Origin: a virus
Virus record (IMG/VR): IMGVR_UViG_3300032173_000020
Coordinates: 1 to 35,290 of that record
Strand: one strand, 5' to 3'
DNA length: 35,290 nucleotides
In this document: one piece after another, positions 1-35,290 of the stretch
How the letters are laid out: each line of letters opens with the position of its first letter
How positions within the stretch are numbered: the first letter of the stretch is position 1
Notes under the pieces: generated by a model
The model's database searches: none
What the model saw: the letters and a program-made list of their open reading frames with translations, nothing else
Told to the model about the DNA's origin: nothing
Translations under genes and position numbers: made by a program

Positions 1-86
1 CCCGGCAACTTTTTTTGAAGCGCCTGAAGAGGCTTAACGCAGCCGAAACCGCAGCAATGCGGTAGCGCGGATTGGTCCCAGCCGGG
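1..86 (+). ncRNA. Type I hammerhead ribozyme (copy next to intI)
   Basis: This is an exact copy of the ribozyme at 35071-35156. The core reads CTGAAGA (24-30), stem II GGCT/AGCC (31-34/41-44), GAA (45-47), and stem III from 48 to 63 capped by a GCAA tetraloop. The predicted cut is after A64 in a G-U-A triplet. Stem I pairs 20-23 with 65-68, with an outer CCCGGC/GCCGGG pairing (1-6/81-86). Cleavage of a rightward transcript would leave intI on an RNA with a 5'-OH leader of about 112 nt. The 5' part of this cassette lies at the far end of the window (35196-35290), so the unit spans the ends. Core residues are seen directly; activity is inferred. Confidence 0.87.
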
Positions 87-125
87 GAATAACTGACCAT
101 CAGGGGGCACGCCTTAAACAGATAA

Positions 126-176
126 CAACCTTTAGACCGCCAAAGTGGCTACTTAACCAACCAGGAGGGGGATGGT
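126..176 (-). other. attI: Integron attI site (platform recombination site)
   Basis: The proximal cassette ends exactly at position 125. Read on the minus strand the junction is GGTTG^TTATCT, a G^TT core of the kind IntI cuts. The repeat shared with the second cassette ends at the same core: only C126 and A127 also match, then the sequences diverge. The site lies within 51 bp of the intI start. It holds a short inverted repeat GCCA-AAG-TGGC (139-149) that could contribute to integrase binding. Its position upstream of intI, with cassettes extending away, is the canonical integron geometry. The limits of attI beyond the core are not determined. Confidence 0.72.
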
Positions 177-1157
177 ATGGGAAAAACCGAGGCATTAAAA
201 CGATACTATGAAACGCTCAGAATATTACGCCGCAGCAAGAGCACGGTCAGCACCTATATTTCATGGGTCAGACAGTTTATAGACTTCCTTCCCAGCTGCA
301 GCCAGGAAACCACCCGCGAGGAACGGATCAGCAAGTTCTTGTCTCGCCTGGTGATTAAAAACAACATATCCGCGACCACCCAAAAGCAGGCCCTTTGTGC
401 GATCATTGGCTTTTATAAGCTGGTCTTAAAAGAGCAGGTCGGGGATCTAACATTCTCCCGATCGTCCCGCCCGAAGTTTCTGCCATCTGTATTTAGCCGT
501 GACGAGGCCTGGCGCATACTCGACGTTCTGCACGGTGTCAGCTGGATATGGGCCGCGTTCTTCTACGGCTGCGGACTTCGTCTTGAAGAGTGCTGCCAGC
601 TCCGCGTTCTCGACGTGGATCTAGACCGACGTCAGGTAAACGTCAGGCGCGGAAAAGGCAGCAAAGACCGCGTGGTCCCGCTCCCGGAAATGCTGGTCGA
701 ACCACTACGCAAGCACCTGCGCACGCTCAAGATCGAGCATGAATCATACTCCGCGCGCCGCGTGGCCGTATCTCTACCCGACGCCCTAGACCGCAAATAT
801 CCCGCCGCTCCGTTCTCCTGGGAATGGTTCTGGTTATTCCCTGCCTCCGGTCCATGCAAAGACCCGAAGTGGGGCGGAAAACTATACCATATCCATCACA
901 GCGCGGTACAGAAACGGATAGGCAGGGCGATCCGAGACGCGAAGATACCGAAAAAAGCAGGCTGTCACACCTTCCGCCATTCGTTCGCTACCCATTGGCT
1001 TGAAGGTGCCGAGGGTTCGCACGAGTCCGCGCTGCTGCGATTGCAGCGCCTCATGGGTCACAGCGACCCAAAAACCACCATGATATATCTGCACCTGCTG
1101 AAACCGAAAACCGACGTTCCGAGTCCTCTGGACATGAGAGAACTGATCGCGGCTTGA
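177..1157 (+). CDS. intI: Integron integrase IntI (tyrosine recombinase)
   Basis: A 326-aa tyrosine recombinase that inserts and excises gene cassettes at attI and attC. The N-terminal SAM-like DNA-binding domain covers about residues 8-90, and the catalytic domain about 100-305. R135 (GCGLRLEE), K160 (RGKGSKDR), H264 and R267 (CHTFRHSF), H295 (GHSD) and the nucleophile Y304 (TTMIYLH) are all present. The integron-specific insertion, absent from XerC/D and phage integrases, is clear at about 199-245: LPDALDRKYP followed by FSWEWFWLFP and the HIHH region. The C-terminus ends VPSPLD, as in IntI proteins. The segment before GHSD (277-290) is a few residues longer than in IntI1. The start is ATG 177, with AGGAGG at 163-168. 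The cassette array lies immediately upstream across the window ends. No strong dedicated promoter is visible; readthrough from the array would first be cut by the hammerhead. Confidence 0.94.
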   Translation: MGKTEALKRYYETLRILRRSKSTVSTYISWVRQFIDFLPSCSQETTREERISKFLSRLVIKNNISATTQKQALCAIIGFYKLVLKEQVGDLTFSRSSRPKFLPSVFSRDEAWRILDVLHGVSWIWAAFFYGCGLRLEECCQLRVLDVDLDRRQVNVRRGKGSKDRVVPLPEMLVEPLRKHLRTLKIEHESYSARRVAVSLPDALDRKYPAAPFSWEWFWLFPASGPCKDPKWGGKLYHIHHSAVQKRIGRAIRDAKIPKKAGCHTFRHSFATHWLEGAEGSHESALLRLQRLMGHSDPKTTMIYLHLLKPKTDVPSPLDMRELIAA

Positions 1158-1183
1158 CAATGCAAACCAAACCATGCTATAAC
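1154..1183 (+). promoter_or_regulatory. Promoter for phage integrase (Pint)
   Basis: There is a perfect -35 TTGACA (1154-1159), an 18-bp spacer and a -10 TATAAC (1178-1183). The -35 box overlaps the intI stop codon. Transcription would begin around 1190, just inside the hairpin that holds the int ribosome-binding site. This lets int be expressed independently of intI. Confidence 0.75.
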
Positions 1184-1202
1184 GCCCCCATATCAGGGGG
1201 GC
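1184..1202 (+). promoter_or_regulatory. Hairpin sequestering the int Shine-Dalgarno sequence
   Basis: GCCCCC (1184-1189) pairs with GGGGGGC (1196-1202) around a short A/T loop. The right arm is the only good Shine-Dalgarno sequence (AGGGGGG, 1195-1201), six bases before GTG 1208. Longer transcripts containing the whole hairpin should translate int poorly. A transcript starting at or after about 1189 from the local promoter might partly escape. Regulation is inferred. Confidence 0.5.
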
Positions 1203-1207
1203 TGATA

Positions 1208-2356
1208 GTGACAGGAACAATTCGCTGCAACAGTTGCGCGGTTGCCATGAACGACCGGACCGGTTCGTGCCCGAAGTGTGGACGCGCGCAATGCCATATT
1301 GTTCTGCATTGGCAAGGGACCACGCGCAGACTTTTTAAAGACGTGCGCGGCGTCGGATTCGGTTACATGACCGCCTACGATCAGCTGTTCGCCATGAACC
1401 GAGAGATCCGCCAGCGGGCATTTTCTATTTCCGATTGGCAGTCAGCCAAAGTAAAAGAACGACGCCTCGACCAGCAGCTCGACAAATGGCTCGACCAGGT
1501 AAAGACCGAGGTCGATCAAAACGAGTTATCGTTCGGGACCTATCACTCATACCGCAGCTATGTACAAAATCACATTTCCCCAAAGATCGGCCACCTGGAC
1601 ATTCGGGAAATCCGATACGCCGATCTTGAAGCGTTTAAGGATAGTTTGCCACGGTCCCTCAAGATAAGAACAAAGCGCACGATCGTGAATATCCTGCACA
1701 CCGCAATGACCTGGACCTGGCGCAAGGGAATAATCGAGGCCATGCCGCCGTTCCCCGTGGTCAAGGGTAACGACGCCGCGCCAAAGATCGCCCTGACCAT
1801 GGTGGACCAGGCCGCAGCCCTGGCGCTGATCCCGGTCGAGCACCGGGACGTTTTCGAATTCGAGACCGAGACCGGCCTGAGGCCAGGCGAGACCTGCGCG
1901 CTCAAGATAAAAGATATTGATTTTAACACATGCACCATGACCGTGCAGCGCACGTTCACCATGCGCCATTTAAGAGAGTCTGACAAGGAAGGACACAAGA
2001 AGGCCGTGCCCTTGTCCCGGCGCGCCATGGATCTGGCAAGGGCGCACGCTGCGGGCCGGTTTCCCGATGATTGGCTGTTCATTAACCCGGCGACCGGGTC
2101 CCACTATGCTGTTCAGCGCCTGGGCCTCTACTGGAAAAAATACACGAACCTGCCCTGCAGTCACTACGAAGGAACCCGGCACTCGTTCTGCACGCAGATC
2201 GTCGAGGTCGCCGATCGCTCCGCTGCCCAGGATCTCATGCGGCACGCCGACGGCAGGAGCACGGACCTATACATACACAACCGGACCGAATATCTGCGCG
2301 ACGTGATCGAAAAACGCGGGAATGTTTCAGAGATGAAAAAGAAAAGGAAAACATAG
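1208..2356 (+). CDS. int: Phage site-specific integrase (tyrosine recombinase)
   Basis: A 382-aa lambda-type integrase responsible for integration at a tRNA gene. The N-terminus has a zinc-ribbon-like pair of motifs (CNSC, about 7-10, and CPKC, about 21-24). A core-binding SAM-like domain follows (about 75-180), then the catalytic domain (about 195-365). Visible active-site residues are R225 (TGLRPGE), K264, R324 (TRHSF), H346 (RHAD) and Y355 (DLYIH). The usual H of the HxxR motif is E321 here, with an H two residues earlier (H319). I chose GTG 1208 because of the preceding AGGGGGG and because upstream residues look unlike coding sequence. It is unrelated in detail to IntI and sits directly 5' of attP, the normal arrangement for temperate phages. 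Confidence 0.9.
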   Translation: MTGTIRCNSCAVAMNDRTGSCPKCGRAQCHIVLHWQGTTRRLFKDVRGVGFGYMTAYDQLFAMNREIRQRAFSISDWQSAKVKERRLDQQLDKWLDQVKTEVDQNELSFGTYHSYRSYVQNHISPKIGHLDIREIRYADLEAFKDSLPRSLKIRTKRTIVNILHTAMTWTWRKGIIEAMPPFPVVKGNDAAPKIALTMVDQAAALALIPVEHRDVFEFETETGLRPGETCALKIKDIDFNTCTMTVQRTFTMRHLRESDKEGHKKAVPLSRRAMDLARAHAAGRFPDDWLFINPATGSHYAVQRLGLYWKKYTNLPCSHYEGTRHSFCTQIVEVADRSAAQDLMRHADGRSTDLYIHNRTEYLRDVIEKRGNVSEMKKKRKT

Positions 2357-2357
2357 T

Positions 2358-2501
2358 TCTTACAGTAGCCGTGCAGTATGGGTCTATAAGTAATTGATTT
2401 ATTATCCTGACTAGCGAGTTCGATTCTCACGCTCTCCCGCCATATTGTTTAATGATTTCAATGTTAAAGGCTTTAAAATCTCTTACAGTAGTCTTACAGT
2501 A
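2358..2501. other. attP: Phage attachment site attP with integrase arm sites
   Basis: The core at about 2412-2443 is the 3' end of a tRNA gene: a T-arm-like GAGTTCGATTCTC segment, an acceptor strand CTCTCCC, then G and an encoded CCA. It resembles tRNA-Ser. No 5' half of a tRNA precedes it, so it is a phage copy of the target. Three copies of TCTTACAGTA (2358-2367, 2481-2490, 2492-2501) flank the core on both sides and look like arm-type integrase sites. Arms on both sides support an intact attP rather than attL or attR. Confidence 0.78.
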
Positions 2502-2512
2502 AAGGAATTACT

Positions 2513-2683
2513 ATGGAAAGCATTATTGATATACTGAAAGATAATAAAATTATATCTATTTCAAAAGATAAAAATGGCATCTTCACTATAGAGGAAGAAT
2601 GTGATAATTATTATCGCGTAAATTTAACCAAGAATCAAATGATATCACTTTCTAAAGAAATTCAACTCCTAGCAGAGTCTTAA
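2513..2683 (+). CDS. Small AT-rich protein, unknown function
   Basis: A 56-aa ORF starting at ATG 2513 after an AGGA (2503-2506). The protein begins MESIIDILKDNK and is Lys/Ile/Asn-rich. It contains a short predicted beta stretch (IISISKDKNGIFTIEEE) followed by a helix. Base composition is much more AT-rich than the neighbouring phage genes, which suggests separate origin. Its stop overlaps the convergent terminase stop by 3 bp. I do not recognise the family. A position just outside attP is typical of accessory lysogeny genes, but no function can be assigned. Confidence 0.55.
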   Translation: MESIIDILKDNKIISISKDKNGIFTIEEECDNYYRVNLTKNQMISLSKEIQLLAES

Positions 2684-4296
2684 AATTCCACAGCCACCTC
2701 ATAGCTGCCGACGTTCTCCCGCCATTCGGTTCGCTCGTTCATATCTTTATGCTTCCCGATCACCTTCCCGATCTTGACCGGCAGGCTGGTGATACAGCCT
2801 TCGCCCGTGTCGAGCAGATCGTCGGCCTGGTTTGCGTGGGTAGGTATCCAATCACGCATTTGCTCGGCCAGGCCGCCTTCTACAACAGACCGGTGGGCGT
2901 GCAGAAAACGGCCTGACAATGGTGCCTCGTAGGCGCTCAATATGCGATCTGACTTGTTCTTCGTTTCCACCATCTCTACCACGCCGCATTGCACGCCCGC
3001 TTCTTTAAATTCCTTTCTCATAATCGCGGGAAGAAAGCCGCCGATCCCGGCGGTCTTGATCGTGATGCTGGGAATATTGTACTCGACGACGCGCTTTTTA
3101 ACCTGTCTTGCCTGCTCGTATACGTCTCCGGTGAGCACGTCCAGGATCTGCCAATATAGATGCCCGCCGCCGTCCTGGAAGATTGCGGCGAACGCGCTAT
3201 CATCGCTGTCGGCCTTGCCTAGGCTGCAGTCCCAGCAGGCCCGGACCCCGGTCAGGCGGATACTGCCCAGGGACATAAACACGTCGTTGTTGGCAAACCT
3301 GATCCTCGGTATCTCGTCGTATATGACGATCTTGTCCGGGTCCAGGCGGACCTCATGTATCGGTTTTGCCTTGAGCAAATACTGACTGTCCCAGGCGTTC
3401 AGGGTCCGGCACTCTTTGCGCCTGAACTCGATCTCGTTCCGGGTAAAGTAGATCGGCCAGGGGTTCCCGTATGAAATGTCCAGGATCGTGCCCTCGGGCA
3501 GCGGGGTGTGCAGCTTTATGCTGTCGGCGCGGATCTCGTATTGTTCAGGGGTCAATACCCGGCTGTGCTTGCCGATCCCGGTAATGACATAGAGTTCGTC
3601 CGGATTGTCAATCGAGAACGATACCGAAAAGAACGTGCTTTCTCCGTCTGACTCTGACCGCTTCACGTCCGCGAACAGGGGAATGATCAGGTGGTCGTAC
3701 CCGTTCCCGATCTTCTCGTCATAGATGCTGTTGTGCGTGTGGTCTGTGCCGACATACAGCAGCATACCGCCGGGAACGATTATGTGAGTTTCTTCGCCTA
3801 GGCGTTCCCGGAGCTTCTGCCGGGTCTCTAGGCTGGCTATATTCTTCGGGACCTCGGCGTCGTCGTTTATAATCTCGTCTGCACGAGACGACGTGGCGTT
3901 CGACATGATGCCGTAGGCCGTGACCGAGGCGTTCCGTATATCAGGATTGCCCACGACGTTGAACCGCTCTACCCCGAGCTTGCCCTTGATCATTCCGCTG
4001 CAGAGCGGGTGCAGGGTCAGGACGTTCTTGGTGTCAGCGCTCAACTTTGTGGCCGTGCCGTCGTCGGAGCTGCGATCTATGAACCGCCAGGTGGGATCGT
4101 TCCGAAGTTTCCAGGCCTGGTAAAGCGCCAGGATCGTGGACTTTGAACCGCCGCGAAAGACTTTGAGCACCGCGGTCCGTTCTTTGTGTTCCAGCCAATC
4201 GCAAATAGCCAGGTGAAAGTCGGGCACGACCCAGCCCTTGCGTTTGGCCCATACCAGGAAGAACGCTTTAAAAGAAACATAAGGCCTTCTGCTCAT
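2680..4296 (-). CDS. terL: Terminase large subunit
   Basis: A 538-aa packaging motor ATPase and nuclease, T7 gp19-like in layout. The Walker A-like loop FRGGSKST is at 47-54 and the Walker B region ADEIINDDAE at about 139-148. A C-terminal RNase H-like nuclease begins near WDCSLGKADSDDSA (first acidic residue), with a further acidic pair near NQADDLLD. It is the last gene of the leftward virion operon. Its ATG overlaps the stop of the upstream internal virion gene (ATGA), implying translational coupling. Placement of terL after the ejection-protein genes and away from terS recalls T7-like podoviruses. Confidence 0.9.
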   Translation of the reverse strand: MSRRPYVSFKAFFLVWAKRKGWVVPDFHLAICDWLEHKERTAVLKVFRGGSKSTILALYQAWKLRNDPTWRFIDRSSDDGTATKLSADTKNVLTLHPLCSGMIKGKLGVERFNVVGNPDIRNASVTAYGIMSNATSSRADEIINDDAEVPKNIASLETRQKLRERLGEETHIIVPGGMLLYVGTDHTHNSIYDEKIGNGYDHLIIPLFADVKRSESDGESTFFSVSFSIDNPDELYVITGIGKHSRVLTPEQYEIRADSIKLHTPLPEGTILDISYGNPWPIYFTRNEIEFRRKECRTLNAWDSQYLLKAKPIHEVRLDPDKIVIYDEIPRIRFANNDVFMSLGSIRLTGVRACWDCSLGKADSDDSAFAAIFQDGGGHLYWQILDVLTGDVYEQARQVKKRVVEYNIPSITIKTAGIGGFLPAIMRKEFKEAGVQCGVVEMVETKNKSDRILSAYEAPLSGRFLHAHRSVVEGGLAEQMRDWIPTHANQADDLLDTGEGCITSLPVKIGKVIGKHKDMNERTEWRENVGSYEVAVEF

Positions 4297-6845
4297 TTGT
4301 TCCTTTTGCCGTGGAACGCCATGTCGAAGTCAGGCGCGTGCGGCAGGGTATCCGTGGGTGGCCAGTACCAGGTCGTGTTTTGGCTGTTCTCGGTGTTCTG
4401 TTTCATCCGGCGCAAATAGCCGGGGTTGGCTGCTTCCTGGGCTGTAAAAAAGATAAGGTGGTCCAGGGCTCCCCTGGTGTAAAACGCGTTAACGTACGGC
4501 AGAGCGTAGTTCTTGGTCATTTGCAAGGCCTCGGCTGTAAAATGCGGGGCCTTGCCCTGTGAGGCCTGCTGTATATTCCCGATCGTTAGTTTGTGTAGAT
4601 CCTCGACCATGCGAAGCTGGGGCCCGACCATGGACGACACAATACCCTGGCCGAACCGGTTGGCGTCCGAAAACATGAAGTCGCCGAAGATACCGAGCCC
4701 GCCCGCCTGGGCGTTTGCTGCCAGCCAAAAGGCCGGATCTGTCATGTCCCTGGGATTTTGACCCCGCGCCATGGTCCGCAGCTGCGTGGAGATTGCCCCG
4801 CCGATCATCATGGTCAGAACGTACTGCGCCACGATACCAGCCTTGTACCCGCTCGACCCTTCTGCTCCGTAAACCCTCGGCAGGACTTGCGTCATCATGC
4901 CAGCGGTGAATGACTTGAACATGCCAAAGGTCCTCAGCGCCTCGCCTGCCAGGGTGCCGGGGGCTGTTCCGCCGTGCATGATCGCCTTAGTGTACGCGTT
5001 CGGCTGCATGATCGCGGTCCGGCTCTCTTCCCCGAACATGGCCGCGACCTTGATAGCCGCCTCGCGGATCTCCGGGGTGTCGCCCAGCATCTTGATCGAA
5101 ACCGGGGTGATCATCTCATGCCCCATGATCTCAACCGGTTGGGCCTGCTTGATGATGGCCATCTCTTTCTCGCCTATGCCGTACCGTTCCAGCGTCTTGT
5201 TGAAATGGTACGCGTCGGTCTCGCCGCCGCCCTTGACAATGTCCGACAGGTGAAAACCCATAAGCGCCTGGAAAGCCCGCTGCCCACCGTCTGACCACCA
5301 GTTCATCCCATACAGCCGAAGCGCCTTTGTGGCCACGTTTGACGCCAGCGTCTTGCCCTGGACTGCCTCGCCGACCCTGGCAGCCACGTCATGCAGCACG
5401 AATTCCGACGCGATACCAGCGCGCGCCAGCGCGATCTGGTCCGCTTTGTTTGCCGGGTTCATGCTTTTAAGCCAAAATTCCATGGCGCGACCCATGCCCA
5501 GGCCGTTGGTCCGGGCGATCACGTTATACGTGGCCATGTCCGAAACCTGGGAAAGCAGCACGCCGCCCAGGTGTGTGGCAGCGGTCCAGGATCTCCAATT
5601 CTGGAAAAAGCCCGCGATCTGCGCCCCGCGTTCGCTGACCGGCATGTTCGCTGTCCCGGTCAGTTCCGCATATATCTGCTTTGCCCGGACTGAATCTTTC
5701 TTGACCGCTCCACCGGCCACGGCGTCGGCCTGCTCTGCGAACGACAACAGGGTATTGAATACGACATTATTATGCGGGCTCAAGGTTTCGAGCAGGGCCA
5801 CGTCGCGGGCGTTCTTGACCACGACCTGCTGCATGATCCCGAGCACGTCGCGGCTGCCGACCTGTTTGTTCATCTCGTACCAGGCAGCAGCGTTCTTGAA
5901 GTGCAGCTCCCGGTGGGCAGCCAGCTGACCGGCTATCCCCGGCGCCTCCCCGACCGATCCTCCGGTCTCGATCTTGTTCAGGCCTTCGGTGCTGATCGTC
6001 TGGAATACCTCGCGCATGGCCTGTGTCAGTTCTTCCGGTCCCAGGGGCTTGCCCTCGCCGTCGGTGTAGGCCTGGGGGTCGATGTGCTTCATGGCCTCGG
6101 TGACAAAGTTCTCTTGCGCTTTGTCGTGCAAGGCCTTGCGCGTGGCTGCGTCGGTCTTTGGCCAGAGTTTCTGTGCTTTTTCCATAGCGGACAAGCCGAA
6201 ATTTCTGACCGCGACCGGGTCCCAGGACTGCGGCACGCGCCAATCAGATCTAAAGCCAATGTCCGCGCCCAGGTCGTTCTTGAGCTTGTGGTTCTTACCG
6301 GACCATATGACCCATTGCTGTACCAGGTTCTGCGCGGCATTGTCTCCGCTGCTGCCGTCCCGGTCGAGCTCTCTTATAATGTTCAGCTCCTGCTCGGGTG
6401 TGATCTTCGCGCCAAAGAATGTTGTATAATCCTCGAACGCCGCGCCGATCTCGGCAGCGTCCAGGGTCAGGATACCGTTCTTGCGTCCTTCGAGCGTGGT
6501 GTCCTTCTGTCGGCCCTGGCCGTCTCCGGTCAGGATTTCGATAACTGACCGCACGTTCCCGCGCTGGTTGTTTTCCGATATATGCTTCATTCCCCGGTCG
6601 ATGGCCTCGGCTGCGAAATACTTGTTCCGCAGCTGGTCGGCCTTTTTCTGCACCTCTTCGGCAAAGACCTTTTCCACGGCCAGAGCGCGCAGATCCGTGG
6701 CCGGGTCCACGGGGTTGCCTTTGGCGTCCTTGCGTAGGTTCGGATCGTACTTCATTTTATTGGCAATGCGCCGGTAGATCGCTTCGATCTCTTCGGGTTT
6801 CATCCGGCCTTCGTAGTCGTTTATTATTCGGTTTATGCAGTCCAT
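4293..6845 (-). CDS. Internal virion (ejection) protein, 850 aa
   Basis: A large mostly helical protein in the position of T7 gp15/gp16-like inner-core proteins. The N-terminal 150 residues are charged and probably coiled. The central part carries the segment RLYGMNWWSDGGQRAF (about 510-530), a motif I associate with podovirus internal virion proteins. Hydrophobic stretches around 655-700 (GMFKSFTAGMM, then IVAQYVLTMMIGGA) could be membrane-active during DNA ejection. No lytic transglycosylase catalytic motif is evident. It is coupled to terL by an ATGA overlap and follows the next gene after an 8-bp gap. Confidence 0.65.
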   Translation of the reverse strand: MDCINRIINDYEGRMKPEEIEAIYRRIANKMKYDPNLRKDAKGNPVDPATDLRALAVEKVFAEEVQKKADQLRNKYFAAEAIDRGMKHISENNQRGNVRSVIEILTGDGQGRQKDTTLEGRKNGILTLDAAEIGAAFEDYTTFFGAKITPEQELNIIRELDRDGSSGDNAAQNLVQQWVIWSGKNHKLKNDLGADIGFRSDWRVPQSWDPVAVRNFGLSAMEKAQKLWPKTDAATRKALHDKAQENFVTEAMKHIDPQAYTDGEGKPLGPEELTQAMREVFQTISTEGLNKIETGGSVGEAPGIAGQLAAHRELHFKNAAAWYEMNKQVGSRDVLGIMQQVVVKNARDVALLETLSPHNNVVFNTLLSFAEQADAVAGGAVKKDSVRAKQIYAELTGTANMPVSERGAQIAGFFQNWRSWTAATHLGGVLLSQVSDMATYNVIARTNGLGMGRAMEFWLKSMNPANKADQIALARAGIASEFVLHDVAARVGEAVQGKTLASNVATKALRLYGMNWWSDGGQRAFQALMGFHLSDIVKGGGETDAYHFNKTLERYGIGEKEMAIIKQAQPVEIMGHEMITPVSIKMLGDTPEIREAAIKVAAMFGEESRTAIMQPNAYTKAIMHGGTAPGTLAGEALRTFGMFKSFTAGMMTQVLPRVYGAEGSSGYKAGIVAQYVLTMMIGGAISTQLRTMARGQNPRDMTDPAFWLAANAQAGGLGIFGDFMFSDANRFGQGIVSSMVGPQLRMVEDLHKLTIGNIQQASQGKAPHFTAEALQMTKNYALPYVNAFYTRGALDHLIFFTAQEAANPGYLRRMKQNTENSQNTTWYWPPTDTLPHAPDFDMAFHGKRNK

Positions 6846-6853
6846 GGCTCCCT

Positions 6854-9397
6854 CTATCGTATGCAGTTGCTGATCTGCTCAAAAATATCTTTTGTGGCTG
6901 TGGCCCGCTTGTATTCGTCCTTTGCAGTCTTCAGGAATTCAACAGCTGACGTGCTGACCGGAGTGCCCAGGCTGTCGGTCCCGGTCTGTATTGCAAAGTC
7001 TCCCTGGTCAAGCAGCGAATTCTCTACACGACCGACAACAGGATCGGACCATATATCGCCATAATGCCCCACGTCCGCGTTGTTGTAGCTGTCAATAGCA
7101 TCATAGATAAGCTGCCATTGTGCTGTTGCGCGTTTTATGGGCCATTCTCCATTTATAGCTTTTTCGAGCACAGCAGCTGCAGCGCCAGGGGCGCGGCCTT
7201 CCAGCCAGGGGTTGTCTTTTTGATAGGTTGACCATTGTCTGCTACCCTGGGCGATTTCTCCGGTAGCGTTCCCTGATCCGTCCTTGACCTGAACTGTATG
7301 GATTTCAGACGTGCTATTCCTGATACTCGTCAGAGATCCTTCGAGAACAGAAATATCGTCAGGAGTGAACGACCTGCCTGCTGGGTTGTTTGGTTTTACG
7401 GTTGCAGCCGTGGGGTTGTTAGTGCGTGGTGCGGGCTTTACTTTGGCGGGTGCTGTTTGAACGACGCCTGTATTACTGCCTGGCTCAATCGCAGCCGGGC
7501 CAGCATCTTGGCCTTTTCCTCCGGCGGCCGGTTGCTCTCTTTTATTTTCCGGATTAACATCTCTCGGGGTATCGGCATTGATAGCATCTCCTTGTGCTTC
7601 AACTATAGCGGTTTTATCGAAACCTGTCAAGTCCCGGTATTCAATTTTATTATGCGCCAGACCGTCGGGTATGCCAACCCAAAGGTTCCCGATGCTGCCA
7701 CTTTCTACGGTGTTCTGCAGGTACACATTTTTGGGGATATCCCGCAGATCCATGACCGCGATCTTTGCGTCCTTCTTGCTCGGTGCAATATCGTAGAGCG
7801 CATTGGTAATGTCGGTAGTCCACCAGGATGCGGCAACCTCCACGCCGTTCTGCGCCAGGTGTTTGTGGTGCGGGTTCGGGTTCAGAGCGCCTTCTGTTTC
7901 TGAGCGCGTTACATCTACACCATTAACTGCTCGGTACAGTTTTTTCGGATTGTTGTCTAATTCGTTTATGTCGTTCGTTGCAATAGAGATCGGGTCGTTC
8001 TTTGACTGATCAATAGCTTTTAATGCGGCACTTCGTTCGGACCGATAAATAGTTCGCTCGGTCGAATTCAGGTTTACTTGCTCATTTATCAGCGTGTCGA
8101 TCGAATCAAGCGCTGGCACGTTCTTGTCGATCGGCCCTTCCCACTTCTTTGCCAGGGCCTCGCCTTCCGGGGTGTTGTTGCTGATCTCGAAATTTACGTT
8201 CTTTCCCCTGGCCTCGGTCTGCACCTGATCGAGCAGCGCGGACGCCACACCCTTGCGACGAAACTCCGTCGCCACCTCAATATTATTGACGTACAGACCA
8301 CCGACTTTTTGCGTGTACTCCACCAGGCCGATCTGCTCTCCGGTGTAGCGATCGAACGCTTTGAAATATCCCCGGTACTCTCCGCCTATCGGGCCGCCTC
8401 CTGACTTGTACTTGACCTCGTTCACGTTGAATTCGGGAATTGAAATTTCTTGTTTTATTGCTTTCTTGATCAGCTTGTTCGCTTCGTCCTCTTCCTGCCG
8501 GATCGGCGTCTTTTCGGTCTTAATATTGACCTCGTCCGGCAGGACCCCGGACAGATCCACGGGCTTGCCCTGGGCAATATCCGCCAGGGCCTTCTGCATG
8601 GCCTTGTAGCCCAGGTCGGCTGTCTTCGGGTCCGTGGTGTCGAACGGGGTATCCTTGAACATTTTTTGCCAATTCCCCACGGTGTCGATGCTGTCCTTGG
8701 TTTTGGTCAGCATTTTCGTGCGTGCAGCGTGGTACTTGTCCAGGGTACCGAACGTGATACCGAGCACGCCGTCGATGGTTCTGGCTGCCGGGTCGAGCGG
8801 GTCATACTGTTCGGCGATCTTCTCGTTCCCCGTGGCCTGCAGCAGGGTTTTTTCCGCCTGGGTGCTGGCCGCTCCGATCACGGGGTTGAGCGCTGCCAGG
8901 GCCATGGTGCCGGTCCAGGTCTTTGCCGCCTGCGGAATACCCGCCATGGCCGTACCCGTGGCACCTGCCAGCATGGCCGCACCGGTTGCCGCGCCTGACC
9001 CGACCCCCTGGTCGATCAGGTTTGACCCGGTGGTGATCGCGTTGGTTCCTGCCAGGATCGCGACCCCGGCAGGACCCAGCGCCAGCGCCGGAGCGAAACC
9101 GATGATCCCGGAGATGATACGGCCCGCCATGGTTACAGATCCGGGGTCCGGGGTGAGCGCGTCCTGCATGGGTTTGAATACTTCGTCGTACCCTTTGAAT
9201 AGTATATTCTCATAGTCCGGTTTATTGAACGGGTTGTGCAGCAGTTCAACTACCCCGCCCGCGACCAGGACCGACGCGGCCCCAAAATCCACTCCCAGCT
9301 TGAGCGCGGCCATGCCAGAGGCTTTCATGATGCCAGTAGGCGCGACCTGCAGTGTTTCTTTTGGTTCCTGGTATGGCGTCTCGTCGAGTAACAGCAT
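6854..9397 (-). CDS. Internal virion protein with GNAT-like and ART-like domains
   Basis: An 847-aa protein in the ejection-protein block. The N-terminal 200 residues contain several Gly/Ala-rich hydrophobic segments (about 25-50, 90-175) suited to membrane insertion. A GNAT-like acetyltransferase segment follows at about 325-410, with the acetyl-CoA loop signature EFRRKGVASALLDQ. Next comes a segment beginning LYRAVNGVD and containing SWWTTD (about 490-600) that resembles mono-ADP-ribosyltransferase folds; this is weaker. The C-terminal third is polar. Such polyvalent proteins carry effector domains into the host with the DNA. The start is ATG 9397 with GGAG upstream, directly abutting the stop of the preceding gene. 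Confidence 0.6.
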   Translation of the reverse strand: MLLLDETPYQEPKETLQVAPTGIMKASGMAALKLGVDFGAASVLVAGGVVELLHNPFNKPDYENILFKGYDEVFKPMQDALTPDPGSVTMAGRIISGIIGFAPALALGPAGVAILAGTNAITTGSNLIDQGVGSGAATGAAMLAGATGTAMAGIPQAAKTWTGTMALAALNPVIGAASTQAEKTLLQATGNEKIAEQYDPLDPAARTIDGVLGITFGTLDKYHAARTKMLTKTKDSIDTVGNWQKMFKDTPFDTTDPKTADLGYKAMQKALADIAQGKPVDLSGVLPDEVNIKTEKTPIRQEEDEANKLIKKAIKQEISIPEFNVNEVKYKSGGGPIGGEYRGYFKAFDRYTGEQIGLVEYTQKVGGLYVNNIEVATEFRRKGVASALLDQVQTEARGKNVNFEISNNTPEGEALAKKWEGPIDKNVPALDSIDTLINEQVNLNSTERTIYRSERSAALKAIDQSKNDPISIATNDINELDNNPKKLYRAVNGVDVTRSETEGALNPNPHHKHLAQNGVEVAASWWTTDITNALYDIAPSKKDAKIAVMDLRDIPKNVYLQNTVESGSIGNLWVGIPDGLAHNKIEYRDLTGFDKTAIVEAQGDAINADTPRDVNPENKREQPAAGGKGQDAGPAAIEPGSNTGVVQTAPAKVKPAPRTNNPTAATVKPNNPAGRSFTPDDISVLEGSLTSIRNSTSEIHTVQVKDGSGNATGEIAQGSRQWSTYQKDNPWLEGRAPGAAAAVLEKAINGEWPIKRATAQWQLIYDAIDSYNNADVGHYGDIWSDPVVGRVENSLLDQGDFAIQTGTDSLGTPVSTSAVEFLKTAKDEYKRATATKDIFEQISNCIR

Positions 9398-11494
9398 TTA
9401 ATTGATCTCCGTGCCCGTGAAGGTCAAGCCCTTCGGCTTGATCAGCGGACTTGTCACGTCAATAATGAACGGCTCGCCTGCTGTCGTGATCGCCTCTCTG
9501 CCTTCGTACAGCACGGCATACCTGCCAAGAGAAACTGCCCGGAGCTTGGCGTCGTCCTTGATAAAGTCTGCAGCCTTGTCATTCTTCATTCCTGAAATCC
9601 CGCCCCAGGCCTGGACCGTCTCGGGCGAGATCCCGTTCAGATAATCCCTGAATTTTCCCTCGTCCATGCCGTCGGGTAGAAGCACGCTCGACCCGTTCCA
9701 CTTTGCCACGGTTCCGACCACACGCTTGAACGCTTCGTTCGCGGACTCCCGGTCAAAATTACCATCGACAATGCTTTTCCGCGCTGCGTTGCTGGCATAG
9801 GCGACCTTGTATGCCTCAAATTGTATGCCCCGGTTCGCGCTGTTCTCTGCCATGGCGTCGCCGATCATGCCGTTGAACCGGTCCCGCAGATCCGCATCTT
9901 TCGGCATGGTGATCGCTTTGGTCTTTATCACTTCCATGCCGTTCGCCAGGGTCTGCGCTGTTGCCAGGTCGCCCTTGGCCACGTTGTAGATGATCGCGGC
10001 CACGGCAGGCGAGGCGTGATCTTTTGCGTTCGCCATCTGTCCGGCCATGAACATGAGGCTGTTTTTTCCGTCGTCTCCCAGGGACTGCTTGATCGTGTCG
10101 ATCGCCCGGATACCGTTCGCGGGGTTTGCTTCCACGGTCCTGGCGATCGCCTCCATGTCAGCGTTCCGCAGTACGGGCACAAAGGTCAGGCCTCTTTCTT
10201 CTTTGACCCGCAGGCCGAGTTTGATGTTCTGCGCGATCTTTGTCTGCAGCGCCTCCGAGTTGTTGGTGTCCTGGTAGGATATGTGCCGGGCTCCGGTCCC
10301 GAACAGCTGGTCCTCGGCCTGCATCTTGAGACGGTACGCGGGGCCGTATTCCTGCTCCACTTTCTGGATCTGCTGCTCGCCCATATAACCGGCTGCTTTG
10401 TCCGGTTCCTTTGCCATGATCTCGGCTGCCTGCTTCTTGAGCGTGAGTGAGAACGTGGGGTCGATCAGGTCGCCGTTCTTGAGCGCGTCGGAATAGATTG
10501 CCATATTCACGCTGAAATTGCTTTTTAAGCCTGATAGTTCTTTATTCCCATGCGCTTCCAGGTCTGCTTCTATCTGGTTCTTTTTCTGTATCACCAGCTT
10601 GATCGCCGCGTTCCTGGTGGTAGAGTTTAGGTTCGTCCATTCCGTTGGCACGTTCTTGTCGTCCACGGCAACCAGGCGGTTGTACATGATCCCCACGGCG
10701 TCGAGCGCCTGCTTGCCTGCCTTGGTGTCCACGGCCTTGAGCGTGCCCATAATATCGTTCTGCATTATGGTCTGCTCTAAATTCTTCCGCCTAATCACAA
10801 ATTCTGCTTGCGTGCGGCCCGTTGACGGCCATGCAGCTCCCACGATCTGATCATAATTATTCAGTACGGTTTTATAATCGCCCCGCGACGCTTCCATGGT
10901 CATACCCTCTTCGATCTGATCCACGTACGCGAGTATTCCGTCCTGGGTGTTTCTTTTGATCACCTCATTTGCCCGGTTTTTAACTGACGCAATGTGTGAC
11001 TGTATCTGCTGCGTGGCCGCCATCTGCAGGTCGGGATTGTTTGTGATCTTCATCGGGACCGCGGACACGTCGTCTTCTACTTTTTGCAGCTCTTTGACCT
11101 TGTCCTCGTTCGACAGGTTGCCATTATTCAGGATATCGAACGTGTCTTTCTCGTACTTTGTGGTCACGGCCCCGAGCGCTACGATCAGCCCGGTCTTTTC
11201 TTTCACCTCATTTAAGTGTTGTATCTCCGCCCGATTGTACGCGGCCAGGCTCTCCACGTTCTTCAGCACACTATCCAGCCCCTGCTGTATCAGCTGCGTG
11301 GGCGCGAGCGTGGGCGCGACGGGCTTGATGCTTGCCAGGTCCGCGACGGGCTGCTGCTTGACATCTATCCGGTTTACTTCGAGCTTTGGCCCGAGCTCTT
11401 GCTGTACGGTCCGGCCTTTGACCGGCGTGGTGACTACGTTCTCATACTTCCCGCTGCCGAGCCCTGAGTCAGACGCCAAAGGTATCCTGGGCAT
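9398..11494 (-). CDS. Internal virion protein, 698 aa
   Basis: A largely helical, Lys/Ala/Asn-rich protein with long predicted coiled-coil stretches (about 60-330). There are no cysteines to speak of and no enzyme motif. The N-terminus is low-complexity (PRIPLASDSGLGSG). The start is ATG 11494, preceded by GGGAGG. It lies between two other large structural genes with start/stop overlaps, so it is translated as part of the same unit. By position and composition it is probably an inner-core or ejection protein like T7 gp15. The family is not recognised with certainty. Confidence 0.55.
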   Translation of the reverse strand: MPRIPLASDSGLGSGKYENVVTTPVKGRTVQQELGPKLEVNRIDVKQQPVADLASIKPVAPTLAPTQLIQQGLDSVLKNVESLAAYNRAEIQHLNEVKEKTGLIVALGAVTTKYEKDTFDILNNGNLSNEDKVKELQKVEDDVSAVPMKITNNPDLQMAATQQIQSHIASVKNRANEVIKRNTQDGILAYVDQIEEGMTMEASRGDYKTVLNNYDQIVGAAWPSTGRTQAEFVIRRKNLEQTIMQNDIMGTLKAVDTKAGKQALDAVGIMYNRLVAVDDKNVPTEWTNLNSTTRNAAIKLVIQKKNQIEADLEAHGNKELSGLKSNFSVNMAIYSDALKNGDLIDPTFSLTLKKQAAEIMAKEPDKAAGYMGEQQIQKVEQEYGPAYRLKMQAEDQLFGTGARHISYQDTNNSEALQTKIAQNIKLGLRVKEERGLTFVPVLRNADMEAIARTVEANPANGIRAIDTIKQSLGDDGKNSLMFMAGQMANAKDHASPAVAAIIYNVAKGDLATAQTLANGMEVIKTKAITMPKDADLRDRFNGMIGDAMAENSANRGIQFEAYKVAYASNAARKSIVDGNFDRESANEAFKRVVGTVAKWNGSSVLLPDGMDEGKFRDYLNGISPETVQAWGGISGMKNDKAADFIKDDAKLRAVSLGRYAVLYEGREAITTAGEPFIIDVTSPLIKPKGLTFTGTEIN

Positions 11495-12690
11495 TATATA
11501 AGCCTCCCTGCTTTTTTCTTATCATTGGACAACAACGACGGCGACGTGTACACGTTCGACGTGAGGTCCACGCTCGAGGCTGCGGCCAGCAGGTTCTTGC
11601 CGGTGCCGTCCGCTGCTTCGGCCAAGGTCGTGGGTGTGGCCTGCGGGGTCATGCTCGAGGCCTTGCTGGTGGTCTGCGGCGTGCCGTAGATGCTGTAGGG
11701 ATTGTCCGGGTTGATCCGGTCGAGCAGCATCTGGTTCCAGGTCTGTTTGTTCGCAGAATTGTGCGTCAGGGTGTCCAGGGTCTTGTTGTACGACGCCAGG
11801 TCCCAGGTGCCTAGCACCGTGTCGATCGCGGTCACGGAATTCTTGACTGTGGTGTCAGCGGTAGGGTCCAGCGTGGTGATCCCGCCGTCGTCGTTTGTGG
11901 TCATATACGTGTCCACGTTCGACAGGCGCTTATCCGTGGCCGTGTTTAATGAGCTGGTGGAAAGGCCTATCCAATCATTCGAGCTTTTACCGATCGCGCC
12001 GGTGAGAGTTTTTGCGGCGTCGTTTGCCGAAGCTGATTTGCCGGTCAGTAGATTGGTATAGCCTTCCTGATACCCTGATATGGATTCCTTTTTCATGGCA
12101 GCTTCGGACGTTGCCGTACCTGCCAGCGCTCCGGCTGTCCCGCTGGTCGTGTCGAATATATACCCGGCCTGGCCAGCCTTGACCGCGTACTTTGACAGCT
12201 GGGATTTTGCGACCTGGTCCACACTCTTGGCCGCGTCCGCTGCCTGCTGTTTGTTTATGGTCAGCAGGTTTCCGATTTCAGATTGTATGTTCTGGTTCAG
12301 CGTGTTCTCTGTATCTATTGCGCCCAGGGCCGTCTTGTTCACGCTGACATTCACGTCGGACTGCTGCAGCGTGCTTTCCCGATTGCCGATCTTCGCGTCT
12401 ATGCTGGGTAAATAGTTTTTATTCTTCCCGATCTCCTTTGCTTTTGCGGTGAGGGCGGTCTGCTTTGCCTGGTACGCTTCGAGCGCTGCAGTATAACCAG
12501 CAACATCGGACTTTCTGTCCTGTCCTGTGCTGTTCCATTCGTCTACATAATCGGAATATTTCGGAGCGGTGCCCAAATCAGCGTTCAGCTTGTCCCACTC
12601 AGCCTGCAGCGCGTCGATCTTGTTCTGGTAGGTGTTGTAACTGTTATACAGGTCTATGAGCGTCTGATCGGTCCCGGTGTACTTTTTCAT
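11494..12690 (-). CDS. Putative virion structural protein, 398 aa
   Basis: A Thr/Ser/Ala/Asp-rich, helix-prone protein with an N-terminal coiled coil (about 5-110: YNTYQNKIDALQAEWDKL and following). The C-terminus is low complexity and ends KKKAGRLI. It has no recognisable enzymatic motif. It sits between the gp14-like and 698-aa internal virion genes. Its stop overlaps the next start, so it is probably another component of the ejection apparatus. The function is inferred only from position. Confidence 0.5.
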   Translation of the reverse strand: MKKYTGTDQTLIDLYNSYNTYQNKIDALQAEWDKLNADLGTAPKYSDYVDEWNSTGQDRKSDVAGYTAALEAYQAKQTALTAKAKEIGKNKNYLPSIDAKIGNRESTLQQSDVNVSVNKTALGAIDTENTLNQNIQSEIGNLLTINKQQAADAAKSVDQVAKSQLSKYAVKAGQAGYIFDTTSGTAGALAGTATSEAAMKKESISGYQEGYTNLLTGKSASANDAAKTLTGAIGKSSNDWIGLSTSSLNTATDKRLSNVDTYMTTNDDGGITTLDPTADTTVKNSVTAIDTVLGTWDLASYNKTLDTLTHNSANKQTWNQMLLDRINPDNPYSIYGTPQTTSKASSMTPQATPTTLAEAADGTGKNLLAAASSVDLTSNVYTSPSLLSNDKKKAGRLI

Positions 12691-12702
12691 TCGGTCCCCT
12701 GT

Positions 12703-13602
12703 TTATAATTTCGGATTATAGTTCATATTTACTTTTGGGGTCGTTGTCTTGCTCGAATAATCCGTCTGCGTTTTAAACGCGCCCAAAAGGCTTGAGCTGG
12801 TATTTAACAAGCTGTTCCACATGCTTGCGTTGCTCGTTGATTTCAGCTGATCGAGCGTAGTGTAGTATTTATCAGCGCTGGCCAGGGTCATAAGGTTGTT
12901 CAGGTTTGCGGTGCTGATCGCCGTGTCCGCTCCGATCTTCGCGTTTGCGACCAGGGTATCGGCTGCGTTCTTGACATTCTCGGTGTTGGTCTTGATCTGG
13001 TGCTCTGCCGAGGCCAGTATGTTCTTTGACGATACCGCCCCCTGTTCCAGGGCATTGGCTGCCGTGGCTGCCAGCAGGTTCTTTTGTGCGCCGACAGCGG
13101 TCTCGACCGCTGCCACGTCTTTGCTTGCCTTGGTCTTGGTGTCCATGAGCAGGGCCCCAGGGGTCCCGGTCTCGTCCGCGAGAGATACCCCGGCCCCGGC
13201 AAGTGAGGCGATCTGCCGGGCCATGGTCGTGCGTTCGGCTTCCTTGACCCGTGCGGTCTCCGCGTCCGCTGCCTGCTGATCGACCAGGGACTGTTCGCCT
13301 GCGCGTTCCGCTATGTTCTGCGCCAGGACCTTCTCGTTTGCCGCTGCTTCCTGCGCCAGGGCTGCCAGGCGCACGTTCTGCGCGTCCTGGGCGGATATGG
13401 CGACCAGGCGTTCGCGCTCTGCTTCCGCGTTCAGCTCGTCGGCGTACTTCTTGGCTGACGCGGTGCTGGCTGCCGTGGTCGCTGCTGCGTCGTCGGCTGC
13501 CTTGCCTGCGGCGTCGTTCGTGCTTTTGCGCGTCTTTTCGTTCGCGTTTATGTTGTATGCCGCGCTTGCTGCCGCGAGTGCAACCGCTGCCCATTCCGCC
13601 AT
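12703..13602 (-). CDS. Internal virion protein, T7 gp14-like
   Basis: A 299-aa Ala-rich protein. The N-terminal hydrophobic helix (AVALAAASAAYNI) is followed by a long alanine/glutamate coiled coil (about 25-130). A central Gly/Ala segment contains MARQIASLAGAGVSL. This architecture matches the small internal core protein of podoviruses (gp14 type), commonly located just downstream of the tail tube genes as here. An AGGAGGG lies before ATG 13602. Confidence 0.65.
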   Translation of the reverse strand: MAEWAAVALAAASAAYNINANEKTRKSTNDAAGKAADDAAATTAASTASAKKYADELNAEAERERLVAISAQDAQNVRLAALAQEAAANEKVLAQNIAERAGEQSLVDQQAADAETARVKEAERTTMARQIASLAGAGVSLADETGTPGALLMDTKTKASKDVAAVETAVGAQKNLLAATAANALEQGAVSSKNILASAEHQIKTNTENVKNAADTLVANAKIGADTAISTANLNNLMTLASADKYYTTLDQLKSTSNASMWNSLLNTSSSLLGAFKTQTDYSSKTTTPKVNMNYNPKL

Positions 13603-13603
13603 G

Positions 13604-14071
13604 TTATACCCTCCTGTTTAGGAGCTTTTCAAAGTTTCTCTCTGTTTCCGTAAATCCCATACGGGTTAGTAGTGGGCTGAAATCGTGCTGCGTGTTTACG
13701 TGGATCATCATTCTATGGACTCCGAGCTTTTTCAGTTCCTGTTCAGCGAACGCGATCATTTTCATGCCTGCGCGGCCTTTTCGGTATTCGCTCTTGATGA
13801 ATAAAACATCATTCATGGCAACGATGCAATCCTGATAATGCAGGTGCGGCATGATGAACGAGATATAGTACCCGATCAGGTCTCCGTCGTTCCTGGCTGT
13901 TACGACATGGACCACGCCAGCCTGGTCAAGCAATTTATACTGGTTATAATCGGGATTAAGCGGAAACTGATCTTTGTACAGCGCGATCTCTTGCCAATGC
14001 GCTTCGAGCAGTGGCTTGATCTCGTCGAGGATATCCGTCACCCGCTCCACCTGATAGACAATATCAGTCAT
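13604..14071 (-). CDS. GNAT-family N-acetyltransferase
   Basis: A 155-aa protein with the GNAT fold. A beta-strand pair leads to the acetyl-CoA loop EYRKGRAGMKMIAFAEQEL (about 95-113, R-x-x-G-x-A/G variant). The C-terminal beta6-beta7 region contains LLTRMGF. Stand-alone GNAT genes between the tail-nozzle gene and the internal virion genes are common in podoviruses. The substrate is unknown, possibly a virion or host protein. Its start overlaps the stop of the tail gene by 8 bp. Confidence 0.8.
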   Translation of the reverse strand: MTDIVYQVERVTDILDEIKPLLEAHWQEIALYKDQFPLNPDYNQYKLLDQAGVVHVVTARNDGDLIGYYISFIMPHLHYQDCIVAMNDVLFIKSEYRKGRAGMKMIAFAEQELKKLGVHRMMIHVNTQHDFSPLLTRMGFTETERNFEKLLNRRV

Positions 14072-16775
14072 TGACCGTCACCCGCTTAATGATCGCCAAA
14101 ACCGTGAACGGCATAGGCTGGGTCCGTTTGATCTCTACCTGACCCGCCGAGACTCCCCAGCCTATAGCTGTCACTTTCTTGTCACCTGTGAAGGCCGATG
14201 CTCCGGTGCTGATGGCCTGGCCGTTGATGGTACAGCCAATAGACTCATGCATCCGGACCGTGATCTCGCTGACGCTGACCGAGGTGCGGCCCTGGGTTGT
14301 GCCGTCTCCGACCGGGAGCTCGACCGGTAGGTCGTGGATCTCTGCTTCGAAATGCAGGCCGATCTCTACCGCCTTGGCTGCCGTGGGCAGGACGATCTGG
14401 CCGCTTGTTACGGTCATTGGGGTAAGGTCCACGCCGTCGGCGATCACGTCCACGGTCTTGCCTTCCAGGTGCGATAGGCCGGTCCAGGTGGTCTTGCCTG
14501 TGCCGTCGGTGCCAGTGACGGCGCTGTCCGTGTTCAGAGTGGGGTCGAACAGCTCCATGTAGGTGTAGGCTGTGCCGCCGATGGTCCGCTCGACGGTTGC
14601 ATATATCTGGTCCTTGAGGCCTTCCTGGACCACGCAGAGGCCCTTGTAGAGGCCATCTGTTTCGTACCAGGAGAACGCTACAACCTCTTGTTCCCGGTCG
14701 TAGGCGACACGGGCGATCTTGCCGTCTGCGGTGAGGATATAGACCGTGCTGTTCGGCTCGATGGCGTGGTACATCTCGACGATACCGCTGGTGAGCAGGT
14801 GCTCGCTCATGATACAGACGTTCGGGAATTCGTAGGCGTCAGAGACCAGCTTGTACGACATGCCCCTGACGCGCTTGCCCGAGCGCGTGGAGAATACCAG
14901 CTCTCCGCCGATCGGTAGGGGCCGGATACCGTCTCTTGATCCGTACCGCCCCACAGCCTTGATCTGGACATTCGACGGGGTGAGCGGATTCGCTCCGCCG
15001 GACATGGTGATCTCTTTGTCATTGGTGAGCAGGACAACCTGGCTGGTCGTGATCATCTGGTTGATGCTCGACGCGGCTGCCGCGGGTACGAATTCGAACG
15101 GGTCGGAGTCGAGCGCGCCAAGGACGAAGTTGTATATATTGTTAGTTTCCGAGCCCCACACGGTCTGAGGGTGTTTCGACGTGCGGGCCAGGAGCATCCG
15201 CTGTTCAAAGAACGTGAGCGCTGCGGGATAGCCGGTCGAGCCCCACGGCACGCGGCCCGCCGTGATCGTGCCGGTGGCGGGCGTGGCGGGTGATCCGCTG
15301 ACGGTATAGGTGAAGGTCCGGTCGTCCACGACCGTGATCACGAACGTGCCGTTGTAGTCGGTTTGGGTTGCGCCTGTGATCGTGACAATGGTTCCCGATT
15401 TCCATCCGTGGTATTCTATTGTTCCAGCTGTGACAACTTGGCCAGACCTGGTAAGACCTTCATAACCGAAGTTACCATCTGACGTTATAATATAGGCGTC
15501 TGAACCATCGTGGATACCAACAGCAATAAGCTGACTTCCTGACCAGCAAATTGAATTTAAACCTTTATTTTTTGGGTCTGAACGTTCAGTCCATGAAATA
15601 CCATTTGGTGATGTAATGATGACTTTATTTGAACCTAAAGAATTATTCCCAACACCAATAAATTGAGTTCCTGTCCAGCATATTGAATTTATCTGTGCAT
15701 TTCTCGGGTTTGCTTGTTCAGTCCAGGTTATGCCATCGGCTGACGTGATAATATAAGTATCAGGAACGCCAAACACCTCAACTCCCATAGCTACGAGTAG
15801 CGAGCCTGACCAGCAAACAGAATAAAGAAACGCTCTCTTCGGATTTGCCTGTTCAGTCCAGGTGACCCCATTTGTCGATGTTAGAATATATGCGTCCGTA
15901 ACGCCATCATCATAACCAACTGCAACTAATTGAGTGCTTGCCCAGCAAATAGATGTTAATGTAATATTCTTCGGATTTGCCCGCTCTGTCCAGGTTGTTC
16001 CATCGGTCGATGTTAAAATATATGCGTCCGTACCGTCCGCAGCACCGACCGCGACAAACATAGTGCCAGACCAGCAAATAGAATTAAGTGCTATGTTTTT
16101 TGCTACAGAAGGCGCCCGCTCTGTCCAGGTTGTTCCATCGGTCGATGTTAAAATATATGCGTCCGTACCGTCCGCAGCACCGACCGCGACAAACATAGTG
16201 CCAGACCAGCAAATAGAACTAAGTGCTATGTTTCTATTATTAATCCTTTCGGTCCAATAAGACTGTGCAATATTTCTTACTGTCTCAAACACAAACGGCA
16301 CGTTCGTGATCGCCCAGGACGTGTCTGTCGTGCGCGTGAGCGTACACGGCGGAAAGTCCGGGTGCACCAGGTACAGCTGATTATTAAACTGCTCGTACTT
16401 GATCAGCGATAGATTTGCGCTGGTGAACGGGCTGGTGAGTTCGTACGGGGTTGACCCTCCGGTGACGATCAGCGCGCCGTCGAGGTAGAACCTGATCTTA
16501 TTGTCGCTGCGGAATTCGACCACGTAGCCCTTGAGGCTGGCCGGGGTTGTATCGGTCCGGAAGATGACAAACGGGATGGTCCGGGTTGTGATGCTTGCCC
16601 CGGCGTTGTAGACAAACTTCTTGCCCGCGCGCACCGTGGCCCCGCCCGTGACCATAATATCAACGTTCTTTGCCGTCTTGAGCCCGGACTGATACCGGGG
16701 AATGCCTACCCTGCCGTATAGCTTCGGGTCGAGCTCTCCGCCGGTGAAGTCCGATTGTATTACCATTGCTTTCAT
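14064..16775 (-). CDS. Tail tubular protein B (nozzle) with inserted six-repeat propeller
   Basis: A 903-aa tail nozzle protein. The N-terminus (FTGGELDPKLYGRVGIPRY...) is the typical start of podovirus gp12-like nozzle proteins. Residues about 173-440 carry six repeats of roughly 44 aa with the pattern WTER/Q..N..L.SICWSG....VAVG....DAYI.TS.DG.T, which would form a beta-propeller. A beta-rich segment (YNGTFVITVVDDRTFTYT) follows, and then the nozzle fold resumes. The repeat region is visibly more AT-rich than the flanks. Two adjacent repeats are almost identical at the DNA level, indicating recent duplication. The insertion probably forms an external receptor- or glycan-binding head. ATG 16775 is used; ATG 16766 is possible. 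Confidence 0.8.
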   Translation of the reverse strand: MKAMVIQSDFTGGELDPKLYGRVGIPRYQSGLKTAKNVDIMVTGGATVRAGKKFVYNAGASITTRTIPFVIFRTDTTPASLKGYVVEFRSDNKIRFYLDGALIVTGGSTPYELTSPFTSANLSLIKYEQFNNQLYLVHPDFPPCTLTRTTDTSWAITNVPFVFETVRNIAQSYWTERINNRNIALSSICWSGTMFVAVGAADGTDAYILTSTDGTTWTERAPSVAKNIALNSICWSGTMFVAVGAADGTDAYILTSTDGTTWTERANPKNITLTSICWASTQLVAVGYDDGVTDAYILTSTNGVTWTEQANPKRAFLYSVCWSGSLLVAMGVEVFGVPDTYIITSADGITWTEQANPRNAQINSICWTGTQFIGVGNNSLGSNKVIITSPNGISWTERSDPKNKGLNSICWSGSQLIAVGIHDGSDAYIITSDGNFGYEGLTRSGQVVTAGTIEYHGWKSGTIVTITGATQTDYNGTFVITVVDDRTFTYTVSGSPATPATGTITAGRVPWGSTGYPAALTFFEQRMLLARTSKHPQTVWGSETNNIYNFVLGALDSDPFEFVPAAAASSINQMITTSQVVLLTNDKEITMSGGANPLTPSNVQIKAVGRYGSRDGIRPLPIGGELVFSTRSGKRVRGMSYKLVSDAYEFPNVCIMSEHLLTSGIVEMYHAIEPNSTVYILTADGKIARVAYDREQEVVAFSWYETDGLYKGLCVVQEGLKDQIYATVERTIGGTAYTYMELFDPTLNTDSAVTGTDGTGKTTWTGLSHLEGKTVDVIADGVDLTPMTVTSGQIVLPTAAKAVEIGLHFEAEIHDLPVELPVGDGTTQGRTSVSVSEITVRMHESIGCTINGQAISTGASAFTGDKKVTAIGWGVSAGQVEIKRTQPMPFTVLAIIKRVTVND
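15470..16262 (-). repeat. Six intragenic propeller repeats in the tail nozzle gene
   Basis: Six units of about 130 bp encode the repeats. The blocks at about 15976-16103 and 16112-16232 are nearly identical over about 110 bp (for instance both contain CCATCGGTCGATGTTAAAAT). The other four have diverged while keeping the amino-acid pattern. High AT content sets this region apart from the GC-rich rest of the gene. Confidence 0.85.
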
Positions 16776-16779
16776 GCGA

Positions 16780-17286
16780 TCACCACCTGTATGAGACTTC
16801 GAGCATCACATTTGACGAGGACGTGGTCCCGATCATGGACCCCTCGGCATAGGCTGCAGCATAGAACGATCCCACACGAAAGAACGTCCACCGGGCGAAC
16901 AGGTCGATCTCGGTCTTGCCTACCCCGTACCGTGCCCCGATTTCCTTCTGATCCTCGAAACCGAACAAGGACAGCGGCTTCGGCCTGGTCAGGATATGCA
17001 CCTCGCCGGTCGAGGGGCTGACCGTTGACACAACCTCTGACCCGCCAGGCGTTGCAGGGCAGTCTGCCGTGGCCACCACGGGGTTGCCCTGGACCGTGTC
17101 GCCGGTTCCCTGGACGTTTCCGCCCTGGACCGGGACCGGCACCTTGACGTAAACCGTCTTAGTCCGGTCCTGGTACTCGGTCCTGATCCGCTCCACTTCC
17201 TTCGGGTGATACCAGGACCAGACCGCAGCCGAGAGCATGAGCAGCGCGATCACCCAGGGGCTGTATAATTTGACCTTGTCCATCAT
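16780..17286 (-). CDS. Membrane-anchored lysis-region protein, unknown function
   Basis: A 168-aa protein with one N-terminal membrane segment (about 10-25, WVIALLMLSAAVW). A charged stretch and a Gly/Val/Thr-rich linker follow. The aromatic-rich C-terminus has an alternating beta pattern ending SYRW, reminiscent of outer-membrane strands. It lies at the end of the lysis block (holin, lysozyme), so an i-spanin-like or unimolecular-spanin role is possible. No family is recognised. The ATG start overlaps the holin stop. Confidence 0.5.
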   Translation of the reverse strand: MMDKVKLYSPWVIALLMLSAAVWSWYHPKEVERIRTEYQDRTKTVYVKVPVPVQGGNVQGTGDTVQGNPVVATADCPATPGGSEVVSTVSPSTGEVHILTRPKPLSLFGFEDQKEIGARYGVGKTEIDLFARWTFFRVGSFYAAAYAEGSMIGTTSSSNVMLEVSYRW

Positions 17287-17519
17287 TTTGAATCCTCCGG
17301 GGGTTTCTGTCCGTTTTGCCAGGACTCGTTCATTTTCCCGATCGCATACAGCGCTGACACAAACACGGCATGACCGAGCAGCGTGGCCGGATCTGTCAGC
17401 TTTGTCGTGGAAAAGACCACGAACGTGATCCAGACCAGCGAACAGACCAGGGCCATGAATGACCCGAACCGTGCCCAGGACGCCCCGCCGTCTGACGAAA
17501 ACATTTTACTGAATTCCAT
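17283..17519 (-). CDS. Putative holin
   Basis: A 78-aa protein with two hydrophobic segments (about 20-37 and 45-60: FMALVCSLVWITFVVF and LLGHAVFVSALYAIG) and a charged hydrophilic C-terminus ending PPEDSK. It sits immediately downstream of the lysozyme gene. Size and topology fit a class II holin that would form the inner-membrane hole for endolysin. The start at 17519 is set by GGGAGG upstream. Confidence 0.6.
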   Translation of the reverse strand: MEFSKMFSSDGGASWARFGSFMALVCSLVWITFVVFSTTKLTDPATLLGHAVFVSALYAIGKMNESWQNGQKPPEDSK

Positions 17520-17533
17520 GGTCCTGCCTCCCT

Positions 17534-17953
17534 TTAATCCTGGATTTCTCCGGTGAGTATGATCCGCGCCAGCTCGATCGCCCTGGGCCCTACCTGCCGC
17601 GCCCACTTGCTTGCCAGCATATGATCGTGCGCGCTTTGCCATTTGCCGTCTTGTATGGCGTTCAGCGTGTCGTGAAAACCCATCAGGCCGTAGATCCCCA
17701 GGTTGAACGTCATGTTGATAAGCACGGCCCGGCGCGGCCAGTCGAGGTTTGCGGTCCAGGGCAAGGACGTGTTTAGATCGTCCGTGGCGCTTTGGATATC
17801 GTTTTCTAGCAGCTGCATGGCCTCTGTTTTGCTGATCCCGTTGTCGTCAAGGTTACGGCCCACGCCTATAGTGGTCTTTCCGACCGTGTCTTTGTAGGGC
17901 TTGAGCCTTAAACCTTCGTGTCGCACCAACATGTCTTTAAGCGTTTCTGGCAT
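17534..17953 (-). CDS. Endolysin, T4-type lysozyme (GH24)
   Basis: A 139-aa muramidase that cleaves the glycan strands of peptidoglycan. The catalytic triad region is plain: E in RHEGLRLKPY, D in YKDTVGK and T in TIGVGRNL (E..D..T order of phage lysozymes). The C-terminal helices (MTFNLG, then WARQVGPRA) match the family. There is no signal sequence, so export depends on the neighbouring holin. The start at ATG 17953 is fixed by GGGAGG six bases upstream; a longer frame lacks such a site. Confidence 0.92.
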   Translation of the reverse strand: MPETLKDMLVRHEGLRLKPYKDTVGKTTIGVGRNLDDNGISKTEAMQLLENDIQSATDDLNTSLPWTANLDWPRRAVLINMTFNLGIYGLMGFHDTLNAIQDGKWQSAHDHMLASKWARQVGPRAIELARIILTGEIQD

Positions 17954-18062
17954 CTTCTGCCTCCCATCCGCAATGGTTGCACGCGAATACATCCTCTTTC
18001 TGTTCCTTGGTCAATGGCGTGCCGCAACAGGGGCACATGGCATGCCAGAGAGAGCGGATCAT
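17937..18062 (-). CDS. Small zinc-ribbon protein
   Basis: A 41-aa protein with two Cys motifs, CPCCG (about 10-14) and CNHCG (about 28-32), giving a one-knuckle zinc ribbon. Its ATG overlaps the stop of the upstream membrane-protein gene (ATGA), and its 3' end overlaps the lysozyme start by 17 bp, so it sits tightly in the lysis operon. Function unknown. Confidence 0.6.
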   Translation of the reverse strand: MIRSLWHAMCPCCGTPLTKEQKEDVFACNHCGWEAEDARNA

Positions 18063-18319
18063 TTATGATAGACCGCCGCGACGGCCATGCCCACACAGAG
18101 CGAAGACAATAGCGTAATGAGCGCCAAGGTTGCCCAGCCGGGCCGCTTTGCATTGTTCGCCGCCTGTTCCGCCCAATGCAGGGTTTGTGTCTCGATCTTC
18201 GAATACATCTTGTCAAAGTTCGTGTGCAAGGCCCCCTCCATGTTTGTCATGCGCCGGTCAAGCTCCCGGTGCTGAAGTTCGCAGACTTCGGGATCTATGC
18301 AGTCGTCTTTCTGCGACAT
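18059..18319 (-). CDS. C-tail-anchored coiled-coil membrane protein (lysis region)
   Basis: An 86-aa protein. The N-terminus (SQKDDCIDPEVCELQHRELDRRM) continues into a short coiled coil to about residue 60. One C-terminal membrane helix follows (about 63-85, LALITLLSSLCVGMAVAAVY). The layout resembles XhlA-like, holin-associated phage proteins. The start at 18319 is set by a GGGGGAT motif. It lies directly upstream of the zinc ribbon and lysozyme genes, so a role in lysis timing is plausible. Confidence 0.55.
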   Translation of the reverse strand: MSQKDDCIDPEVCELQHRELDRRMTNMEGALHTNFDKMYSKIETQTLHWAEQAANNAKRPGWATLALITLLSSLCVGMAVAAVYHK

Positions 18320-18321
18320 TC

Positions 18322-18498
18322 TTATCCCCCTGTTGCCCGTATAGTTTCGTCTTTTATGTCCTGGGCGATCGGGTCCCAAACCATGCCCTTGCTCGACCCG
18401 TCCTAGGGCGACCATGTGCCGTTCTTTGTATAGACCGCTGCCCCGCCGCGCAGGTTTAGGTCGTATGGGTGAAGATCGTCAACCTGTCCCTGGCCCAT
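18322..18498 (-). pseudogene. Small gene interrupted by an in-frame amber codon
   Basis: ATG 18498, preceded by GAGGGG at five bases, opens a 31-codon frame (MGQGQVDDLHPYDLNL and on) that stops at TAG (18403-18405). The same frame then continues for 26 more codons, through KGMVWDPIAQDIKDETI, to TAA at 18322-18324, next to the following gene's ribosome-binding site. The whole interval looks like one 58-residue coding gene with a TAG inside. It may be a nonsense mutation, a read-through codon or a sequencing error. The function is unknown. Confidence 0.45.
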
Positions 18499-18508
18499 TG
18501 TTGCCCCT

Positions 18509-18979
18509 CTACTTAATGTTTTTTATGCTGTCACAAAGAACCTGCGTCCCGGTCATACGGCAGGTGAACCAATCAATCGCGCCGGTCGTGGTCGTCATTG
18601 CAGAAGCCACGCCGCCAGGCCAAAGGGTCGAGGTCCAGGCCATAGGTGCCGAGGCCGTGCCCTGCGTTACGATCAGGTTGACGATCTGCAAACCTTCGGA
18701 AGGCTGAAACCAATCAATAGTGCAGGTCCCATGACTTGCCAGCGTGAGCGTTTGAAAAGAACCCCGCGACGGCCTGACGGTGTACGTTGCGCTGCTGCAT
18801 ACGCCCGCGCTGTAAACAGAGTTTCTTGATCCGGTCGTAACAGGGATACTGCCGTCGTCGATGATCTCAAACCCTGACGAGGTTGTGCGTCCCGTTACAG
18901 CGCCCGCGTACACGATCCCGACCGCAACAATGCAAACCACTAATGCCATGATGCCTACTACCGAGAATAGCTTTTTCAT
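18509..18979 (-). CDS. Exported protein, unknown function
   Basis: A 156-aa protein with a signal peptide (MKKLFSVVGIMALVVCIVAVGIVYAGA, cleavage expected around residue 25-27). The mature part is Thr/Ser/Gly-rich, with paired cysteines (CSSATY, GTCTIDWF, FTCRM, LCDS) that suggest disulfide-bonded beta structure in the periplasm. It is in the tail gene cluster, beside another exported protein of similar composition. Candidate roles are lysogenic conversion or virion decoration. No family is recognised. Confidence 0.6.
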   Translation of the reverse strand: MKKLFSVVGIMALVVCIVAVGIVYAGAVTGRTTSSGFEIIDDGSIPVTTGSRNSVYSAGVCSSATYTVRPSRGSFQTLTLASHGTCTIDWFQPSEGLQIVNLIVTQGTASAPMAWTSTLWPGGVASAMTTTTGAIDWFTCRMTGTQVLCDSIKNIK

Positions 18980-19027
18980 TGTGATGCCTCCTTGTGATTT
19001 AATAAGAGGGTACGACCCCCTGGACTA

Positions 19028-19423
19028 CTATCTGACAGAACAGCTTATATCTACGTTTTGCGTTGTAGAAAGTGACGAAGTCAACACGCTTTGCATGGCC
19101 GCGAACGTCTTGGTGAATTGCACGTTGCATTTGCCTGTTGTGCAGGTCACCATGGTGGTCAGGCCATTCGCGTCGAATGTCTCGACGCCTTTGTATGCGT
19201 TCCCGCCTTTAAACAGAACCGTCACGGTCGAGGTGAGCGTGGTTTTTATATCGCACCCTGCAGACTGCACAATGAAGGGCGCATATATCACGGGACCGTT
19301 CACGGCTGCGGTGGTTCCCGTGGACCCTGAATAGATCTGTAAGATCGTGGTTTCTGCGGACGATCCGAACGAGACGACCAGCGAGAGAACGACAACAGCG
19401 AAAACTAGCATGATCTTTTTCAT
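19028..19423 (-). CDS. Exported protein, unknown function
   Basis: A 131-aa protein with a clear signal peptide (MKKIMLVFAVVVLSLVVSF, cleavage near SSA-ET at about 23). The mature domain is Thr/Val-rich and beta-prone, with four cysteines (AGCDI, TCTTGKCN, ISCSVR). It resembles the 156-aa exported protein just downstream in character though not obviously in sequence. The start at 19423 has GGAGG; a longer frame begins without one. Export of two small Cys proteins from within a tail operon is unusual. Confidence 0.6.
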   Translation of the reverse strand: MKKIMLVFAVVVLSLVVSFGSSAETTILQIYSGSTGTTAAVNGPVIYAPFIVQSAGCDIKTTLTSTVTVLFKGGNAYKGVETFDANGLTTMVTCTTGKCNVQFTKTFAAMQSVLTSSLSTTQNVDISCSVR

Positions 19424-19427
19424 GGTG

Positions 19428-20018
19428 TTACCTCCGTACGTTAATGAATGGAAAATCCCCGACCGTTTCTCCGGGTTCTTCTTGTGCATCAACAGCCTTT
19501 GCTGTTCTCAATAATTCGGTAAATAGCTGCCATTGCGCGTCTTGCGTGGTGTTTGACTTCGTGAGCGGGTACGAAAGCATAAATGCCATATAGGCGATCA
19601 TGGCCTGTTTTACCAGGGCGTCCCATTCGGTCAGAAGTTCGTTTCTGTACACGTACCTAATATTCAAGGCTGATTCGTTGCACAGTATCTTCCGTCCCTC
19701 GATCTTGTATTCTGTCACGCCGTCCAGATCGAGCACCCTCAGTAGGTCCGTAGGCATAGTGAACGCATAGGTCCACTCGTAGGTAGGATCGGCTAGGTCC
19801 GGGGTCAGCGCTGCGCGTTTTACCGCGAAGTTCCAGGGATGCAGACGGAGAAAAGAATCCAGCGCTTCGTACCAGAAGGCTTTGCATAATTTACCCTCGG
19901 TGGTAAGATCGTCGAACGACGTTATGACGGTCCCTCCCAGCTTCAAAATTGCCGCGTTGCAAATGCCAATGGCCGATACAACGTCTGCGTATTCGGGTGT
20001 TACAATTACCGGGCTCAT
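19428..20018 (-). CDS. Tail tubular protein A-like (head-tail adaptor)
   Basis: A 196-aa protein with hallmarks of podovirus gp11-like adaptors. The N-terminal helix includes AAILKLGGTVITSFDD, followed by AFWYEALDSFLRLHPWNFA (about 48-66). The second half is helical (MIAYMAFMLSYPL). It joins the portal to the tail nozzle. ATG 20018 overlaps the stop of the preceding gene and has a GAGGTGA site. Confidence 0.8.
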   Translation of the reverse strand: MSPVIVTPEYADVVSAIGICNAAILKLGGTVITSFDDLTTEGKLCKAFWYEALDSFLRLHPWNFAVKRAALTPDLADPTYEWTYAFTMPTDLLRVLDLDGVTEYKIEGRKILCNESALNIRYVYRNELLTEWDALVKQAMIAYMAFMLSYPLTKSNTTQDAQWQLFTELLRTAKAVDAQEEPGETVGDFPFINVRR

Positions 20019-20722
20019 ATGGTCACCTCTGCGGTCGTGACTTTGTACTCTCCCTGCTTGTAAAATACGATTTTGTACGTGCTGCCCGCGTCAAGATAGA
20101 TCGGATAGGTCCAGCGGCCATCAGCTTTCGTGATCCCCCGGCCTTGAATGTATGTATCTCCGTTATTACCTGCATCGTAATCGGATTTAAGGTAAGCCTT
20201 GATCGTGACATTATCAACGCCAACACCGCCCGACGTGGTAACGCGCAGATTGTCCGCTCCTCCGGTGTTGTGATCTACCGCCGTGTCTCCGGTCCCGTTC
20301 AGCAGCGCTTTGACTGCTGCGATCGAAGCGGTCAGATCCGTGCGAGTTGATGCGACAGAGTAATCCATATTATTCAGATCTCCGGTGAATAGAGCGCTTG
20401 CATGGCCAAAGGTCTGAATTATAATTTCCTGATCTTCCCATTCCTTCGTTGCTGTCTGGTCGATGAATCTGATCACCAGTGTCTTACATTGCATGGCCGT
20501 GGCGTCTGGTTTGACCTGGACCGACGTACTGGAGGCCGGGGCCACGGCCACAAAGTTACTGAACGTGCCCACGCCTTCGATGTTGGCGAACGCGTCGCCG
20601 TCCTTACTGATCTGCACGTCACCCGAGGCCAGCGTGGGATTTGCCTTGTAGTCCACGGCCCCGCGAGTGATCAAGGGTATGCCATCAACCTGCGCCGCCA
20701 CTCCATACTTTCGCAAAAACAT
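20015..20722 (-). CDS. Tail or fibre-associated structural protein
   Basis: A 235-aa beta-rich protein. The N-terminal part (about 10-125) resembles attachment or baseplate-type domains. The C-terminal part (about 150-235) looks like an Ig- or CNA-like sandwich: NLRVTTSGGVGVDNVTIKAY, then TYKIVFYKQGEYKVTTAEV. It is coupled by TAATG to the LamG-domain gene. A role in the tail fibre or host-recognition complex is inferred from context. Confidence 0.5.
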   Translation of the reverse strand: MFLRKYGVAAQVDGIPLITRGAVDYKANPTLASGDVQISKDGDAFANIEGVGTFSNFVAVAPASSTSVQVKPDATAMQCKTLVIRFIDQTATKEWEDQEIIIQTFGHASALFTGDLNNMDYSVASTRTDLTASIAAVKALLNGTGDTAVDHNTGGADNLRVTTSGGVGVDNVTIKAYLKSDYDAGNNGDTYIQGRGITKADGRWTYPIYLDAGSTYKIVFYKQGEYKVTTAEVTI

Positions 20723-21519
20723 TAAGCAGCCCTCCCGGTGAATATGCGACGATTTACAGATCTCATATCAGGCAGCAGCGAGGAAGATGGAACAGCCCAC
20801 AAACGGCGAACCGGATACCCTATTGACCAAGCATAATATTCGCCGATCTCCGCCGGCGTCAGCTCCCGGTTGAATATGGCAACGTTGTTGATCGGTGCGT
20901 TCCAATAATAGGCGACCTCACCCGCCGATCTATTTCCTATCTCTAGCGCTGCGGTCCCGATGGTGGTCAAGGAAAGACTATTCGCTAGGATCGCGCAATC
21001 CTGACCCTGGCCATTTATAAATAAAGAAACGCCTGCACCTGTGCTGCTGCCGTCGTAAGTTGAAACGACATGATACAACCTTCCAGACTGTAGGCTATTT
21101 GCCGGAGAATTAACCCGGATATAATTCGAGCCGGTGTTATTGGCAAGCTCAAAAAGCAATGACGTGCCTGAGTAATAAAGGGCAAAACCTCGATATGGTG
21201 AGCTGCTGGTTAATTTTGATATTGCGTACCCGTTCGCATTTGAGCAACGGTAAAACCAGGCCATGATCGTGAACGCCTGGGTACGCTCATAGGCCAGATA
21301 ATTGCCATAGCTGATATACTTGTTTGCGGAAAACGTGTACCCGGAGTTAATAAATCCAGGTGCTGGTGTAGCGTTGTTGTTGACTATAGCCAGGTTGTTC
21401 ATGCCTTCGTCGATCGCGTTTCCGTTCATTCGAGCGTACAGGTCCAGGTTCGCAGCGCCAAAGAATTGTTTGACGTTGCCTGCTTGCAAGTCTCTCCTGT
21501 TTATTACCTGTTGCAACAT
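20722..21519 (-). CDS. LamG/concanavalin-like tail protein
   Basis: A 265-aa protein with a jelly-roll laminin-G-like domain at about 25-225. Typical strands are visible: FTIMAWFYRC, YHVVSTYDGSS, VSLFINGQ, LEIGNRSAGEVAYYWNAPI and NVAIFNRELTPAEI. The last is the usual end of the LamG_3 fold. The probable role is carbohydrate binding during adsorption. The start is ATG 21519, which overlaps the previous stop (TAATG); the longer upstream extension lies over the preceding gene and is not coding. Confidence 0.75.
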   Translation of the reverse strand: MLQQVINRRDLQAGNVKQFFGAANLDLYARMNGNAIDEGMNNLAIVNNNATPAPGFINSGYTFSANKYISYGNYLAYERTQAFTIMAWFYRCSNANGYAISKLTSSSPYRGFALYYSGTSLLFELANNTGSNYIRVNSPANSLQSGRLYHVVSTYDGSSTGAGVSLFINGQGQDCAILANSLSLTTIGTAALEIGNRSAGEVAYYWNAPINNVAIFNRELTPAEIGEYYAWSIGYPVRRLWAVPSSSLLPDMRSVNRRIFTGRAA

Positions 21520-21926
21520 TAGACCCCCTGGTACTGAATTCCCTGGTATTTTGCAGTATTTCCAGATCCGGCCAGCGCCGCGCCGGTGTTGTTCTTGACC
21601 ATGAGCTTGAACCGCTGCGGAGCTGCGAACCGTGCATGATACCTTTGGAGATCTACGGCCAGCGGAATGGACGGCAAAGGCATGGCGCTTTCCCATGTTC
21701 CATAGTTCGTACCGCCGTCGATACTCTTGGCGATCCTTACATCGAGCCAGGCCCCGGCGGCTGCGGTTCCGTCGATATATATTTCGATCTCGATCTCGTC
21801 GTCTAGGTTCGAGCTGTTATCAACCGCGTCAGAGACTGCGGTCGAATCATTCGCAAGACTGTCCAGGGCCGTGGCCCAGGTGAGTGAAGAGGCTGCCCGG
21901 AATGATGGTTTAAACGTCGTCGCCAT
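21519..21926 (-). CDS. Virion protein, unknown function
   Basis: A 135-aa beta-rich protein with a motif run EIEIEIYIDGTAAAGAWLDVRIAKSIDGG (about 45-72) and aromatic residues near the end. It is embedded in a run of coupled tail/head genes, upstream of the LamG protein, and is probably a fibre or decoration component. The family is not recognised. Confidence 0.5.
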   Translation of the reverse strand: MATTFKPSFRAASSLTWATALDSLANDSTAVSDAVDNSSNLDDEIEIEIYIDGTAAAGAWLDVRIAKSIDGGTNYGTWESAMPLPSIPLAVDLQRYHARFAAPQRFKLMVKNNTGAALAGSGNTAKYQGIQYQGV

Positions 21927-21935
21927 GAATCCCCC

Positions 21936-22235
21936 TTATAAACTAAACGCGGTGAACATAGAATTAACGGTGAATTCAAGATCGTTGTCGGTTGGTTCGT
22001 TGTCTGCTGCCAGGGTTGTCGAGACCGTTGCGTTCGTGGCCACGGCGATCGCGGCGATCGCCAGGTTCGCAGATCCGTCCATGACCTTGCGCGCATAGAT
22101 CAGGCGTTCGGCGTGGTTCGTTGTGGTCCCTAGTTCTGACATGACTGCAATCGCAGCTTTGATCAAGAAATATCTGACCCGGACCTGAAACGCCCACCCG
22201 CCTGCTGCCTCCACTACCTTCTGCGAATTCGACAT
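21936..22235 (-). CDS. Small virion-region protein, unknown function
   Basis: A 99-aa protein. A helical N-terminal half (YFLIKAAIAVMSELGTTTNHAERLIYARKV) precedes a Thr/Asn/Ala-rich second half. It has no cysteines or enzyme motif. It lies in the structural operon just downstream of a hairpin terminator or attenuator (22263-22290). Only the context suggests a virion role. Confidence 0.5.
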   Translation of the reverse strand: MSNSQKVVEAAGGWAFQVRVRYFLIKAAIAVMSELGTTTNHAERLIYARKVMDGSANLAIAAIAVATNATVSTTLAADNEPTDNDLEFTVNSMFTAFSL

Positions 22236-22262
22236 TGTCTTGATCTCCTGGTTTTTAAGAAT

Positions 22263-22290
22263 GGTCCCGACCTCTTCCGAGGCCGGGACC
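22263..22290 (-). terminator. Hairpin, probable (attenuating) terminator
   Basis: On the minus strand GGTCCCGGCCTC and GAGGTCGGGACC pair over 12 bp around a GGAA loop, followed by ATTCTT. The U-run is weak, so partial termination between the capsid block and the tail block is more likely than a complete stop. Confidence 0.6.
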
Positions 22291-22306
22291 GTGTTCAGGT
22301 CTGGTG

Positions 22307-22744
22307 CTAGTCGATCATGTACGGGATCATGACCGTGATCACTTGGACCGCCTTTATCGCTGCGGTCGCGTTCGTCACGATTACTTCAATGCCTGCCGCC
22401 GGGGTAACATAGCCCGCGCCGCTTGCCAGGCACGCTTCGAGCGCCACGCTTCCGAGCGTTGCCGCTGCGGTTGCGCCCACGAACTTGGTGTCCGCACCCG
22501 TAACGCCGACCTGCAAGGTCTCGTTCGTGTTGCCGGTGTGCCAGAACATCATCCCGCCGGGCAAGATACGCGCATTTCCGGGAAGTCTGCGCATATGCAG
22601 CACGTCGCCTATGCTGCCATCGACTGCGCCCTGTGTGTAGGTGTCGTAGTACATACGCACCCTGCCGCCGCCGTCGCTCGGTATGTGCTTTACAGGCGGG
22701 GTTGCATTGTCGTTGTTGTAGCCGGTGCTGTAAATATTCGCCAT
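22307..22744 (-). CDS. Putative head decoration protein
   Basis: A 145-aa Gly/Ala/Thr-rich beta protein immediately downstream of the capsid gene, a frequent place for decoration or head-stabilising proteins. Notable segments are VLHMRRLPGNARILPGGMMFW and AAAATLGSVALEACL. AGGAGG stands before ATG 22744. A hairpin terminator follows, so capsid and this protein may be made in higher amounts than the downstream tail proteins. Confidence 0.55.
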   Translation of the reverse strand: MANIYSTGYNNDNATPPVKHIPSDGGGRVRMYYDTYTQGAVDGSIGDVLHMRRLPGNARILPGGMMFWHTGNTNETLQVGVTGADTKFVGATAAATLGSVALEACLASGAGYVTPAAGIEVIVTNATAAIKAVQVITVMIPYMID

Positions 22745-22811
22745 GGTAAAACCTCCTGGTTTATGGTTAGTGGTTGAACTACAGGGCCGTCATATTGACC
22801 GGCCCGATTAC

Positions 22812-23699
22812 CTACGCCGAAACTATCTCATTGCAAGCGATCTCAACGACCTTTACGTCTTCCGTGCGGACCGCGCCCACGCTCTGCTTGCTGTATGCGT
22901 ACGGGAGAAACTTCTTATCCGGACGTTCGCCGAGCTTCGTGGTGATATCCTTGCCGATCCCGAGGGTCACGCCGCTCTTGCAGTAGGCGTAGCAGAACCG
23001 CTCAAACGCGGTCTTCGGCAGGAGTTGCGTACGCACCCAGGTGAATCCCATCCATGTGTCTACCTCGCCAGCCACAAGCGCCTTTACCGAATTGTAATCC
23101 GTGCTCGTAAACTTGTCGATGTTCAGCATGTTTTCGAGCTGTTCCATGGTGTAGACCATCACCAGCTCGTCGTTTGGATCGTCTTCGTTGAACGCTTCTG
23201 CCCTGCCCAGGATGCCGCGAGCAGCGATCACCTTGGCAATGGTCAAACCCGTGCCGCCGTTGGCGATCTTCTGCGCTGCGGGAAGAACTACCGTTGTGGC
23301 AGAGCTGTCCTGACCCTGACGTGCAGATCCGCCGAGGGCCGCGATAATGACCTTGTCTTTCCTGCGCATGAGCGAGGCGACTCCGCCCGCGATCGTCGGA
23401 GACGTGGGGTCGGCCAGCATCTTGAGCTGGTCCATATCGTCCATGAGCTTGCCCCACTCCCAGTCTGACAGGTCGATCCAGCGGCGCTCGAAGTTGTCCG
23501 CCATATGCGGGCTGTCTCCGTAGCGCTCAGTCCGCTGCTGGTCCTCTTCCGCGCCGACCCGATCAACGGACTTTGATGAGCCGACGATGTTGCTGTCAAC
23601 CAGAACGTGTTTTTCAAGGCGAGACTTCAGCTGCTGACTTTTCAGTTTGAAGTTGTCCGCAAATTGCTTTACGAATGCTTCCGTGATTTCATTGGCCAT
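22812..23699 (-). CDS. Major capsid protein
   Basis: A 295-aa protein between the scaffold and decoration genes. The N-terminus (ANEITEAFVKQFADNFKLKSQQ) is helical. Residues about 60-110 contain the pattern RYGDSPHMADNFERRWIDLSDWEWGKLMDD, and the C-terminal half has the P-domain-like sequence WMGFTWVRTQLLP. These fit the family of podovirus capsid proteins of about 300 aa seen in phiKMV-like and related phages. GGGAGG lies before ATG 23699. Confidence 0.82.
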   Translation of the reverse strand: MANEITEAFVKQFADNFKLKSQQLKSRLEKHVLVDSNIVGSSKSVDRVGAEEDQQRTERYGDSPHMADNFERRWIDLSDWEWGKLMDDMDQLKMLADPTSPTIAGGVASLMRRKDKVIIAALGGSARQGQDSSATTVVLPAAQKIANGGTGLTIAKVIAARGILGRAEAFNEDDPNDELVMVYTMEQLENMLNIDKFTSTDYNSVKALVAGEVDTWMGFTWVRTQLLPKTAFERFCYAYCKSGVTLGIGKDITTKLGERPDKKFLPYAYSKQSVGAVRTEDVKVVEIACNEIVSA

Positions 23700-23861
23700 G
23701 GTAAGGACCTCCCAAAAAGAGATTGCTTGTTTAACTGCTCTCGATTAGGTTGTCCTACCGTCTGGCCGGGCCGGTGAGGGTTGCCGGGGAGGGTAAGGGC
23801 CTGCTGTCGCTGCCGATCTGCCGGGGGCTTTCGCTTGTCTCGGAAAATCGGTGGAATTCTT
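23700..23861 (-). other. Intergenic region between scaffold and capsid genes
   Basis: A stretch of 162 bp without a credible gene. It is GC-rich with short self-complementary runs (for example CTGCCGATCTGCC near 23813), and it holds the capsid ribosome-binding site at its end. I see no convincing promoter or terminator. Confidence 0.4.
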
Positions 23862-24776
23862 CTACTTCGTGTTATACTGATTTTGATAAAGCGCCGTGAC
23901 CTTTGCCACGGTCGCGTTGTGCTCCGGGTGCTCTGCGTTCGTGTACGCTTCTGTTTTCATCAGCGCTTCGCGTGTCCCGTCTCCGGGCACGCCGTCGGGG
24001 TTCAATACCTGTGTGTCTTCGGTGATCCCGACGCCGACCTTGGCAAGAACTTTCATCAGCAGCTTGTAGGTCAGCTTTGAGTCTTTCCCGATGTTATCCA
24101 TGACCGCCTTGTCTGACTCGTCAGCCAGGTGGTTAAAACCTCGAACGATCGCTTTTCCCTGTGAATTGTAATCTGCTCCCCACTCGGTCTTTAATTCTGT
24201 TTCAACACTTTTCAGCGTTGTGTTGACCCGTGTGATCTCCTGCGTCTTTTGGATCTCCTGCCCCTGCGTGATCACCTCGGCATACTTATTGATCACGGTC
24301 TGGACCTGCTTGTTTGTCATGCCGGACCCGTGAAAGGTTTTAAGCAGCGCCTTCTCGCCTTCGGGTGTGAGCGCTACGCCTTCCGGGAATACTGAATAGT
24401 CGAGCTTATACCCTGCTTCATTCTCCGGAGGTACGTCGCCGCTGCCGAGCCGCTTTTCCAGGTGAGTGTATGACCCGAGCGTCTTGAGCAGCGTTGCTTC
24501 GTGGTCAATACTTCCGTCGGCCCGTGTTACTTTGAACTTATCGGGTATTGCGGGCGCTGCCGGCGCTGCCCCGCTTACCAGGTTTTTCGGCGCTCCCTGG
24601 CTTTCCGCTGTCGCTGCTGCCGGAGATCCCGACGCCGGTGTGGTCTGTGGGGAATTCGACGCCGACGGCGCGGCTGCTGCTGCCTGGTTCGTCGAGATTG
24701 AAGCTGCGATCGGTGTTTCCGGGCTTGTCGGCGATGCTGCTGCCGGGCTCGGTGTTTCTGTTGCTGTTTGTGTCAT
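23862..24776 (-). CDS. Capsid scaffolding protein
   Basis: A 304-aa protein directly upstream of the capsid gene. The first 90 residues are Ala/Pro/Ser/Thr-rich and probably disordered. A charged helical body follows (about 130-290), with NKQVQTVINKYAEVITQGQEIQ likely coiled coil. No enzyme motif is seen. Composition and location match T7 gp9-like and related podovirus scaffold proteins. GGAGG stands upstream of ATG 24776. Confidence 0.75.
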   Translation of the reverse strand: MTQTATETPSPAAASPTSPETPIAASISTNQAAAAAPSASNSPQTTPASGSPAAATAESQGAPKNLVSGAAPAAPAIPDKFKVTRADGSIDHEATLLKTLGSYTHLEKRLGSGDVPPENEAGYKLDYSVFPEGVALTPEGEKALLKTFHGSGMTNKQVQTVINKYAEVITQGQEIQKTQEITRVNTTLKSVETELKTEWGADYNSQGKAIVRGFNHLADESDKAVMDNIGKDSKLTYKLLMKVLAKVGVGITEDTQVLNPDGVPGDGTREALMKTEAYTNAEHPEHNATVAKVTALYQNQYNTK

Positions 24777-24833
24777 TGGTAAAATCCTCCGTGTCGTAAA
24801 TTTCCCAGCCTTTCGGCGTCATTCTTCGCGTTA

Positions 24834-25061
24834 TCATCTTTGGCCCTCCGCGCATTTTTGCATGATGAACAGTAAAACCTGGCGCTGACCTTCAAGCACC
24901 AGCGTGGCGTTCGGATCAACCGGGCTTGATATGCTGGTCCTATCGTAAAACCTCATACTTAATTCTTGAAGTATATCTTGTCCGTCCTGGTGTCCCTGAA
25001 AAATATTGAAATAGATTTTCGCGGGTAAGCCCGTCGGTTCTTTCTCCTGGTTGTTAGGCAT
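24834..25061 (-). CDS. Bbp19-like phage protein
   Basis: A 75-aa protein with the layout of the Bbp19-like family, which typically lies beside the portal gene in podoviruses. A central helix (QDGQDILQELSMRFYDRTS) is followed by an acidic turn and a helix (EGQRQVLLFIMQKC). The start overlaps the portal stop by 8 bp. Its molecular role is unknown. Confidence 0.6.
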   Translation of the reverse strand: MPNNQEKEPTGLPAKIYFNIFQGHQDGQDILQELSMRFYDRTSISSPVDPNATLVLEGQRQVLLFIMQKCAEGQR

Positions 25062-26700
25062 TCGCTCCGCTCCCCTTTGCCGCCATCTCCATGGCCTGCT
25101 GTTGCTCCACCTGCTTCTGCTGTTGCGCCTGTGCCTGCTTTATTTGATCTATTCGTTTCTGGCGATTCTGCTTCACGATATCTTCGTCAATGATCAGCTT
25201 CGCAGGCACACCGAGCAGGTCCGCTTTCACCCTGACAGCCTCGTCCCAATCGTAGTTGTCGAGCGGTCCGGGGATCTGCAGCTTGACCAGGGACCCCAGC
25301 ATACCTTCGATCCGATCCATGGCAGCCACGTCGTCCAGCTTCTGCGCCTTTGCAAGCGGCGATTGGAACGTGACATTTGACATTCTACCTGCAATAGCCT
25401 CGGGCGGAATTCCGAGCACCGAGTTGTCTTTTGCACGTACAGCGATCCCGAAACAGCGGTTTACAACCTGGATCATGTACTCTGATTGCAAACGGCCATA
25501 CATGGGGCCTAGCAGCTGTCGGATGATCTGCGCCCGCATATGCACTTCCGTCGCGGTCATGGCCGGACCCTGGTCAGGGTGCAGCTGATCAGAAAGCAGG
25601 GTAGCCTTGATCTGCCCCTGTAAGTCTTTTATTTCGAGCGCTGCCACGTCAAACCTGCCAGACGGCTGCAGCGGAAAGAAATTATCCTTTGAAGTCATAA
25701 ACACGATCTTGCGAGGTCCGACCTTGATGGTCTTCGGGTTCAAAACTCCATCATCAACAGCACCCCACATACCCGCTATTGCCAGATCAGCATTAGAAAG
25801 CACATATAATTTTACTTCGTTCACGGTCAGGTGATCCGGCAGCGCGTCGTCAACGATCCCGAGCGAATACACGCTGCCCGGTATCGGCATCCACCTCGGC
25901 ACCACGACCGGCATCTCGTTGTAACCAGCCCGACGCAAAAACTTCTTGGTCTTTATGTCTACGTGGTCCGAGGCGATCGGAAGAGTTATCACATCTTTCG
26001 GGTCAACCTTTCGCGGATAGATCGCCCACAGTATCTCGACCGGTTCGTCCGGCTTTTCGATCGCGTTCTTTTTGGTTTCGTCGCTGCACTCGTCGCCATA
26101 TTCTTTGAAAGCCTGCTCTGCGGTCAGCTTCAAAACCCTGTAAACCGTGTCGATCATGCCCTTGCCCGTGCTGTCCGAAAAGTAGCACGACGCCAAAGGC
26201 CAGAGCGAGAAGTTGTACAGCTTTCCCTCGTTTGCATTGCCCGGCTCGATGTACATCGGGAACATGCCCGCGATCACGTAGTCGATGAAAGACTCATACC
26301 CGGCAGTATCAAAATTGCAGTTGTGTATGTTTTTCCAGATAGTGTCAGACGCATTGTCCAGCCACTTCTTGCTTTCGTCGTCGTCAACGTTGATCACGGA
26401 TTGGCTGAACCAGCGGCTGTTTGCAGGAGTAAGACCGGAGAAAAGAGCGGACGCCAACATGCGGCTTGAGTTGCGGAGCGTGCTATCGTAGATCCTGGAG
26501 TTCTTGCCAGCAGCGGACGAGGCCGCGCTGTCTGCTGTTGCGCTGTCGTTAGCGATCAGCTCACCGCGTAGCGGGTAGGTGTTGTCATACGCTTTTTTCC
26601 AGGGCGTTTCGACCAGCTGCCGTTTGGTTTTGAGCGTTTCAAGACGCTTCACATGCTGGTCCGGTGTAATAGTAATCGGTTTTTTATTTTTATCGTTCAC
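25054..26700 (-). CDS. Portal (head-tail connector) protein
   Basis: A 548-aa T7 gp8-like connector that forms the dodecameric vertex ring. Typical sequence blocks are SRIYDSTLRNSSRMLASALFSGLTPANSRWF (about 68-98), VLWAIYPRK-type beta segments, VVPRWMPIPGSVYSLGI, and GPAMTATEVHMRAQIIRQLLGPMYGRLQSEY (the clip/wing helices, about 385-415). The last 35 residues are a Gln-rich tail. It is preceded by the small terminase with an 11-bp overlap. Confidence 0.9.
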   Translation of the reverse strand: MNDKNKKPITITPDQHVKRLETLKTKRQLVETPWKKAYDNTYPLRGELIANDSATADSAASSAAGKNSRIYDSTLRNSSRMLASALFSGLTPANSRWFSQSVINVDDDESKKWLDNASDTIWKNIHNCNFDTAGYESFIDYVIAGMFPMYIEPGNANEGKLYNFSLWPLASCYFSDSTGKGMIDTVYRVLKLTAEQAFKEYGDECSDETKKNAIEKPDEPVEILWAIYPRKVDPKDVITLPIASDHVDIKTKKFLRRAGYNEMPVVVPRWMPIPGSVYSLGIVDDALPDHLTVNEVKLYVLSNADLAIAGMWGAVDDGVLNPKTIKVGPRKIVFMTSKDNFFPLQPSGRFDVAALEIKDLQGQIKATLLSDQLHPDQGPAMTATEVHMRAQIIRQLLGPMYGRLQSEYMIQVVNRCFGIAVRAKDNSVLGIPPEAIAGRMSNVTFQSPLAKAQKLDDVAAMDRIEGMLGSLVKLQIPGPLDNYDWDEAVRVKADLLGVPAKLIIDEDIVKQNRQKRIDQIKQAQAQQQKQVEQQQAMEMAAKGSGANA

Positions 26701-27304
26701 GTATCACCGTAAATTTTGTGATGTCCCGTTTAGCTGCTTCTGCCTCTGCCTGCGCGATCATGTTCAGTTCTTCACCCGGTTGCAGATCAGGCGCGCCCGG
26801 CGTCTTTTCCGTTGGCACCATCTCCAAAAGTTTCAGGCCCGTCTCAAGATACCGGTGCCGCGTGGGGAAGTCTTCAACGCGTATAAATATCTTTTCCTGC
26901 TCTGCTGGTTCCATCTTCGTCGTGTCCAGAAAACCATCAACGCACGGCACCTCGGAATCTTCTTTGCCCAACACCAGCAGGTTTGCGCTGATCACCTTTG
27001 TCGCGGCCAGGCCCTCGTTCAAAACCTTTCCCAGCTTCTCAGGTGTAACGCCAGCTTCTTGCAGTACCTGACGGACCGCGACCTTCACGCCCGGCTGCGA
27101 CAGTATCTCCGCGCTGTTGCTGCGTGCATTCGCAGGAGACACACCAGCGCCCACTAGGGCCTCTCCCTTTTTTTTGCCCTCGACTAAACCTTTCGCAATC
27201 AAGAGCTGCTGCGGCGTGGGCTTCACTTTCCCTGAAATTCCCTTTAACGGAATTTGCCGGGGTTTCTTCGCTTTTTTCTTTTTGGTCTCTTTCTTCACGT
27301 TCAT
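26690..27304 (-). CDS. terS: Putative terminase small subunit
   Basis: A 204-aa protein directly upstream of portal. The first 35 residues are very basic. Residues about 30-90 look like a helix-turn-helix DNA-binding domain (TPQQLLIAKGLVEGKKKGEALVGAGV, then NARSNSAEILSQPGVKVAVRQVL), the usual TerS pattern (repetitive growth of a target set, then a helix ending 'PGV..A'). An alpha-helical middle and a C-terminal tail follow. Assigned on motif style and position; sequence identity is not certain. Confidence 0.65.
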   Translation of the reverse strand: MNVKKETKKKKAKKPRQIPLKGISGKVKPTPQQLLIAKGLVEGKKKGEALVGAGVSPANARSNSAEILSQPGVKVAVRQVLQEAGVTPEKLGKVLNEGLAATKVISANLLVLGKEDSEVPCVDGFLDTTKMEPAEQEKIFIRVEDFPTRHRYLETGLKLLEMVPTEKTPGAPDLQPGEELNMIAQAEAEAAKRDITKFTVIRER

Positions 27305-27348
27305 AGTGTCTCACAAATTCCGGATAATAACGAGTGGTTAAAGGGTGG

Positions 27349-27624
27349 TTAAAGGGTGGTTTTTTGTTTTCCGCTCTGCTTTTTGAACCATTTTTGTGAA
27401 GCAATCCGCACTTCCTCGACATTCACGATAGGACGGCCCTTCTCGTAAACAATCCTGACTCCCAGCTCTGCCAGGCGCTCCCAGGCGCTGTCCCAGCCCT
27501 TCCTGTCAACCAGAGCACAAATACTCTTTCGTCCATGAGCTTCGAATGACGGCACCATTCCCACCTCCTTGACTTCGAACGTGATCTCTTTTTCCTTGCG
27601 TGAGAGTTTTATCTTGATCTTCAT
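27349..27624 (-). CDS. Small protein downstream of the replication gene
   Basis: A 91-aa basic protein (KIKIKLSRKEKEITFEVKE then a helical middle, WDSAWERLAELGVRIVYEKGRP). Its ATG overlaps the stop of the replication initiator (ATGA). The 3' flank contains two tandem 11-bp copies of GTGGTTAAAGG (27339-27360). No family is recognised. A DNA-related accessory role is possible because of its charge and operon position. Confidence 0.55.
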   Translation of the reverse strand: MKIKIKLSRKEKEITFEVKEVGMVPSFEAHGRKSICALVDRKGWDSAWERLAELGVRIVYEKGRPIVNVEEVRIASQKWFKKQSGKQKTTL

Positions 27625-28631
27625 TCAGGCCGCCCCCCTTCTGCTGCCAGCGTTTTAAAATCAGGACAGTTCGTCTGCGGTCCGAAAATGTCCCGGCCCT
27701 CAACAGCCATCTTGCGTAAGAACGACCAATGCGTGTTCAACGAATAGAACAACCGCTTAGCATCGTCAGACATATCGGGCATGTTCTTGTTTCTGTTGTT
27801 TTTAAGGTTTGATATCAGCTCTTCTTTTGCTTTTCGTCTCGCCATGGTTTCCTCGGTCTCGATCACGTCCTCGGTCTGGTAATCCTTCCAGGTGCCGTCT
27901 CGAATAAAGTTGTTCGCATACTTAACGCCCTCGCCTCCGGCAGCGATCCGCTTCTGCACGATGCTGCTCACGGAATAATTCTTTGCCGCCCGGATCAGCG
28001 GACCCCACGACCCTGGTAGTTTCAAGAATTCCTTGCGCGCCTGATCTTCGCTCAAGAACTTGCCCGAGATCTTCGGGTAAGAGTCCTTGAACGCCTGAAA
28101 AGAATGTTCCGCCAGGGCGTGCATTTGAACTTGAGATTTTAAATCCGCCATGTCACTCACAGGGCCGTCAGGTTTGCTGGTATGTGTATGTTTTTTGGTA
28201 TCTGGTACATAAAGAGGAGCAGGGTGGTCAGCCTGACCGGTCTGGTGGACTGCCTGACCGGTCTGGATGGTCCCAGGGTGGTCAGCGTGACCGGTCTGGA
28301 TTGGTCCCAGGGTGGTCAGCGTGACCGGTCTGGGGTCCCAATTTTTACCCCTAAGTGACACAATTTTACACACGTCGAGCTGGTATTCAGCAGGTCGGTG
28401 CTGTGTAGCCGGGCTTATAATTTTAACCAGCTCGTTCCCAATAAGATCCTGCAAACGTCTCCGAACGGTACGGTCTGACAGGCTGGTTTTTTCCATTATT
28501 GTCTGAATAGACGAATCCTGGTAAACGCACAAACCATCCTCATTCGAATGGTCGGCCAGTACCAGCAGCACGAACTTGACATCCGTATGTAGAGCTGTCT
28601 TCCATACCGCCGACATGATGTCGAGGCTCAT
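27621..28631 (-). CDS. Replication initiator protein (winged-helix, lambda O/DnaD-like)
   Basis: A 336-aa protein. The N-terminal winged helix (about 1-95) contains SIQTIMEKTSLSDRTVRRRLQDLIGNELVKII, a classical wHTH that opens phage O-like replication proteins. A low-complexity linker made of QTGQADHP-like repeats (about 105-145) is encoded by iterated DNA. The C-terminal part contains SFQAFKDSYPKISGKFLSEDQARKEFLKLP and WKDYQ, resembling DnaD or helicase-loader contact regions. The start at ATG 28631 follows GGGGAGACGAAGGG. The iterons inside the gene suggest that the origin lies here. Confidence 0.78.
   Translation of the reverse strand: MSLDIMSAVWKTALHTDVKFVLLVLADHSNEDGLCVYQDSSIQTIMEKTSLSDRTVRRRLQDLIGNELVKIISPATQHRPAEYQLDVCKIVSLRGKNWDPRPVTLTTLGPIQTGHADHPGTIQTGQAVHQTGQADHPAPLYVPDTKKHTHTSKPDGPVSDMADLKSQVQMHALAEHSFQAFKDSYPKISGKFLSEDQARKEFLKLPGSWGPLIRAAKNYSVSSIVQKRIAAGGEGVKYANNFIRDGTWKDYQTEDVIETEETMARRKAKEELISNLKNNRNKNMPDMSDDAKRLFYSLNTHWSFLRKMAVEGRDIFGPQTNCPDFKTLAAEGGRPE
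28234..28372. other. ori: Putative replication origin: four iterons plus AT-rich stretch
   Basis: TGACCGGTCTGG occurs four times in direct orientation (28234-28245, 28255-28266, 28288-28299, 28322-28333). The last two lie in 34-bp repeats that also contain GGTCCCAGGGTGGTCAG. An AT-rich segment follows (about 28340-28372). The lambda origin has the same design, with iterons inside the O gene beside an AT-rich unwinding region. The function is inferred. Confidence 0.62.
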
Positions 28632-28807
28632 CCCTTCGTCTCCCCTGCCTGCCCCTGATTCCACAAAAACACCGCCTGCTCGCGGTCCGTATGCCGCGAT
28701 TCTGGCACGCACTTCCTGCTGCACGCCACCTCAAAGCAGCGCGCCTCGATATCGTTGATCACCAGCGGCGGCTTGCCGCACACCCGGCAGAACTTAGGCG
28801 CCACCAT
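28628..28807 (-). CDS. Lar-like zinc-ribbon protein
   Basis: A 59-aa protein with FCRVCGKPP (about 6-14), a second pair of cysteines (CSRKC) and a terminal DREQAVFLWNQG. This follows the pattern of Lar-type restriction-alleviation proteins (CxxCG...C..C....EA...WN). Such proteins modulate host type I restriction in some phages; that function is not proven here. The start at 28807 is set by GGGAGG. The 3' end overlaps the replication gene start by 4 bp. Confidence 0.6.
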   Translation of the reverse strand: MVAPKFCRVCGKPPLVINDIEARCFEVACSRKCVPESRHTDREQAVFLWNQGQAGETKG

Positions 28808-29039
28808 CGTCAATGCCTCCCTTGGCGTAGAAACGCTCAAGCAGCATGGCGTCGTACTTGCCAGGCCGGACGCTGATCGACATAGCCTCCCCGCAGATCG
28901 TAACCCGATCCCCGGTCCGCATAAAATACCCCGCCGACGTAATGGTCCCGAGTTTCAACATATCCTTATGCTGCAGATCGTTGAACACTACCGGTATAAA
29001 ATCATCAACGATCACATATTTAAACGTTTTCATGCTCAC
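28794..29039 (-). CDS. Conserved-looking early phage protein, unknown function
   Basis: An 81-aa protein (GTG 29039, with GGAGG seven bases upstream) beginning MSMKTFKYVIVDDFIPVVF. It is beta-rich with mixed charges (TGDRVTICGEAMSIS), has no catalytic motif, and overlaps both neighbours. The GTG overlaps the upstream stop (GTGA). Early operon location suggests a regulatory or host-takeover role, but nothing specific can be said. Confidence 0.55.
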   Translation of the reverse strand: MSMKTFKYVIVDDFIPVVFNDLQHKDMLKLGTITSAGYFMRTGDRVTICGEAMSISVRPGKYDAMLLERFYAKGGIDDGGA

Positions 29040-29191
29040 TCGAAAACCTCCCCGACCCGCTCCCGGATCTCGTCGTTCGTCAGCGGGTGATCATTCCCCG
29101 GCGTAAGTTCAATGCAGATAAAACCCGCAACAGTCGCGGCAATCGAAATACCAATCATCACGCCAATCAGCAACCACAACGCACAATTCAT
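29036..29191 (-). CDS. Small membrane protein
   Basis: A 51-aa ORF with one transmembrane helix (about 5-27, LWLLIGVMIGISIAATVAGF) and an acidic C-terminal tail (DEIRERVGEVFE). GGGAGGG lies before ATG 29191. It overlaps the next gene by GTGA. Function unknown. Confidence 0.55.
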   Translation of the reverse strand: MNCALWLLIGVMIGISIAATVAGFICIELTPGNDHPLTNDEIRERVGEVFE

Positions 29192-29210
29192 ATTCGACCC
29201 TCCCTTGGAT

Positions 29211-29243
29211 TATAAAAACCCGGCCCCCGTCTCTCAGGGGGGC
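29211..29243 (-). terminator. Rho-independent terminator
   Basis: On the minus strand GCCCCCC and GGGGGCC pair around TGAGAGAC, followed by GGG and TTTTT (complement of 29214-29218). It is placed 3' of the CII-like gene (stop at 29266), so it could end or attenuate the first early transcript. Confidence 0.7.
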
Positions 29244-29265
29244 TGATTCGACAGGAGCCGGGGAG

Positions 29266-29709
29266 TTACACTGTTTTCCCCTTGCTACTTGCTACTTGAC
29301 CCTTGACCCTCTGTTGTCCCTTACCCATCGGCCGCAGCAGCCGAGACCGCATCAGGTCGATGCTCTCCTGGTGCTGCTTCAAGACTGTCTCTTCCTTCTC
29401 AATCTTCTCTTTCAGCAGCTCCACATCACCCGGCGCAGGGTAGATGTTGAACGCCGCCATCAGCTGCTCGTCCAGGGACCACGACACCAGCGGCGGCAGC
29501 AGGTCCACCGGAAAGTGCATCTCCCCGCTGATGTACCGGTACAACGATCGCGCGCCGAGCTCGTACGGACGAGCGGTAAACGGGTTTATCCGGGCAGCCA
29601 GAAAGTCAAGAAACGAATTAACCCTGTGTGATTCGGCCATCTCGTCCCCGTAGATAAATATCCGCTGCAGGTGAGCGCTGATACCGTCGTTGTTTTTCAG
29701 CTGTGACAT
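29266..29709 (-). CDS. CII-like phage regulator
   Basis: A 147-aa protein. The N-terminal two thirds (DGISAHLQRIFIYGDEMAESHRVNSFLDFL..., then RSLYRYISGEMHFPVDLLPPLVSWSLDEQLMAAF) resemble the CII/YdaT-type regulators of phages. A helix-forming first half pairs with a C-terminal 'hFPvDlLp' segment; a coiled coil follows (about 97-120). It is the third gene of the leftward early operon after Cro. A GTCACA/TGTGAC inverted repeat lies 5' of it. Assignment to CII is tentative. Confidence 0.5.
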   Translation of the reverse strand: MSQLKNNDGISAHLQRIFIYGDEMAESHRVNSFLDFLAARINPFTARPYELGARSLYRYISGEMHFPVDLLPPLVSWSLDEQLMAAFNIYPAPGDVELLKEKIEKEETVLKQHQESIDLMRSRLLRPMGKGQQRVKGQVASSKGKTV

Positions 29710-29738
29710 ACGTCCTCTCCGTCCTATCCGTCCGAATT

Positions 29739-29762
29739 GTCACAAATCAGGCATTCTGTGAC
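29739..29762. promoter_or_regulatory. Inverted repeat upstream of the CII-like gene
   Basis: GTCACA (29739-29744) and TGTGAC (29757-29762) are separated by 12 bp, with a further TGTGAC at 29702-29707. This could be a regulator-binding site. The surrounding 29710-29873 stretch otherwise shows no credible gene or promoter. Confidence 0.35.
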
Positions 29763-29873
29763 TTTCGTTTTGTCTCGCTCTGCCCATAAAAAAGCCCGAA
29801 ATATCAAAAAAATTGAATGTTCCAGGCCATGTCAAACTGCTATCGTGTACGCATGAATCATCGTTTAATACCC

Positions 29874-30074
29874 TTACTGCACATAAGCGCTCGAAACCGC
29901 ACCATGACACGTCGGGCAGAAAAACCGGTTCGGCCACGGATCGCCGCCGCAGACCCGGCATTCGCGCTTTGTTGTCTGCCGCTTCTTACCTTGGATCATG
30001 GTAGTGCGCGGCTGCTTCGGCGTTCTGATCCTGACCGGCAGCGGCTCGGAGAATTCCAGGTGTTTGCGGCTCAT
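29874..30074 (-). CDS. Small zinc-ribbon protein
   Basis: A 66-aa protein: a basic N-terminus (about 1-38) followed by ECRVCGGDPWPNRFFCPTCHG, a CxxC...CxxC zinc ribbon. Its ATG overlaps the Cro-like stop (ATGA), so it is the second gene of the early leftward operon. A DNA- or protein-binding adaptor role is likely, but unknown. Confidence 0.6.
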   Translation of the reverse strand: MSRKHLEFSEPLPVRIRTPKQPRTTMIQGKKRQTTKRECRVCGGDPWPNRFFCPTCHGAVSSAYVQ

Positions 30075-30274
30075 GCGATCTTCTTAATGTCCGGCCTGAG
30101 AGACTTCGCTGTCACCGAACCGTGCGTCTTGGATTCGATTACCATCGCCAAATACTTTGATGGTTGCCGTACTCCTGAACAAATCTGCGAAAGATACGCC
30201 TGGCTAATTTCCAGCTTCTTGGAGAAATCCTTACCCTTGATCTGGTATGTTTTTAAATATTCAATTAGTTCCAT
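30071..30274 (-). CDS. Cro/YdaS-like repressor
   Basis: A 67-aa helix-turn-helix protein. The HTH runs FSKKLEISQAYLSQICSGVR (about 14-33), and the C-terminus THGSVTAKSLRPDIKKI matches YdaS/Cro-like phage regulators. ATG 30274 lies just after a -10 box, so the mRNA is leaderless or nearly so and has no Shine-Dalgarno. It is the first gene of the leftward early operon and is opposed to the CI-like gene, the usual lysis-lysogeny switch. The longer in-frame extension upstream would cover the promoter and is rejected. Confidence 0.78.
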   Translation of the reverse strand: MELIEYLKTYQIKGKDFSKKLEISQAYLSQICSGVRQPSKYLAMVIESKTHGSVTAKSLRPDIKKIA

Positions 30275-30282
30275 GAAAGGAA

Positions 30283-30358
30283 TATAGCAAATGTTAAAGC
30301 CTTCGTCAAGCACTAATTTAGCGTTTGCACATAGACCACAGGTTTTGCAAATGCTAAA
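30283..30358. promoter_or_regulatory. Immunity control region: three operators, divergent promoters
   Basis: Three copies of a TTTAGCATTTGCTATA-like palindrome are present: 30283-30298 (reverse), 30317-30332 and 30343-30358 (reverse). The minus-strand promoter for cro is TTGACG, 17 bp, TATATT, with O1 over its -10. The plus-strand promoter for the CI-like gene is TAGACC (30332-30337), 17 bp, TAAAAT (30355-30360), with O3 over its -10. Both give near-leaderless mRNAs. The arrangement is that of a lambda-like right operator. Confidence 0.72.
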
Positions 30359-30365
30359 ATCAGTT

Positions 30366-30713
30366 ATGGTTTTGGGGGAACGGCTGCAGCAGATAATGAA
30401 GCAGAAGGGCGTAACACCTACGGAGCTGTCTGAACGAACAGGTATTGCTCTTGCTCATATAAGTCAGTTACGGCATGGCAAGAGAAACCCCAGTAGGAAA
30501 ACGCTAGAGCGGTTATCGCAAGGCCTCGGCGTATCCGTGGACGAGATTTTATCATCAAAACCACCGATACAATCCAAAGAGTACCCTACTGATTTTGATA
30601 AGGAGATACTTCTGTTTAAGGAAGATGTTAGAAAATACGGAGTAGACGGTGTGCGGACTGCTCGGGAGATGCTATCTGTGATTTTCAGAAAGAAGCCATT
30701 AATTAAAAAGTAA
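30366..30713 (+). CDS. CI-like phage repressor
   Basis: A 115-aa protein with an N-terminal HTH_3 (about 5-60: LGERLQQIMKQKGVTPTELSERTGIALAHISQLRHGKRNPSRKTLERLS) and a short helical C-terminal part. It lacks a LexA-type S24 autoprotease domain, so induction would need an antirepressor or another mechanism. I chose ATG 30366, six bases after the -10, over upstream starts lying within the operators. It probably binds the five operator copies at 30283-30358 and 31394-31443. Confidence 0.78.
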   Translation: MVLGERLQQIMKQKGVTPTELSERTGIALAHISQLRHGKRNPSRKTLERLSQGLGVSVDEILSSKPPIQSKEYPTDFDKEILLFKEDVRKYGVDGVRTAREMLSVIFRKKPLIKK

Positions 30714-30730
30714 AAAAGGGGGGGGTCTTT

Positions 30731-31033
30731 ATGTCTGCCTATCTTGGGCTTATCGGCTTTTTGGTATTTACTACCTTTGGAATTTCACAGATATATGCAG
30801 GCTTTATCGGTATTGAGTATCTCTATGGTTCGTTCTGGGCTGGTGTCGCGGTTTTTATTGCCGTAACTATTAGATTTACGATACCCATGACCATCGGAGC
30901 ATTTGTCTGTGCATTAAAAGTATGGGGTTGGCACTGGTTTTTTGCCGCAATCTTTACCGCACCTGGTTTATTATTTATCATGCCGGGTATGATCGCATCT
31001 GCTTTTTCATTATTGAAACGGAATAAAGCGTAA
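30731..31033 (+). CDS. Small polytopic membrane protein (lysogeny operon)
   Basis: A 100-aa very hydrophobic protein with three to four membrane segments (about 3-27, 35-58, 66-90) and a basic C-terminus (LLKRNKA). It follows the repressor by 17 bp with a G-rich ribosome-binding site, so it is expected to be expressed in the lysogen. Superinfection exclusion is a plausible role for a prophage-expressed membrane protein; this is inference. Confidence 0.6.
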   Translation: MSAYLGLIGFLVFTTFGISQIYAGFIGIEYLYGSFWAGVAVFIAVTIRFTIPMTIGAFVCALKVWGWHWFFAAIFTAPGLLFIMPGMIASAFSLLKRNKA

Positions 31034-31036
31034 ACA

Positions 31037-31348
31037 CTACTCCCACCGATCCTTGATCCTTGCCTCTTCAACCGTCTGCCATTGCATATTCTTCGGATCG
31101 TCCTCGCCCCCACGCTTGAGCGGTACTATATGGTCAATCACATACCCTCTGCACTTTCCCGTTTTTCGTCCAGTACCAGGACACGGATGCTGTCTTCGAA
31201 ATGCCTTCTTTGCCTTATAGCTTCGCGCGATCTTGCCGTGCTTGTCCCGCTTCGCAACCGTTGAGTAATCCGCCCGGTGCTCCGCGAACACCCCGCCCGA
31301 AACAAGCAGCGAAAACAGCAGCAACCCAGAAATTATTTTTTTCGTCAT
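31037..31348 (-). CDS. Exported HNH endonuclease
   Basis: A 103-aa protein with a signal peptide (about 1-22, KKIISGLLLFSLLVSGGVFA). A basic linker and an HNH motif follow: CRGYVIDHIVPLKRGGEDDPKNMQW (about 68-92) with conserved D-H, the PL..GG turn and N. Small secreted HNH nucleases of this kind would cut DNA in the periplasm. ATG 31348 is supported by signal-peptide fit. An earlier start at 31390 would add 14 residues and cannot be excluded. It is divergent from the operon at 31417 and close to operator O4. Confidence 0.68.
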   Translation of the reverse strand: MTKKIISGLLLFSLLVSGGVFAEHRADYSTVAKRDKHGKIARSYKAKKAFRRQHPCPGTGRKTGKCRGYVIDHIVPLKRGGEDDPKNMQWQTVEEARIKDRWE

Positions 31349-31393
31349 TCCAATAATAGTATCAAATCCCCATAAAACAAGCAAATCCATCTA

Positions 31394-31445
31394 TTTAACA
31401 TTTGTAATATTTTCTCTTGACAAGTCATTTAGCATTTGCTATAGT
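31394..31445 (+). promoter_or_regulatory. Rightward (PL-like) promoter with two operators
   Basis: The promoter is TTGACA (31417-31422), a 17-bp spacer and TATAGT (31440-31445). O4 is TTTAACATTTGTAATA (31394-31409) and O5 TTTAGCATTTGCTATA (31428-31443); O5 covers the -10. The 34-bp spacing between O4 and O5 equals that between O1 and O2. This promoter should be repressed in the lysogen. It drives the small-gene operon and, by readthrough, the cassette ORFs. Confidence 0.75.
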
Positions 31446-31544
31446 TCTTTCAATTCAACAATCACTCACACCCCCGGCCCGGCTGAACGGCATAGTCGTC
31501 AGACACGGGACCAGGGCAAAGGGAAACCGAAAGGAACCGATACC

Positions 31545-31637
31545 ATGAACTGCAAAGAATGCGGAGCGGAACTAGACACAGAAACACCCGACCCGATTTG
31601 TCCCGACTGCGGACACGATCACGGCAAACCAGAGTAA
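31545..31637 (+). CDS. Tiny zinc-ribbon protein
   Basis: A 30-aa ORF (NCKECGAELDTETP then ICPDCGHDH) with two CxxCG motifs. An AAGGA is located about 9 bases before ATG 31545. It is the first gene after the operator-controlled promoter. It is shorter than most annotated genes, but the motif density makes it credible. Function unknown. Confidence 0.5.
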   Translation: MNCKECGAELDTETPDPICPDCGHDHGKPE

Positions 31638-31677
31638 ACCATCCGGCGGCGGCCATACGCGAAATGGAGGCGGTCAC

Positions 31678-32040
31678 ATGACCATAACCTCGAAATACAA
31701 TGCAAAGTGCAAGAAGTGCGGCGGGTACATCCACGCAGGCCAGCAGGTCGAATGGAGCAAAGAGAACGGCACACAACACCTCGTCTGTCCGGATCAGCCA
31801 GCATTCGCAAAAGGTAAGCACCGGCCCCCGGCATCATATCGTCCTGCCGATCCGCCGATAGCGCCCAAACCGTCACCCGGTTTCGCGTCCTACGCCTCCG
31901 ACCTGCAGAAGATCATCAATGATCCCAAAAGCAGCCCATGGCTGCGCGAAGCCGCAAGAGTGCTAGATTTCAGCAAAGCCATAGACGCAAACAACGACGT
32001 ACAGGTACTGTTCACGCTGCAGCAGCTGCGTATTCAATAA
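31678..32040 (+). CDS. Zinc-finger-containing phage protein
   Basis: A 120-aa protein with CKKCGGYIHAGQQVEWSKENG.QHLVC (about 11-37), a C-x2-C...H-x2-C zinc motif. A Pro-rich linker and a helical C-terminal part follow (about 68-118). Such CxxCG...G..V.W modules occur in many small phage proteins. GGAGG lies before ATG 31678. It is probably an early accessory protein. Confidence 0.6.
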   Translation: MTITSKYNAKCKKCGGYIHAGQQVEWSKENGTQHLVCPDQPAFAKGKHRPPASYRPADPPIAPKPSPGFASYASDLQKIINDPKSSPWLREAARVLDFSKAIDANNDVQVLFTLQQLRIQ

Positions 32041-32062
32041 TCCTGCTACAAGAAAGGAGTTC

Positions 32063-32112
32063 CCTGGGAAGCACCGGCCCTGTTGCAGCAGGGCCGGTAA
32101 CTTAAACCCAGG
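32063..32112 (+). other. Strong nested intergenic hairpin
   Basis: ACCGGCCCTG (32073-32082) pairs with CAGGGCCGGT (32089-32098) around TTGCAG, enclosed by CCTGGG/CCCAGG (32063-32068/32107-32112). No U-run follows, so it is not a standard terminator. It might protect or separate mRNA segments upstream of the 99-aa gene. Confidence 0.5.
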
Positions 32113-32122
32113 TACAAACATC

Positions 32123-32422
32123 ATGGACTGTGAATTCTACGATCCCGAAATGGTGCTGCGCGGCGTGGTCCACGAAAGTACCTGTCGAAAGACTGTAGTC
32201 AGCGCGCAATGCCACGGCACCCGTGCCACCTGCACAAAACCCAAAAAACCGTGTTTTCGGTTTGTTGATAATGCCTGCTTATACGTCGAGGGGCACCAGG
32301 CCTGCCAGGGCGATGTTGACTTCTGCCCCGACGTCCGAGATCTAGCCAGGCCACAGGAACGCCTCGGGAGTCTCTGCCGTGCAGCGGAAAGAATGGGCGT
32401 GCTGAAAGAGTCACTTGCATGA
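32123..32422 (+). CDS. Cys-rich protein, unknown function
   Basis: A 99-aa protein with many cysteines and histidines (DCEFYDPE, ESTCRK, AQCHG, TCTKPKKPCFRF, NACLYVEGHQACQ, DFCPDV), suggesting metal binding. There is no good Shine-Dalgarno directly before ATG 32123. The stop overlaps the next start (ATGA). Confidence 0.5.
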   Translation: MDCEFYDPEMVLRGVVHESTCRKTVVSAQCHGTRATCTKPKKPCFRFVDNACLYVEGHQACQGDVDFCPDVRDLARPQERLGSLCRAAERMGVLKESLA

Positions 32423-32559
32423 TAAAGCTTGGAGATTTTACCATTATGAGAATGAATGACGGGACAATATGGATCGGGCACGAGTCCGGCGAAGGCGGTC
32501 AATTCAACGAAAAAGAGTTGATCGAAGTAATAGCACTTTTTTACAAGGATAATTTTTAG
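32419..32559 (+). CDS. Small beta-rich protein, last backbone gene before the array
   Basis: A 46-aa ORF (IKLGDFTIMRMNDGTIWIGHES, then FNEKELIEVIALFYKDNF). It is coupled by an ATGA overlap to the preceding gene, and its stop lies at the left border of the distal attC site. The pattern of strands followed by one helix resembles small phage accessory proteins, but no family is recognised. Confidence 0.5.
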   Translation: MIKLGDFTIMRMNDGTIWIGHESGEGGQFNEKELIEVIALFYKDNF

Positions 32560-32560
32560 G

Positions 32561-32618
32561 TCATTACGCTGAGCTGTGCTGCAAGCGCAGCGCAGACAGC
32601 ACGAGCGTCTCGTTAGAT
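32561..32618 (-). other. attC: attC site 1 (distal end of the array)
   Basis: Arms ACGCTGAGCT-GTGCTG and CAGCAC-G-AGCG pair with one extrahelical G in the right arm. The right R box is GTTAGAT (32612-32618), a perfect GTTRRRY. The left box reads TCATTAC, so the AAC is changed to TAC. In the inferred orientation (minus strand) the left box is R', so this terminal site may be impaired. It closes cassette 6 (32567-33241). Confidence 0.72.
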
Positions 32619-32650
32619 ACGGGGTGGCTCGCATTTAAAAAGGAGACGGT

Positions 32651-33241
32651 ATGCCGACAGGATATACAGCAACATTGATGGAAAAGGGCCAGACGTTTCA
32701 GGAATTTATCATGGGGTGTGCCCGTGCTTTTGGTGCTCTTATAGAGATGCGCGATAGCCCGTACGATGCGCCGATCCCTGATAAGTTTGAACCGTCAGAC
32801 TATGACACGAAACGGCTCATTGAATCACGCGAGACACTGGCAAAGCTCAAGGCAATGACGGACGCGGAAAAAGAAGCCTTTGGGCAGGCAAAAAAAGTCA
32901 CAGATATTCAGCGCATCGAGCAATGGCTTGAAAAGGACCGAGCGCAGAACAAGCGACTTGATGATATGTATGCACAGGTCCAGTCGTGGAATCCTCCGAC
33001 CAACGATCACCGAGGGCTAAAAGACTTCATGTTACAGCAAATCAGCATCAGCAAAAACGGCGTGGATTATATTCAAAATTCATTGGCCGAGGCAACCGAG
33101 AAACCATCCATGGCGTACTATGTGGCCGCTGTATCGGAAGCCGCACGAAGCATCAAATACCACACGGAAGAGAATGCCAAGGAAATCGAGCGCGTCAATG
33201 GCCGATCAGAGTGGGTGTCACAGTTGAGGGCAAGTATCTAA
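32651..33241 (+). CDS. Cassette 6 protein, conserved hypothetical
   Basis: A 196-aa helical protein. The N-terminus (TATLMEKGQTFQEFIMGCARAFGALIEMRDSP, about 6-37) resembles a recurrent hypothetical family I associate with cassettes and mobile DNA. A charged helical region follows (about 60-120), then a helical end. AAGGAG lies nine bases before ATG 32651. The stop TAA is part of the attC-2 R box (ATCTAAC). Function unknown. The ORF is inverted relative to the cassette orientation. Confidence 0.65.
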   Translation: MPTGYTATLMEKGQTFQEFIMGCARAFGALIEMRDSPYDAPIPDKFEPSDYDTKRLIESRETLAKLKAMTDAEKEAFGQAKKVTDIQRIEQWLEKDRAQNKRLDDMYAQVQSWNPPTNDHRGLKDFMLQQISISKNGVDYIQNSLAEATEKPSMAYYVAAVSEAARSIKYHTEENAKEIERVNGRSEWVSQLRASI

Positions 33242-33294
33242 CGCTGCGCTGTGGGGCGCGGGGTGTGCGTCCCACACGAGCGGCATGGTTAGGA
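33236..33294 (-). other. attC: attC site 2
   Basis: The left box is ATCTAAC (33236-33242), i.e. GTTAGAT on the minus strand, a perfect R'. The right box is GTTAGGA (33288-33294). GCGCT-GTG-GGG pairs with CCC-A-CAC-G-AGC, giving extrahelical A and G in the right arm. The site joins cassettes 5 and 6. It shares ACGCTG...GCTGTG and CACGAGCG segments with attC-1. Confidence 0.8.
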
Positions 33295-33299
33295 CTGAT

Positions 33300-33446
33300 A
33301 TGAATCGACGATCAATATGCTTTTTCGGGTACTCCTGTCCAAACGAGTGCGACAACTGCGACGAATATGAAACGATTGACCCCGTATACGGACAATACGG
33401 AACTGACCATTACAACGAGATGATGAGGAATGAAAATGACAGATAA
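33300..33446 (+). CDS. Cassette 5 small Cys-rich protein
   Basis: A 48-aa ORF with a cysteine cluster (SICFFGYSCPNECDNCDEYE, about 5-24) suggestive of metal binding, and a polar tail. The ribosome-binding AGGA (33291-33294) belongs to the attC R box GTTAGGA, five bases before ATG 33300. It overlaps the next ORF by a few bases. Function unknown. Confidence 0.5.
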   Translation: MNRRSICFFGYSCPNECDNCDEYETIDPVYGQYGTDHYNEMMRNENDR

Positions 33447-33744
33447 CGAGATAAATAAAATCATTGCAAAAAAGATTATGAGCGTCGAATGGTGTGAAAA
33501 ACTGCCCTGTTTCGCAGAGGATAGGCCGAATTACATGGAAGAAAACTTTTCATATTTCCGCATGGTAAAACGGCTTGTCAGTTCTGGATATTGGTTTGAT
33601 TTTCACCGAATACTGCAAGCAAAGTATCCTGCCGGAATGGTAACTGTTCCGATAAGCGCATGGATGATTGATTTGCTTATGAACAATCAACGGCTATTCT
33701 GCTTCGAGTTGGCATTATTTTTATCGGACAGCGGAAAGTCCTAA
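33436..33744 (+). CDS. Cassette 5 protein, unknown function
   Basis: A 102-aa protein from ATG 33436 (AGGA six bases upstream; ATG 33430 would add two residues). It is mixed helical with aromatic residues (NYMEENFSYFRMVKRLVSSGYWFDFHRIL) and a hydrophobic C-terminal part. It overlaps the preceding ORF, so the two form a mini-operon inside one cassette. Its stop TAA lies in the attC-3 box TCCTAAC. No family is recognised. Confidence 0.55.
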   Translation: MTDNEINKIIAKKIMSVEWCEKLPCFAEDRPNYMEENFSYFRMVKRLVSSGYWFDFHRILQAKYPAGMVTVPISAWMIDLLMNNQRLFCFELALFLSDSGKS

Positions 33745-33797
33745 CGCCAGGATGAGCCCCGCGCTTCTTAGCGGGGGACTCGATCCGTTGGTTGGAG
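33739..33797 (-). other. attC: attC site 3
   Basis: The left box is TCCTAAC (33739-33745) and the right box GTTGGAG (33791-33797). GAT-GAG-CCCCGC pairs with GCGGGG-GA-CTC-G-ATC, with an extrahelical G between CTC and ATC in the right arm. The loop is GCTTCTTA or a subset. It joins cassettes 4 and 5. Confidence 0.78.
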
Positions 33798-33799
33798 TT

Positions 33800-34171
33800 T
33801 TATTTTGTGTTTTTCTTTAATGCTTCTACTAAAAGGTTATCTTGATGGGGAGGCAATTCAAAACTATGCAACATTTTTGGAGCAACGGGCGCATATTGCT
33901 TAAGGATTATTGCGATTTTCTTATCGTAAAGAGTAAAAATATCATTAACCGTATTTGTAAGTTCTTTTTCACTCCGTTTGTTGATTTCCGCGATCTCGTT
34001 TTTATACTTTTTGTGAAGCGTATCAATTTCAGAAAGGACATTGCGGAACTTCTCATTAGTTACATTGAGCGTAATAAGAGTTTTGATGTAATGGTACGTA
34101 CCCAAGAATATTGCAGAAATGACGGTAATAGACACGCCAATAACAATAGGATTGGACAGGTCAATTGTCAT
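33800..34171 (-). CDS. Cassette 4 membrane-anchored coiled-coil protein
   Basis: A 123-aa protein with one N-terminal membrane helix (about 9-31, IVIGVSITVISAIFLGTYHYI). A charged coiled coil follows (about 40-80, LSEIDTLHKKYKNEIAEINKRSEKEL), with a polar tail. AAGGAG lies upstream of ATG 34171. This is the only cassette ORF in the canonical orientation, downstream of attI and ending next to its own attC (attC-3). It is AT-rich. Function unknown. Confidence 0.65.
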   Translation of the reverse strand: MTIDLSNPIVIGVSITVISAIFLGTYHYIKTLITLNVTNEKFRNVLSEIDTLHKKYKNEIAEINKRSEKELTNTVNDIFTLYDKKIAIILKQYAPVAPKMLHSFELPPHQDNLLVEALKKNTK

Positions 34172-34198
34172 GATTAGGTTCTCCTTTTATTTTGACTT

Positions 34199-34241
34199 TA
34201 ATACGTTGAGCCGCATGTCGGGCTCGAACTGCTGGTTGGTA
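34199..34241 (-). other. Degenerate attC-like hairpin inside cassette 4
   Basis: GTT-GAGCC (34205-34212) pairs with GGCTC-G-AAC (34221-34229), again with an extra G in the right arm. A GTTGGTA box follows at 34235-34241. The left box reads AATAC, not AAC. It lies only 2 bp from attC-4 and may be a remnant of an eroded cassette. Confidence 0.4.
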
Positions 34242-34243
34242 AA

Positions 34244-34300
34244 TTCCAACGCGGTGCTCAGGCGCGGCGTAGCCGTCGCGCTGGAGCAACCTGGTTATAC
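34244..34300 (-). other. attC: attC site 4
   Basis: The left box is TTCCAAC (34244-34250) and the right box GTTATAC (34294-34300). GGT-GCTC-AG pairs with CT-G-GAGC-A-ACC, with extrahelical G and A in the right arm and a two-base unpaired central spacer. It joins cassettes 3 and 4. Confidence 0.8.
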
Positions 34301-34311
34301 GAGGTTTGGAC

Positions 34312-34971
34312 TTGAAAAAGTACCGAACAATTTTAGCCGATCCTCCTTGGGACTACGCAGGTAAAACGCCTCCATGGAGGTCTACGTCAGAGCAAACATA
34401 TAAACTCATGCCGCTTGATGATATATGCGCTATCCCAGTATCTGAATGGTCAACGGCTGACGCACATCTTTACTTATGGTCCGTGTTGCCCATGATGCGA
34501 GAGGCGTATGAGGTTGTGGAGGCGTGGGGTTTCACGCCGGAAACATTACTAACATGGTGTAAGCCTGGGCCGGGCCTTGGTGGTGGGTTCAGAGGGAATA
34601 CGGAACATTTGATCGTAGCAAGACGCGGCTGGTCATCAGTAAATCCGACCTGCGATATATGCGGCGGGCGGGCGCGTGGTATTAAAAAATGCGGCTGTGA
34701 AACCCCAGTGTGGCGCGTTAAGGGGAAATTGCTTGAGGAATCGGACGCGCAGCGACAATCATTCATTACGACGGCAAAAGGGACGTGGTACTCCGAACCA
34801 CGACGAGAACACAGCGAGAAGCCGGAAATTTTCATAAATCTCATTGAGCAAATGTCACTGGGTCCATACCTGGAATTATTTGCACGGCCACAGTCTCCGA
34901 TGTTTCCGAAGCGCGACGGATGGGACGTTTGGGGAAACGAAGTGCAGAGCGATATAGATTTTATCGCATAA
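34312..34971 (+). CDS. MT-A70-like adenine DNA methyltransferase (cassette 3)
   Basis: A protein of about 219 aa with the catalytic motif ADPPWDY (about 8-14) and the downstream helper segment ADAHLYLWSVLPMM. The AdoMet-related motif region lies near the C-terminus (EHSEKPEIFINLIEQMS, GPYLELFARP). A Cys-rich insertion (CDICGGRARGIKKCGC) in the middle could bind zinc. N6-adenine methylation of DNA is the likely reaction, protecting phage DNA from restriction. The start TTG 34312 has GAGG seven bases upstream; TTG 34306 is possible. The stop TAA is in the attC-5 box GCATAAC. The ORF runs against the cassette orientation. Confidence 0.82.
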   Translation: MKKYRTILADPPWDYAGKTPPWRSTSEQTYKLMPLDDICAIPVSEWSTADAHLYLWSVLPMMREAYEVVEAWGFTPETLLTWCKPGPGLGGGFRGNTEHLIVARRGWSSVNPTCDICGGRARGIKKCGCETPVWRVKGKLLEESDAQRQSFITTAKGTWYSEPRREHSEKPEIFINLIEQMSLGPYLELFARPQSPMFPKRDGWDVWGNEVQSDIDFIA

Positions 34972-35023
34972 CACCAAAATGACGCGCAAGCGTAGCGCGT
35001 CGCTGTCGATTTTATGGTTATCT
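34966..35023 (-). other. attC: attC site 5
   Basis: The left box is GCATAAC (34966-34972) and the right box GTTATCT (35017-35023). AAAAT-GAC-GCG pairs with CGC-T-GTC-G-ATTTT, so the two extrahelical bases are T (inner) and G (outer) on the + strand. These are the same identities and order as in Vibrio cholerae VCR bottom strands. It joins cassettes 2 and 3. Confidence 0.85.
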
Positions 35024-35195
35024 GTTTAAGGCGTGGGTCGTCAAAGTGCCCCTGTGCAGACGACATCTGGCCCGGCAACTTTTTTTGAAGCGCCTGAAGA
35101 GGCTTAACGCAGCCGAAACCGCAGCAATGCGGTAGCGCGGATTGGTCCCAGCCGGGGAATAACTGACCATCAGGGGGCACGCCTTAAACAGATAA
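34972..35195 (-). mobile_element. 224-bp ORF-less cassette 2 carrying a hammerhead ribozyme
   Basis: An exact copy of cassette 1. It has no ORF above about 40 codons. From left to right on the + strand it contains the attC hairpin, a GTCGTC/GACGAC hairpin (35037-35064), the hammerhead (35071-35156) and an end segment. Its end, CACGCCTTAAACAGATAA, is the complement of the sequence after the R box, giving a 19-bp inverted repeat GTTATCTGTTTAAGGCGTG around the cassette interior (35017-35035 and 35178-35196). Confidence 0.82.
35071..35156 (+). ncRNA. Type I hammerhead ribozyme (cassette 2)
   Basis: All core positions are present: C3-A9 as CTGAAGA (35094-35100), G10.1-C11.1 at the base of stem II GGCT/AGCC (35101-35104/35111-35114, loop TAACGC), GAA (35115-35117), A15.1-U16.1 (35118/35133), and stem III of six pairs closed by GCAA (35124-35127). 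Cleavage should be after A35134 (GUA triplet). Stem I GCGC/GCGC (35090-35093/35135-35138) is open toward an internal loop and an outer CCCGGC/GCCGGG helix, so this is topologically type I. Self-cleavage is inferred from the known family; it acts on + strand RNA. Confidence 0.88.
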
Positions 35196-35247
35196 CACCA
35201 AAATGACGCGCAAGCGTAGCGCGTCGCTGTCGATTTTATGGTTATCT
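35190..35247 (-). other. attC: attC site 6
   Basis: Identical to attC-5 in its interior. Both R boxes are now fully complementary (AGATAAC and GTTATCT), and the complementarity extends outward through 19 bp (CACGCCTTAAACAGATAAC against GTTATCTGTTTAAGGCGTG), giving a stem-loop of about 82 nt. It joins cassettes 1 and 2. Confidence 0.85.
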
Positions 35248-35290
35248 GTTTAAGGCGTGGGTCGTCAAAGTGCCCCTGTGCAGACGACAT

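Follow-up and report, generated by a model that had tools for sequence, protein, structure and literature searches.

The 35,290-base stretch of DNA analyzed here (the window), an IMG/VR virus record, carries a complete integron, most of whose cassette genes are inverted relative to their attC sites and read toward intI. The reading we favor, at a probability of about 0.8, is a working integron adapted to phage life, in which attC and attI have canonical polarity, the inverted cassettes would be read by a phage operon, and the accessory genes would be swappable. Judged by its sequence, this is a real, phage-adapted integron variant, the recombination and expression of which are putative. IntI, attI, attC sites, their polarity, the gene orientation, core-exact cassette ends, and, in many contigs, the phage context are shown by the data. 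With moderate confidence, we further propose a phage-specific integron class that would have its own IntI lineage, its own attI, and a private, polarity-inverted cassette pool read by the phage operon. Such a class would occur across tailed phages that are unrelated to one another, including some of Geobacteraceae and relatives, with anti-restriction methyltransferases and other accessory genes exchanged by site-specific recombination.

The carrier is a temperate tailed phage

The remainder of the window belongs to a podovirus-like temperate phage. All the genes by which a temperate tailed phage is recognized (terminase, head, head-tail adaptor, and integrase) are present, and further phage genes include a tail protein, an endolysin, and repressor-like genes.

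1208..2356, plus strand: phage integrase, separate from IntI (phrog_1, 4e-38)
2409..2442, plus strand: tRNA-3'-end-like stretch read from the sequence, candidate attP core of the phage integrase
2680..4296, minus strand: terminase large subunit (phrog_38, 4e-57)
22812..23699, minus strand: major head protein (phrog_3437, 2.5e-82)
25054..26700, minus strand: head-tail adaptor (phrog_332, 8e-120)

The stretch at 2409 to 2442 is probably the attP core of the phage integrase; it had no match in 76 Geobacteraceae genomes. Within the tail protein gene (14064 to 16775), tandem repeats of about 132 to 135 bp occupy 15517 to 16233, and two neighboring units are 99% identical. With IntI, attI, six attCs, phage genes, and a separate integrase in place, the preliminary description of a temperate phage genome that contains a complete integron is borne out.

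The first 127 and the last 99 nt of the contig both recur within the array, and joining 35192-35290, the bases CTGG, and 1-127 gives an exact 224-bp unit, the contig being without those four bases. Since the unit is rebuilt across the ends, the contig ends join through a tandem repeat, which fixes no copy number for this cassette (cassette X below), and the internal array junction could derive from an excised cassette circle instead of a tandem copy. A chimeric assembly is unlikely as the source of the integron itself because many independent contigs have a like arrangement.

An integron integrase belonging to a phage-type clade

177..1157, plus strand: intI, integron integrase (tyrosine recombinase) of the phage-type clade, 326 aa (TIGR02249, 2a3v, tree)

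In the profile search, the protein encoded at 177 to 1157 scored 292.5 bits against TIGR02249, above the NCBIfam cut-off of 265, and by this NCBI criterion the ORF encodes a true integron integrase. Its closest solved structure is Vibrio cholerae IntI4 (2a3v, E 2e-51), with an alignment that spans the IntI-specific insertion LPDALDRKYPAAPFSWEWFWLFPA of the window IntI. The catalytic set R135, K160, H264, R267, H295, and Y304 is complete and does not vary when the protein is aligned with five other phage IntIs. The profile match and the two alignments uphold the earlier claim of an intI with the integron-specific insertion and full catalytic residues.

Scans for relatives of the window IntI yielded 22 in viral contigs and 23 in bacterial assemblies, the closest of the latter in Geobacteraceae and other deltaproteobacterial metagenome-assembled genomes (MAGs). 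A tree was built from 29 phage-type IntIs (viral and prophage-like MAG contigs) and 61 bacterial or mobile IntIs, drawn partly from 395 Geobacter-phylum and 143 Sedimenticola-class genomes; L008 and L009, tyrosine recombinases under the family cut-off, were left out. The 29 phage-type IntIs, the window IntI included, form one side of a branch with 100/100 support, apart from the 61 sampled bacterial and mobile sequences, in a clade that is partly selected, as its loci were found by similarity to the window IntI and most contigs are fragments. The window IntI is neither nested among the sampled host or class 1 IntIs nor nearly identical to any of them, and the segment preceding the GH motif is longer in the phage-type IntIs than in the sampled bacterial ones.

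Of the 20 loci tested, 19 have an ORF for a terminase, portal, head protease, or primase no more than a few kilobases from intI. The carrier families differ (terminases phrog_38, 2, 979, and 15; portals phrog 113 and 21), which indicates that phages unrelated to one another carry the module. A phage whose terminase is 59% related to that of the window has a different integrase and no integron; thus, the integron is accessory. As a side observation, one Geobacteraceae MAG (G009, contigs C27 and C22) encodes two IntIs, a bacterial-type one at 351 bits and a phage-type one at 294 bits, and the two types of system may meet in one cell.

Relation to known integrons

The preliminary description took the whole platform to be undescribed in phages. 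This was refuted by Qi et al. 2023 (PMC9892861), who described temperate phages with complete integrons and virulent phages with CALINs, with Vibrio phages p16/p42, Shewanella M16-3, and P1 L-II as examples. In that work, attCs from virulent phages were functional in an attC x attI1 assay, methyltransferase cargo was present in phage integrons, and each intact IntI either came from the host (95% to S. oneidensis for M16-3, 75% to V. cholerae for Vibrio) or was of class 1 (PMC9892861). Those integrons resemble the one studied here in having a full platform or attC arrays in phage genomes and in the methyltransferase cargo. They differ in the origin of IntI, since here the integrase forms a clade of its own, is found in many unrelated phages, and is accompanied by inverted cassette genes.

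Sedentary chromosomal integrons (Vibrio, Shewanella, and Desulfobacterota) share the IntI architecture, an attI upstream of a divergent intI, and the attC polarity, whereas their genes are parallel to attC in our controls (16:2) and the sampled IntIs are without the longer segment before the GH motif. The integrase of class 1 integrons, IntI1, is about 40% identical and follows the same recombination logic, but the window IntI falls far below the cut-off of the IntI1-type model NF011946 (211 versus 435 bits). Class 1 integrons are carried by transposons and plasmids, in contrast to the phage carrier here, and no resistance genes were found in the cargo. Another IntI-like recombinase in a tailed phage, the "xerD" of virus Rctr41k (KX853513), is 36% identical, but it branches outside the phage-type clade, and no attC match was present within the 11.6 kb examined. 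A search of the open-access literature, which excludes subscription journals and preprints, returned no earlier description of an IntI clade specific to phages, nor of cassettes that are inverted as a rule. Such a clade, spread over unrelated phages, and cassette genes inverted relative to attC both look new.

These comparisons bear on the possibility that a host chromosomal integron was accidentally acquired by, or misassembled onto, a single phage. Such an origin would fit the published phage integrons of Vibrio anguillarum and Shewanella, whose IntIs are host-like (PMC9892861), and bacterial IntIs are common in the likely hosts (139 of 395 Geobacter-phylum genomes). Nevertheless, the clade of the window IntI stands apart from all sampled bacterial IntIs, the integrase recurs in phage contigs of many metagenomes with unrelated terminases, and the cassette genes are oriented differently from those of bacterial arrays (see below). 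We regard this explanation as largely refuted and improbable, even though it is the strongest competitor of the phage-adapted integron.

The attI site and six attC sites

122..160, minus strand: attI docking site, core G/TTATCT (cut G/TT), with a conserved block toward intI (25-locus alignment)
35190..35247, minus strand: attC of the attI-proximal copy of cassette X (covariance models R1 and R2)
34966..35023, minus strand: attC of the second copy of cassette X (R1 and R2)
34244..34300, minus strand: attC of the MT-A70 cassette (R2)
33739..33797, minus strand: attC (R1 and R2)
33236..33294, minus strand: attC (R1 and R2)
32561..32618, minus strand: attC at the far array end, with a degenerate R' box (GTAATGA) (R2)

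The attI core lies at about 122 to 128, and the conserved block, common to the window and 24 other loci, reaches to about 160. Across the 25 loci, this block of about 35 nt just upstream of intI ends exactly at the core (AAC on the plus strand, G/TT on the minus strand), which agrees with the earlier placement of an attI core adjoining intI; past the core, the sequence varies between phages. A conserved block with a variable flank is the pattern expected of an attI into which different cassettes have been inserted.

A search of the window against Rfam gave no match, and since attC apparently has no curated family there, covariance models were purpose-built. Known bacterial attCs, 17 in number and taken from integrons of class 1, Shewanella, Vibrio, and Sedimenticola, were shortened in their long central loops and used to build model R1. 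When it was run on the whole window, its top four matches fell on attCs of the array, each on the minus strand, and only the best reached significance on its own (E 0.014). Applied to 25 phage-type sources, R1 returned 25 matches at E <= 1.5 (best 1e-5), every one of them (25/25) on the strand opposite to intI. Model R2, a refinement trained on the R1 matches in phage-type loci, detected six attCs and no more in the window, each on the minus strand (E 9e-8 to 0.005), four of which were absent from its training set; the next match was at chance level (E 3.9). With R2, 65 of 65 matches over 32 sources fell on the strand opposite to intI. In each window cassette, the 5' core was compared with its own R'' box: the two agree exactly in four of six and differ by one change in the other two. 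The six attCs reported from the sequence at the outset were thus recovered by the covariance search, but the first two of the six cassettes described there are copies of one 224-bp noncoding cassette. A home-made fold-and-pattern attC detector was also tried and proved too noisy for deciding polarity.

Cassette traffic and array polarity

As matching of a core to its own R'' box is symmetric and so blind to polarity, duplicated and shared cassettes were used to read it. In locus L011, one cassette occurs at two places (718/721 identical), and loci L016 and L021, on different phage contigs, have a common cassette at 85% identity. In both cases, the homology stops exactly at core sites and includes the attI-distal hairpin, and the 224-bp cassette X of the window is duplicated in like manner, ending at the core next to intI. 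Because duplicated and shared cassettes end at cores with the hairpin on the attI-distal side, attC polarity is read as canonical, with attI beside intI and the array extending away from it. Such core-exact ends imply that cassette recombination is likely functional, and they lend support to the earlier proposal of a platform that captures and shuffles cassettes. In the mechanism we propose, IntI would recombine folded single-stranded attC hairpins with the double-stranded attI upstream of intI, cassettes would enter at attI, and the array would grow away from intI, as in bacteria. The integrase could in this manner duplicate, reorder, and swap accessory-gene cassettes.

The same traffic weighs against a slightly less probable alternative than host acquisition, namely, that IntI chiefly serves lysogeny by integrating the phage into integron sites of the host, the array being a by-product. 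A V. anguillarum prophage does excise at attC sites (PMC9892861), which speaks for such a role, as does the position of intI next to int in the window. Yet the window has a separate integrase with a tRNA-like attP candidate, and multicassette arrays with duplicated and shared cassettes show that it is cassettes that move. The least likely alternative, that polarity was misread and that canonical plus-strand cassettes face a true attI at the far end, the intI-side block being a dead end, would suit the gene directions taken alone, but it conflicts with the R1 matches on the minus strand only, with the hairpin on the gene's 5' side in duplicated and shared cassettes, with a window duplicate that ends at the core adjoining intI, and with a conserved block that stops exactly at G/TT.

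Cassette genes are inverted relative to attC

With canonical polarity as the preferred reading, gene direction was gauged by the longest ORF of each cassette body, a crude measure. Over all phage-type loci, 48 of these ORFs run toward intI, 3 run away from it, and 8 are ambiguous. Two of the 48 are probable mis-calls (in the L011 duplicate, the minus-strand ORF looks more natural); among the three running away, that of L032 is probably mis-called (PHROGs favors the plus-strand ORF), and another is a spurious short ORF in the noncoding cassette X. Correction leaves about 47 toward versus 3 away (~47/50). By the same measure, control arrays (chromosomal, class 1, and Vibrio) have 16 genes parallel and 2 antiparallel to attC, and the two sets differ at a Fisher p of 7e-11, computed on the raw, uncorrected counts.

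In the window, three of the four gene-bearing cassettes are antiparallel to attC, so that the order of gene then attC is not kept; a gene parallel to attC is typical of integrons, yet it is no defining criterion. Of 48 plus-strand cassette ORFs, 35 use as their stop codon the TAA of the core TAAC. Identified phage genes near intI are codirectional with intI in nearly all loci, the portal of L004 being the exception. The match of gene direction to the phage operon suggests that upstream phage transcription, and not a Pc promoter, probably serves the array. Most cassette genes sit back to front relative to attC, typically ending in the core TAA, and on the simplest reading they would be expressed by transcription entering through the upstream phage genes, not from a Pc of the platform.

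Cassette orientation is usually regarded as fixed; these arrays suggest that it can follow the direction of the transcription serving them. The inverted polarity also suggests that bacterial integrons have little access to the cassette pool, since a cassette that passed from one kind of integron to the other would be antisense to the promoter there.

Cassette cargo

34968..35191, minus strand: cassette X, 224 bp, noncoding, in tandem (second copy, 35192-35290 + CTGG + 1-121)
34306..34971, plus strand: MT-A70/phage DNA methyltransferase cassette gene, inverted relative to attC (PF05063, 1.5e-15; phrog_359, 1.7e-45)
33800..34171, minus strand: cassette gene in canonical orientation, 123 aa, by eye with an apparent N-terminal membrane segment and a coiled coil
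33430..33744, plus strand: cassette gene (ORF) with no assigned function, inverted
32651..33241, plus strand: cassette gene of a phage family (phrog_8905, PHROGs), inverted

The window cargo looks like phage genes, given the assignment of the MT-A70 gene to phrog_359 and of the gene at 32651 to phrog_8905. When 54 cassette proteins were searched against Pfam, the recognizable cargo was mostly DNA methyltransferases (N6_N4_Mtase, 5; C-5 methylase, 3; MT-A70, 1; Dam, 1; with possible overlaps between these counts), and PADLOC concurs. The array may accordingly be pictured as a store of phage accessory genes, chiefly DNA methyltransferases, that could shield phage DNA from restriction.

Phage gene exchange is known as loose, mostly homology-driven mosaicism. 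If the phage-adapted integron is what it appears to be, an inherited, dedicated apparatus for swapping cassettes, present in several phage lineages, would give anti-defense genes a separate path of exchange.

Two further kinds of cargo were noticed. A family with an AHPPC motif recurs in different phages (L016, 4562-5182; L021, 189-809; L012, 238-756; L027, 7350-7901); it corresponds to phrog_12600 in the two members tested and may be methyltransferase-like. The proteins of L013 (947-1666) and L035 (4961-5713) resemble, by eye, the PAPS-reductase/ATP-pyrophosphatase family.

Comparison of the array DNA with named phages gave a sole match of 57 bp, which is noncoding. It lies in part of cassette X (window positions 35017-35196), where 57 nt recur at 85 to 88% between genes of an Enterobacter phage and, at the same identity, in 15 E. 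coli genomes, in prophage regions in the two looked at. An Aquitalea plasmid contains a relative of cassette X at 73% over 142 nt, adjacent to three tRNAs and to terminase genes. The E. coli copies have parts that look circularly permuted, and weak, sub-threshold hammerhead ribozyme matches lie just upstream of them. Cassette X has no match in Rfam, and the fold of its window RNA gives a z of -2.1; it is possibly a novel structured RNA carried as a cassette.
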